DNA of 43,023 nucleotides, from the NCBI RefSeq assembly GCF_000169155.1, contig NZ_AAWL01000009.1, positions 60,001-103,023 on the forward strand, in the 5' to 3' direction. This stretch comes from Thermosinus carboxydivorans Nor1 (lineage in GTDB: Bacteria; Bacillota; Negativicutes; Sporomusales; Thermosinaceae). Below, piece after piece: positions 1 through 43,023 of the stretch. Position numbers and translations under genes: made by a program. A model generated the notes under the pieces. It was not told the origin of the DNA. It saw only the letters and a program-made list of their open reading frames with translations, and ran no database searches. Each line of letters begins with the position of its first letter. Position 1 is the stretch's first letter.

Positions 1-2039
<2,039 letters not shown>

Positions 2040-2115
2040 AAAAGACAATAGCCGTTGGACATTGGACGTTTGACGGAGAAAGCTAAAGTGCATAGCTTAG
2101 TAATCTTCTGTGCAG

Positions 2116-2139
2116 TTTTGAAGGATCAATCCTTCAAAA
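2116..2139. repeat. Perfect inverted repeat in the 23S-5S spacer
   Basis: Ten-base arms (TTTTGAAGGA / TCCTTCAAAA) flank a four-base loop in the 23S-5S spacer. It probably forms a hairpin in the pre-rRNA and could help processing. It is not followed by a long T-run, so a terminator is unlikely. The rest of the 140-base spacer contains no tRNA gene. Confidence 0.7.
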
Positions 2140-2182
2140 AATAGTCGAAGCTCGAATGTCGAAAGTCGACAGGCGAGATAAT

Positions 2183-2298
2183 CCGGTGTCGATAGCTACG
2201 GGGATCCACCTGTTCCCATACCGAACACAGAAGTTAAGCCCGTAAACGCCGAAAGTACTTGGCTGGAGACGGCCTGGGAGGATAGGTAGACGCCGGTT
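2183..2298 (+). rRNA. 5S ribosomal RNA
   Basis: About 116 bases, with the conserved segments CCCATACCGAACACAGAAG and GCGCC-like loop regions of bacterial 5S rRNA, and complementary ends (CCGGTGTC / GACGCCGG) that form helix I. It lies 143 bases after 23S in the usual 23S-5S order and is followed directly by a strong intrinsic terminator. The ends are estimated from the helix I pairing. Confidence 0.95.
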
Positions 2299-2306
2299 AC
2301 ACCAAA

Positions 2307-2334
2307 AGAGCACCTTGCCCAAGGTGCTCTTTTT
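2307..2334 (+). terminator. Intrinsic terminator of the rRNA operon
   Basis: A perfect ten-base stem (AGAGCACCTT / AAGGTGCTCT) with a GCCC loop is followed by a T-run. It sits immediately after 5S rRNA and closes the rRNA operon. Confidence 0.93.
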
Positions 2335-2365
2335 ATTGATATAGCCGAATAACGTATCCGAAATA

Positions 2366-2394
2366 AATGCCTGCTCCCATAGGGAGCAGGCATT
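2366..2394 (-). terminator. Hairpin terminator after the aldolase gene
   Basis: A 13-base perfect stem (AATGCCTGCTCCC and complement) with a three-base loop lies 12 bases beyond the stop codon of the leftward aldolase gene. The following T-tract on the minus strand is short, so it may be moderate or bidirectional. Confidence 0.75.
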
Positions 2395-2405
2395 GTCATA
2401 ATTAA

Positions 2406-3365
<960 letters not shown>

Positions 3366-3370
3366 TTATT

Positions 3371-3379
3371 ATTATATCA
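3371..3379 (-). promoter_or_regulatory. Extended -10 promoter element of fba
   Basis: On the minus strand the sequence reads TGATATAAT, a consensus -10 hexamer with the TGn extension, about 36 bases upstream of the fba start. No good -35 hexamer is visible at 17 bases, which fits an extended -10 promoter. Confidence 0.6.
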
Positions 3380-3410
3380 TATGGCAAGCAAAAGATAGAA
3401 AAAGTATATG

Positions 3411-4316
3411 TCATTTAAAAATATTACTCACAAATTTAGTTTTTTGACGAAGAAGCTGAATTAAGTCAGCCAGATCAGGGGGTAGTGGGCTGGTCAAAGT
3501 CAATACTTTATCTGTAGCAGGGTGCCTGAAGGAGAGACTGGCGGCATGAAGGGCTTGGCGCCTGATCAGGTCGGTTGCCCCTCCATAAAGATCATCGCCC
3601 AGCAGCGGGTGTCCGATGTGGGACAAATGCACCCGAATTTGGTGAGTTCGCCCGGTCAAAAGTTCCAGTTCGACCAAACTAGCCATGGAAAAAGTTGATA
3701 ATACTCGATACAGCGTTATTGCCGGCTGTCCGTCAGACCTGACCACCCGTTTAATTATACTATTAGGGTGGCGGCCAATCGGGGCATCAATCCTCCCCAT
3801 TAGCGAAGACGGGATACCGGTTACAACCGCCAGGTACAGTCGTTTAAGGCCTTTAGCTCCGCCACCTGATAGAGCATGTTGAATATGCGGGTGTTTCGCG
3901 ATAGCGACCAAGCCAGAGGTATTACGGTCAAGACGGTGAATAGGGTGAAAGGCGCCCAAAGCTCCCTTGCTGTGAAGGTAGTATAGAATGCCATGAGCTA
4001 AGGTGGGCTCCGTGGGGTCGCTTGTGGGGTGGACGAGGAGACCGGCAGGTTTGTTAACAATTAGCAGAAAGTCGTCTTCGTACACAATATGAAGCGGCAT
4101 CTTCATAGGCGTTAAGCAGCTATCGTCGCCATAATCGATGCTAATTTCATCGCCGGACGAAACCGGCGTCTGAAAACTTTTGACAGGATGGCCATTTATC
4201 AAGACTTGCCCTTGGCGCTTGATTTTTCGCAACTGGGTAAGCGATATTCCCGCTGACTTGAGAAAATCTCGCACCGATGTTGAAGTCGTTGCGAATGGCA
4301 CGGTTAATTTGAACAT
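3411..4316 (-). CDS. RluA/RluD-family 23S rRNA (or tRNA) pseudouridine synthase
   Basis: 301 aa, the usual length for the family. The N-terminal 75 residues form an S4-like RNA-binding domain (SLTQLRKIKRQGQVLINGHPV). The catalytic domain follows, with the family motif HRLDRNTSGL near residue 127 (the Asp is the catalytic nucleophile) and the GRTHQIRVHLSHIGHPLLGD segment near 220 that is typical of RluA enzymes. It isomerises uridine to pseudouridine in structured RNA; which position cannot be told from sequence alone. The ATG is preceded by TAGGAGAC. It is a host gene, in line with fba but separated from it by fba's own promoter. Confidence 0.95.
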   Translation of the reverse strand: MFKLTVPFATTSTSVRDFLKSAGISLTQLRKIKRQGQVLINGHPVKSFQTPVSSGDEISIDYGDDSCLTPMKMPLHIVYEDDFLLIVNKPAGLLVHPTSDPTEPTLAHGILYYLHSKGALGAFHPIHRLDRNTSGLVAIAKHPHIQHALSGGGAKGLKRLYLAVVTGIPSSLMGRIDAPIGRHPNSIIKRVVRSDGQPAITLYRVLSTFSMASLVELELLTGRTHQIRVHLSHIGHPLLGDDLYGGATDLIRRQALHAASLSFRHPATDKVLTLTSPLPPDLADLIQLLRQKTKFVSNIFK

Positions 4317-4380
4317 AATGTCTCCTAACGCATTTAATAGTTATTTCTTATTTTCTCCGCATTTAGATCAATATCCTTGC

Positions 4381-4406
4381 AAAAAAATAACTGCCTTTGA
4401 GGCAGT
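4381..4406 (-). terminator. Intrinsic terminator of the small gene at the prophage junction
   Basis: On the minus strand a six-base stem (ACTGCC / GGCAGT) with a five-base loop is followed by TATTTTTTT, five bases beyond the stop codon of the upstream small ORF. It insulates that ORF from the pseudouridine synthase gene. Confidence 0.8.
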
Positions 4407-4411
4407 CGACA

Positions 4412-4693
4412 CTACAGGGCTCTTTGCATCATGGCAATTAGGCTGGCCATATGATCGCGTTCCATGGCCATAGATCCTTTCCAGTAGTCGCTCATCGGGC
4501 TACCGCGCAACCCCCATAAATAGTACATGCGGCGGTGGCGACGTATCAGCGCCAGTAGCAGGAAGGTGAGTAGCACAGCGCTTAAACCAAACTGGCGGTC
4601 GGCATCTTCGAAGTCGTCAGTGTCTTGCGGTTTCATGCCGTACTTGTTCATGGCATTGGCCATGGCTTCGTCGTGCATGGTAATCATATGCAA
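4412..4693 (-). CDS. Unrecognised small membrane protein, 5' end at the prophage junction
   Basis: 93 codons are open. The product has an acidic N-terminal part (DTDDFEDADR), one hydrophobic segment around residues 37-49 (LSAVLLTFLLLALI) followed by a basic RRHRR stretch, and a Met-rich C-terminus. I do not recognise the family. The nominal start codons (TTG or ATG in the first three codons) lie inside sequence that also occurs at the far prophage end, and no Shine-Dalgarno sequence precedes them. The original gene therefore probably began further upstream and lost its 5' end and promoter when the phage integrated. Alternatively an internal ATG serves as start. The dedicated terminator downstream argues that this was once a real transcription unit. 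Confidence 0.6.
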   Translation of the reverse strand: MHMITMHDEAMANAMNKYGMKPQDTDDFEDADRQFGLSAVLLTFLLLALIRRHRRMYYLWGLRGSPMSDYWKGSMAMERDHMASLIAMMQRAL

Positions 4694-4720
4694 TACTTAG
4701 GTACAACAATAGAAAGTGCC
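4682..4720. other. Left prophage attachment region (attL)
   Basis: Identity with the far prophage end begins exactly here (AATCATATGCAATACTTAGG) and continues through the recombinase gene, while the bases to the left are unrelated to the far end. The crossover must therefore lie at or just right of this boundary. It sits 30-40 bases from the recombinase stop codon, the usual attP position for serine recombinase phages. The exact core cannot be fixed without the empty chromosomal site. Confidence 0.7.
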
Positions 4721-5361
4721 TCAAAACCTTATTTTATATAGCGTCTCGCCGTTTTCAGAGCGCTCTGCGGTGACGGTTATGCCCAGGCGCAGGATTATGC
4801 GGCGGCGCTCTTCGAAGGTGTTTGCCTCGAAAACTTCTGTCGGCGAAACGTCGCTTTCCTTGGCGGCCGGCTCTGGTGCAGATAATATTGCCTGGGCCGC
4901 GTTGATGTCGCTGTTGAGCTTTTGCAGTTCTTTTTCGGCCACTTCCAGGTCGATTGTTCCGTCCGTTACCCACTTTAGAATAGCCGCCTGCCTGGCTTTC
5001 AGTTTTTTTAGCCTTGCCTCGGCCCGGGCCTTTTCTTTGCCGGCGTCACTGGTTTTATTTCTGTCACGGCGAATTCCGCCACTCTTTTTAAACATGTTCA
5101 CTATTTCCTGCCAGACGGCTTCATCGAGTTCCTGGGACGGCACACAACGGCGGTTGTCGCACTCGTACGCATTGACGTATGCACTGCAGACGTAGTAAGC
5201 GTAGTCTTTATTGTTGCGTTTGGGGAAGCGTGTACCGCGCATGGCATAGCCGCACTTTGGACACTTGATAATGCCTGACAGTAGATACTCAAATTTGGTG
5301 TTTCGCTTTGCAGTGACTTTGTTCTGTCGACGGACTTCGGCTGCCTTCTGAAACGTCTCTT
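4682..5361. repeat. Long direct repeat, left copy (680 bp, recombinase 3' end)
   Basis: This stretch recurs at the right edge of the window at a fixed offset of 37,662 bases. I found two differences, at 5189 (G here, C there) and 5219 (T here, C there). Both fall in third codon positions of the recombinase and are synonymous (Val, Lys). The repeat runs to the window edge, so its true length is unknown. Confidence 0.95.
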
Positions 5362-6154
5362 TGTCGATGATTGCTGGCACGTCGATTGACACCCATTCGT
5401 TTACATTTCTTTTTAAAACTTTCCGCTTTTTTTGTCCCACCGTCTTTTGATATTTTTGGAAATACCACTTCGTCCCGGCGTACATCTCGTTTGCAAGTAT
5501 GTGGTCCAGAACCGACAGGCTAAAAGGTTTGCCGCTTCGATTGACAACTCCCATCGCTTTGAGCTGGGCATGGAGCTTCGCGACGCTGTAACGGTTTTCG
5601 GTGTATAGCTTGAAGATAAGCCGGACGATTTTTGCTTCTTCTTCGTTTATAACATATTGTCCAGTATCACGGTCACATATGTAACCGTAAGGGTCCCGGC
5701 CAAACAGAGGCTTACCGGAAAGGACCTTCGCCCGTTTCCCACGCAGGCTGCGCTCACGGATTTTTTCTTTTTCAAATTCCGCGATGGCCCCGCGGATGGA
5801 AAAAAAGAGCCTGCCTTCCGGGCTGGCGTCGTAAGAGCCGGTGATAAATTCAAGTTTCGCCCCGTATTTTTCTATTTCATCGGCAATGATGAGCTGATTG
5901 GTGAGGTTACGGCTGAGTCGGTCAGGGTCATAGACCATGACGGTTTTTATGAGCCCGGCCCGCAGATCGTCGCGCAAGCGCGATAGGGCAGGACGGTCGA
6001 GAAATTCACCGCTGTAGCCGTCGTCTATGTACTCTTTGATATTCGACAGGCCCAGACTGAGAAGCTTCTTGCGACATTGGTTGACCTGGTCCTGGAGAGA
6101 ATAGCCTGTTCTTGCTTGTTCGTCTGTTGAAACTCGGGCGTATATAGCGTGCAT
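4721..6154 (-). CDS. Large serine recombinase (phage integrase)
   Basis: 477 aa, the usual size for large serine integrases. The N-terminal resolvase domain (about 1-145) has YARVSTDEQ with the catalytic Ser9, and GAIAEFEKEKIRERSLRGK near 130 marks its end. The recombinase domain (about 155-260) contains GRDPYGYICD and LANEMYAGTKWYF. A zinc ribbon follows (about 290-345) with CPKCGYAM and later CSAYVNAYECDNRRC, then a Lys/Glu-rich coiled coil (about 370-430). It catalyses attP x attB recombination for integration and, with a directionality factor, excision; no such factor is identifiable here. It is the last gene of the leftward lysogeny operon and lies next to the attachment site. A second copy's 3' end lies at the right window edge. 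Confidence 0.96.
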   Translation of the reverse strand: MHAIYARVSTDEQARTGYSLQDQVNQCRKKLLSLGLSNIKEYIDDGYSGEFLDRPALSRLRDDLRAGLIKTVMVYDPDRLSRNLTNQLIIADEIEKYGAKLEFITGSYDASPEGRLFFSIRGAIAEFEKEKIRERSLRGKRAKVLSGKPLFGRDPYGYICDRDTGQYVINEEEAKIVRLIFKLYTENRYSVAKLHAQLKAMGVVNRSGKPFSLSVLDHILANEMYAGTKWYFQKYQKTVGQKKRKVLKRNVNEWVSIDVPAIIDKETFQKAAEVRRQNKVTAKRNTKFEYLLSGIIKCPKCGYAMRGTRFPKRNNKDYAYYVCSAYVNAYECDNRRCVPSQELDEAVWQEIVNMFKKSGGIRRDRNKTSDAGKEKARAEARLKKLKARQAAILKWVTDGTIDLEVAEKELQKLNSDINAAQAILSAPEPAAKESDVSPTEVFEANTFEERRRIILRLGITVTAERSENGETLYKIRF

Positions 6155-6175
6155 GTTTGGTCTCTCCGTAAATTC

Positions 6176-7072
6176 TTATCGATTGTCCCGCTTTTTGGTG
6201 CTCACAACTCGTCTATCAAGGAAACAAACCAGTACTATAGTTATTGATATTAACAAAGAGCCCATAATAGAGTAAAATATCAAGTTTTGCCTTTTTTGAT
6301 AGGCGTTATCTAATAACTTTTGAATTTGATGAAATGGAGGATTATGCCCAGTCGGATAATTTTCAAGATGCTTTAACATTGCATCAAATTCCAAATCTTC
6401 TGGTGGATTTACCCCCATTTGTAAAAACAAAATTTCTTTTCGCTTGGTTTCAATTTGAATTTGTCTCTGCCGTGCTTCCCAGCGATCGATTTCTTGCTGG
6501 GTAGGCGGGTATAACTTGATTTCGTTTTTTGCTGCTTTTTGGTAACGAACAATATCACTATCGTAATAATAATAGGCTATAGGTAAACTGATTATAAGAC
6601 ATAAGATAAAAGATATAAAAAAGATTCTTAATAAAGACATTGGTGGTTTTTCTTGGTACAAGTCAACCACCCCACGGCTAAAGCCGGGTGGCCCCGACGC
6701 TATTTGATCCTGATTGACAATATTTGTAGGATTTTGATTTATTGGTAATATTTCATTTCTTGGTACCTTGCATTCGGCAAATATATCAATAAGAGCAGGA
6801 TATTCCTGTATGAGGTTTTTAGCAGTTATAATATTAGGGTTATCAATAAATTCATTTAAAAAGATCATAAATATTTCGTCTTTTATTATTTCAGCTTCAA
6901 TACCACCATTTTTCTCAATTTCAGCCAAAAAAACTACTACTTTTGGAACGGCTTTGCGAAAGTCTACGTCTTTTAGTTTGTCATAAAGCAAGTATGACAT
7001 AAACTTCCATCCTCCAAACACAAAGACACAGCCTATCAAGTTCAGTGCTGTGTCTTTTACTGCGTTAGTCAT
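6176..7072 (-). CDS. AT-rich membrane protein in the lysogeny module, unrecognised
   Basis: 298 aa. Hydrophobic segments are visible near residues 10-28 (weak), 147-168 (IFFISFILCLIISLPIAYYY) and 268-288 (IFYSIMGSLLISITIVLVC). Between the last two lies a soluble loop of about 100 residues with Gln/Glu/Arg-rich helices. The N-terminal part contains a helical segment (ELVE-type charges). The gene is clearly more AT-rich than its neighbours, a sign of separate acquisition. It sits between the repressor and the integrase, expressed from the lysogen, where temperate phages often carry superinfection-exclusion or abortive-infection genes. That role is an inference from position only. No enzymatic motif is visible. 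Confidence 0.75.
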   Translation of the reverse strand: MTNAVKDTALNLIGCVFVFGGWKFMSYLLYDKLKDVDFRKAVPKVVVFLAEIEKNGGIEAEIIKDEIFMIFLNEFIDNPNIITAKNLIQEYPALIDIFAECKVPRNEILPINQNPTNIVNQDQIASGPPGFSRGVVDLYQEKPPMSLLRIFFISFILCLIISLPIAYYYYDSDIVRYQKAAKNEIKLYPPTQQEIDRWEARQRQIQIETKRKEILFLQMGVNPPEDLEFDAMLKHLENYPTGHNPPFHQIQKLLDNAYQKRQNLIFYSIMGSLLISITIVLVCFLDRRVVSTKKRDNR

Positions 7073-7086
7073 GGCTTCGCCTCGCT

Positions 7087-7734
7087 TTAATACTTCCGGA
7101 TAGTCTGTTTCACTTTGCCAACAATCCGGATTTTTTTGCGCTCTTCGCCCGTAAAAATTTCCGGCGGGTAGGACGGATTGGCTGATTGGAGGACAATGCT
7201 GTCGCCTTTAAAGTGGACGCGCTTAATCCGCCCTTCCGGCTCAATGTCATCTACGATGACAACGGCCAGGTCTCCAGAATAAACTTCCGGCTGTTCTTTA
7301 ACAAGGGCCAAGTCGCCCGGCAAGATGCCTTCGCCGATCATGCTGTCACCTTTGACTTGCAAAAATATATGCTTTGCACCGTTGACGTCTTTTTTGTCGA
7401 CATACTCATAGCCAAGATGTTCCTCGTACGCTAGGCCGTTGGGGCCGGCCTTTACGGTGCCGACAATGGGGATAGGAACAAAGTTGCTTAAGTCGGCGGG
7501 AATTGCGTCGGGAAAAAGGTCTGTAATGGATGGCTTAGGCTTGTCCCGGCCCAACAGGTAGTCCACCGAGACGCCAAAGAAGTCGGCCAGGCGGGACAGG
7601 GTGGCGTTGTCAGGTTCGCGTCGGTCTATTTCATAATGTGCATATGTACCGCGAGCAATTCCTAATATATCAGCCATTTCTTGCTGGGTTATTCCTTTTT
7701 GCTCTCTTAATGATTTAAGTCTTTCGCCGAGCAT
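7087..7734 (-). CDS. CI-like phage repressor (HTH plus LexA/S24 autoprotease)
   Basis: 215 aa. Residues 1-65 form an XRE-type helix-turn-helix (GITQQEMADILGIARGTYAHYE). The C-terminal half is a LexA/UmuD-like S24 peptidase: an Ala-Gly cleavage site in TVKAGPNG near residue 98, the catalytic Ser in GDSMIGEGI near 131, and the catalytic Lys in GRIKRVHF near 170. It should keep lytic genes off and be inactivated by RecA-stimulated self-cleavage on DNA damage. It is divergent from cro across a 156-base control region with palindromic operators, and is followed by the membrane protein and integrase genes in the same direction. Confidence 0.95.
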   Translation of the reverse strand: MLGERLKSLREQKGITQQEMADILGIARGTYAHYEIDRREPDNATLSRLADFFGVSVDYLLGRDKPKPSITDLFPDAIPADLSNFVPIPIVGTVKAGPNGLAYEEHLGYEYVDKKDVNGAKHIFLQVKGDSMIGEGILPGDLALVKEQPEVYSGDLAVVIVDDIEPEGRIKRVHFKGDSIVLQSANPSYPPEIFTGEERKKIRIVGKVKQTIRKY

Positions 7735-7753
7735 GACAACACCTCTTAAATAT

Positions 7754-7782
7754 ATTATAGATGTTGCGGTTCGCCACCAAAA
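7754..7782 (-). promoter_or_regulatory. Leftward promoter of the repressor operon
   Basis: On the minus strand a perfect TATAAT -10 lies 17 bases after a weak -35 (TTTTGG). The -35 is covered by the operator palindrome, so the repressor probably controls its own synthesis. Confidence 0.55.
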
Positions 7783-7794
7783 TATCTGTGGCGA
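7771..7794. promoter_or_regulatory. Palindromic operator (TCGCCAC-N10-GTGGCGA)
   Basis: Seven-base arms form a perfect inverted repeat with a ten-base spacer between the divergent repressor and cro genes. Further GCCAC half-sites lie at 7839-7843, overlapping the rightward promoter spacer, and at 7872-7876 just before cro. The set resembles a CI/Cro multi-operator array. Confidence 0.7.
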
Positions 7795-7820
7795 TAAGAT
7801 ACATTTCAGCTAAAAACCTA

Positions 7821-7849
7821 TTGACATTGTAGCGATATGCCACTAAAAT
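7821..7849 (+). promoter_or_regulatory. Rightward early promoter
   Basis: TTGACA, 17 bases, TAAAAT: a near-consensus sigma-70 type promoter 42 bases before cro. The spacer and -10 overlap a GCCAC half-site, so repressor binding would block it. Confidence 0.85.
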
Positions 7850-7890
7850 AAATAGTGAAAGTAGCTTTACGCCACAAGGGGGGTGAAAAG

Positions 7891-8142
7891 GTGAAAAGAG
7901 TATGGTTAGAGCGAGTGCTGCAAAACAAAAAAATGACGCACCAGGAAGCTGCAAATTTAATTGGTATTGAACGCTCATACTTTACGCAAATAGTAAATGG
8001 CCGACGGAGACCAAGCCCAGAAGTAGCGCAAAAGATTGGCCAGGCACTGGGATTTGATTGGACGATTTTTTTTAACTGTTATTGTGGCGTAAAGCCGCAC
8101 GACAATCAAGCCGCGACTGTTGAACCGGAGCCGGCGGCGTAG
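7891..8142 (+). CDS. Cro-like HTH regulator
   Basis: 83 aa from the GTG preceded by AAGGGGGGTGA; an upstream in-frame GTG lacks a ribosome site. XRE-type helix-turn-helix: MTHQEAANLIGIERSYFTQI, then the VNGRRRPSPEVAQKIGQAL segment typical of small phage regulators. It is the first gene of the rightward early operon, divergent from the CI-like repressor, so it most likely represses the CI promoter to allow lytic growth. Confidence 0.85.
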   Translation: MKRVWLERVLQNKKMTHQEAANLIGIERSYFTQIVNGRRRPSPEVAQKIGQALGFDWTIFFNCYCGVKPHDNQAATVEPEPAA

Positions 8143-8157
8143 AGAGGGGAGAATGTA

Positions 8158-8364
8158 ATGACACTTAAAGAAGCGGCCAGAAAACTGTATCAGCACAACG
8201 TCGGTGGCTTGGTGCAGTGTATGCAAGGGGATCTGTTAATTGAGCTTGTTCGTACCGGATGGGATACATGCCTTTATACCGAGTATGACTACGATCCTGT
8301 AACCGATATGTGTAAAGAGATATATCAGCACAGCATGACCATTAGCGTAATTGCTGGACTGTAA
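8158..8364 (+). CDS. Small early phage protein, unrecognised
   Basis: 68 aa, ATG preceded by AGAGGGGAGA. A mixed alpha/beta composition with acidic YTEYDYDPVTDMC segment and no recognisable motif. It follows cro in the early operon and its function is unknown. Confidence 0.7.
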   Translation: MTLKEAARKLYQHNVGGLVQCMQGDLLIELVRTGWDTCLYTEYDYDPVTDMCKEIYQHSMTISVIAGL

Positions 8365-8382
8365 GGAAAGGGGGCGAAACAC

Positions 8383-8775
8383 TTGGCAAGCGGTATCTCA
8401 TTAGACCAGTTCAATCGTGAAATGGCGTTATTACCTGAATGGAAACAGAAGCTAATTGAAGCCTGCTTTATCCTTGAGAACAACCCAGAAAAGTTCTATA
8501 AGCATCCTGCAAGACTACTCCGGGCGATTGCATCTGCACTCCACAAAACTGGACATGTCGAGTATCTCAATGTCTGCCGCAAATGCGGCGGCACTGGGCT
8601 TTACGACATGCACACAACCTACCGTGATGATCGCGGCAAACCATTTTGCTTCCGATGCAATGGCTTAGGATACGACATTAAAAAATTGTCGGATAAGCGA
8701 ATAGAAGAAGTCCGTGTAATCGTTGAGAAATATCGTGCCGATAATTTACCGGCGACGCTGGAGAAGGCGGGGTGA
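8383..8775 (+). CDS. Early phage protein with DnaJ-like zinc knuckles
   Basis: 130 aa from a TTG preceded by AAGGAAAGGGGGC. Residues 1-60 are helical. Residues 61-100 hold two CxxCxGxG-type knuckles (CRKCGGTG and CFRCNGLG), as in the DnaJ cysteine-rich domain, which suggests a zinc-stabilised protein- or nucleic acid-binding element. No J-domain is present. It lies in the early operon of small ORFs; the role is unknown. Confidence 0.75.
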   Translation: MASGISLDQFNREMALLPEWKQKLIEACFILENNPEKFYKHPARLLRAIASALHKTGHVEYLNVCRKCGGTGLYDMHTTYRDDRGKPFCFRCNGLGYDIKKLSDKRIEEVRVIVEKYRADNLPATLEKAG

Positions 8776-8779
8776 GGAG

Positions 8780-9037
8780 GTGAATAAGGCTACCATTAGT
8801 ATGTTCTGTCCAAAAAAATTTTTCGTGGCGCAACCAGACAATCCGTTCCCGCATATATTCTACGGGGGTGGTGATGTGGCAGTAAGGTGTGTCGGGTATG
8901 TCATGGGCGGCGTGGAGTATTCTGAGCCGCCCCAGGAAATGATTGAGCGCGTTCGGCAGGCCTTTCAGGCAGAATACGACTCTCAGCACAGTCAGCTTGA
9001 GATGTCCGAAGAGGACGAGCAGAGGAATGTTGGCTAA
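8780..9037 (+). CDS. Small early phage protein, unrecognised
   Basis: 85 aa if started at GTG in the sequence GAGGAGGTGAAT. The start is uncertain because the frame is open 19 codons further up and the ribosome site is very close. The C-terminal third is acidic (SEPPQEMIERVRQAF, then EEDEQ). No recognisable family. Confidence 0.6.
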   Translation: MNKATISMFCPKKFFVAQPDNPFPHIFYGGGDVAVRCVGYVMGGVEYSEPPQEMIERVRQAFQAEYDSQHSQLEMSEEDEQRNVG

Positions 9038-9075
9038 CCGGCGTGCTCCAAAATTGGACAAGCGGGGGTGAGAAT

Positions 9076-9273
9076 GTGACGAAAGACAGACTTGCGTGGT
9101 ACCGAGACCAGATGGAGCGGGCCGAAGACGGCCGCACGCTGGCTTCCCTAATGTCGCTGATGGAACGCGAATTCAAAATACCGGCCATGCGGTGTCGAAA
9201 ATTCGAGCGCAGAAACCCAGGGGTAATGGCGCTATATCTTGAGATGGCCAGACGGAGGTGGGAGATTGGCTAG
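9076..9273 (+). CDS. Small early phage protein, unrecognised
   Basis: 65 aa from a GTG preceded by GCGGGGGTGA; an upstream in-frame start lacks such a site. Helical and rich in Arg, Glu and Met (LASLMSLMEREFKIPAMRC). It overlaps the next gene slightly, suggesting coupled translation. Function unknown. Confidence 0.6.
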   Translation: MTKDRLAWYRDQMERAEDGRTLASLMSLMEREFKIPAMRCRKFERRNPGVMALYLEMARRRWEIG

Positions 9274-9442
9274 TAAAAAGCGGCCATGCGCAACGTGTGG
9301 CAAAAAGCTAACCCGGTTCGACGGCACGTACATGTTCGACAGCCAGGTGCAGAAAGTCGTGTTTGTTTGCCGTGACGATAGAATGTGCCAACGGCCATAC
9401 CTAAAAACGCCGGCAAAGGGGGTGAGTGGATGCGTTGGTTAG
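9266..9442 (+). CDS. Small zinc-finger protein
   Basis: 58 aa from a TTG preceded by GGAGGTGGGAGA. CATC near residue 8 and CRDDRMC near residue 40 give four cysteines spaced as in a treble-clef or ribbon zinc finger, with basic residues between. It overlaps both neighbours by a few bases. Probably nucleic-acid- or protein-binding; role unknown. Confidence 0.65.
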   Translation: MASKKRPCATCGKKLTRFDGTYMFDSQVQKVVFVCRDDRMCQRPYLKTPAKGVSGCVG

Positions 9443-9546
9443 CGTCGCTAATCTGGCGTTTGCGGTACTGGTGGCTAGACCGTCAGGCAAAAAAGCGTCG
9501 GGCAAATGTGTGGCGCTGTTATTTCGCCCGTGGCGGCCAGTGGTGA
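9430..9546 (+). CDS. 38-aa Trp/Arg-rich micro-protein
   Basis: ATG preceded by AAGGGGGTGAG at good spacing; it overlaps the previous stop codon and its own stop overlaps a following ATG (TGATG). The product alternates Trp, Leu and Arg (MRWLASLIWRLRYWWLDRQ), so it is amphipathic and probably membrane-active or a binding peptide. Tight coupling to neighbours is the main reason to believe it. Confidence 0.5.
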   Translation: MRWLASLIWRLRYWWLDRQAKKRRANVWRCYFARGGQW

Positions 9547-9605
9547 TGATAAAAAAACTGCTTGATTACATGATACCCTCGAAAGGAGGTGAGGTCGATG
9601 TTTAA
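9546..9605 (+). CDS. Possible 19-aa leader peptide
   Basis: Starts in a TGATG overlap with the preceding ORF and ends eight bases inside the following HTH gene, with that gene's ribosome site (AGGAGGTGAGG) inside it. It may only couple translation to the HTH gene. Low confidence as a functional peptide. Confidence 0.25.
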   Translation: MIKKLLDYMIPSKGGEVDV

Positions 9606-10116
9606 AGAGGCCAGAAAGGCAGCTGGATTAAGCCAGGCTGAAGCGCATTTTAAAACTGGAATAGCCCTAAAACGCCTTCAGCGCATTGAAAGCGGGGCGG
9701 AGCTGCCGCTGCCAGGGGAGGTTAGTTTGTTAGATAAAACCTATGGCGCGAACCGGATGCTGGTGCTTCGCTATTGCGGCGGCCGGTGTCCGGATGGGCA
9801 ATATGCGGGCCTGCAATTTGAAAATGTAAGTCCGCAAACAGTCGGCATAAAGCTCATCAGTAGCTTAGCCGGGATTGAAAAGCTGCTGCCGGAGATAGCA
9901 AACATTGTGTGCGAGGCATGCGACGGTATTTATCGCCCAGAAAATCGGGACAAGTACGTCAGTATATGCCAGCTGCTTAGTCAGCTTCGGCGGTACATCA
10001 TGGCGATTGAGGTCCTTATGCTTGCAGAGAGGTTGCCGCAGTTTCAAGACACAAAAAAAGTACGCGAAATGCTTGCTTACCTAAAAGAAAAAACCGCCTG
10101 CAATAGCAGACGGTAA
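9598..10116 (+). CDS. HTH-containing early phage protein
   Basis: 172 aa from an ATG preceded by AAAGGAGGTGAGG. The N-terminal 50 residues look like an XRE helix-turn-helix (ARKAAGLSQAEAHFKTGIAL then RLQRIESG). The rest is helical (LISSLAGIEKLLPEIANIVCE), resembling small phage-encoded regulatory proteins with a C-terminal dimerisation region. It is embedded in the early operon and probably a transcription regulator of unknown target. Confidence 0.75.
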   Translation: MFKEARKAAGLSQAEAHFKTGIALKRLQRIESGAELPLPGEVSLLDKTYGANRMLVLRYCGGRCPDGQYAGLQFENVSPQTVGIKLISSLAGIEKLLPEIANIVCEACDGIYRPENRDKYVSICQLLSQLRRYIMAIEVLMLAERLPQFQDTKKVREMLAYLKEKTACNSRR

Positions 10117-10166
10117 CTAATTACAATCCCTATTAAAATTGTAAACCGGAAGGGGCGTAAAGTCAA

Positions 10167-10427
10167 ATGTATTTAAGCACAAACAAAGCCCCACTGACTT
10201 GCAAATATCATACACGCTTAATCATAGCAATGGCGCTTGAGCAGCGGGGTTACAATGATGCAAAAACGCGCTACATTGAGCATCTTAAAAATTTTTCGGT
10301 GGACGAGTTGGCCGACGTGGAAAGAACGTTTGCTAAGATTGGGACGCTGCACGGCCTGGGTGTTGCCAGGTTTGCGCGGGAATTAGCGAGAGCAAAAGGG
10401 GGACAAGGGGTATGTCAGTCTGCTTAG
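10167..10427 (+). CDS. Small early phage protein, unrecognised
   Basis: 86 aa, ATG preceded by GGAAGGGGCG. Helical, with YIEHLKNFSVDELADVERTF in the middle and a basic C-terminus. Overlaps the next gene. No family recognised. Confidence 0.65.
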   Translation: MYLSTNKAPLTCKYHTRLIIAMALEQRGYNDAKTRYIEHLKNFSVDELADVERTFAKIGTLHGLGVARFARELARAKGGQGVCQSA

Positions 10428-10615
10428 ACAGGTTTGCGCAGGGCCTGCCGGACCCGCAGGCCAGGGAGCCGGAAATAGTTGCAAATTGTTCATTTTGTTG
10501 TAAAACGCTCTACGATACTGACAGCTTTGTGTTTCTTGATGACAACTATTATTGTGATACTTACTGCTTAGCACGATATTTGGGCGCTGAGTTTTGGGAT
10601 GGTGATAATAAATGA
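10412..10615 (+). CDS. Small zinc-binding protein
   Basis: 67 aa. CSFCCKTLYD near residue 26 and YYCDTYCLARYLGA near 46 give two cysteine pairs, a likely single zinc finger. Acidic end. It is translationally coupled to the Gp157-like gene (ATGA overlap region). Small proteins of this type are common before Gp157 in Bacillota phages; function unknown. Confidence 0.7.
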   Translation: MSVCLDRFAQGLPDPQAREPEIVANCSFCCKTLYDTDSFVFLDDNYYCDTYCLARYLGAEFWDGDNK

Positions 10616-11105
10616 ATACGCTATATGAGCTTGATAACAATTTCAATGCTGTACTGTCGATGGTGTATGACGAAGATGTTGACCTTGATATGCTGGAAGA
10701 CACATTGCAGGCCATCGAGGCGGCATTAGAAACTAAGGTCCAAAATGGGATAGGTCTTTTTCGAGAGCTCGAGAAGGAACGCAACGGACTCAAAGCCGAG
10801 ATTGAGCGACTGACCAAAAAACTCAAGCGCATTGACGGCAGCATTGAAAGGCTTAAAACATACTACCAAGCTCACCTGGAAAGCATGGCCAAGGATGCAG
10901 TAAAGACGCCGATCGGAACAATGAAAATCTGTTAAATCCACCGACTGTGGTCATTGATGACGAAACGAAGCTGCCGCCACAATATTTTCGTATCATTCCT
11001 GAAACCAGAGAACCTGACAAAAAAAATATCCTGCAGGCGCTAAAATCCGGGGCCGATATCCCTGGAGTGCACCTCGAACAAAAGCGGAGGTTAGATATTA
11101 AATGA
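10612..11105 (+). pseudogene. Siphovirus Gp157-like protein, frameshifted
   Basis: The first 107 codons match the Gp157 pattern: an acidic N-terminus, then a long Lys/Glu coiled coil (ELEKERNGLKAEIERLTKKL), then TPIGTMKIC followed by TAA at 10933-10935. In the next frame the family's C-terminal part continues immediately (NPPTVVIDDETKLPPQYF, then AIKEAL-like NILQALKSGADIPGVHLE) and ends in an ATGA overlap with the next gene. One extra T at 10931-10932 would give MKICLNPPTVV and restore about 164 aa, the family length. Gp157 proteins have been linked to phage resistance in streptococci. The cause could be a true mutation or a sequencing indel; the sequence does not resemble a standard -1 slippery heptamer. 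Confidence 0.75.
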
Positions 11106-11845
11106 GCAATATTGTTGAGTATAACAACGCTGCAATATCAATAATTGAAAGCGTTAACTTGCAACAAGTGCAGGCGACAATGCAGAAAATAGCCCAGTTT
11201 CAGGCACTTGTACAAAAAACTTTGAAAAAAGATCATGACTTTGGTGTTATCCCAGGCACTGGCAGTAAGCCTACCCTGCTAAAACCTGGAGCGGAAAAAA
11301 TTTTGATGCTTATGGGACTAACAAGCGAGTATGAAGTCGTCGAGAAGGTCCAGGACTATGACACCGGGTTCTTCGCTTTTACCGTAAAATGCACGATACT
11401 GCGGCAAGGTTTAAAAATCACCGAAGGGGTCGGGCACGCCAACACGCGGGAAAAAAGATATACCTCTGGCCGACAACAGGACCCATACACGCTCGCCAAT
11501 ACCGTTCTCAAGATGGCGAAAAAACGTGCGCAGATCGATGCGGTGTTGACTGTAGCAAGCTTGTCGGAAATCTTTACCCAAGACCTTGAGGATATGGACT
11601 TCGAGCAGGAAAAACCAAGACAGGAACAACCTAGACCGGCTACTCAGAACGGACCAGCCACCGAGGCCCAGCTCAAGAAACTCTACGCAATGGCCAAGGA
11701 AATGGGCGTGTCTGACCAAGCGATGAAAGAACTGTTACAGCAAAGATACCAGGTAGAAAGTTCTAAGCAATTGACTAAGCAACAAGCTAGCGACCTGATT
11801 GAATACCTTGAGCAGTTCCGAGCAACTCAGGAGCAACCAGCATAA
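11102..11845 (+). CDS. Conserved phage recombination/replication-associated protein
   Basis: 247 aa. The core (about 30-160) has the pattern FGVIPGTGSKPTLLKPGAEK, then GVGHANTREKRY and YTLANTVLKMAKKRAQIDAV, which I recognise from phage proteins encoded beside recombination genes, although I cannot assign an enzymatic activity. A Gln/Pro-rich linker (about 168-188) leads to a helical C-terminal module (ATEAQLKKLYAMAKEMGVS ... LTKQQASDLIEYL) that also occurs on single-strand annealing proteins and resembles the 50-aa ORF further downstream. A role in DNA recombination or replication is an inference from this context. It overlaps the Gp157 frame by four bases. Confidence 0.65.
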   Translation: MSNIVEYNNAAISIIESVNLQQVQATMQKIAQFQALVQKTLKKDHDFGVIPGTGSKPTLLKPGAEKILMLMGLTSEYEVVEKVQDYDTGFFAFTVKCTILRQGLKITEGVGHANTREKRYTSGRQQDPYTLANTVLKMAKKRAQIDAVLTVASLSEIFTQDLEDMDFEQEKPRQEQPRPATQNGPATEAQLKKLYAMAKEMGVSDQAMKELLQQRYQVESSKQLTKQQASDLIEYLEQFRATQEQPA

Positions 11846-11864
11846 CACACTACTGTCCCGTTCG

Positions 11865-12232
11865 CGGCAGGCGGCGACTTGCAGTTGTGCTAGGTCAAAG
11901 AAGTGGTGGAAGGGAGCCGAAGCACATAAACTTGCAAGCAGGCGTTGAGGGAGGGGCGGTCGCAGGGACTAAAAATCCCGAGGCGGCGGGGCGGTAGTAA
12001 TACGGCCGGCCGCTCGATGAGTCCCGGTTCCTACTGGGAAGAGAGCGGTCCCGCCAAACATCATATCAGGCCAGGCAGGCGGACAGACGCCGGGGTGAAC
12101 CCTTCCGCCGGGTGAGCGGCTGCGGTCGAGCTCCACAGGGCCGCAGCAACGGCCCGCTCCTAAGCGCCGAAAGGTGAGAAAGTAGGAGTCGCTGCAGGCG
12201 GCAGCGGCCCTGGCCTTGATAAATATAACGGA
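11865..12232 (+). ncRNA. Highly structured non-coding region, candidate RNA (possible HEARO/OMEGA-like)
   Basis: About 370 GC-rich bases without an ORF. Clear nested helices: CTTGCA...TGCAAG enclosing TTGTGCT...AGCACA (11878-11938); GGGA/TCCC (11965-11979); GGCGGG/CCCGCC (about 11985-12055); GGCGGA/TCCGCC around a GGG/CCC hairpin (12078-12108); GCTGCGG/CCGCAGC (12119-12147); CTCCTA/TAGGAG enclosing a CGCC-GAAA-GGTG tetraloop (12157-12188); GCTGC/GCAGC (12191-12205). An ATGA follows directly at 12233. HEARO RNAs (IscB guide RNAs) are known to sit just before ATGA or GTGA, and the tetraloop region looks similar to me, but this is memory and not a search. No IscB gene is present in the window. 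Confidence 0.6.
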
Positions 12233-12253
12233 ATGAAGGAGAGGAGTAAATTT

Positions 12254-12715
12254 ATGTCCGCTGAGTATTTTGATGCTCCGGAAGTTGAGGTAATTGCTAA
12301 AGAGTTAATTGAAGATCATCATCCTAACCTTTGCCAGGCTAAAATCAAGTATCTATTCCGAACCGGTGATTGGGAAAGCAAGGGCAAAACGATACTTGGA
12401 AAAGCTGAGAAACTCAATGACAAGATTAAGCACCTCGCGGGCTACGACTTCATAATTACCATAAATCAGATAATGTTTTTCGCCATGACCCCACAGCAAA
12501 GAAGAGCACTTGTTGACCATGAGCTAACCCATTGTTTTGTTGATGAAGATGATAGCGGAAACCCGGTGTACAAAATACTGCCGCACGATGTTGAGGAGTT
12601 CCATTCGATTATCCGTCGGCACGGACTGTGGCAGGAAGATTTACGAAAAACTGAGACGGCTATGGAGCAGCATCGGCAGCTTAGTTTGTTTAAGCGTACC
12701 GGCACAGAAGGGTAA
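12254..12715 (+). CDS. Putative phage metallopeptidase
   Basis: 153 aa from the ATG that follows AGGAGAGGAG; a longer frame starting at 12233 is less well supported. The motif HELTH near residue 93 (zinc ligands plus catalytic Glu) is followed by C and acidic residues, then a conserved DVEEFHSIIRRHGLW segment. This matches the small phage/plasmid metallopeptidase family found in Bacillota. The N-terminal part carries IKYLFRTGDWESKGKTILGK. Substrate unknown. It stands alone between two structured intergenic regions. Confidence 0.8.
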   Translation: MSAEYFDAPEVEVIAKELIEDHHPNLCQAKIKYLFRTGDWESKGKTILGKAEKLNDKIKHLAGYDFIITINQIMFFAMTPQQRRALVDHELTHCFVDEDDSGNPVYKILPHDVEEFHSIIRRHGLWQEDLRKTETAMEQHRQLSLFKRTGTEG

Positions 12716-12729
12716 GCACTGAACTTTAA

Positions 12730-12846
12730 AGCGGCGGGCCGGTAGCCCCGGCCTGCTGCCGGTATGGCCGCTAGTTTACGGGGCAAAACGCCGGCTGGCA
12801 GACGCCGGAGTGCCGCCGTTCAAGTCGGCGGGCGGTCTCCATTTTT
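12730..12846. other. Structured GC-rich intergenic region
   Basis: An outer helix AGCGGC/GCCGCT (12730-12735 with 12767-12772) encloses GGCCGG/CCGGCC (12737-12753). A second hairpin CCGCCG/CGGCGG (12813-12831) follows, then CATTTTT. It may be a small RNA, a terminator or part of a replication origin. It shares a short GCAGACGCCGG-like stretch with the structured region at 11865-12232. No ORF with a ribosome site covers it. Confidence 0.45.
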
Positions 12847-12885
12847 ACCTCGCAAAAATGACAAGAGTATCCCTGATACGTAGTA

Positions 12886-12911
12886 TATGCAAAAAATATG
12901 CATCTTATGCA
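12886..12911. repeat. Three TATGCA repeats before the replication gene
   Basis: TATGCA starts at 12886, 12897 and 12906 in an AT-rich patch 20 bases before the replication protein's start. It could be an iteron-like origin element or regulator site; this is inference from position. Confidence 0.35.
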
Positions 12912-12929
12912 TGGCGGGGAGGTGGAATT

Positions 12930-13556
12930 TTGGCATGGATAGAGTTACATCAGGCTATTTGGACTCACCGCAAGACACTATTGCTCGCCGCAGAGTTAGA
13001 CTTGGACGAGACATATGCGGCCGCTCATATGATTCGCCTATGGACATGGGCATTAGATAATGCTCCAACAGGAGAACTCACAGGACTACCAGCTAAAGTT
13101 ATTGCTTACGGTGCTGGCTGGCGCGATGACCCAAATACATTCGTAAATGCAGCAATACATGCTGGATGGCTTGATAAAGATGGCGATAGATTATTTATTC
13201 ATGACTGGCAAGATTATGCCGGTAGGCTAATTGAGAAGCGACGGGCCAACGCCGAACGCATGAGAAAGGCGCGTGCAGATGATGTTGCTATTAAAAATAA
13301 AGCATGTGCGTTGCACGTGCAATGCACAACATCAGCATGTGCAGGGGCTACCGTACCTAACCATACCGTACCTAACCAAATAAATAATATATATACACTC
13401 GCGCAAAGCGGCGAGTGCGAGCGAGTGCAACAAGTCGATGGACGAGCAGCGGGCCAAGACCCTGATGGAAGCGTAGAGGCCGAAAAGGTGACTGCTACAT
13501 CAGGCGAGCAGCGGGCCAAGACTCCATTGACTGACAAGCCGGAGACCGCCGTTTAG
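12930..13556 (+). CDS. Phage replication initiator/organiser, N-terminal part
   Basis: 208 aa from a TTG preceded by GGGGAGGTGG; upstream codons in frame have no ribosome site. Residues 1-100 match the N-terminal domain of DnaD-like phage replisome organisers (WIELHQAIWTHRKTLLLAAE, then AAHMIRLWTWALDNAPTGEL and GWLDKDGDRLFIHDW). A low-complexity linker follows with a repeated VPN motif. The frame ends in TAG just where the family's C-terminal domain continues in another frame, so the protein appears split. It probably recruits the DnaB helicase encoded downstream. Confidence 0.75.
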   Translation: MAWIELHQAIWTHRKTLLLAAELDLDETYAAAHMIRLWTWALDNAPTGELTGLPAKVIAYGAGWRDDPNTFVNAAIHAGWLDKDGDRLFIHDWQDYAGRLIEKRRANAERMRKARADDVAIKNKACALHVQCTTSACAGATVPNHTVPNQINNIYTLAQSGECERVQQVDGRAAGQDPDGSVEAEKVTATSGEQRAKTPLTDKPETAV

Positions 13557-13860
13557 CAGTAAAAAACAAGAAGCTCTGTTTGATCAGTTCTGGCAGCTTT
13601 ATCCCAAAAAAAAGAACAAGGGACAAGCAGAGAAGGTTTGGGTTAGGTTGCGTCCTGACGAGGCTTTGTTCGCGGAAATAATTGCCGGCCTGGAAAAAGC
13701 CGTGGCATGCCATGACTGGTTGAAAGACGGCGGAAGGTTTATCCCGTACCCCGCCACTTGGCTGAATGCAAAAGGCTGGGAGGATGAATATATGCCCGAG
13801 GTGAACCCGGCCAGGCCATACAAACCACGCGCTATTGGGGAGGATTTGCCGCTGTTATGA
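13531..13860 (+). CDS. Replication protein, C-terminal part in a shifted frame
   Basis: About 110 codons open in the +1 frame relative to the preceding ORF, with no standard start until a TTG at 13648. The sequence ALFDQFWQLYPKK, then WVRLRP, GRFIPYPATWLN and GWEDEYMPE is the typical C-terminal domain of phage replication proteins. Dropping one T of the TTT at 13552-13554 would join the two frames (AVSSKKQEALFDQF). Either a mutation/sequencing indel or +1 recoding at GTT TAG separates the halves. It overlaps the helicase start (ATGA). Confidence 0.7.
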   Translation: MTSRRPPFSSKKQEALFDQFWQLYPKKKNKGQAEKVWVRLRPDEALFAEIIAGLEKAVACHDWLKDGGRFIPYPATWLNAKGWEDEYMPEVNPARPYKPRAIGEDLPLL

Positions 13861-15254
13861 GCGTTGATTTAGAGCTTGAAGCCCAGGTGTTGGCCGCCAT
13901 GCTGAACGACAACGAGTGTCTGGACTCCGGTATGGCGCTGGTCAAAAAAGAATACTTTGCCGAGCCTTTTCATCGCACAGTGTTTGACCATGTCCAAGCC
14001 ATGTATTCGGCCGGCAAGCACATCGACGCCATAACGGTTTACGAAGAGATTAAAGATATTGCCAAAGGCCGCGGCGTAAGCTGGATGACGTTAAAAGACG
14101 CGTTTTTTAGCAGCGCGACGTTTGAGTACTGCGTCAACAAACTGGCTGACCTATATCGTGCCCGCCGCCTGGCTGATCTTGCACAAAAGACTCTTAAGCG
14201 AATTCAGCAGAAAGACGAGCCTGAAGATATCCTGAAAGACGTCGAAGGCGAGTTGTATGCAATCACGATGCAGACAAGCGAGATAAAAATATTAACGCCC
14301 CAAGACCATGCCAGGCGGATGTTTGAGACGCTGTCTAAGCGCCTGGAAAAACGGTCAAACGGCGGCATTTGTACAAGTTATGTCCGGCTCAACTACGCGA
14401 CTAACGGAGGTTTTTTGCCTGGCCAGCTGATAATCATCGCTGCACAAACGGGAAAAGGCAAGACGGCGTTCGCGATGAATTTGATGCGCGATATAGCAAT
14501 CCAGCAAAAGCAGCCGGCGCTATACATAAACACTGAGATGTCAGAAGAACAGATGGACTGTCGGTGGATGGCGATGTTGACGCCGGAGCCGGAGCTTACG
14601 CACACCAAAATTGCAAGCGGCCAGCTCACGGATGAAGAAAGCCTTTCCGTTGTGCGGGCCCTGGACAAAATGAATAATTCCGGCTTTTACAGCACGACTA
14701 TCCCAGACTTGACGCTTACTACGCTTGTCAGCACTGCCCGGCGTTTTAAGTCGAGAACCGGCATGAAAGTGCTTGTTGTCGATTATGTCGGCCGGATGGA
14801 CACGTCGGACCCGAAATTGCAAGAGTGGCAAGTGTATAAGCAGATTGCCAAACGGTTGAAAACATTGGCCCAGGAACTGCAAATAACTGTCATCATGCTG
14901 GCGCAAATAACCGAAGACGAAAAACTGGAAGGCGCGCGCGGCATGAAAAACGAGTGTGATTTATTCGCCTGCCTGCGCGAGATGACACCGGACGAAAGCC
15001 TAAGTTTCTTGCAAAGCTATAACTACTTCCTTGTACTTGACAAAAACCGCGATGGGCGGCGGATAAAAATCCCTCTAAGGTTTATCGGCGAAAAACTGAC
15101 TTTCGAGGGGGAAACGATTGATGAAGTGGTTAGAAGCCAACAAAAACAGGGTGAAAATCGAAGCGCTCCAGAGGTTGCGGCAGAAACTGGCGGAGGACGC
15201 GGTCGAAGGCAGGCAGGATCGAGAAAAATGCCGCAAGCTGATTGGGCTCGTTAA
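13857..15254 (+). CDS. dnaB: Replicative DNA helicase, DnaB family
   Basis: 465 aa, slightly short of bacterial DnaB but normal for phage versions. The N-terminal helical domain (1-100) begins with LELEAQVLAAMLNDNECL. The RecA-like motor has Walker A AAQTGKGKTAF near residue 197, NTEMSEEQMDCRWMAML near 225, Walker B VLVVDYVGRM near 308 and ITVIMLAQ near 343. The conserved core ends near FIGEKLTFEG; the last 45 residues are Gly/Arg/Gln-rich and overlap another ORF. It unwinds the phage fork and is coupled by ATGA to the preceding replication protein. Confidence 0.93.
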   Translation: MSVDLELEAQVLAAMLNDNECLDSGMALVKKEYFAEPFHRTVFDHVQAMYSAGKHIDAITVYEEIKDIAKGRGVSWMTLKDAFFSSATFEYCVNKLADLYRARRLADLAQKTLKRIQQKDEPEDILKDVEGELYAITMQTSEIKILTPQDHARRMFETLSKRLEKRSNGGICTSYVRLNYATNGGFLPGQLIIIAAQTGKGKTAFAMNLMRDIAIQQKQPALYINTEMSEEQMDCRWMAMLTPEPELTHTKIASGQLTDEESLSVVRALDKMNNSGFYSTTIPDLTLTTLVSTARRFKSRTGMKVLVVDYVGRMDTSDPKLQEWQVYKQIAKRLKTLAQELQITVIMLAQITEDEKLEGARGMKNECDLFACLREMTPDESLSFLQSYNYFLVLDKNRDGRRIKIPLRFIGEKLTFEGETIDEVVRSQQKQGENRSAPEVAAETGGGRGRRQAGSRKMPQADWAR

Positions 15255-15294
15255 TAAGCGCATTGAAAAGCTATATTACGCGGGGGTGTCATAA
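15121..15294 (+). CDS. Small helical protein overlapping the helicase 3' end
   Basis: 57 aa, ATG ten bases after CGAGGGGG, overlapping the non-conserved tail of the helicase gene in another frame and ending in a TAATG overlap with the next gene. Highly charged helix (IEALQRLRQKLAED then KCRKLIGLVNKRIEKLYY) with ordinary codon usage. Overlapping genes and coupling at the end support it; function unknown. Confidence 0.45.
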   Translation: MKWLEANKNRVKIEALQRLRQKLAEDAVEGRQDREKCRKLIGLVNKRIEKLYYAGVS

Positions 15295-15491
15295 TGGACA
15301 CATTCTTTTGGGGCATGGTGGTCGGCGCACTTGTCGGCCTGTTTATCGCCGGTCTGTGCGCGGCGGCGGGCAGAAGTGACCTGTTAACCGAAAACGAGGA
15401 GCTGCGTCGCGAGAATATCGCGCTCGAGTGTGAAAATATTCATCTGCGGCGGAAGCTGCGTTCAGTAGGGGTGGTTGACGATGACGCATGA
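15294..15491 (+). CDS. Small membrane-anchored coiled-coil protein
   Basis: 65 aa. Residues 4-26 form one transmembrane helix (FFWGMVVGALVGLFIAGLCA), followed by a Glu/Arg/Leu coiled coil (ENEELRRENIALECENIHLR). Preceded by a GGGGGTG ribosome site. Role unknown; possibly anchors replication or another complex to the membrane. Confidence 0.7.
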   Translation: MDTFFWGMVVGALVGLFIAGLCAAAGRSDLLTENEELRRENIALECENIHLRRKLRSVGVVDDDA

Positions 15492-15805
15492 AAAAGAGGC
15501 GAAAGCCATGGGATTGTATCGCGCTGGGCAAAAGCGACCAAGAAATAGGTCGAGCATTGAACTATTCTGCGAGCAGCATCTTGTGGTGGCGAAAGAAAAA
15601 TGGCCTACCGCCTAACCCCAGAAAAAGGAAGTACGACGAGGACAAGCTGCTTGAGCTGTATGCCGAAGGGTACTCAGATGCAAAAATCGCTGCTGAACTG
15701 GGGTGCTGCCGGGACGTGGTGTTTAATTTTCGTCAACGAAACGAACTGCCCGCTCTCCATGGAATAGGCGGGCGACTAAGAAAAAGGGGTGCGGGAAATG
15801 CATAG
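15488..15805 (+). CDS. HTH DNA-binding protein
   Basis: 105 aa. Two helix-turn-helix-like units: SDQEIGRALNYSASSILWW and SDAKIAAELGCCRDVVFNFR, each preceded by a basic stretch. The ATG overlaps the preceding gene's end (GCATGA) and lacks a strong independent ribosome site, suggesting coupling. Likely a DNA-binding regulator or a homing-type NUMOD-like repeat protein; specificity unknown. Confidence 0.65.
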   Translation: MKKRRKPWDCIALGKSDQEIGRALNYSASSILWWRKKNGLPPNPRKRKYDEDKLLELYAEGYSDAKIAAELGCCRDVVFNFRQRNELPALHGIGGRLRKRGAGNA

Positions 15806-16127
15806 TCGTGAATACTTGGTGCGATATATCCTTAACAAACTGAACGAAGTTAAATCGTTGTTCGAATACAAAAACGGAGCCTATGGCGCAGAAAACGATG
15901 TGTTCTGGAACTTTCGCCAGACGGCGCTTAGGAAGTTCGGCAGCGCGTTACCGCCGGCAATGTTTGACGTTGCATACATACTAGCGGACAAGCACTGGGT
16001 GGCCCTGGGCAAGGGAATTGATGTTGCCGAGGCCGAGGAGCGATTGCAAGACATGATTGTCTACTGCCTGATTATGCTGGCAATGCTTGAGGAACACAGG
16101 AGAATAGCGGAGGATGAAAATGCTTAA
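15798..16127 (+). CDS. DUF1599-like (nucleotide-modification-associated) protein
   Basis: 109 aa, ATG preceded by AAGGGGTGCGGGA. The pattern FEYKNGAYGAENDVFWNFR, then YILADKHWVALGKGID and RLQDMIVYCLIMLAMLEE resembles DUF1599/Nmad1 proteins of phages, which are small all-alpha proteins associated with nucleotide metabolism. The assignment is by pattern memory only. It is followed by a MazG-like gene, consistent with a nucleotide-pool role. Confidence 0.55.
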   Translation: MHSREYLVRYILNKLNEVKSLFEYKNGAYGAENDVFWNFRQTALRKFGSALPPAMFDVAYILADKHWVALGKGIDVAEAEERLQDMIVYCLIMLAMLEEHRRIAEDENA

Positions 16128-16398
16128 ACCGGCGACAAAGTTTATCAAAAACTCTCCAATCGAACAATTTAATCACATACTGAGTGAGGTTGCAGAAGCG
16201 CACTTCGAATTGTTGCTTAGCTCAAAAGAAAAAAACGCCGATAAAAACACTAATATCGTTCTGGCTAGAGAACTTGTTGACATCCAGGTTAGTTGCGAGA
16301 CAATGTTGGCGTGTCTTGGCTACAATGACGAGGAGCGAGACAAACTACGGCGGCATGTGTACGAGAAAAACAAGGCGAGGGGGTACTACGATGAATAA
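16120..16398 (+). CDS. MazG-like nucleotide pyrophosphohydrolase
   Basis: 92 aa; the second ATG is used because GGAGG is six bases upstream of it. All-alpha MazG-type metal site: SEVAEAHFE near residue 20 (ExxE) and ARELVDIQVSCETML near 47 (ExxxD). Such enzymes hydrolyse NTPs/dNTPs to monophosphates and may adjust nucleotide or alarmone pools during infection. The ExxE half is slightly degenerate. Confidence 0.7.
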   Translation: MLKPATKFIKNSPIEQFNHILSEVAEAHFELLLSSKEKNADKNTNIVLARELVDIQVSCETMLACLGYNDEERDKLRRHVYEKNKARGYYDE

Positions 16399-16777
16399 AG
16401 CAATCCTGGTCGGCCGCCTGGCCCAGGACCCGGATGTACGGTACACGCAGAGCGGCAAGGCGGTGGCATCGTTTAACCTCGCCGTAAACCGCTACGTTGG
16501 CCAGGGCCAACAGCAGGCAGACTTTATTCCGATTGTCGCGTGGGACAAACTGGCCGAGACGGTTGGCAATTACCTTGCCAAGGGGCAGCGGATTTTGGTG
16601 GAAGGGCGGTTGCAGGTGCGGAGTTATGAGAAAGACGGGGCCAAGCGGTGGGTGACGGAAGTGGTTGCGCTACACGTTGAGTTTCTGGAGCAAAAGAAAC
16701 AGGCGCAGCCGCATCAGGAGGATCCGTTCGGTGCAATGGGGCAAGAGTTGCCGCCAGATGAAGAGATACCATTTTGA
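16391..16777 (+). CDS. ssb: Single-stranded DNA-binding protein
   Basis: 128 aa. OB-fold begins MNKAILVGRLAQDPDVRYT, with VASFNLAVNR, FIPIVAWDKLAETVGNYLAKG and LVEGRLQVRSYE, followed by an acidic tail ending DEEIPF, the SSB protein-interaction tip. Family length for phage SSB is about 120-160. It coats single strands at the phage fork. The ATG overlaps the stop of the MazG-like gene; the longer in-frame extension upstream is just that gene's shadow. Confidence 0.95.
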   Translation: MNKAILVGRLAQDPDVRYTQSGKAVASFNLAVNRYVGQGQQQADFIPIVAWDKLAETVGNYLAKGQRILVEGRLQVRSYEKDGAKRWVTEVVALHVEFLEQKKQAQPHQEDPFGAMGQELPPDEEIPF

Positions 16778-16787
16778 GGTGACGGCT

Positions 16788-17033
16788 ATGTGCGGTGATT
16801 ATATGCCCAATCCTTTTCCGCAAGGAAAACATTGTTTCAGTTATCCTCATTGTGGTTATAAAGACTATTTTCAATCAGGTGGTGGGTGGACGCCAAGGTC
16901 ATATGTTTATTGTAAGCTCATCGGCGCTGAGGTTTATGTTGAACCACCCGACGCCGATGGGGTTATGAAGCCGATTGAAAAGGTGTTGTTGCCAGACAAG
17001 TGTCCGTACGCGATGATGAAAGACCTGTTTTGA
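16788..17033 (+). CDS. Small Cys-containing phage protein
   Basis: 81 aa from an ATG preceded by TGAGGTGACGG. Contains MCGDYMPNPF, HCFSYPHCGYKDYF, YCKLIGAEV and DKCPYAMMKDLF: five cysteines with His, likely a metal-binding fold. Family not recognised. Confidence 0.6.
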   Translation: MCGDYMPNPFPQGKHCFSYPHCGYKDYFQSGGGWTPRSYVYCKLIGAEVYVEPPDADGVMKPIEKVLLPDKCPYAMMKDLF

Positions 17034-17050
17034 TGCCGCGAAGAGGGGAG

Positions 17051-17134
17051 ATGGCGGTCGTGATTGACGTGACAGCCGTGATATTGGCGCTGCTGGCGCT
17101 GCTTTATGCAATTGGTTGGTGGGGAGGATGTTGA
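17051..17134 (+). CDS. 27-aa single-transmembrane micro-protein
   Basis: ATG preceded by GAAGAGGGGAG. Almost the whole peptide is one hydrophobic helix (VIDVTAVILALLALLYAIGW). An upstream in-frame ATG overlapping the previous stop gives a 33-residue form. Small hydrophobic phage peptides of this kind are common; function unknown. Confidence 0.5.
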   Translation: MAVVIDVTAVILALLALLYAIGWWGGC

Positions 17135-17155
17135 AATGATGGGAGGGCGAGATGA

Positions 17156-17308
17156 ATGTTTAATCGTGCGACGCAAGCGCAGATTGAGTACATAAAAATC
17201 CTATGTGAGCGGCTGGGATATGATTGCGAGGATTATTTAAGCGAGGAACTGACAAAGCAAGAAGCGGCAAGGATTATTAACGATCTCAAGGACGAGTGGG
17301 AAGGGTAA
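17156..17308 (+). CDS. 50-aa helical module protein
   Basis: ATG preceded by GGGAGGGCGAG. The pattern ATQAQIEYIKILCERLGYD then LTKQEAARIINDLK matches the C-terminal helical module of the recombination-type protein encoded at 11102-11845 and of several phage annealing proteins, here standing alone. It may bind a common partner or nucleic acid. Confidence 0.65.
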   Translation: MFNRATQAQIEYIKILCERLGYDCEDYLSEELTKQEAARIINDLKDEWEG

Positions 17309-17335
17309 AAACATGTCAAATCTGGGGGATTGACA

Positions 17336-17704
17336 ATGCTGAAGTTAACGCTCCCGATAGTCCCAAGTGTCAACCACTGCTATAGAAACGTCAGCATCCA
17401 CCGGCGCGTTTTAACGCCGATCGGTAAAGCGTGGCAAGAAAAAGCTCAGTACATAGCAAAAGCAGCGGCCGCAAAACAAGGGTGGCGGTTTTCTAAAAGA
17501 CAAAAATTGGTCATGGAGTATTGGACATACTGGCCGGATTATCGCACCCGAGACGTACACAATCAAGAGAAGCTGCTCTTAGACACGCTGGAAGGCATAC
17601 TCTACGACAACGATAAATGGGTGCTGCCGCGGGCGATGGATTTTGCGGTGGACAAGGTTAATCCGAGGATTGAAATTTTGATTTATCCATTGGAGGGGAG
17701 ATAA
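17336..17704 (+). CDS. RusA-like Holliday junction resolvase
   Basis: 122 aa. Family features: LPIVPSVNHCYR near the N-terminus, then KLVMEYWTYWPDYRTRDVHN with the acidic catalytic cluster, LLDTLEGILYDNDKWV, and VDKVNPRIEILIYP at the end. RusA dimers cut four-way junctions, resolving recombination intermediates before packaging. A TTG two codons earlier is an alternative start. It overlaps the next gene by one base. Confidence 0.85.
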   Translation: MLKLTLPIVPSVNHCYRNVSIHRRVLTPIGKAWQEKAQYIAKAAAAKQGWRFSKRQKLVMEYWTYWPDYRTRDVHNQEKLLLDTLEGILYDNDKWVLPRAMDFAVDKVNPRIEILIYPLEGR

Positions 17705-18639
17705 TGGCAACGACAAAGATAGAGTGGGCCGAGCGGGTATGGAACCCGGTCACAGGCTGCACAAAGATTAGCCCCGGTTGCCAGAATTGCTACGCTGAGC
17801 ACATGGCCCGGCGCCTGGCCGGGCGGTGTGGGTATCCGGCGGAGGAGCCGTTTCGAGTGACCATACATGGGGACAGATTTAATGAGCCTTTGCGTTTTGC
17901 TAAACCACAAAGGTATTTTGTTTGCAGTATGGGCGATCTTTTTCATGCCGACGTACCTGACAACATAGTATATGAAATTTTTGCTGTAATGGCTGATACT
18001 CCTGGGCACACATACATCGTCCTAACAAAACGTCCACAACGGATGAAAGAACTACTAGGCAGACCAGACGCCGCGAATGAAGTATGGAATAGAACAACGT
18101 ACAGTGATTATCCTGGTTGCAAAAAACCCTGGCCTCTACCCAATGTCTGGCTCGGCGTCACTGCAGAAAACCAGCAGGCTGCCGACGAGCGCATACCGAT
18201 ACTGCTCCAGATACCGGCGGCGGTGAGGTTTGTTTCATGCGAGCCTTTGTTGGGACCGGTGGATCTGTATGATTATTTGCAACCAAAGACCAAGACCGCG
18301 TTTTATAATTATGGCGGTCGAGGGCGAGCCATGGAGGTTGTGATCAGAAAAGAACACCTGAACTGGGTCATCTGCGGCGGAGAAACAGGCCCTAACGCCC
18401 GGCCGATGCACCCGGATTGGGTGCGTAGTTTGCGTGACCAGTGCAATGCGGCGGGCGTGCCGTTCCTGTTTAAACAGTGGGGTGAGTGGCGGGAGGCGTG
18501 TCCGCCAGACGATGAGATCTGGAACGGGCATCCACCGACACTGAGGCATGAACACGGAACGTATTTTATCCGCTTGGGCAAAAAACAAGCCGGCCGCCTG
18601 CTGGACGGTGTGGCGTGGGATGAGTTGCCACGTTTCTAA
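17704..18639 (+). CDS. Phage Gp37/Gp68-like protein (DUF5131)
   Basis: 311 aa. The N-terminal IEWAERVWNPVTGCTKISPG followed by CQNCYAEHMARRL is the signature of the family, with a Cys cluster resembling radical-SAM-related proteins. Further conserved stretches are FVCSMGDLFHADVPD near 75, ADTPGHTYIVLTKRP near 98, VWLGVTAENQQAADERIP near 147, CEPLLGPVDL near 180 and ICGGETGPNARPMHPDWVR near 223. The TIM-barrel-like pattern and cysteines suggest an Fe-S or metal enzyme; its reaction is not established. Common in the early or middle region of phages. Confidence 0.85.
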   Translation: MATTKIEWAERVWNPVTGCTKISPGCQNCYAEHMARRLAGRCGYPAEEPFRVTIHGDRFNEPLRFAKPQRYFVCSMGDLFHADVPDNIVYEIFAVMADTPGHTYIVLTKRPQRMKELLGRPDAANEVWNRTTYSDYPGCKKPWPLPNVWLGVTAENQQAADERIPILLQIPAAVRFVSCEPLLGPVDLYDYLQPKTKTAFYNYGGRGRAMEVVIRKEHLNWVICGGETGPNARPMHPDWVRSLRDQCNAAGVPFLFKQWGEWREACPPDDEIWNGHPPTLRHEHGTYFIRLGKKQAGRLLDGVAWDELPRF

Positions 18640-18672
18640 GACGACCTAGATGCTGTGCTTGGGGGATTAAAC

Positions 18673-18691
18673 AGGGCGGTTAGTCCGCCCT
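18673..18691. other. Short hairpin before the late regulator gene
   Basis: Seven-base perfect stem (AGGGCGG / CCGCCCT) with a five-base loop in the 74-base gap. No clear T-run follows, so attenuation or mRNA end protection is possible rather than strong termination. Confidence 0.45.
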
Positions 18692-18713
18692 ACGCCTATT
18701 TGGGGGTGGGAGA

Positions 18714-19169
18714 GTGGCCATACTTGATGGCAGTGTTTTTAAGCGCATTGAACGGTATTTTTACCTGCACGACAAAATAGCACGGGCGGTGCGCGAGGCT
18801 CGGGAGCAAATGCTGTATGGACATGCCGGCACGGAAAAAACAGGCGGTGTGGGCCACTGCTACATTAGTGACCCGACTGCCAACAAGGCAATCGGGTTAG
18901 TTGACCCGATCCAGCGGGTGGAGGTAGACGGTGAGACTATCCGCCGGCCGGAGGACTGGCTCAAAGTTGTGGCTGCTACCCGCCAGCGGTTCGCCGGTAC
19001 GCCAATGGGGGAGCTGATGGAGCGGCGATACATACGCAATGAGACGATTGTAAAGACGTGCCAGGAGATGCATATTGATCGTAGTACATACTACTATTGG
19101 CGCGAAGACATAATTACCTACGCAGCTATGGTGTGCTGCCAGGTGGGGCTGTTGAAAGTTTCGGAGTGA
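18714..19169 (+). CDS. ArpU/RinA-like late transcription regulator
   Basis: 151 aa from a GTG preceded by GGGGGTGGGAG. N-terminal helices (FKRIERYFYLHDKIARAVRE), middle region GVGHCYISDPTANKAIGLV typical of ArpU-like phage regulators, and a C-terminal sigma-region-4-like HTH (GELMERRYIRNETIVKTCQE then HIDRSTYYYWREDII). Such proteins activate late phage transcription. It is the last gene of the early/middle operon; the late promoter region with a 19-bp palindrome lies 2 kb downstream. The last 90 codons overlap an antisense open frame. Confidence 0.8.
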   Translation: MAILDGSVFKRIERYFYLHDKIARAVREAREQMLYGHAGTEKTGGVGHCYISDPTANKAIGLVDPIQRVEVDGETIRRPEDWLKVVAATRQRFAGTPMGELMERRYIRNETIVKTCQEMHIDRSTYYYWREDIITYAAMVCCQVGLLKVSE

Positions 19170-19730
19170 AAAAATAAGGCTGGGACTATTTGTCCCGGCC
19201 TTTGTAATTTGCAGCAACTCTACAATTTGGGGAACATCGCGCTTAGACTGATAATAGATTGCATAACACGTGCCACTCTCCCCATTGCATAGCTGGGGTT
19301 TTTTAGGTTTCAACCCAAACCTTGCAGCCAAGAAATTGTCAATCTTGGTGACAATGTCAAGACTGCCATAAATTCGCAAGCGTGGAGTTGGTACCCCTTT
19401 GGGCCTAACAACATCAAGCGTTGCTTTTGTGTGACAATAACCTCGGATAAACTCAATTTCGTCAAATAGTCCTCTAGGATATTTACGCTCTTTATCTAGC
19501 CTACCTGACCATCCAAGCGACATCAACCTCTGGGCAAATGGGTGTTTAAGCGAAAAACGTAAAGCTGTTTTTCCTTCTGTCGGATGGTACGGTTTTGCCT
19601 TTGTCCGTAGAACTTCTGCGATCTCAGCAAGAAGTTCTACGTCGTGATACCTGATAAAAAGGCGGTGGCTAGATATTGTACCAACTCCCCAAGTAAAACC
19701 CAAGACCCAATCCTCAGTTATAACTATCAC
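18897..19730 (-). CDS. LAGLIDADG-like protein with lost catalytic acids; frame runs through terminator
   Basis: 277 codons open from a GTG. The first 175 resemble a compact two-motif LAGLIDADG endonuclease: WVLGFTWGVGTIS near residue 8 and FIRGYCHTKATLDV near 94, each followed by the usual alpha-beta pattern (LRIYGSLDIVTKIDNFLAARFG, AIYYQSKRDVPQIVELLQ). In place of the catalytic Asp/Glu of the motifs are Val and Lys, so cleavage is unlikely and a DNA-binding role (as in WhiA-type domains) is possible. No stop occurs before the intrinsic terminator at codons 177-188; the rest reads antisense through the ArpU-like gene. The true end is probably near residue 176, with the stop lost. Confidence 0.6.
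   Translation of the reverse strand: MIVITEDWVLGFTWGVGTISSHRLFIRYHDVELLAEIAEVLRTKAKPYHPTEGKTALRFSLKHPFAQRLMSLGWSGRLDKERKYPRGLFDEIEFIRGYCHTKATLDVVRPKGVPTPRLRIYGSLDIVTKIDNFLAARFGLKPKKPQLCNGESGTCYAIYYQSKRDVPQIVELLQITKAGTNSPSLIFSLRNFQQPHLAAHHSCVGNYVFAPIVVCTTINMHLLARLYNRLIAYVSPLHQLPHWRTGEPLAGSSHNFEPVLRPADSLTVYLHPLDRVN
19170..19202. terminator. Bidirectional terminator between convergent units
   Basis: An 11-base stem (AAGGCTGGGAC / GTCCCGGCCTT, one G-T pair) with a five-base loop follows the ArpU-like stop codon. On the minus strand it is followed by TATTTTTTC, an even better T-run. It therefore should end both the rightward operon and the leftward island, the latter inside an open frame. Confidence 0.85.
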
Positions 19731-19731
19731 C

Positions 19732-19944
19732 CTATTCGCCAGTTTTTGGTTGCGGGCCGTACACCCGCTTCATTGCGGCCCGTGTAACAAGCCACGTCCC
19801 CGCGCTTTTGCGGACTTCATCTGGAGCAAAGCGCGGCGGGTAACCGCGCTGCCCCAATATGGCTTTTTTTATTGTACTCGGGTCCAGTCCCCAAAGCTCT
19901 GCTGCTTCGGGGACTGTGAGAACTTCTTTTAGGATATTGGTCAA
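19732..19944 (-). CDS. Small HTH protein (excisionase/MerR-like fold)
   Basis: 70 aa from a TTG with AGGAGG seven bases upstream; an ATG two codons earlier is too close to that site. LTVPEAAELWGLDPSTIKKA is a winged-helix/excisionase-like HTH, then GTWLVTRAAMKRVYG typical of small HTH_17-like proteins. It stops one base before the GTG of the LAGLIDADG-like gene, so both are probably cotranslated. It could regulate the island or act as a recombination directionality factor, but nothing shows this directly. Confidence 0.7.
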   Translation of the reverse strand: MTNILKEVLTVPEAAELWGLDPSTIKKAILGQRGYPPRFAPDEVRKSAGTWLVTRAAMKRVYGPQPKTGE

Positions 19945-19966
19945 AAACATTCCTCCTCTTGCCCGT

Positions 19967-20305
19967 CTATTTGTCCGCGCCTATAAGGCGGCGAATATTG
20001 ATGCATAACTCACGCAAGGTATTGTCCCCTGTTTGGTCAAGCCACAATTCAAATTCTTCTTCTTCGTAGCTTGCTAGATTGGCAAGCTCGTCAATGGTGA
20101 CTACAAAATCACTATTTTCCGGTTCTCTTTCGGCCACTTCTTCATCGTGGCCGTCCCAGTTTGCGACCGAACTTGTTTTTACAAAATCAACAATTGCGCT
20201 GGCACATTCTTCTATGCCATTTCCTTCTTGGTGGTCATAGAAGTGTGCCCAATTGGGCAGTTGTAGAGTGATGCCACCAGCATTATCAATTATTATTCTT
20301 TCCAT
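19967..20305 (-). CDS. Acidic small protein, unrecognised
   Basis: 112 aa, ATG nine bases after AAGGAGG. Strongly acidic (EEVAEREPENSDFVV, EEEEFELWLDQTGDN), with LRELCINIRRLIGADK at the end. Acidic phage proteins are sometimes DNA mimics or anti-defence proteins, but no specific family is recognised. Confidence 0.65.
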   Translation of the reverse strand: MERIIIDNAGGITLQLPNWAHFYDHQEGNGIEECASAIVDFVKTSSVANWDGHDEEVAEREPENSDFVVTIDELANLASYEEEEFELWLDQTGDNTLRELCINIRRLIGADK

Positions 20306-20373
20306 TTGTATATGCCTCCTTTTTATGTCCTAATGCCCGACTATTTCTACCGCCGCCGGGCGGGCGGAAGTGT

Positions 20374-20667
20374 TTAAAATGGAGCGCACCAGACGTGATA
20401 CACCTTACCTTTGTAAACGCGGCCGTATAAAACATATTTTCCGCACTCCGCACATGGAGTGGGTTCGCCGGGGCCTATGGTCTCGACATTATTTAATAAA
20501 TCGTCGGCTAGTAAGTGGTAGCCCCTGATTCGCAATTCGTTTTCGATGTTACTGAGATAATTATCAAAAATTACCTCGTCGATTAAAACATCTCTAACTT
20601 TTTTAGCTATTTCGGGGTCAATGTGATCCCACAATCGTCTTGTTATAAACCGCGTTCTAACAGTCAT
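20374..20667 (-). CDS. Small protein with C-terminal zinc-binding segment
   Basis: 97 aa, ATG preceded by AAGGAGGATAAA. Helical N-terminal two-thirds; C-terminal PCAECGKYVLYGRVY then VYHVWCAPF suggests a zinc site. Family not recognised. Part of the leftward island. Confidence 0.65.
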   Translation of the reverse strand: MTVRTRFITRRLWDHIDPEIAKKVRDVLIDEVIFDNYLSNIENELRIRGYHLLADDLLNNVETIGPGEPTPCAECGKYVLYGRVYKGKVYHVWCAPF

Positions 20668-20686
20668 TTTTTATCCTCCTTATTGA

Positions 20687-21049
20687 TTAGAACTTAAAAT
20701 CGCTTGTGAATTTATACAACACTTCTTCGACACGCTCAAGACAGCGGGGCGAGTTAAGCTGGAATACCTCGTCGGTGTCCCAAATATATTTAACAATTAA
20801 ATTTTCAACGACTGTATCGACGCTTTTTTGAGTGTATTCCCCAGACTCCACAAACTCAATATGGAGTCTTACTTCCGGATGTTCTGCGAAGTATATTTTT
20901 CCAACCTCTAGCAACCTGTCTCGTTCCAAGTCCGCCCTGTCGCGGGCCGCGAGGATATTTTTGTACCTCGCCAGCGCGCGCATGTACTGCGTGGCCGCGA
21001 TAAGATAACGATGTACCGCTTTTCTCAGAGTTTGCTCTTTCAAATCCAT
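20687..21049 (-). CDS. Helical protein, first gene of the leftward island
   Basis: 120 aa, ATG preceded by AAAGGGGAAGGG. Mostly helical and charged (YKNILAARDRADLERDRLLE). No known motif. It is first behind the leftward promoter at 21122-21150. Confidence 0.65.
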   Translation of the reverse strand: MDLKEQTLRKAVHRYLIAATQYMRALARYKNILAARDRADLERDRLLEVGKIYFAEHPEVRLHIEFVESGEYTQKSVDTVVENLIVKYIWDTDEVFQLNSPRCLERVEEVLYKFTSDFKF

Positions 21050-21121
21050 TTTCCCTTCCCCTTTCGCCCCGACCCCTTACCGGGCCTGCGGGCTCTGGGC
21101 TTCTGCCCTGTTTCTGATTAA

Positions 21122-21150
21122 AGCATATCACGATTTCGCGATACATACAA
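21122..21150 (-). promoter_or_regulatory. Leftward promoter of the island
   Basis: TTGTAT, 17 bases, TATGCT on the minus strand, four of six matches in each hexamer. An 18-base near-palindrome (TATCACGA TT TCGCGATA, one mismatch) fills the spacer and -10, a probable operator. Confidence 0.6.
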
Positions 21151-21168
21151 TAGGACTTAAGTCCTATT
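21149..21168. promoter_or_regulatory. 20-bp perfect palindrome (AATAGGACTT/AAGTCCTATT)
   Basis: Lies directly upstream of the leftward -35 and abuts it by two bases. Symmetry without loop suits a dimeric protein site rather than an RNA hairpin. Probable operator or activator site for the island. Confidence 0.65.
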
Positions 21169-21198
21169 TTTATCGAAAACTTGTTCGTTGCAACTTTT

Positions 21199-21238
21199 AA
21201 AAAGTCGTCGACTTTTTGCCCAATAGCTGTGGTATAAT
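21199..21238 (+). promoter_or_regulatory. Late promoter with 19-bp palindrome
   Basis: A perfect TATAAT at 21233-21238 has no consensus -35; instead a palindrome AAAAAGTCG-T-CGACTTTTT (21199-21217) sits 15 bases upstream. This layout suggests an activator-dependent late promoter, possibly read by the ArpU-like protein. About 100 bases later comes the small terminase gene. Confidence 0.6.
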
Positions 21239-21271
21239 AGCATCAAGTAAAATAGTCTTTTATATATCGCG

Positions 21272-21291
21272 AGCCGTCCGGAAGGGCGGCT
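21272..21291 (+). other. Leader hairpin before small terminase
   Basis: Eight-base stem (AGCCGTCC / GGGCGGCT, one G-U) with a four-base loop in the leader of the late operon. It is followed by TTTCG only, so weak as a terminator; possible attenuator or antitermination site. Confidence 0.45.
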
Positions 21292-21334
21292 TTCGTGTTA
21301 TATCGGCATATATAGTCAGCCGGGAGGTGATAGT

Positions 21335-21808
21335 GTGGCTAGGGGTAGAGGTAGGCCGACCGAGTACAAGGCAGAATACGCAGAACAGGCATACAAGCTG
21401 TGTCTCTTGGGTGCCACAGACAAGGAAATAGCGGATTTTTTCGGGGTAAATGAAAAGACGTTGAACAACTGGAAGCAAAAGCATCCCGATTTTTTACAGT
21501 CCCTAAAAGAAGGTAAAGAAGAAGCTGACGCGAAAGTCGCCAAAAGTCTATATCATAGGGCGCTTGGTTATAGTCATGAAGCAGTAAAAATAATGCAGTA
21601 TGAGGGTGAAGTAATCCAGGTGCCATACATTGAGCATTATCCGCCTGATACTACAGCCTGCATCTTCTGGCTGAAAAACCGGCAGCCGAAGCTGTGGCGC
21701 GATAAAGTCGAGCAAGAAATAACTGGTCCCGACGGCGGCCCGATCGGCGTAGTAGTGTTGCCTGCTGCTGATTTAGGAGAGGTTCCGCGTGGGGAAGGTA
21801 GCGAATAG
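21335..21808 (+). CDS. Terminase small subunit
   Basis: 157 aa from a GTG preceded by GGGAGGTGATA. The N-terminal DNA-binding HTH (GRGRPTEYKAEYAEQAYKLC, TDKEIADFFGVNEKTLNNW) and the middle KSLYHRALGYSHEAVKI and DTTACIFWLKNRQPKLWRDK segments are typical of the family. It recognises the packaging site and delivers DNA to TerL. First gene of the late operon; overlaps TerL by 20 bases. Confidence 0.92.
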   Translation: MARGRGRPTEYKAEYAEQAYKLCLLGATDKEIADFFGVNEKTLNNWKQKHPDFLQSLKEGKEEADAKVAKSLYHRALGYSHEAVKIMQYEGEVIQVPYIEHYPPDTTACIFWLKNRQPKLWRDKVEQEITGPDGGPIGVVVLPAADLGEVPRGEGSE

Positions 21809-24326
21809 GATACTCTGGCAGCCGAACCCGGGGCCGCAGACGGACTTTTTGCGTCGCACTGAGTTCGAAGTGCTATACGGAGGTGCCGCTGGTGGAGGTA
21901 AAATGCTGCCACTTGACACACCGTTGCCTACGCCGCACGGATGGACGACAATGGGTGACGTGCAAGTTGGTGATGAGCTGTTCGACGAGAGCGGACGAGT
22001 ATGTCGCGTTGTCGCGGTGTTCCCCGTACAGACGCCTGATGAGGCATACCGCTTGACTTTCGACGATGGCGTATCAATTGATGCATGTGGAGACCATTTA
22101 TGGCTTACTTATGACGCCAAAGAGCTTGCCGCGTTGACGCGGCGCGACCCGGTATGGCGGGCTCGGCGTCGTGCAAAGCGACCGAGTCGTGCCAAAGGCA
22201 ACAAGTCGCAGCGTTTTGTTGAGGTGATTACCGCGCGAAATCGTGCTTGTCCGCCGCCTGTCATGCCGGCACCGTCTGGCTCCGTACGTAGTACGCGAGA
22301 AATTGCTCAGACACTTTTGACGCAACACGGGAGACGCAATCATGCCATTCCGGTGGCGATGGCGCTGGAGTTACCGCATGTAGATTTGCCTCTTGACCCT
22401 TATTTACTGGGGTGCTGGTTGGGAGATGGGCATACGCATGCCGGGCGTATTACTACAGCTGACCCTGAAATTGCAGCGGCATACCTACGTGCTGGTTTTG
22501 AGGTTGTACGTTACCATAGTGACGATATTGATTATGGCATTCATGGCTTATCGTCTATTCTGCGGTCATTAGGAGTCCTGGGTGATAAGCATATTCCCGT
22601 ACAATACCTGCGTGCTTCTCGGGAGCAGCGCCTTGCTTTGTTACAGGGACTCATGGACACGGACGGCACGGTGGCGCGTAATTCGGGCGCTGCCGAATTT
22701 ACAACAACGTCTCCGGCTATACGGTGTGGTATGGAAGAGTTGGTGCGGTCCCTCGGATGGAAAGTTCGTGTGCGCGAGGGGCGCGCAAAATTAAACGGCA
22801 TAGATCATGGGCCAAAGTGGACAATGAAATGGATGGCATCCGAACCAGTATTTCGGCTAGAGCGCAAACTTCGGCTGCAGCGCATAGCGACTCGACGTAC
22901 GACGCGATTTCGGTATGTTGTGTCGTGTGACCCGATCGAACCGGTTCCCATGCGTTGCATTGCAGTGGATTCTCAGTCGCATTTATACCTAGCCGGGCGG
23001 GCAATGGTGCCTACACATAACAGCGATGCGCTTGTCATCGAGGCCCTGCGCCAAGTTGCACACCCGCGCTACCGCGCCGTCATCTTTCGCCGGACACTCA
23101 CAGAAGCCAGCGAGCTCATCGACCGTTCGCGGCTGTACTACCCGGCTGCCGGTGGAGTGTGGCGTGAGCAGCAGAAAGAGTGGAAGTTCCCGAGTGGCGC
23201 GATTATTCGCTTCAGGTATCTTGAAAATGTTGGCGACGAGCTTCGCTATCAGGGGCATGAGTATCAGTATATTGCTTTTGATGAGCTCACGCACTTTGAT
23301 GAGCGGCAGTACCTGTACCTGTTGTCCCGGTGTCGGACGAGCGACCCGGCGCTACGCTGTTATGTGCGTGCGGCGTCCAATCCTGGCGGACCTGGGCACC
23401 ACTGGGTGAAGGCGCGCTTTATTGACGTCGCGCCGCCTGGCAAAACATATGTTGACCCGGTGACTGGCTTGACGCGCTGTTTTGTGCCGGCGCGCGTGTT
23501 CGACAATCCCATACTGCTGAGAGCAGACCCGCTATACCTTAAGCGGTTAGAGAGCCTTCCTGAAGCTGAGCGGAAGGCTCTTCTCTTAGGCGACTGGGAC
23601 GCTTTCGCGGGCCAGGTATTCAGTGAGTGGCGGCGGGATGTTCACGTTGTAGAGCCGTTTGCAATTCCTGCTGGCTGGCTGCGCTTCCGAGCGATGGACT
23701 GGGGTTTCTCAAAACCATACTGCATACTGTGGTTTGCAGTTGACTATAATGGTGTTATCTATGTCTACCGCGAGCTATACGGCCTTAAACCAGGCTGCGT
23801 GGACGTCGGCACGCAAGAGACGGCCCGCGAAGTAGCACAGAAAGTTAAAGCTGCGGAAGACTGGAAGAATTTTATCGCCGACGAGGGCGTAAAACTCGAA
23901 ACCCAGTTAAGTGGCGAAAAAATCGCCTACGGTGTCGCCGATCCGGCCTGCTGGGCCAAGACCGGGCACGATGGTCCGAGCATTGCCGAGACGTTTGCCA
24001 GCGAAGGCGTTTTTTGGAAACCGGCTGACAATGACCGTCTACAAGGTAAAATGCAGGTGCATCTGCGCCTGCGTGGCTGGGGACCGGAGCGGCCAGGGTT
24101 AAAGGTGTTTAATACGTGCACTAATCTCATTCGCACCCTGCCGGCGTTGTGTTATGATGCACACCGGCCGGAGGACGTGGATACGACCCAAGAGGACCAT
24201 GCGTATGATGCTTTGCGATACGGTCTTATGTCACGTCCGTGGGCGCCGCCGAAGGAAAAACAAAGAAAACGTGACGCCTGGGCGTGGGATGATGAGGAGA
24301 AAACTACCAGCTACATGTCTGTGTAG
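21789..24326 (+). CDS. Terminase large subunit, interrupted by an intein
   Basis: 845-aa precursor from a GTG preceded by AGGAGAGG; removal of the 373-aa intein leaves 472 aa, a normal TerL length. The N-extein ends in the P-loop GGAAGGGK and the C-extein begins SDALVIEAL, so splicing reassembles the Walker A motif. Later: Walker B YQYIAFDELTHF, the coupling region RAASNPGGPGHHWVK, and the RNase-H-like nuclease domain with AMDWGFSKPYCILWF and GVADPACW. It pumps DNA into proheads with ATP and cuts concatemers. Without splicing the ATPase should be inactive. It also contains a 28-base sequence shared with the scaffold gene. Confidence 0.95.
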   Translation: MGKVANRILWQPNPGPQTDFLRRTEFEVLYGGAAGGGKMLPLDTPLPTPHGWTTMGDVQVGDELFDESGRVCRVVAVFPVQTPDEAYRLTFDDGVSIDACGDHLWLTYDAKELAALTRRDPVWRARRRAKRPSRAKGNKSQRFVEVITARNRACPPPVMPAPSGSVRSTREIAQTLLTQHGRRNHAIPVAMALELPHVDLPLDPYLLGCWLGDGHTHAGRITTADPEIAAAYLRAGFEVVRYHSDDIDYGIHGLSSILRSLGVLGDKHIPVQYLRASREQRLALLQGLMDTDGTVARNSGAAEFTTTSPAIRCGMEELVRSLGWKVRVREGRAKLNGIDHGPKWTMKWMASEPVFRLERKLRLQRIATRRTTRFRYVVSCDPIEPVPMRCIAVDSQSHLYLAGRAMVPTHNSDALVIEALRQVAHPRYRAVIFRRTLTEASELIDRSRLYYPAAGGVWREQQKEWKFPSGAIIRFRYLENVGDELRYQGHEYQYIAFDELTHFDERQYLYLLSRCRTSDPALRCYVRAASNPGGPGHHWVKARFIDVAPPGKTYVDPVTGLTRCFVPARVFDNPILLRADPLYLKRLESLPEAERKALLLGDWDAFAGQVFSEWRRDVHVVEPFAIPAGWLRFRAMDWGFSKPYCILWFAVDYNGVIYVYRELYGLKPGCVDVGTQETAREVAQKVKAAEDWKNFIADEGVKLETQLSGEKIAYGVADPACWAKTGHDGPSIAETFASEGVFWKPADNDRLQGKMQVHLRLRGWGPERPGLKVFNTCTNLIRTLPALCYDAHRPEDVDTTQEDHAYDALRYGLMSRPWAPPKEKQRKRDAWAWDDEEKTTSYMSV
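21903..23021 (+). mobile_element. Class 3-type intein with LAGLIDADG endonuclease (TerL intein)
   Basis: Precursor residues 39-411. Block A reads MLPLDTPLPTPHGWTTMGD, then VGDELFDESG; position 1 is Met rather than Cys/Ser. Block B is GDHLWLTY with His103 and Trp105, block F is RCIAVDSQSHLYL with Cys390, and block G is VPTHN with Thr409, His410 and Asn411; Ser412 is the +1 residue. Trp in block B, Cys in block F and Thr in block G is the WCT signature of class 3 inteins, which need no first-residue nucleophile. The endonuclease has YLLGCWLGDGH (Asp213) and LLQGLMDTDG (Asp292), both catalytic acids intact, so homing may be active. Confidence 0.9.
23875..23902 (+). repeat. 28-bp exact repeat, copy in terminase gene
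   Basis: Identical to 26615-26642 in the scaffold gene and in the same reading frame there, encoding ADEGVKLET in both proteins. Surrounding sequences are unrelated. Confidence 0.9.
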
Positions 24327-24338
24327 GGAGGTGACATA

Positions 24339-26171
24339 GTGACGAGAACAACAGACTTACCGCCTGAGCTAGTGCGCAAACGGAATATGTTTCGTGCGGC
24401 GATTGAGAAAAGCCGGACGTGGCGGCAGGCGGCGCGAAAAGATTATGAGTTTTACTTTGGCAAGCAGTGGGAAGACGCTGACCTGCAGGCGCTCAAAAAG
24501 CAGAAGCGGCCAGCAATCACGATCAACCGCATTAGGCCGCTCATCAATCTCATCTCCGGCTACCAGCGATTAAACCGCTACGAGCCGGATTTCAAACCGC
24601 GCACGGCAGATGACATTGACTTATGTAAAGTAAGAAAAGGCATCACGAAATATATCATGGATAGTTGCCGGTATAATCGCGAGGAAAGCCGCGTGTTTCT
24701 TGACGGCATCATCGGCGGCGTTGGCTGGTTTGAGGTCGGCTACGAATTCGACTATCACGCATTGGATGGCAAGGCGGTGATTAAGCGCGTTAGTCCTTTC
24801 GATATTTATGTCGATCCAGAAAGCCGCGAGCCGGACCTGTCAGACGCGGAGTATATTTGCCGCGCCAAATGGGTGTCAAAGGATGACCTCAAACGCACAT
24901 ACCCTGAGTTTGCCGACGAGATTGAAGCGTTTGCCGAGCGGTACGACCGCGACGAAGAGGAAGAATGCGACGAGGATTTAGAGCCGCTCTGGTACTCGCG
25001 CGAGAAGAAGAAATGCCGCCTGGTTGAAATATGGTACAAGCGGCATACAATGAAAGAGTACTACGTCATTGGACCCGGGCAGATTGTCACGAAAGACGAG
25101 CTGCTGCCGGGCATGATGGTGACGCATAAGTTTCGCGTGCCGCAGACGGAAATTCGCTGCAGTGCAATCATTGGCGATGTTGAGCTGGAGGACGTGCCGT
25201 CGCCGTACCAGCATGGACGGTTTCCGTTTGCGCCGTACTTTGCCTACTATGTCGGCGAAGAGGGAGAAATTCCGGCTGGTGTCGTGCGGGACTTGCAGGA
25301 CATACAGCGCGAACAAAACAAGCGCAGAAGTCAGCTCCTACATCTTATCAACACGATGGCCAACCGTGGATGGCTGTTAAGACGCGGGCAAGAAGATACC
25401 AAGAAAAAGCTATTAGAAAGCGGCAGTACGCCCGGTGTAGTGGTTGAGTACGACACAGACCCGCCAAAGCCGTTCGATAGCACGTCTGTGCCGACGACAT
25501 TTGCCGAGTTTGAACAATTAGGCGACGCGGATTTCAGGCAAATAAGCGGTATAAACGAGGCTATGCTTGGGCAGGAAATACCGTCCGGCACGAGCGGCAG
25601 GGCGATAGAGCTGCGCCAGCGCACAGCCGTGACGCAGGTGGCCGGGCTGTTTGACAACCTGCGGGCAACTAAAGAGATGGTATTGTACCTGCTCTGGGGC
25701 AGCGAAGGTGCTCCTGGCATTATCCCGCAGTACTATACCGAGGAAAAGACGTTCCGCATCATCGGCGAATCTGGCAAAGATGAATTCGTCACGATTAATC
25801 AGCGGCAGCTGGCTGGCTACGACTGGATGGGTAACGCAATATACCGTACGCTTAACGACTTGTCCGTCGGCGAATTTGATATTGTCATTGACGACGTGCC
25901 GGCTACGCCGACGCAGCGGATTGCGCAGTTCTATGCACTCTTAGAACTGGCGAAGTTATTGCCGCCCGGGGCAATACCGGTTGACATGATTATTGATGCC
26001 AGCGATTTCGATAACAAGGAAGAGCTCAAACAGCGCTGGCTTGAGCAGCAGCGCGCAGCGGCGCAAGCTGTGGCAATGAAACAAAGCGGTGCGCCTCCGC
26101 CGGGGCAGCCTGGGCAGCCGGGGATAGTGCCGCAGAGCGCGGCAATTGAAGCAATGCGAGCGGCGCTGTAA
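24339..26171 (+). CDS. P22-like portal protein
   Basis: 610 aa, GTG preceded by GGGAGGTGACA. Matches podovirus P22-type portals: YEFYFGKQWEDADLQALKKQ, RPAITINRIRPLINLISGYQ, IGGVGWFEVGYEFDY, VSPFDIYVDPESREPDLSDA, DLQDIQREQNKRRSQLLH, GINEAMLGQEIPSGTSGRAI. It forms the dodecameric ring at one capsid vertex where TerL docks and the tail attaches. The C-terminal 40 residues are Ala/Gln/Gly/Pro-rich. The P22-like portal is the main evidence for a short-tailed virion. Confidence 0.93.
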   Translation: MTRTTDLPPELVRKRNMFRAAIEKSRTWRQAARKDYEFYFGKQWEDADLQALKKQKRPAITINRIRPLINLISGYQRLNRYEPDFKPRTADDIDLCKVRKGITKYIMDSCRYNREESRVFLDGIIGGVGWFEVGYEFDYHALDGKAVIKRVSPFDIYVDPESREPDLSDAEYICRAKWVSKDDLKRTYPEFADEIEAFAERYDRDEEEECDEDLEPLWYSREKKKCRLVEIWYKRHTMKEYYVIGPGQIVTKDELLPGMMVTHKFRVPQTEIRCSAIIGDVELEDVPSPYQHGRFPFAPYFAYYVGEEGEIPAGVVRDLQDIQREQNKRRSQLLHLINTMANRGWLLRRGQEDTKKKLLESGSTPGVVVEYDTDPPKPFDSTSVPTTFAEFEQLGDADFRQISGINEAMLGQEIPSGTSGRAIELRQRTAVTQVAGLFDNLRATKEMVLYLLWGSEGAPGIIPQYYTEEKTFRIIGESGKDEFVTINQRQLAGYDWMGNAIYRTLNDLSVGEFDIVIDDVPATPTQRIAQFYALLELAKLLPPGAIPVDMIIDASDFDNKEELKQRWLEQQRAAAQAVAMKQSGAPPPGQPGQPGIVPQSAAIEAMRAAL

Positions 26172-26185
26172 AAGGGGGTGATGCG

Positions 26186-26428
26186 ATGCAGGAGTGCAGA
26201 GTTTTAGAAACACATGTGTTTTATCAGCCGACTGAGCAGATTGTTATAGACGCGCCAGATGATGGTATTGTGTACTCTGACCACGAGCATATAACGATTG
26301 TGCCGCAGGTGGTCAGAAAAGGCGCAAACAAAGTCATGGCCATCCGCAATGCTAAGTTAGTGACTGTCCAGGCCGGTGAGGTGGTTGGCATTGTGATGCC
26401 GTTTGCAACTGTCAAAGGCAAAAAATAG
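26186..26428 (+). CDS. Small head-region protein, unrecognised
   Basis: 80 aa, ATG preceded by AAAGGGGGTGATG. Beta-rich pattern (IVIDAPDDGIVYSDHEHITIV, AKLVTVQAGEVVGIVMPF). Between portal and scaffold, with its own terminator; might be a capsid accessory protein, but no family is recognised. Confidence 0.7.
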   Translation: MQECRVLETHVFYQPTEQIVIDAPDDGIVYSDHEHITIVPQVVRKGANKVMAIRNAKLVTVQAGEVVGIVMPFATVKGKK

Positions 26429-26434
26429 CTAATC

Positions 26435-26462
26435 AGCAACGTTAAACGACGTTGCTTTTTTT
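26435..26462 (+). terminator. Intrinsic terminator inside the head operon
   Basis: Eight-base stem (AGCAACGT / ACGTTGCT), six-base loop, then a seven-base T-run, right after the small head-region gene. Partial termination here would set portal versus scaffold/capsid mRNA levels. Confidence 0.85.
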
Positions 26463-26529
26463 ATGCCTAAATTCCGCGCCGCCCGGCGACACAGGGCGCA
26501 AATAATTCGTCTTGAGGAGGACGTAAAAC

Positions 26530-27387
26530 ATGAGTGAAGTTAAAAACGCTGCGGGCGCGTCAGTCCCGATGGAAACTGTAGAAGGCATTGACCAAGATAT
26601 TATCAAAGAAGTGCTCGCCGACGAGGGCGTAAAACTCGAAACAGAGACAGCGAAAAGCGAACCGAAGCAGCAAGAACAAAAGACTGCACAACAGGATGAT
26701 GACTGGCCGGAAGACGATGAAAAACCTGTACAGCAGCAGACAGGCAAGCCGCCCAAGGGCTATGTGCCATTGCAGGCCCTGCATGAAGAGCGCGAGGCGC
26801 GCAAAATGCTGCAGCAGCAGATGATGATGCTTCAGCAACAGCTTATGCAGATGCAAGAGAAAGTCGCTCAGCCTGCCAAGCAACAGCAGGAAGAGGACCC
26901 GCTGGCCGCGCTGGTGCGCCAGCAACTTGAAAGCGCTTTGCCGCAGTACCTTAAGCCTGTCAGTGAGGTCCAGCAGCTAATCAAGCAAATGCAGGAAGAG
27001 CAGGCAATCCGGCAGCGTGTCATTCAGTCCGAAGCCAATGCGCGGGCAAAGTATCCTGATTATGACGAAGTCGTTGAGCCCGTACGTCAACGGGTGATGT
27101 CTGACCCTGATTTTGCCAAGCTCATACTGCAGATGCCAGACCCGGCCGAGTTTGCTTATCTTTTCGCGCTCGGTCAGCAGGCGCAGGCGCAAAGACTGCA
27201 GCAGGGTAAGGCAAAAGTGCAAAAGCTTGAACAAGCGGCAGCCATGCCGCGGTCTATGCAAATCAAAGGCGGTGCCGGGCCTGCGGAATATGAGAGTATA
27301 GACGATTTAATTGAGAATTTCGATAAACTCACGCCGGCACAGCAGCAAAAACTTTTGAAACTCACTAACAAAATTGCGGGAGGATGA
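26530..27387 (+). CDS. Capsid scaffold protein
   Basis: 285 aa, ATG preceded by TTGAGGAGGACG. Acidic N-terminus, then Gln-rich coiled coils (MLQQQMMMLQQQLMQMQEK), and a C-terminal helix ending QQQKLLKLTNKIAGG. Composition and position between portal and major capsid are those of podovirus scaffolds, which direct prohead assembly and leave before maturation. It shares ADEGVKLET with TerL. Confidence 0.85.
   Translation: MSEVKNAAGASVPMETVEGIDQDIIKEVLADEGVKLETETAKSEPKQQEQKTAQQDDDWPEDDEKPVQQQTGKPPKGYVPLQALHEEREARKMLQQQMMMLQQQLMQMQEKVAQPAKQQQEEDPLAALVRQQLESALPQYLKPVSEVQQLIKQMQEEQAIRQRVIQSEANARAKYPDYDEVVEPVRQRVMSDPDFAKLILQMPDPAEFAYLFALGQQAQAQRLQQGKAKVQKLEQAAAMPRSMQIKGGAGPAEYESIDDLIENFDKLTPAQQQKLLKLTNKIAGG
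26615..26642 (+). repeat. 28-bp exact repeat, copy in scaffold gene
   Basis: Same 28 bases as 23875-23902 in the terminase gene, in the same frame. See that entry and the finding. Confidence 0.9.
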
Positions 27388-27393
27388 TAACCT

Positions 27394-28362
27394 ATGGCAG
27401 TATCCCAAGTGCCAGCCGCGCTGGTACCTAAAATATGGTCAAAGGCGCTTTGGGTAGAAGCGCTAAAAGAAAGCTATTTTGAAAAATTCATCGGTGAAGA
27501 CGAAAATAGTATTATCCAGCGTAATACCGATCTAGAAAAAGAGCCTGGTGACACTGTTACTTTTGGGCTACTCATGCAGCTCACCGGAACTGGCGTTGAT
27601 GGTGACAATGTCTTAGAAGGCAACGAAGAAAGCATGGTCTTCTATGACATGTCTGTTACTATCGACCAAAAACGTCATGGCGTCCGGCTGGCCGGTCTTT
27701 TGGCTGAGCAGAAGTCGCCGTATGAAATGCGGAACCGCGCCAAGAACTTACTCAAAAACTGGCTGGCGCAGTACCGCGACAAGAAGTTTTTCTCTGTGCT
27801 TACTGCTAGCCCGTCTGCTAACCGTGTCTTGTACGCAGGAGGCAAGACGGCAGAAAACCAAATTACCGACAATGATAAGCTCACTCTTGACCTTATTTCC
27901 CTTGCAAAACGCAAAGCGCAGCTTGCTAAGCCGATGCTACGCCCGGTCATGGTTAACGGTGAGCCGCATTTTGTTGCCGTGTTCCATCCGTGGCAAATCC
28001 GCGACTTGAAGTCTGATGCAAATTACAAAGACGCTGTTCTTAACGCAGCCGAACGCGGTAAAAACAACCCGCTGTTTACCGGTGCTATTGCCATGTGGGA
28101 CGGCGTTATCATCCATGAACATCCGTGGGTGCCTATTACCGCCACCGGCGCCACCGGCGCCAATGTCGGTCATGGGCTGTTTCTCGGCGCGCAAGCTGCT
28201 GTCGAGGCCGTCGCCAAGAAAATGTACTGGCGCGAAAAAGCATTCGACTATGACAATCAACAGGGCTTTGCCATCGGCATCATCCACGGTGTTGCAAAAT
28301 CTAAATACAACGGCGAAGACTTCGGTTGCATCTCCATTTTGACCGGTGCGAAGGCTGAATAG
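27394..28362 (+). CDS. Major capsid protein, N4-gp56-like family
   Basis: 322 aa, ATG preceded by GGGAGGATGA. Pattern of the N4-gp56 capsid family: VPKIWSKALWVEALKESYFE, GDTVTFGLLMQLTGTGVDGD, MVFYDMSVTIDQKRHGVRL, then FVAVFHPWQIRDLKSDANYKD and IIHEHPWVPI, and HGLFLGAQAAVEAVAKKMYW. It builds the icosahedral shell (HK97-type fold). A short ATGAT/ATGA-encoding tandem repeat is present near residue 250. A terminator follows about 100 bases later. Confidence 0.92.
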   Translation: MAVSQVPAALVPKIWSKALWVEALKESYFEKFIGEDENSIIQRNTDLEKEPGDTVTFGLLMQLTGTGVDGDNVLEGNEESMVFYDMSVTIDQKRHGVRLAGLLAEQKSPYEMRNRAKNLLKNWLAQYRDKKFFSVLTASPSANRVLYAGGKTAENQITDNDKLTLDLISLAKRKAQLAKPMLRPVMVNGEPHFVAVFHPWQIRDLKSDANYKDAVLNAAERGKNNPLFTGAIAMWDGVIIHEHPWVPITATGATGANVGHGLFLGAQAAVEAVAKKMYWREKAFDYDNQQGFAIGIIHGVAKSKYNGEDFGCISILTGAKAE

Positions 28363-28364
28363 TC

Positions 28365-28430
28365 ATGGATGAGGAGCTTTTATTAGCTTATATCCATGCT
28401 AATCCCCTGATTATCATTAAGGGGAGGTGA
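28365..28430 (+). CDS. Possible 21-aa micro-ORF after capsid gene
   Basis: Starts two bases after the capsid stop codon and reads MDEELLLAYIHANPLIIIKG plus Arg. Its stop codon overlaps the ribosome site of the next micro-ORF (GGGGAGGTGA). No own ribosome site is visible, so it would need coupling to capsid translation. Confidence 0.35.
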   Translation: MDEELLLAYIHANPLIIIKGR

Positions 28431-28435
28431 CAAGT

Positions 28436-28453
28436 ATGAAACGCCGTCGCTAA
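28436..28453 (+). CDS. Possible 5-aa micro-ORF (MKRRR)
   Basis: A near-perfect ribosome site (GGGGAGGTGA) stands five bases before ATG AAA CGC CGT CGC TAA, and an intrinsic terminator follows 12 bases later. The strong site without a long ORF is the only evidence; it may be a true micro-peptide or the remnant of a longer gene. Confidence 0.3.
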   Translation: MKRRR

Positions 28454-28465
28454 AAAAAAACAAAG

Positions 28466-28493
28466 GGGGCGGGGTAAAACCCGCCCCAATTTT
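28466..28493 (+). terminator. Terminator after the capsid gene
   Basis: Eight-base GC-only stem (GGGGCGGG / CCCGCCCC) with a six-base loop and AATTTT tail. Confidence 0.85.
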
Positions 28494-28510
28494 CATAAGG
28501 TGGTGTTATT

Positions 28511-29191
28511 GTGAACGCCAAAGAAATGCTGGATAAGGCTGAAAAAATCATCGCGCGGCAGGACGTTGACAGGAACTTATTGCTTCTGTTCATGAACACT
28601 GCCCGCAAAGCGGTTATGCGCGACCATGATATACCGAGATTTTATTCGTATTTAGTCAATGTTCCGGTTACAAGTGGTATTGTTGAACTTTTTCTTCCTG
28701 TATCAAGTGGTATTATCGACACTGTTCCATTGAAGCTTAAAAGCGTCAAAGTCGTTGAACATGACAAAGGCGCTACTAAGACAGTACTTACTAAATTCGA
28801 AAACTACGCCGCTGCACGTCAATATTATCCTGACTTTACGCAGACAGGCGATGCTCAATATTACCTTGAACTCGGCACGAAGATTTATATTTTGCCCGTG
28901 CCGACAACTGGCATAATCAACATTCTCGGCGAAGTCTGGCCGGATGATCTGATAGACGACATTTCCAGTAGCGACATTACCACGACAGAGATTCCAGAAG
29001 CGTTTATCTATCTTGCTGTCGCCGAGTACTTCGATTACTTCGACGAAACAGATAAAGGCAACTACTTTCGACAGAAGGGGGCCTATATCGTTGACCAGTA
29101 CATCAAGCAAATCAACATGCAGGCGGCAAACGGGGTAGAAAATGCTGTCAAGCCCTATTTTGGAAGCTCGTATGTAAGGAGTGATTATTGA
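28511..29191 (+). CDS. Head-tail adaptor-like protein
   Basis: 226 aa from a GTG preceded by AAGGTGGTG. Mostly helical N-terminus (RNLLLLFMNTARKAVMRDHD), beta-rich middle, helical C-terminus (PEAFIYLAVAEYFDYFDETD). This alternation and position directly after the capsid gene fit the adaptor that joins portal to tail in podoviruses. Not matched to a specific family. Confidence 0.7.
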   Translation: MNAKEMLDKAEKIIARQDVDRNLLLLFMNTARKAVMRDHDIPRFYSYLVNVPVTSGIVELFLPVSSGIIDTVPLKLKSVKVVEHDKGATKTVLTKFENYAAARQYYPDFTQTGDAQYYLELGTKIYILPVPTTGIINILGEVWPDDLIDDISSSDITTTEIPEAFIYLAVAEYFDYFDETDKGNYFRQKGAYIVDQYIKQINMQAANGVENAVKPYFGSSYVRSDY

Positions 29192-30012
29192 TGGCGTTCA
29201 GCCAGATAGATGCAACCAAACCTGCGGGTACTGACAAAAAGAAGTTCGGTGATGATGTAATTCGGGAATTTAAGCAGCAGGTTATTGACAATCTGAAAGA
29301 GATAACCAACTACCCGGCGAGCGCAAAGCCTGCGCTTAAAACAGCGGTGTGGACGACCGCGACAAGGCCGACTGGCGCGGAACTTGTTGACCGAGTAACA
29401 GGATATAATACTGACCTGTCCGCCTATGAATATTACGATTCGGCGTCAGCAACATGGAAAACTTTATATTCAAACATCCTGCCAGCATGGAACGTTGCCG
29501 GAAGACCGACGGGGAAACCGGCTGGCTATACTGGATACAATGTTGAACTAAACGTCATTGAAAGATGGAATGGCACAGCCTGGATACGAATTGCCGGTGG
29601 TCGACGTGGCGATATAAAGATGTGGTCTGGCTCGGTTAGTGACATAGAAGTAGGTTGGGTTCTCTGTGATGGCAAAACACGTAATCATCCAGAAGGAGGA
29701 ACATTTACTCCTCCTGACCTGCGCGACCGCTTTATCGCCGGCGCTGGTGGTAGTTATGCAGTAGGGGCAACTGGTGGCGAGGCGTTCCATACTTTGACAG
29801 TTGCAGAGATGCCAAATCATTCACATACAGTGACTATTGCAACATCGGGAACAAGTGGTGTTGACCCTTGGGTGTCTTTTAAGCGTGCTAATTTAAGTGA
29901 TGGATTATTACCTCCTCCTACATCTGCTTTTAATATATATTCAACAGGTGGTAACCAACCCCACGAAAACCGTCCGCCGTACTATGCTTTATGCTTTTTG
30001 TATAAGCTGTAG
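29191..30012 (+). CDS. Tail fibre/collar-domain protein 1
   Basis: 273 aa; an in-frame TTG one codon earlier is possible. The C-terminal half is a phage tail collar domain: GDIKMWSGSVSDIEVGWVLC, FTPPDLRDRFIAGAGG, TVAEMPNHSHTV and NRPPYYALCFLYKL at the end. The N-terminal half has repeated TGYN motifs (VTGYNTDLSAYEYY, YTGYNVELNVIERW). The last quarter is AT-richer than its neighbours, suggesting exchange of the receptor-binding tip. Probably contacts the host surface. Confidence 0.8.
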   Translation: MAFSQIDATKPAGTDKKKFGDDVIREFKQQVIDNLKEITNYPASAKPALKTAVWTTATRPTGAELVDRVTGYNTDLSAYEYYDSASATWKTLYSNILPAWNVAGRPTGKPAGYTGYNVELNVIERWNGTAWIRIAGGRRGDIKMWSGSVSDIEVGWVLCDGKTRNHPEGGTFTPPDLRDRFIAGAGGSYAVGATGGEAFHTLTVAEMPNHSHTVTIATSGTSGVDPWVSFKRANLSDGLLPPPTSAFNIYSTGGNQPHENRPPYYALCFLYKL

Positions 30013-30021
30013 GTGATTGCC

Positions 30022-31575
30022 ATGCAGAGAAAAACAATTCTCGACCCCGACAAAGGCATAAACAAATATCTGCCTAAAGACCTCATTCCTGACACCGCCT
30101 GGTCCGACGGCAATAACGTTCTGTTCGGCGTTGGCTACGTCGAAAAAGCCCAAGGCTGGCAGAAATTTATCGCCACCCAGCTTGATGGGCCAATCATGGC
30201 AATTGACAACTACTACAAGTTTAACGGCGACAGTTTTTTGATGATTGTTACTACCAAGCGCGTTTATTACTACAACCCCGTTACAAACAATGTTGTTGAT
30301 ATTACCGGCGCAACACCGCTTAATGGCACAGTAGATAATCCTGTATTTACCGAAACCGCGCAGGACCTATTTATCATTACCAATGGAATTGACCCTATCA
30401 AATACTGGGACGGTGTATCAGCGACAATCGCTGATTTGCCGGGACTGACCGACTGCGTCGGTGGGGTTACCAGTGTACGGGCTAAGTCTTTAGTTTTCTT
30501 TCAAAATTTCCTTGTCTTGTTTAACACAATTGAAAACGGCAACAACTGCCCACAGCGATTGCGCTGGTCCCAACTTGGAGATATTCAAAAATGGAAAAAT
30601 AACGCTGACGGCAGCGGGCAGGCCGGTTTTGGTGACTTGACGGACGGCATTGACTTGGGGCAAAGATTAGTACCGCTTGGTAATTACCTTGTTGCGTATA
30701 AAGAGCGGAGTATTCAAGTTCTCTCATATGTAGGCGGCGACCTGATTTGGGATAAGCGTCCGGCGATATTCGGCACAGGGTTGCTTGCACCTAAGGCTAT
30801 TATGGACTTAGGTGACGAGCACATTTTTATTGGCCCGGACAATATTTACAGCTTTGACCTAATTGAGCCTAAAATCGCTGGCGACGACATTGCTAAAGAG
30901 TTTTTCCGTATACTTGACCCAGCGAAAGCGCACATGACCACGGCATTTTTTGTTGAAGAAGTTCCGGAGTGTTGGTTTGCGTTTGTCAGCGTCAACAGCC
31001 CTAACGGATACCATGACAAAGCAATTGTCTATAACACAGACACCAAAGCATGGTCAATCCGCGACATGCCTATGACGGCGTTTGGTTACTACAACCTCAA
31101 AGACGACCCTATCTGGGATACGGATGAAGGCACTTGGGACAGCGACGACAGCGCATGGGACAGCAGTACAAATCTTGCAAACGCGCCGATAAACTTAGGA
31201 GGCGATGCACAAGGGTATGTCTATGTTTTTGGCGGCAACTCCAAGGATGGCGCGGACTTATCATTCAACATCACCAGCAAGCTATTCGACCTTGACGAGC
31301 CGTTCAGGTTGAAGCGGCTGAAACGCATTCAGCTTATGGTCAGCCGTGAGGGACCTTACAATCTTCTTGTCAAAGTCGGGACGGCTGACAACGTGGATGA
31401 GCCTATCAAATGGTATGGGCCGTACAATATGAACCTGGATGTAACAAAACCGCCCTGGGTAGACGTGGACATTACGGGGCGGTATTTTTGCGTTGAGTTT
31501 TCGACACTCAAAAAAGACGAGCCTGTGCGGATTACAGGCTATGTTCTCTACTATGACATAAGAGGAGTGGTGTAG
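30022..31575 (+). CDS. Tail hub/DNA-stabilisation-like protein
   Basis: 517 aa; ATG chosen because TAGGTGATT lies five bases upstream (a GTG three codons earlier lacks one). Beta-propeller-like repeats (NNVLFGVGYVEKAQGWQKF, LFIITNGIDPIKYWDG, VPLGNYLVAYKERSIQVLSY), with three WDxD-type repeats near residue 375 (IWDTDEGTWDSDDSAWDSS). Comparable in size and place to P22 gp10, which plugs and stabilises the tail hub, although the family match is by impression. Located between two fibre genes. Confidence 0.65.
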   Translation: MQRKTILDPDKGINKYLPKDLIPDTAWSDGNNVLFGVGYVEKAQGWQKFIATQLDGPIMAIDNYYKFNGDSFLMIVTTKRVYYYNPVTNNVVDITGATPLNGTVDNPVFTETAQDLFIITNGIDPIKYWDGVSATIADLPGLTDCVGGVTSVRAKSLVFFQNFLVLFNTIENGNNCPQRLRWSQLGDIQKWKNNADGSGQAGFGDLTDGIDLGQRLVPLGNYLVAYKERSIQVLSYVGGDLIWDKRPAIFGTGLLAPKAIMDLGDEHIFIGPDNIYSFDLIEPKIAGDDIAKEFFRILDPAKAHMTTAFFVEEVPECWFAFVSVNSPNGYHDKAIVYNTDTKAWSIRDMPMTAFGYYNLKDDPIWDTDEGTWDSDDSAWDSSTNLANAPINLGGDAQGYVYVFGGNSKDGADLSFNITSKLFDLDEPFRLKRLKRIQLMVSREGPYNLLVKVGTADNVDEPIKWYGPYNMNLDVTKPPWVDVDITGRYFCVEFSTLKKDEPVRITGYVLYYDIRGVV

Positions 31576-32385
31576 ATGGACATTAAGCCATTGCCGCAGA
31601 CGCCAATATTATCTCAGGGTGTTGACAAAACAACTCGCAATGCGTTTAGCGATGTTCATACTAGGTTAAACCAACTTATACAACTAATGGTTCCTTTAAC
31701 AGATGTAATTACAGCCGCGGCTTGGCAACCCAACAAAACTTATGCCGTCGGCGATATTTGCTACAGTCCCAATGCGCCCAGCTACACCCGCATGGAGTGT
31801 GTTGTGGCAGGCAGAAGCGGCACGACTGAGCCTACCTGGCCAACGGTAGGGAATATGGTGGTTGATGGGACGGTGACGTGGATTGTGGATGATGTAAGAG
31901 ACGGTACACCTGTCGGCAGGATTGTTGCTGAGATTTCTCCCATTTGTCGTCCTGGCTACCTCAAAGCAAACGGTGCTTTGGTTTCACGCGCCGCATATCC
32001 GCGTCTATGGGCGTATGTTCAAGCTCGTGGGTTAGTAGTACCAGATACAGTATGGCCAGCAAACTATTGGGGTTGTTTTTCTACTGGTGATGGTTCTACG
32101 ACATTTCGTCTTCCAGATTTACGCGGTGAATTCATCCGTGGCGGGGATGATGGACGCGGTGTAGATGGCGGGCGTGCTTTTGGTAGTTGGCAGGCTGATG
32201 GGATTAAAAGTCACAATCATCCATATCAAAGTCAGCCATATTTATTTGTTGAGTCATTTGATGGTGGAGATGTAATAGCAGAAAGAACTTCTACTGCAAA
32301 GTGGGTAACGCATTATACTTCTAATTTTGGAGGCCCCGAAACTCGCCCCCGCAACATAGCGCTTTTATACTGCATAAAATACTAG
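31576..32385 (+). CDS. Tail fibre/collar-domain protein 2
   Basis: 269 aa. Residues 1-110 include WQPNKTYAVGDICYSPNAPS, a carbohydrate-binding-like short domain often found in tail proteins. The C-terminal part is a second collar domain (TTFRLPDLRGEFIRGGDDGR, then SHNHPYQSQP and RPRNIALLYCIKY). Gene start and end are AT-richer than the middle. It follows the tail hub gene and probably forms a second receptor-binding fibre or an alternative tip. Confidence 0.8.
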   Translation: MDIKPLPQTPILSQGVDKTTRNAFSDVHTRLNQLIQLMVPLTDVITAAAWQPNKTYAVGDICYSPNAPSYTRMECVVAGRSGTTEPTWPTVGNMVVDGTVTWIVDDVRDGTPVGRIVAEISPICRPGYLKANGALVSRAAYPRLWAYVQARGLVVPDTVWPANYWGCFSTGDGSTTFRLPDLRGEFIRGGDDGRGVDGGRAFGSWQADGIKSHNHPYQSQPYLFVESFDGGDVIAERTSTAKWVTHYTSNFGGPETRPRNIALLYCIKY

Positions 32386-32393
32386 GTGATATT

Positions 32394-32720
32394 ATGGACG
32401 AAATGATTTCCGATTTCCTCCGCCGCTCCCGTTCCCGTTACACTCCAGAGCATATAAAACAATCGTTAAGAGATAACCTGTCCATCGTAACCGAGGACGG
32501 GTTTATTTGTTTCAACATCGTGCAGGATGAGTGTTATATCCTGTTTTGCTACGTCCGGCCCGGCAAGGACGTTACGCCTTTTAAACTGGCCGTCGAGGCT
32601 TATGCTAAAGCGCACGGCTGCCGGTGGATAAAATTCCTTACTCACCGGGAAAAGGCTTTCGCTCGTAAGTTCAAAGACTACCACCCCACGGCAAGACTGT
32701 TTGAAAAGGAGTTGAGATAA
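32394..32720 (+). CDS. GNAT-like small protein
   Basis: 108 aa, ATG preceded by TAGGTGAT. Pattern LSIVTEDGFICFNIVQDECY, YVRPGKDVTPFKLAVEAYAK and CRWIKFLTHREKAFARKF resembles the second half of a GNAT acetyltransferase fold; such proteins are common just before podovirus ejection-protein genes. Without a clear acetyl-CoA loop, activity is doubtful. Confidence 0.55.
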   Translation: MDEMISDFLRRSRSRYTPEHIKQSLRDNLSIVTEDGFICFNIVQDECYILFCYVRPGKDVTPFKLAVEAYAKAHGCRWIKFLTHREKAFARKFKDYHPTARLFEKELR

Positions 32721-33439
32721 TGAGCGGTCTATTCGGCAGTAAAAAATCGTCGAACACGACAACTGTGCCATACAGCGGCAAATATGCCGATCAGGTTGAT
32801 TATGTTTATCAGAAAGTAAAAAACAACCTTGATACACCGGCAACAGCATATCCTGGGCAACTTAGCGCTGGACTATCAGGTACGCAAAGTAGCGCATTGA
32901 GTGGGTACAGTGGGCTAATCAATAATCAGGTTTTGTCTGACACGATTGCCGGCAAGTATCTTAGTCCGGATTCTAATCCCTATCTTAGCCAGTATTACGA
33001 TCAGGCGAAAAATAAAGTAATGGAGAGCCTGGGGGAAATGAACGACAACGTTAATTCGCAGTTCAACGTCCGGGGCCTTTATTATGGTTCTGCCAGGCAG
33101 GAAGCGTTGCAGAAGCAGGCTAACAAGGCTGCCGAAACGTTGGCGAACATGGCAACCAACATTTACGGCAATGCGTACAACCAAGAGCGCGAACGGCAGC
33201 TACAGGGTATTAATCAGCAAAGCAATCTGCTCGGCAATTACTTCAATATGGGCACGACCGAGCAGAACATTTCCCAAGACGCCCTTGACCGTGCGTATAA
33301 GGAGTGGCTCAGGCAACAAGGTGTTGATGAGAACGATTTATCTACTGCTTTACAATATTTGTCGCTTGTTAAGAACCCAAGCCAGACTACTACTGAAAGG
33401 GAATCAAAAGGTATTGGTAGCCTATTATTCGGTAAATAA
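32720..33439 (+). CDS. Ejection (internal virion) protein 1
   Basis: 239 aa; ATG overlaps the previous stop (TAATG). Gly/Ser/Gln-rich start (SGLFGSKKSSNTTTVPYSG) and long helices (ESLGEMNDNVNSQFNVRG, QEALQKQANKAAETLANMAT), similar in style to small podovirus DNA-transfer proteins. Role by position and composition: released with the genome to build the envelope-crossing channel. Confidence 0.65.
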   Translation: MSGLFGSKKSSNTTTVPYSGKYADQVDYVYQKVKNNLDTPATAYPGQLSAGLSGTQSSALSGYSGLINNQVLSDTIAGKYLSPDSNPYLSQYYDQAKNKVMESLGEMNDNVNSQFNVRGLYYGSARQEALQKQANKAAETLANMATNIYGNAYNQERERQLQGINQQSNLLGNYFNMGTTEQNISQDALDRAYKEWLRQQGVDENDLSTALQYLSLVKNPSQTTTERESKGIGSLLFGK

Positions 33440-33451
33440 GGAGGTGATAAA

Positions 33452-34687
33452 ATGGGCCTTTTGGATTTTGTTGGCAATATCACGTCCGGTATCGGTAAAT
33501 GGCAGTATGACATGGGAATTGATACGCCGCTGTCGCGCGGGTATTTGATGAGGGAAATGAAAAAGAAAAATTCTCTTGTCGAACCGCTTATTGCCGCTGC
33601 CAAGCGTGACATGTTCGGAAGTATTTCTGCTAATCCTGACTACGATATAAGAAATTCTATACCAAAACCCGAAGGTATAAAAGAAAGAACAGAATCTGCG
33701 GTTATTAAATCAGCGATGCCGGACATTAACTTTGCGCCGCAGTATTCTGACAAGAATAAATTCACGTTCAACGCGGCCGATTACTTGCCTGCTCCGCAAA
33801 ATGGCCTTGCCAGCGCCTTAAACAACGTTAGCCCGATTACCTACAATGCGCCGCTTAGTACGCCGGAACTGATGCGAAAGCACGCCGTGGCGTTCTCGCT
33901 GGCCGGTGTGAAACCGGAAGCCCTGCAGATGGGCATGATGACGCCCGAAGAAAACTACCGTGCTGCGCTTGTTAAGCACAATCTCGCTCTTAGCGCAGCT
34001 GAGGATGCAGAGCTTAGGCGTAAATATGGCAACGACCTTGTTGATAAATTGTATAAAGCTGGGCTGCTCACTAATAAAGCTGTTGAAACCGGAACCAAAT
34101 ACGGTACTGAAAACAATAACCTTGTTGACATTACAAATGAGATTATTGGGAGTTTTGGCGTCCAGAAACCGTTTACCATGGACAAAACGCCTGGGCTTGA
34201 AACGCAAAAAACACAGGCGTATGTGAACAGACAGAACGCAGCAGCTAATGCCAGTGACTCTGTTGCTTGGCGAAACTACAATAAGCCATTTTTTAGTCCC
34301 AATACTGGCGCCGGACAGTACGACAGAACACAAATTAGCCTCGCATTAAAGGATATTAATGCCCACCAACAAGCAGTCAGGGCGGCCATGAGAAACGCCT
34401 TGCCTGGCGAAGATATTGACGAAACGAAACTTCCGACGTATCCTGCGTACGTGCAGGCGCAAAATTATTTGAACGGGGTTAAGCAGTATGGTCCGGCAAA
34501 TAGTCAACCAACGCAAACTAATCCTTATGATGGTATGAGTCCTGTTATGCGCGATTTTGCCGTTGCCTTGAATAATCATATTCAAACGTATGGGGCAGAA
34601 GCAGCTCGGCAGTGGATTAACCAAAATCGTGATGCATTGTTAGCCAAGGGGATTGACCCTGATGTTGCCTTGACGTGGATACCCTAA
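33452..34687 (+). CDS. Ejection (internal virion) protein 2
   Basis: 411 aa, ATG preceded by AAGGAGGTGATA. Helical, Asn/Gln/Ala-rich, with PEENYRAALVKHNLALSAAE and MRNALPGEDIDETKLPTYPA. No family recognised; position between ejection protein 1 and the giant transglycosylase protein suggests a part of the same internal complex. Confidence 0.6.
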   Translation: MGLLDFVGNITSGIGKWQYDMGIDTPLSRGYLMREMKKKNSLVEPLIAAAKRDMFGSISANPDYDIRNSIPKPEGIKERTESAVIKSAMPDINFAPQYSDKNKFTFNAADYLPAPQNGLASALNNVSPITYNAPLSTPELMRKHAVAFSLAGVKPEALQMGMMTPEENYRAALVKHNLALSAAEDAELRRKYGNDLVDKLYKAGLLTNKAVETGTKYGTENNNLVDITNEIIGSFGVQKPFTMDKTPGLETQKTQAYVNRQNAAANASDSVAWRNYNKPFFSPNTGAGQYDRTQISLALKDINAHQQAVRAAMRNALPGEDIDETKLPTYPAYVQAQNYLNGVKQYGPANSQPTQTNPYDGMSPVMRDFAVALNNHIQTYGAEAARQWINQNRDALLAKGIDPDVALTWIP

Positions 34688-34704
34688 TAAAAAGGGGTGA
34701 TAAT

Positions 34705-37700
34705 GTGTTTACTCTTGATGATTTTGCAAGTAAATATTCTGATGAAAACAAGTTGGACAGCCTTGATAGTTTTGCCGCCAAACATTTAGGACCTAAACAG
34801 CCCCAACCGTCGCCGACCATCCCTGCTCCTGAAATCCCGATTGACGTACCGCAGGAAGAACCTGCGCCTGGTTTTTTGACTAACCTGGCGAAAGATATTT
34901 CGCGCATAGGTGCAAGGTATTTAGAAGGCGCAAGGCAGGCGTGGGATGAGGTGCAACGGGCGAATCAGCGGTATGATGCCGTTGCCAGCGACCCCAATGC
35001 TGATCTTACAGACATTGAAGCAGCAAGGTACCAGGCCAATGCCGCGCAGGGCCAGTTTGTCAAAGACGTAGCGCAAACGCCGCTCATGATTGGTGCACTA
35101 GCTGGCGCGCCTGGTGCTGCGGTAGCTGTTGCGCCATTTATTGCAGCTGATATAGCCAATGCGGCGCAAGAAAGGTTTCAACAAGAAGGTGCTTTAGGTG
35201 CAGCTAAGCAGGTGGCCGGTGACGTAACTGGGATAGGACCAGCAATCGAAGAGTTACCGAAGGTGTTTAACCTTGATTACTGGAAACAAGCGTATGAAGA
35301 GCCGGTAACTACAATTGGAAGCACGGCTATGGCGCTGGCTCCGGCTGCGCTCATCGGAAAAGGCGTATATAAAGGTGTAAGTGGTGTTGTAGAAGACAAG
35401 GTTAAAAGCGCGCTCGATGAATTTGACTTTACCAAGTCAGATGAGCTACCAACCAATCCGAACGTAGAGGCGCTGGTTAAGGCTATAGCTGAACAAGAAA
35501 GCGGCGGTGATTATGGCGCCGTTAATCCTGACAGCGGCGCGCGGGGTAAGTTCCAAATCATGCCGGAAAACTGGCCGGAGTGGGCGGAAGAATTCGGGCT
35601 CGGCCGGGATGCGCCAATGACGCCGGAGAACCAGGAATATGTAGCTACGCGAAAAATCCGGCAACTGTTCGACAAATACGGTAACGCCGAGGATGTTGCG
35701 CGGGCATGGTACGCAGGTGAGGGATATGTTGATGCCTTGCGTCGCGGCGAACCGCCCTATTCGCCTGATGTAAGGTTTAACGCTGATGGCATAGCGGACC
35801 CGAACGGACAATACCCATCGGTCAATGAGTATGCGCAGCAAGTGGTCAGTCGTATGGGAAAACCAGGTTTTGCTCCGGATGCTGTAACCGACTATGACCT
35901 TGCTGAAACATGGGTCCGCCCGGCGACAAGGGAAGAGCTTCAGGCTTCTTTACTCGATGCATTGCGCCAAATTGGAGAGCAAAAATGGGATGAGGCGGAG
36001 CAGGCGGCTGCAGAGAGCGCGTTCTGGCGTGATATTCCCTACCATGAAAAAGGCAAATTGGCTGGAGAAGGTCTTGTTTTAGGCGAAGAAAAACCGCAGG
36101 CCAGGATTATTTTGCCTGGCGAAGCAGAAGTAAACCCGGAAGCTATCAAGGTGATTGAAGCGCTCAAAAAACAGGCTGAAATTGATGCGGAGATAGCAAG
36201 AACCAAAGGAGATCCTCGTCAATTTTTAGCTGATGCAATCAAGGCAGGCGATTATTACCGCGCCGCTCGGTGGGCTGAGATTGTCGGCAGTAAAGACCTT
36301 GCTGAAAAATATCGCAAGCTGTGGTGGAAAGAGCAGGGCTTTAAAGATGAACCGGCTATTGATTTAAGCAGGGTAGAACCTACTTTACATGATATACGCC
36401 CGGATATTAAACAGTTTATTGAAGACACCACTCAGAGGATTGCAGCGGATAGGAAAAACGCCCGCCAGGAGTTGCTGAATGCTTTGGAAGCGGTAAAGCA
36501 AAAGGCGTGGGACAATGCTGAAGCTGAAGCCGTTACCTCTCGGATGAACCCCGAAGCAATCGTTTTAACTGAGTATTTTAATACCTATAAAATATCTCCA
36601 GAGGCGTTAGAAAAAGCGCTACGGCGGCGCCAGGAAAAGCTGATTGATGATTATATGTCTGTCCTGCGCAGTCAAATGAAGCAGGGCGTTGAGAACCGGT
36701 CCATGACGCCTGTTTTAGACAAAGCGGGCAATCCAACAGGTGAGTATACTTTTTCGCCCGGATACAGTCGCAATTACCAATGGTATCGCGACATGCTCGA
36801 AGCTAACGGCGGCAAAATGCCTAAAAAAGCTGACCTGGAGTATTGGCTGCGCGAAACAGCTGTTGACCATCTGCGCAATGGCTACCGTGACCCGATGTAT
36901 GGCGAATTGCCGCCTTCAAGCGAATTTGTGAAGATCGAGCAAGCTTTGTCTGGCCTACAAAAGTATCGAAAACAGCTTCCGTTTGAACTGCGCACCTGGG
37001 AGAAAAACAAGGCGATTGATGAGAATGCTTTAGAAAGCGGCGCCGAAGTTGCGGGACTGGTTAATCAGGCTCCGCCCCCACCTGGGATTGAGTATTTACG
37101 CAAACGGAGCAATATGGCGCAAAGCGGCCTGAGTGTGCCGGTAAACAGTCCGCGGCCTGAAACTTCTTCCGGTGTTACTGTGCCTGAAACTATTTCCCGC
37201 AAGCAGATTATGGACAAAATTAACGAGTTATTTACCGCTGTCCGCACTGGCCGTTTGGGTGTTGATGGCGTACTTGGCTGGTTTGACCGCAATTCTGAGG
37301 TTATCCGCACAAAGGGCTATGCCGACTTCCGGGCAATCATGCATGAGATAGGGCATTACCTCGATAAAGGACTTGGCCTGCGTAACGACGCACGTTTTGA
37401 CAATGAGTTAATCAGCGCCGTTCATCGCCGGTTTGGTGATGCCTATGACAATTTACCAGTTGAACGACTCCGTGGAGAAGGCATAGCCGAATTTATCCAT
37501 GACTACACGACAAACAAAGCTAGGGCACAGGCTGAGTTTCCGCAGTATTATGCGGCGTTTGAGAAGCGGTTGAAGAAAGAGCCGGAAATACGCGGCAGGC
37601 TTAAAATAGTCAGCGACATGCTCAAAACGTGGTACAACCAAGCTGCTAAAGACCGCGTAAAAGGTTCCATATCGTTTGGCGACCGCCGGACCGCTTTTGA

Positions 37701-40149
37701 GAAAACGAAGGATGCCGTCAAAAACCCGAAGCAAACTGCTGAGGCTATTGCCGAAAGCGGCAGAGAAATCATTGACAAGGTGTATGACAAGTTTGTCGAT
37801 GAACTCGCGCCGCTTGACCGCATGATGAAAGAGATTGAGAAGCTAACCGGCGAAAAATTGCCATTAGCGCAAGATGTCTTTAAACAGGCATGGCTTGCCA
37901 GGGGCTGGGCTGGAAAGGCGCAAACGCTCATTGAACACGGCATCCCAGAAAAAGGAATACCGTCGCTCAAATCAATCGTGAAGTCAGTTGAAAAGAACAT
38001 TGACGATTTCAGCGCCTACCTTGTAGCGCTCCGCGAGATTGACATGTACCGGATGGAGGAGCAAGGACTTGGTAAGTTTGAACATGCGATTTCTAAAGCT
38101 GACGCTGCTCTCACGGTAGCTGAAGGACGTCAAAGGCCAGAATTTGTTAAGGCCCAGCAGGAGCTTGTTAAATTCCAAAACCACCTGCTGGATATTTTGG
38201 TTGATGCCGGCATAAAAGATCGTGCTTCAGTAGAAATAATGAAAACTAAGTGGCCGAACTATGTGCCGTTCTTTCGGGAGTTTGATGAAGCGGCAATTGA
38301 GAAGTTTTTGAGCGGCAAAGGTTTCGGCAACGTATCTGACCCGATTAAAAAGCTCAAAGGAAGCACGCGGGACATCATCAACCCGCTGGAAAGCATCGTA
38401 AAGAACACGTACCTATTCATCAACCTGGCAGAACGTAACCGCGTGGCCAGGTTGTTTGTTGATTTGGCACAGAAGCCAGGATTGGGTAAGCTTATCGAAG
38501 AAGTATCTGGTCCGGCATCGTCAAAAGACAGTACATTTGCTGTATGGGACAAAGGCAAAAAACGAGTGTTTCAAACAACGCCGGAACTGTACCGGGCGAT
38601 TATGCTGCTTGACCGTGAAGCGGCTGGAGTTATTGAAAAAATCCTCTCGATTCCTGCTGGTTGGCTGCGTGCCGGCGCGGTGTTGTCACCGGAGTTCATA
38701 GTCCGCAATCCCGTGAGAGATGCGCACTCAGCGTTCATTTATTCCAAGTACGGCTTTATTCCGGTGATAGACACCTTCCGGGGCTTGGCCCATGTCCTCA
38801 AAAAAGATGACCTGTACTGGGAATACATGAATAGCGGCGCAGCTCACTCGACAATGGTAAGCCTTGACCGTGACTATCTTGCCAAGAACTTGCGCGAAAT
38901 TATGTCTAAGCCAGGATACCAAAAATTTATTGCGCCGCTTAATCCCAAAACTTACATTGATATTCTCCGGGCGTTTTCGGAAACTCTGGAAATGGGCACT
39001 CGTGTCGCTGAATACGAGAACGCCAGGCGCGGTTACAACGGCGTGATAAACAGATTGTTCAGTAACAAACGCACGCAGCGCAGTATGGAGGAAGCAGCTT
39101 TAGCGGCGCGTGACATTACTCTTGACTTTAGCCGGGCTGGTACGGTGGGCAAAAAGATTAACAAGGTTGTTGCTTTTTGGAATGCGACAATCCAGGGCAT
39201 GGACAAAATGATACGTGCCTTCAAAGAAGACCCAGTTACTACGTCAGCGAAGGTGTTCATGTCGGTTACGCTGCCGTCGATCGTGCTATGGTACTTAAAC
39301 AAAGACGATCCACGCTACCAAGAACTGCCCCAATGGCAGAAAGATTTGTTTTGGATTATCCCGGCCAAAGATACTCTTATTCGCATTCCCAAGCCTTTTG
39401 AAGTCGGAATTCTTTTTGGCACATCGGTGGAGCGGATGCTTGACTGGATGTATAAAAAAGACCCGAACGCATTTAAGGGGTACGGGAAAACAGTCTGGGA
39501 TGCTATGGTGCCTGGCTGGATGCCGACAGCTTTGCTGCCAATTGTCGAGTGGACGTCGAATTATTCATATTTCATGGAGCGCAACATTGTGCCGCCGAGC
39601 CAAGAAAAACTGCCGCCAAAGCTGCAGTATGGACCAAATACCTCAGCTATTGGCAAATGGATAGGCGAACATGCTATAACTCCATGGACACCGCAGGGAG
39701 TATCGCCGGCAAAAGTAGATAATACCATTCGTGGCTATACCGGCGGCCTTGGTGGACTGGCTATGACGCTAGGTGATTTGGTGGCCGGCGAATTTGATAA
39801 GCGTCCGTCATTGAAGTGGACGGAGTACCCTGGTATTCGTGCTTTTACGGCTACGCCATACAGGAGCAGCAAGTCAGTGCAGGATTTCTACGACCGCTGG
39901 AACGAAGTGCAGCAAATGTACAACGAGTACAAGCAGACAGGCGTAAAACCTGCCGGACTTGACGGAGCAGAGTACCGGCGGCTGCAAGGTGTTAATGAGA
40001 TTATGCAAAAAATCAACAAGCGAGAGAAGGAAATCCTTTCTGATAAGAACATGAGCAGCGAGGAAAAGAGGAGCCGTCTGGATCAGCTCAATGTTATGAA
40101 AACCAATTACGCCAGGATTGCCCTGGGCAGACAAAAAATAGCGCAGTAA
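34705..40149 (+). CDS. Giant ejection protein with lytic transglycosylase and zincin-like motifs
   Basis: About 1814 aa from the GTG that follows AAAAAGGGGTGAT; a GTG ten codons earlier overlaps the previous gene and has no site. Residues about 250-355 are a soluble lytic transglycosylase domain (ALVKAIAEQESGGDYGAV with the catalytic Glu, GARGKFQIMPENWPEW, EDVARAWYAGEGYVDALR) that opens peptidoglycan during DNA entry. HEIGH at about 880 with GEGIAEF about 45 residues later forms a gluzincin-like zinc peptidase signature. Residues about 1250-1600 (LFVDLAQKPGLGKLIEEV, VLSPEFIVRNPVRDAHSAF, FEVGILFGTSVERMLDW) resemble the large polyvalent protein-associated domains of phage ejection proteins. Long coiled helices fill the rest. 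Confidence 0.85.
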   Translation: MFTLDDFASKYSDENKLDSLDSFAAKHLGPKQPQPSPTIPAPEIPIDVPQEEPAPGFLTNLAKDISRIGARYLEGARQAWDEVQRANQRYDAVASDPNADLTDIEAARYQANAAQGQFVKDVAQTPLMIGALAGAPGAAVAVAPFIAADIANAAQERFQQEGALGAAKQVAGDVTGIGPAIEELPKVFNLDYWKQAYEEPVTTIGSTAMALAPAALIGKGVYKGVSGVVEDKVKSALDEFDFTKSDELPTNPNVEALVKAIAEQESGGDYGAVNPDSGARGKFQIMPENWPEWAEEFGLGRDAPMTPENQEYVATRKIRQLFDKYGNAEDVARAWYAGEGYVDALRRGEPPYSPDVRFNADGIADPNGQYPSVNEYAQQVVSRMGKPGFAPDAVTDYDLAETWVRPATREELQASLLDALRQIGEQKWDEAEQAAAESAFWRDIPYHEKGKLAGEGLVLGEEKPQARIILPGEAEVNPEAIKVIEALKKQAEIDAEIARTKGDPRQFLADAIKAGDYYRAARWAEIVGSKDLAEKYRKLWWKEQGFKDEPAIDLSRVEPTLHDIRPDIKQFIEDTTQRIAADRKNARQELLNALEAVKQKAWDNAEAEAVTSRMNPEAIVLTEYFNTYKISPEALEKALRRRQEKLIDDYMSVLRSQMKQGVENRSMTPVLDKAGNPTGEYTFSPGYSRNYQWYRDMLEANGGKMPKKADLEYWLRETAVDHLRNGYRDPMYGELPPSSEFVKIEQALSGLQKYRKQLPFELRTWEKNKAIDENALESGAEVAGLVNQAPPPPGIEYLRKRSNMAQSGLSVPVNSPRPETSSGVTVPETISRKQIMDKINELFTAVRTGRLGVDGVLGWFDRNSEVIRTKGYADFRAIMHEIGHYLDKGLGLRNDARFDNELISAVHRRFGDAYDNLPVERLRGEGIAEFIHDYTTNKARAQAEFPQYYAAFEKRLKKEPEIRGRLKIVSDMLKTWYNQAAKDRVKGSISFGDRRTAFEKTKDAVKNPKQTAEAIAESGREIIDKVYDKFVDELAPLDRMMKEIEKLTGEKLPLAQDVFKQAWLARGWAGKAQTLIEHGIPEKGIPSLKSIVKSVEKNIDDFSAYLVALREIDMYRMEEQGLGKFEHAISKADAALTVAEGRQRPEFVKAQQELVKFQNHLLDILVDAGIKDRASVEIMKTKWPNYVPFFREFDEAAIEKFLSGKGFGNVSDPIKKLKGSTRDIINPLESIVKNTYLFINLAERNRVARLFVDLAQKPGLGKLIEEVSGPASSKDSTFAVWDKGKKRVFQTTPELYRAIMLLDREAAGVIEKILSIPAGWLRAGAVLSPEFIVRNPVRDAHSAFIYSKYGFIPVIDTFRGLAHVLKKDDLYWEYMNSGAAHSTMVSLDRDYLAKNLREIMSKPGYQKFIAPLNPKTYIDILRAFSETLEMGTRVAEYENARRGYNGVINRLFSNKRTQRSMEEAALAARDITLDFSRAGTVGKKINKVVAFWNATIQGMDKMIRAFKEDPVTTSAKVFMSVTLPSIVLWYLNKDDPRYQELPQWQKDLFWIIPAKDTLIRIPKPFEVGILFGTSVERMLDWMYKKDPNAFKGYGKTVWDAMVPGWMPTALLPIVEWTSNYSYFMERNIVPPSQEKLPPKLQYGPNTSAIGKWIGEHAITPWTPQGVSPAKVDNTIRGYTGGLGGLAMTLGDLVAGEFDKRPSLKWTEYPGIRAFTATPYRSSKSVQDFYDRWNEVQQMYNEYKQTGVKPAGLDGAEYRRLQGVNEIMQKINKREKEILSDKNMSSEEKRSRLDQLNVMKTNYARIALGRQKIAQ

Positions 40150-40150
40150 A

Positions 40151-40177
40151 AAAAGCAGGGATTAGCTCCCTGCTTTT
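40151..40177. terminator. Bidirectional terminator after the giant gene
   Basis: Eleven-base perfect stem (AAAAGCAGGGA / TCCCTGCTTTT) with a five-base loop, between convergent genes. Confidence 0.85.
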
Positions 40178-40389
40178 GCTTTGCGCTTTTTGTACTCCTG
40201 CCAGATTGCTCCGGCAATACTCGCTACAATAAAGATGGGAAAGCCGTATATTACAACAGCCAGCCAGATTTCAAAGAAGGCCCCGGCGGCAGAAAGGAGG
40301 ATGATAAGTAAGGGCAAAGTCAACCAGAGGATAGCGGAACCAATAGCGGCGCCTGCGAGAGTACCCAAAAATTTTAATAATTTCTTCAT
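40162..40389 (-). CDS. Small membrane protein on the opposite strand
   Basis: 75 aa. Two hydrophobic segments (FLGTLAGAAIGSAILWLTLP continuing into LLIILLSAAGAFF, then IWLAVVIYGFPIFIVASIAG) and a basic C-terminus (EYKKRKAKAG). Initiation is at an ATG with GAGG-like site (AGAGGTTTAAC). It is the only leftward gene in the late region and could be expressed in the lysogen; the role (for example lysogenic conversion or immunity) is only a guess. Confidence 0.6.
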   Translation of the reverse strand: MKKLLKFLGTLAGAAIGSAILWLTLPLLIILLSAAGAFFEIWLAVVIYGFPIFIVASIAGAIWQEYKKRKAKAGS

Positions 40390-40481
40390 TGTTAAACCTC
40401 TATTTCGTGGTTAGCATTCGTTGTTATACTGGACGCTTCCTCTATCAAAAACGGTCAAATCAGACGTAAAGGGGTGTGAAA

Positions 40482-40742
40482 ATGGGCGAAAAAGAGCTCA
40501 ATATAGAATTAATCGAGCGAATGACACGCCTAGAGAGTAAAGTAGACATGATACTCATGCAATGCCCGCAGTGTCAGGCGGCAGTGCGCAAACATGATGC
40601 GGATATCGCTGCCCTAACGCAAAACATAGACTCGACCCACCAGCGAATTGACACAATATATCGCACTGCCAGCATCATTAGCGCGGCTATTGCGCTGTTT
40701 ATGCAGGCGGCCGTGTTTGTTTGGCAGGGGGTGCGGCATTGA
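40482..40742 (+). CDS. XhlA-like lysis accessory protein
   Basis: 86 aa, ATG preceded by AAAGGGGTG. Helical N-terminus (RMTRLESKVDMILMQ), CPQC pair, then a coiled-coil HDADIAALTQNIDSTHQRID and one C-terminal transmembrane helix (IISAAIALFMQAAVFVWQG). This is the XhlA architecture; with holin it helps membrane lysis. Followed directly by the holin gene. Confidence 0.75.
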   Translation: MGEKELNIELIERMTRLESKVDMILMQCPQCQAAVRKHDADIAALTQNIDSTHQRIDTIYRTASIISAAIALFMQAAVFVWQGVRH

Positions 40743-40744
40743 TT

Positions 40745-40987
40745 ATGAACCGAATGCAAAAATACATTATCGAGGCATTGATAGGAGCGTTCCTGCTCCT
40801 ATTTTTGTTTTGGGCTGTAGGTTACTGGTGGAATGCCCTCGGTAATGCAAAATTTGAACTGAAAAGTTGCTGGGATGGTGTGGCGGCTTTAGGGGCCGCC
40901 GGGACTCTTGCAGCCATAAAATATATTGTAGATAGCGTGGCTAATAGCGAACAGGGAAAAAATCCGTATGAAAAGGGGGATAACTGA
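40745..40987 (+). CDS. Holin-like membrane protein
   Basis: 80 aa. One strong transmembrane helix (IGAFLLLFLFWAVGYWW) and a second weaker one (GVAALGAAGTLAAIKYIVDS), with a charged end (NPYEKGDN). A TTG two codons earlier (overlapping the previous stop) is a possible start. Size and place between XhlA-like and endolysin genes indicate a holin. Confidence 0.7.
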   Translation: MNRMQKYIIEALIGAFLLLFLFWAVGYWWNALGNAKFELKSCWDGVAALGAAGTLAAIKYIVDSVANSEQGKNPYEKGDN

Positions 40988-41448
40988 TGACACCCGATGA
41001 ATTTATTGCCTGGTTAGGGCCCGTAGCTCAACGTGTTTGCCGCAAGTACGGCCTGCCTGCCAGCGTCTGCATCGCCCAGGGAGCACTGGAAAGCGGCTGG
41101 GGGCGATATGTGATTGGCGAGTATAACCTTTTTGGCCGCAAAGCCGTTGCTGGTGACAAGTCAATAACCGTCACCACACAGGAGTATATTAACGGCGAAT
41201 GGGTAACTATCAATGACGAATTCAAGGACTATGACAGCTTGGACGAGGCCGTGGAGGACTGGTGCGTGCTAATGACTGAGGAGCCGGCATACGCTGACGC
41301 GCTGGCGGTGTGGCAAGAGACACATGATGTTGAGCAGTTTGTGCGGACAATGGGTCCGGTATACGCTACAGACCCTGAATATGCCGACAAGGTGCTGGCG
41401 ACAATTCGCGCCAATGATTTAACGCAATACGATGAGGTGATGGCTTAA
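40987..41448 (+). CDS. Endolysin, glucosaminidase/FlgJ-like
   Basis: 153 aa, ATG preceded by AAAGGGGGATAA. The sequence ASVCIAQGALESGWGRYVIG contains the catalytic Glu of the family, followed by YNLFGRKAV, EYINGEWVTINDEFKDYDSL and YATDPEYADKVLATI, the conserved parts of N-acetylglucosaminidase lysins. It lacks a signal peptide, so export depends on the holin. Overlaps the following gene by one base. Confidence 0.9.
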   Translation: MTPDEFIAWLGPVAQRVCRKYGLPASVCIAQGALESGWGRYVIGEYNLFGRKAVAGDKSITVTTQEYINGEWVTINDEFKDYDSLDEAVEDWCVLMTEEPAYADALAVWQETHDVEQFVRTMGPVYATDPEYADKVLATIRANDLTQYDEVMA

Positions 41449-41768
41449 TGCCTAGTTGGGAAATTTACAGCGTCAAAGTTACTGCTGATGAAGGCATTAG
41501 CTACGAAGAAGCTATGCACTACGTTCACGAAGAACAACTACTATGGAAAGAGCGCGGCAAGGTCCTGGGCCGCATGGAAATCCGCATCATCAACGACGGC
41601 CTGGATGTCGAGATCAAAACCTACGAACGGTCGCCGATCCGGCGGGTAAGACGCATCACCGGTTACCTTAGCACGGTCGACCGGTTTAACGATGCAAAGC
41701 GCGCGGAGCTGGCGGACCGAGTGGCGCATGAGTACCGAGAGGCGTTGACTGACAATATAAGGGGGTAA
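41448..41768 (+). CDS. Small protein resembling the C-terminus of anaerobic ribonucleotide reductase
   Basis: 106 aa. The first half has no known motif (YSVKVTADEGISYEEAMHYV). The second half reads MEIRIINDGLDVEIKTYERS, then RRVRRITGYLSTVDRFNDAK and RAELADRVAHE. The R..xGYL...RFN..K..E...RV.H pattern is that of the C-terminal glycyl-radical segment of class III ribonucleotide reductase (NrdD), but the zinc cysteines are absent. A stand-alone domain of this kind in a lysis cassette is odd. Recognition is by pattern only. Confidence 0.5.
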   Translation: MPSWEIYSVKVTADEGISYEEAMHYVHEEQLLWKERGKVLGRMEIRIINDGLDVEIKTYERSPIRRVRRITGYLSTVDRFNDAKRAELADRVAHEYREALTDNIRG

Positions 41769-41772
41769 TGGC

Positions 41773-42300
41773 GTGATTAACATTGAAGCTAACCGTCGTT
41801 GGGTATATTGGACGTGTGTAGCGCTGGCGGTGGTAATTGCGGTTGTCGCCTGGGCATATCTGCACAAGCCGCCGCCAGTCACCGTTATGGCGCAAGAAGA
41901 GGTGCGGGACCCGGTGCAGGTGGCGCAAAAAATAGACGTGCCGCAGTCTGTCGCCCGGGAGATTGTCCGCGAGGTGCAGGTTGTCACGCAGACACCGCCG
42001 GCCGCGACGTATACGGTGCAGGCAACGGATACGAAAAAAGCTGCCCAGATGGTTGAGCAGCAGATAAAACTTGACAAAGCACCGGTCTCGTTGCCGCCGG
42101 CGGATAAAACGATTGTGACGCCGCGCGAGCAAAAGGTGGACGTGTACCGTATTACGCTTGACAAACCGCGCGCGGTCGGGGTGTACGCCAGCACAGAGAG
42201 TGTCGGCATTATGGCGCAGTACAAAAACATAATAGTATTCGGCGGACCCAAATACCAGGGTGGATATGAGATAGGGGCCGCCTACATGATTAGGTGGTAA
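41773..42300 (+). CDS. Membrane-anchored last prophage protein, possible spanin-like
   Basis: 175 aa from a GTG preceded by AAGGGGGTAATG. One N-terminal transmembrane helix (YWTCVALAVVIAVVAWAYL), a Pro-rich start outside, a stretch rich in Val/Gln/Thr (REIVREVQVVTQTPPAAT), and a beta-rich C-terminus (VGVYASTESVGIMAQY, IVFGGPKYQGGYEIGAAYMI). Located right after lysis genes, so it could act on the envelope, e.g. as an inner-membrane spanin subunit if the host is diderm. No family is recognised and no embedded Rz1-type lipoprotein gene is visible. Confidence 0.55.
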   Translation: MINIEANRRWVYWTCVALAVVIAVVAWAYLHKPPPVTVMAQEEVRDPVQVAQKIDVPQSVAREIVREVQVVTQTPPAATYTVQATDTKKAAQMVEQQIKLDKAPVSLPPADKTIVTPREQKVDVYRITLDKPRAVGVYASTESVGIMAQYKNIIVFGGPKYQGGYEIGAAYMIRW

Positions 42301-42302
42301 TT

Positions 42303-42328
42303 GCCGCTCCGAAAGGGGCGGCTTTTTT
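42303..42328 (+). terminator. Terminator of the late operon
   Basis: Eight-base stem (GCCGCTCC / GGGGCGGC, one G-U) with a GAAA loop and a T6 run, three bases after the last gene. It protects the neighbouring DNA from late transcription. Confidence 0.9.
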
Positions 42329-42343
42329 CTATTATTGTAACCA

Positions 42344-42382
42344 AATCATATGCAATACTTAGGTACAACAATAGAAAGTGCC
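42344..42382. other. Right attachment region (attR or internal attP of a tandem prophage)
   Basis: Begins where identity with the left prophage end starts. The junction carries the prophage right end (CTATTATTGTAACC) on one side and a recombinase end on the other, the arrangement of an intact attP. A simple single prophage would have host sequence here. Confidence 0.6.
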
Positions 42383-43023
42383 TCAAAACCTTATTTTATA
42401 TAGCGTCTCGCCGTTTTCAGAGCGCTCTGCGGTGACGGTTATGCCCAGGCGCAGGATTATGCGGCGGCGCTCTTCGAAGGTGTTTGCCTCGAAAACTTCT
42501 GTCGGCGAAACGTCGCTTTCCTTGGCGGCCGGCTCTGGTGCAGATAATATTGCCTGGGCCGCGTTGATGTCGCTGTTGAGCTTTTGCAGTTCTTTTTCGG
42601 CCACTTCCAGGTCGATTGTTCCGTCCGTTACCCACTTTAGAATAGCCGCCTGCCTGGCTTTCAGTTTTTTTAGCCTTGCCTCGGCCCGGGCCTTTTCTTT
42701 GCCGGCGTCACTGGTTTTATTTCTGTCACGGCGAATTCCGCCACTCTTTTTAAACATGTTCACTATTTCCTGCCAGACGGCTTCATCGAGTTCCTGGGAC
42801 GGCACACAACGGCGGTTGTCGCACTCGTACGCATTGACGTATGCACTGCACACGTAGTAAGCGTAGTCTTTATTGTTGCGCTTGGGGAAGCGTGTACCGC
42901 GCATGGCATAGCCGCACTTTGGACACTTGATAATGCCTGACAGTAGATACTCAAATTTGGTGTTTCGCTTTGCAGTGACTTTGTTCTGTCGACGGACTTC
43001 GGCTGCCTTCTGAAACGTCTCTT
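42383..43023 (-). CDS. Large serine recombinase, C-terminal part (5' end outside window)
   Basis: 213 C-terminal codons (stop included), protein-identical to the recombinase at 4721-6154 over this stretch: zinc ribbon CPKCGYAM and CSAYVNAYECDNRRC, then the coiled coil. Two third-position DNA differences show it is a separate copy that has diverged silently, not the same sequence assembled twice. It most likely belongs to a second related prophage in tandem. Confidence 0.9.
   Translation of the reverse strand, partial: ETFQKAAEVRRQNKVTAKRNTKFEYLLSGIIKCPKCGYAMRGTRFPKRNNKDYAYYVCSAYVNAYECDNRRCVPSQELDEAVWQEIVNMFKKSGGIRRDRNKTSDAGKEKARAEARLKKLKARQAAILKWVTDGTIDLEVAEKELQKLNSDINAAQAILSAPEPAAKESDVSPTEVFEANTFEERRRIILRLGITVTAERSENGETLYKIRF

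Follow-up and report, generated by a model that had tools for sequence, protein, structure and literature searches.

Class 3 inteins are defined by the absence of a nucleophile at their first position (A:1) and by a tryptophan at B:12, a cysteine at F:4 and a threonine at G:5, the WCT triplet (PMC5050341, PMC3196547). The lack of the position 1 nucleophile is also described in PMC7891396, which counts 1,701 class 3 inteins, 82.5% of them with LAGLIDADG motifs. Solved class 3 structures come from mycobacterial DnaB proteins, MchDnaB1 of M. chimaera (6rix and 6riy) and DnaBi1 of M. smegmatis (6bs8), with chains of 139-146 residues. DnaBi1 is inserted in a P-loop, is followed by Ser+1, and lacks an endonuclease (PMC6195587). 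The large terminase subunit, TerL, is the commonest intein host in mycobacteriophages. Inteins of the TerL1-a group are located between the P-loop lysine and threonine of terminase_1-type TerL1 proteins, and the inteins of mycobacteriophage TerL6 proteins sit in the C-motif. All five TerL inteins tested, TerL1-a (Lys/Thr) not being among them, spliced with the ligated extein as the main product, and two TerL inteins cut inteinless partner alleles (PMC5050341).

The window analyzed here, the whole 43,023-nucleotide stretch from Thermosinus carboxydivorans Nor1, contains an interrupted TerL gene (21789-24326, plus strand; stop codon included), which starts with GTG and encodes a precursor of 845 residues. 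The gene is preceded by that of the terminase small subunit (21335-21808, plus strand; phrog_309, E 1.5e-62) and followed by that of a P22-like portal protein (24339-26171, plus strand; PF16510, E 1.2e-144). The product of the interrupted gene matches the Terminase_6N family (PF03237, E 1.1e-8) and no other terminase family of Pfam up to an E-value of 1. PHROG terminase large subunit families match it with a best E-value of 1.7e-54. The window bears prophage marks: a serine recombinase (4721-6154, minus strand), an S24-type repressor (7087-7734, minus strand), and head genes downstream. A 38,139-bp viral contig from IMG/VR (L001) carries the same stretch, with a 100% identical intein. The window is a part of a 2.89-Mb genome in 49 contigs. 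The P-loop of the DnaB helicase encoded in the window, AQTGKGKT, is uninterrupted and thus holds no second intein.

The Walker A motif of the terminase is split between GGAAGGGK (residues 31-38) and the serine that completes it. The 38-residue N-extein (21789-21902) ends with GGAAGGGK, the in-frame insertion of 373 residues extends from Met1 to Asn373 (21903-23021), and the 434-residue C-extein (23022-24323, all on the plus strand) begins with Ser+1 and continues from precursor residue 412 as SDAL. The original prediction, made from the sequence, had placed an in-frame insertion of 373 residues after Lys38 and expected a spliced TerL of 472 residues (845 minus 373); both agree with the reading frame. 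The insertion, located in the Walker A loop of a prophage TerL, is very probably a class 3 intein of full length that carries its own LAGLIDADG homing endonuclease.

The best phmmer matches of the insertion among PDB sequences are the class 3 inteins 6rix (E 3.9e-24), 6riy (E 2.1e-23), and 6bs8 (E 4.2e-22). The alignments extend over 73-76 residues at the N-terminus and over 27-48 residues at the C-terminus, where they take in the Arg-Cys pair and the TH(N) end, and the resemblance, judged from these scores, is far beyond chance. Residue 1 is a methionine and thus provides no A:1 nucleophile. Block B contains His65 (B:10) and Trp67 (B:12; 22095-22103, plus strand), block F contains Met350, Arg351, and the catalytic Cys352 (F:4; 22950-22958, plus strand), and block G ends with Thr371 (G:5), the penultimate His372, and the terminal Asn373 (23013-23021, plus strand), followed by Ser+1. 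Trp67, Cys352, Thr371, and Asn373 correspond to W105, C390, T409, and N411 in the precursor numbering of the original prediction, and the WCT residues are in register with those of 6rix, 6bs8, and 78 other inteins.

We surveyed viral contigs for relatives and obtained 88 loci with 79 distinct inteins, including the one studied here. One scan of this survey kept 80 of 584 confirmed stretches, namely the best ones, and the set therefore represents the closest relatives and not all of them. A part of the conservation of His65, Trp67, and Asp254 follows from the scan patterns H[LQ]WLTYD and GLMDTDG, which leave that of Cys352, Thr371, and Asn373 unaffected. Among these closest relatives (best 80 of 584), His65 and Trp67, which the patterns partly cover, occur in 79 of 79 inteins, as do Cys352, Thr371, and Asn373, and His372 occurs in 77 of 79. 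The N-end was one residue out of register in two inteins (L046 and L048) and later in a third (L135), and was shifted by hand. An apparent loss of the tryptophan in L083 and L096 was a gap of the pairwise alignment; the residue is present in the multiple alignment. Sequence matches, multiple alignment, and predicted fold support the assignment to class 3 and to the Walker A site. A class 1-like intein, the first step of which is independent of the block F cysteine, is extremely improbable here: class 1 inteins with a cysteine at F:4 are described (PMC3196547), but Met1 is incapable of the class 1 acyl shift, the WCT triplet is complete, and the nearest solved relatives belong to class 3.

The AlphaFold2 model of the intein, built on an alignment of 56 inteins, has a pLDDT of 96.6 and a pTM of 0.92, with no residue below a pLDDT of 70. 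The model has a HINT fold, with TM-scores normalized by target length of 0.81-0.84 to the class 3 structures. In a Foldseek search of the PDB, PI-SceI ranks first (E 1.9e-20) and is followed by other endonuclease-bearing inteins, and 6rix, 6riy, and 6bs8 appear from rank 17 onward. The corresponding TM-score to PI-SceI is 0.60-0.64. The root-mean-square deviations of the structural alignments, which span both domains, are large, at 8.5-13.7 Å to the class 3 chains and 6.5-8.4 Å to PI-SceI. The ranking and the TM-scores together indicate that the splicing domain is class 3-like and that the middle part is a LAGLIDADG endonuclease.

Matches to LAGLIDADG_3 (PF14528, E 1e-7) and Hom_end (PF05204, E 3.4e-5) are located inside the insertion. 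The first LAGLIDADG motif, YLLGCWLGDG with Asp175 (22401-22430, plus strand), retains its aspartate in 77 of the 79 closest relatives (best 80 of 584), and the second one, LLQGLMDTDG with Asp254 (22638-22667, plus strand), in 79 of 79, GLMDTDG being one of the scan patterns. Lys229 (22587-22589, plus strand), which we take to be the block D lysine of the endonuclease, is kept in all 79 of these relatives. In a wider set of 177 inteins, described below, Asp175 is present in 166, Asp254 in 174, and Lys229 in 176. The two acidic motifs and the matching fold, with PI-SceI as the top hit, agree with the earlier expectation of an intact endonuclease. A decayed intein that has lost splicing and left the prophage without a working terminase is very improbable, even if prophage sequences could be under relaxed selection, as neither the known catalytic residues nor the two endonuclease motifs show any loss, the reading frame runs open through 845 codons, and every residue of the model has a pLDDT of at least 70.

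From this anatomy, and by analogy to characterized class 3 inteins, we infer splicing, endonuclease cleavage, and the target of the cleavage. His65, Trp67, and Thr371 would set up the active site, and Cys352 would attack the Lys38-Met1 peptide bond, giving a branched thioester. The N-extein would then pass to Ser+1, and cyclization of Asn373 would release the intein. The exteins would be joined as GGAAGGGK-S, restoring the ATP site of the motor in a TerL of 472 residues. At the conserved codons of the P-loop, the endonuclease would cut alleles that lack the intein, which, as we propose, could spread the element between distantly related terminases.

Published work already covers class 3 inteins, inteins in TerL, and the present junction, and the intein therefore belongs to a known kind. 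It shares the splicing fold, in the model, and the WCT residues with MchDnaB1 and DnaBi1, and the P-loop position and Ser+1 with DnaBi1; however, its host is TerL instead of DnaB, it is 373 residues long, and it contains the LAGLIDADG domain that DnaBi1 lacks (PMC6195587). Closer in host and position is the intein in TerL (gp8) of mycobacteriophage Eureka, with the junction ARKNGK/A...THN/T, which likewise lies in the P-loop between lysine and threonine or serine. The Eureka intein is about 36% identical to that of the prophage and has the WCT residues, Asp175, Lys229, and Asp254, but carries Cys48 and Ser62 in place of Ala48 and Cys62. Judged by its junction, Eureka probably belongs to the TerL1-a group. 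The prophage intein, with its junction GGAAGGGK/S, shares the P-loop Lys-Ser/Thr insertion site of TerL1-a inteins; however, these are described in terminase_1-type hosts (PMC5050341), whereas the prophage TerL is of the Terminase_6N type (PF03237). Because the site is the same but the type of terminase differs, we do not file the intein in the TerL1-a group. Its P-loop position in a Terminase_6-type TerL also differs from the C-motif position of the mycobacteriophage TerL6 inteins (PMC5050341). The TerL intein of Clavibacter phage CMP1 (GQ241246), with the P-loop junction SCNGVGK/D...THN/T, is about 38% identical and shares the WCT and endonuclease residues, but differs in having Asp1, Ser48, Ser62, and Thr350. 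Three inteins of metagenomic phage TerLs from IMG/VR (L028, L030, and L032) have the junction GGAAGGGK/...THN/SDALLM, are 53-59% identical, and all contain Cys62. Their first residues are Gln, Gln, and Met, respectively, and the C-exteins of their hosts are only 36-39% identical to that of the prophage TerL. The intein thus adds one more class 3 member at a well-used site, and shows clearly that a single intein family is present at the same P-loop in terminases that have diverged widely.

Scans with the C-extein identified 17 TerL loci, one of which (L011) is the same prophage. In the other 16 TerLs, fetched by their C-extein similarity, the Walker A region is uninterrupted in every case. Nine of the 16 read GGAAGGGK-S at the DNA level, two of them (L013 and L025) being identical there. 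The nearest intein-free TerL (L012) is 60% identical to that of the prophage; others include those of Butyricicoccus contigs (L024-L027, 47-48%) and of two similar viral contigs (L013 and L014, 48%). All of these intein-free TerLs come from other phages and are at most 60% identical. In a genome of the same genus (G001), neither search gave a match at an E-value of 0.001, and hence no close intein-free allele was found there. A tblastn search of 50,697 phage records detected relatives in 745 of them, every one under 60% identity.

The inteins were compared with their hosts in 27 TerLs with GGGK before the intein and a C-extein of at least 200 residues; inteins at other sites and those with shorter C-exteins were excluded. 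In this comparison, in which three of the TerLs are mutually near-identical and contig ends may have truncated some C-exteins, intein identity is 43-59% and C-extein identity 24-39%. By domain, the splicing part is 37-67% and the endonuclease part 43-58% identical. Since the closest TerLs are intein-free and the closest inteins reside in distant TerLs, we interpret the distribution as the footprint of horizontal homing, with transfer into a conserved stretch of codons. Among the 77 clusters of the first survey (closest relatives, best 80 of 584), lysine is at position -1 in 73, Gly-Lys precedes the intein in 66, and +1 is serine or threonine in all 77. In the wider set, lysine is at -1 in 150 of 177 and Gly-Lys in 132, and the +1 residue is threonine in 117, serine in 59, and cysteine in one.

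The less usual feature of the intein is the set of residues lining its active site. The codon of Cys62 (22086-22088, plus strand) occupies block B position 7, which is an aspartate in the solved DnaB class 3 inteins. According to PMC7891396, class 3 inteins generally have no conserved residue at this position (N3:7), which is Gly or Asp in characterized members and Ser in the AceL NrdHF intein. As cysteine differs from these residues, homology by itself does not prove activity. For DnaBi1, Asp62 is described and Cys48 is called non-conserved but essential (PMC6195587), and DXXH is given as a class 3 motif (PMC12245125). The 6bs8 intein has Cys48, Asp62, and, as placed by the phmmer alignment, Val350, whereas the prophage intein has Ala48, Cys62, and Met350, the latter located two residues before the catalytic Cys352.

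Two further scans and named phages extended the set to 252 loci, of which 227 were near-complete and 184 distinct. Removal of one intein containing X (L283) and of one in which Gln-Gln took the place of His-Asn at the aligned C-end (L207) left 182, or 177 after clustering at 90%; Asn373 is present in 177 of 177 only once the exception L207 is dropped. One added scan used patterns that contain Met350 or Cys62, and the counts from all 177 inteins include this biased scan. In them, Cys48 and Asp62 occur without Met350 in 69, Cys62 and Met350 without Cys48 in 56, and other combinations in 52; Cys48 together with Cys62 is observed twice against 27 expected. Because of the bias, the cleaner count omits the loci of that scan and comprises 124 inteins, with 69 in the first state, 18 in the second, and 37 in others. 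Met350 is found in none of the 79 inteins with Cys48 and in 28 of the 45 without it. One of the six patterns of the first relative scan also ends in Met350, which affects at most nine loci (L001-L009). The solved DnaB class 3 structures are in the first state, and the prophage intein is in the second. In APC-corrected mutual information over 51,040 pairs of well-filled columns, again with the biased scan included, the pair 48-350 ranks 1st, 62-350 10th, 48-62 12th, 1-350 20th, and 1-62 69th. Residues 48 and 62 are located on successive strands of the predicted model (48-53 and 58-62), which makes their contact plausible.

To control for relatedness, we used trees built without the tested columns. 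The states at these columns change 11-22 times, and on supported branches the pairs almost never oppose the pattern. For Cys48 with Asp62, 6.7 of 9 pairs go the same way and 0.0 the other way under the simpler model (median p 0.0156), and 5.2 versus 0.0, 5.1 versus 0.1, and 4.5 versus 0.0, each of 7, under the default model (median p 0.0625 each). The pairs Cys62-Cys48, Cys62-Met350, and Cys48-Met350 give median p-values of 0.06-0.25 with the same control. The control pair, Cys48 with Cys34, goes both ways (1.3 versus 1.0 of 7; median p 1). The coupling of residues 48, 62, and 350 is consistent in direction but not significant in most of the relatedness-controlled runs, and is therefore suggestive only. 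As the raw counts are strong but the controlled p-values mostly lie at 0.06-0.25, we do not regard the two-state design as demonstrated. We speculate, with somewhat less than even confidence, that class 3 inteins fall into two alternative designs of the active site, and that the prophage intein has the one with Cys62 and Met350, in which the second thiol, in DnaBi1 required for splicing and the redox partner of the catalytic cysteine, has moved to the neighboring strand, the N-junction is activated by CxxH instead of DxxH, and splicing may have a redox response of its own. The open-licence class 3 intein literature, in the parts searched, contains no description of the alternation and no biochemistry for the Cys62 and Met350 design. 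If two designs exist, the role of the second class 3 cysteine becomes a testable question, as does whether the first step of splicing is tuned differently in CxxH inteins, and the second design would draw attention to class 3 inteins that differ from those solved, maybe useful in protein engineering.

Residue 62 also bears on the suggestion of the original prediction that splicing could act as a switch for packaging. According to this explanation, the intein is a post-translational switch, and splicing is held until a redox, temperature, or metal cue, which times the formation of active TerL and packaging. In the class 3 DnaBi1 of M. smegmatis, oxidation leads to a Cys48-Cys118 disulfide that blocks splicing (PMC6195587), and conditional splicing is thus possible in principle; TerL constructs also showed slightly more visible precursor in an oxidizing strain (PMC5050341). 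In the prophage intein, the redox partner Cys48 is replaced by an alanine, although Cys62, which the predicted fold places on the strand beside that of position 48, might act alike. However, the five TerL inteins placed in a reporter spliced readily, with precursor readily visible for one of them (PMC5050341), and homing alone explains why the inteins occur sporadically at a single conserved site of diverged TerLs. A packaging switch is therefore unsupported in the present analysis, and we consider it improbable.

Larger first residues (Met, Gln, and Leu) are commoner with Cys62 in raw counts; with relatedness controlled, 2.6 of 11 pairs go the same way and 1.0 the other way (median p 0.625), which gives the link no support. 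Met1 had been considered one of few residues seen at this position, which the relatives do not bear out. Residue 1 of the 79 distinct inteins of the first survey (best 80 of 584) is Ala in 38, Leu in 16, Met in 7, Gln in 6, Gly in 5, Glu, Arg, and Pro in 2 each, and Asp in 1. The 124 clusters outside the biased scan have Ala in 79, Leu in 13, Pro in 9, Met in 7, Gln and Gly in 5 each, and Glu, Arg, and Asp in 2 each. In all 177, with the biased scan included, the counts are Ala 92, Leu 21, Gln 19, Met 18, Pro 9, Gly 6, Arg 5, Glu 4, Asp 2, and Cys 1. Methionine is one of the usual first residues among the class 3 relatives.

The TerL P-loop intein of the viral contig IMGVR_UViG_3300037587_000506 (locus L163) carries the WCT residues and has Cys as its residue 1 (GGAAGGGK|CLGL), and therefore combines both possible first nucleophiles in one intein. 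The aligned C-end of a class 3-like intein from IMGVR_UViG_3300047160_005493 (L207) reads PTQQ followed by Cys, whereas the usual end among the relatives is THN followed by Ser or Thr. Judged from its sequence, the L207 intein is possibly a terminal Gln variant. A class 3-like intein of G037, a genome of the same class as the source, was recovered in three pieces (G037:C12:96164-97179; L107, L110, and L111) and contains one internal TGA. This intein may be degenerate.

The prophage early region of the window encodes a DUF5131 protein (17704-18639, + strand; PF07505, E 6.6e-99), which bears a weak likeness to radical SAM mobile pair protein A, with an E of 7e-15, below the cut-off. ARAGORN places a tRNA at 12766-12841 (+ strand), giving it a four-base anticodon and leaving its type undecided; this call is probably false, since the predicted tRNA overlaps an ORF with a start at 12810. 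The virion region encodes an 1824-aa protein (34675-40149, + strand), the C-terminal half of which matches phrog_9854, a family of unknown function (E 1e-167). A weak endolysin-like stretch is located at about residues 264-392 of the protein.
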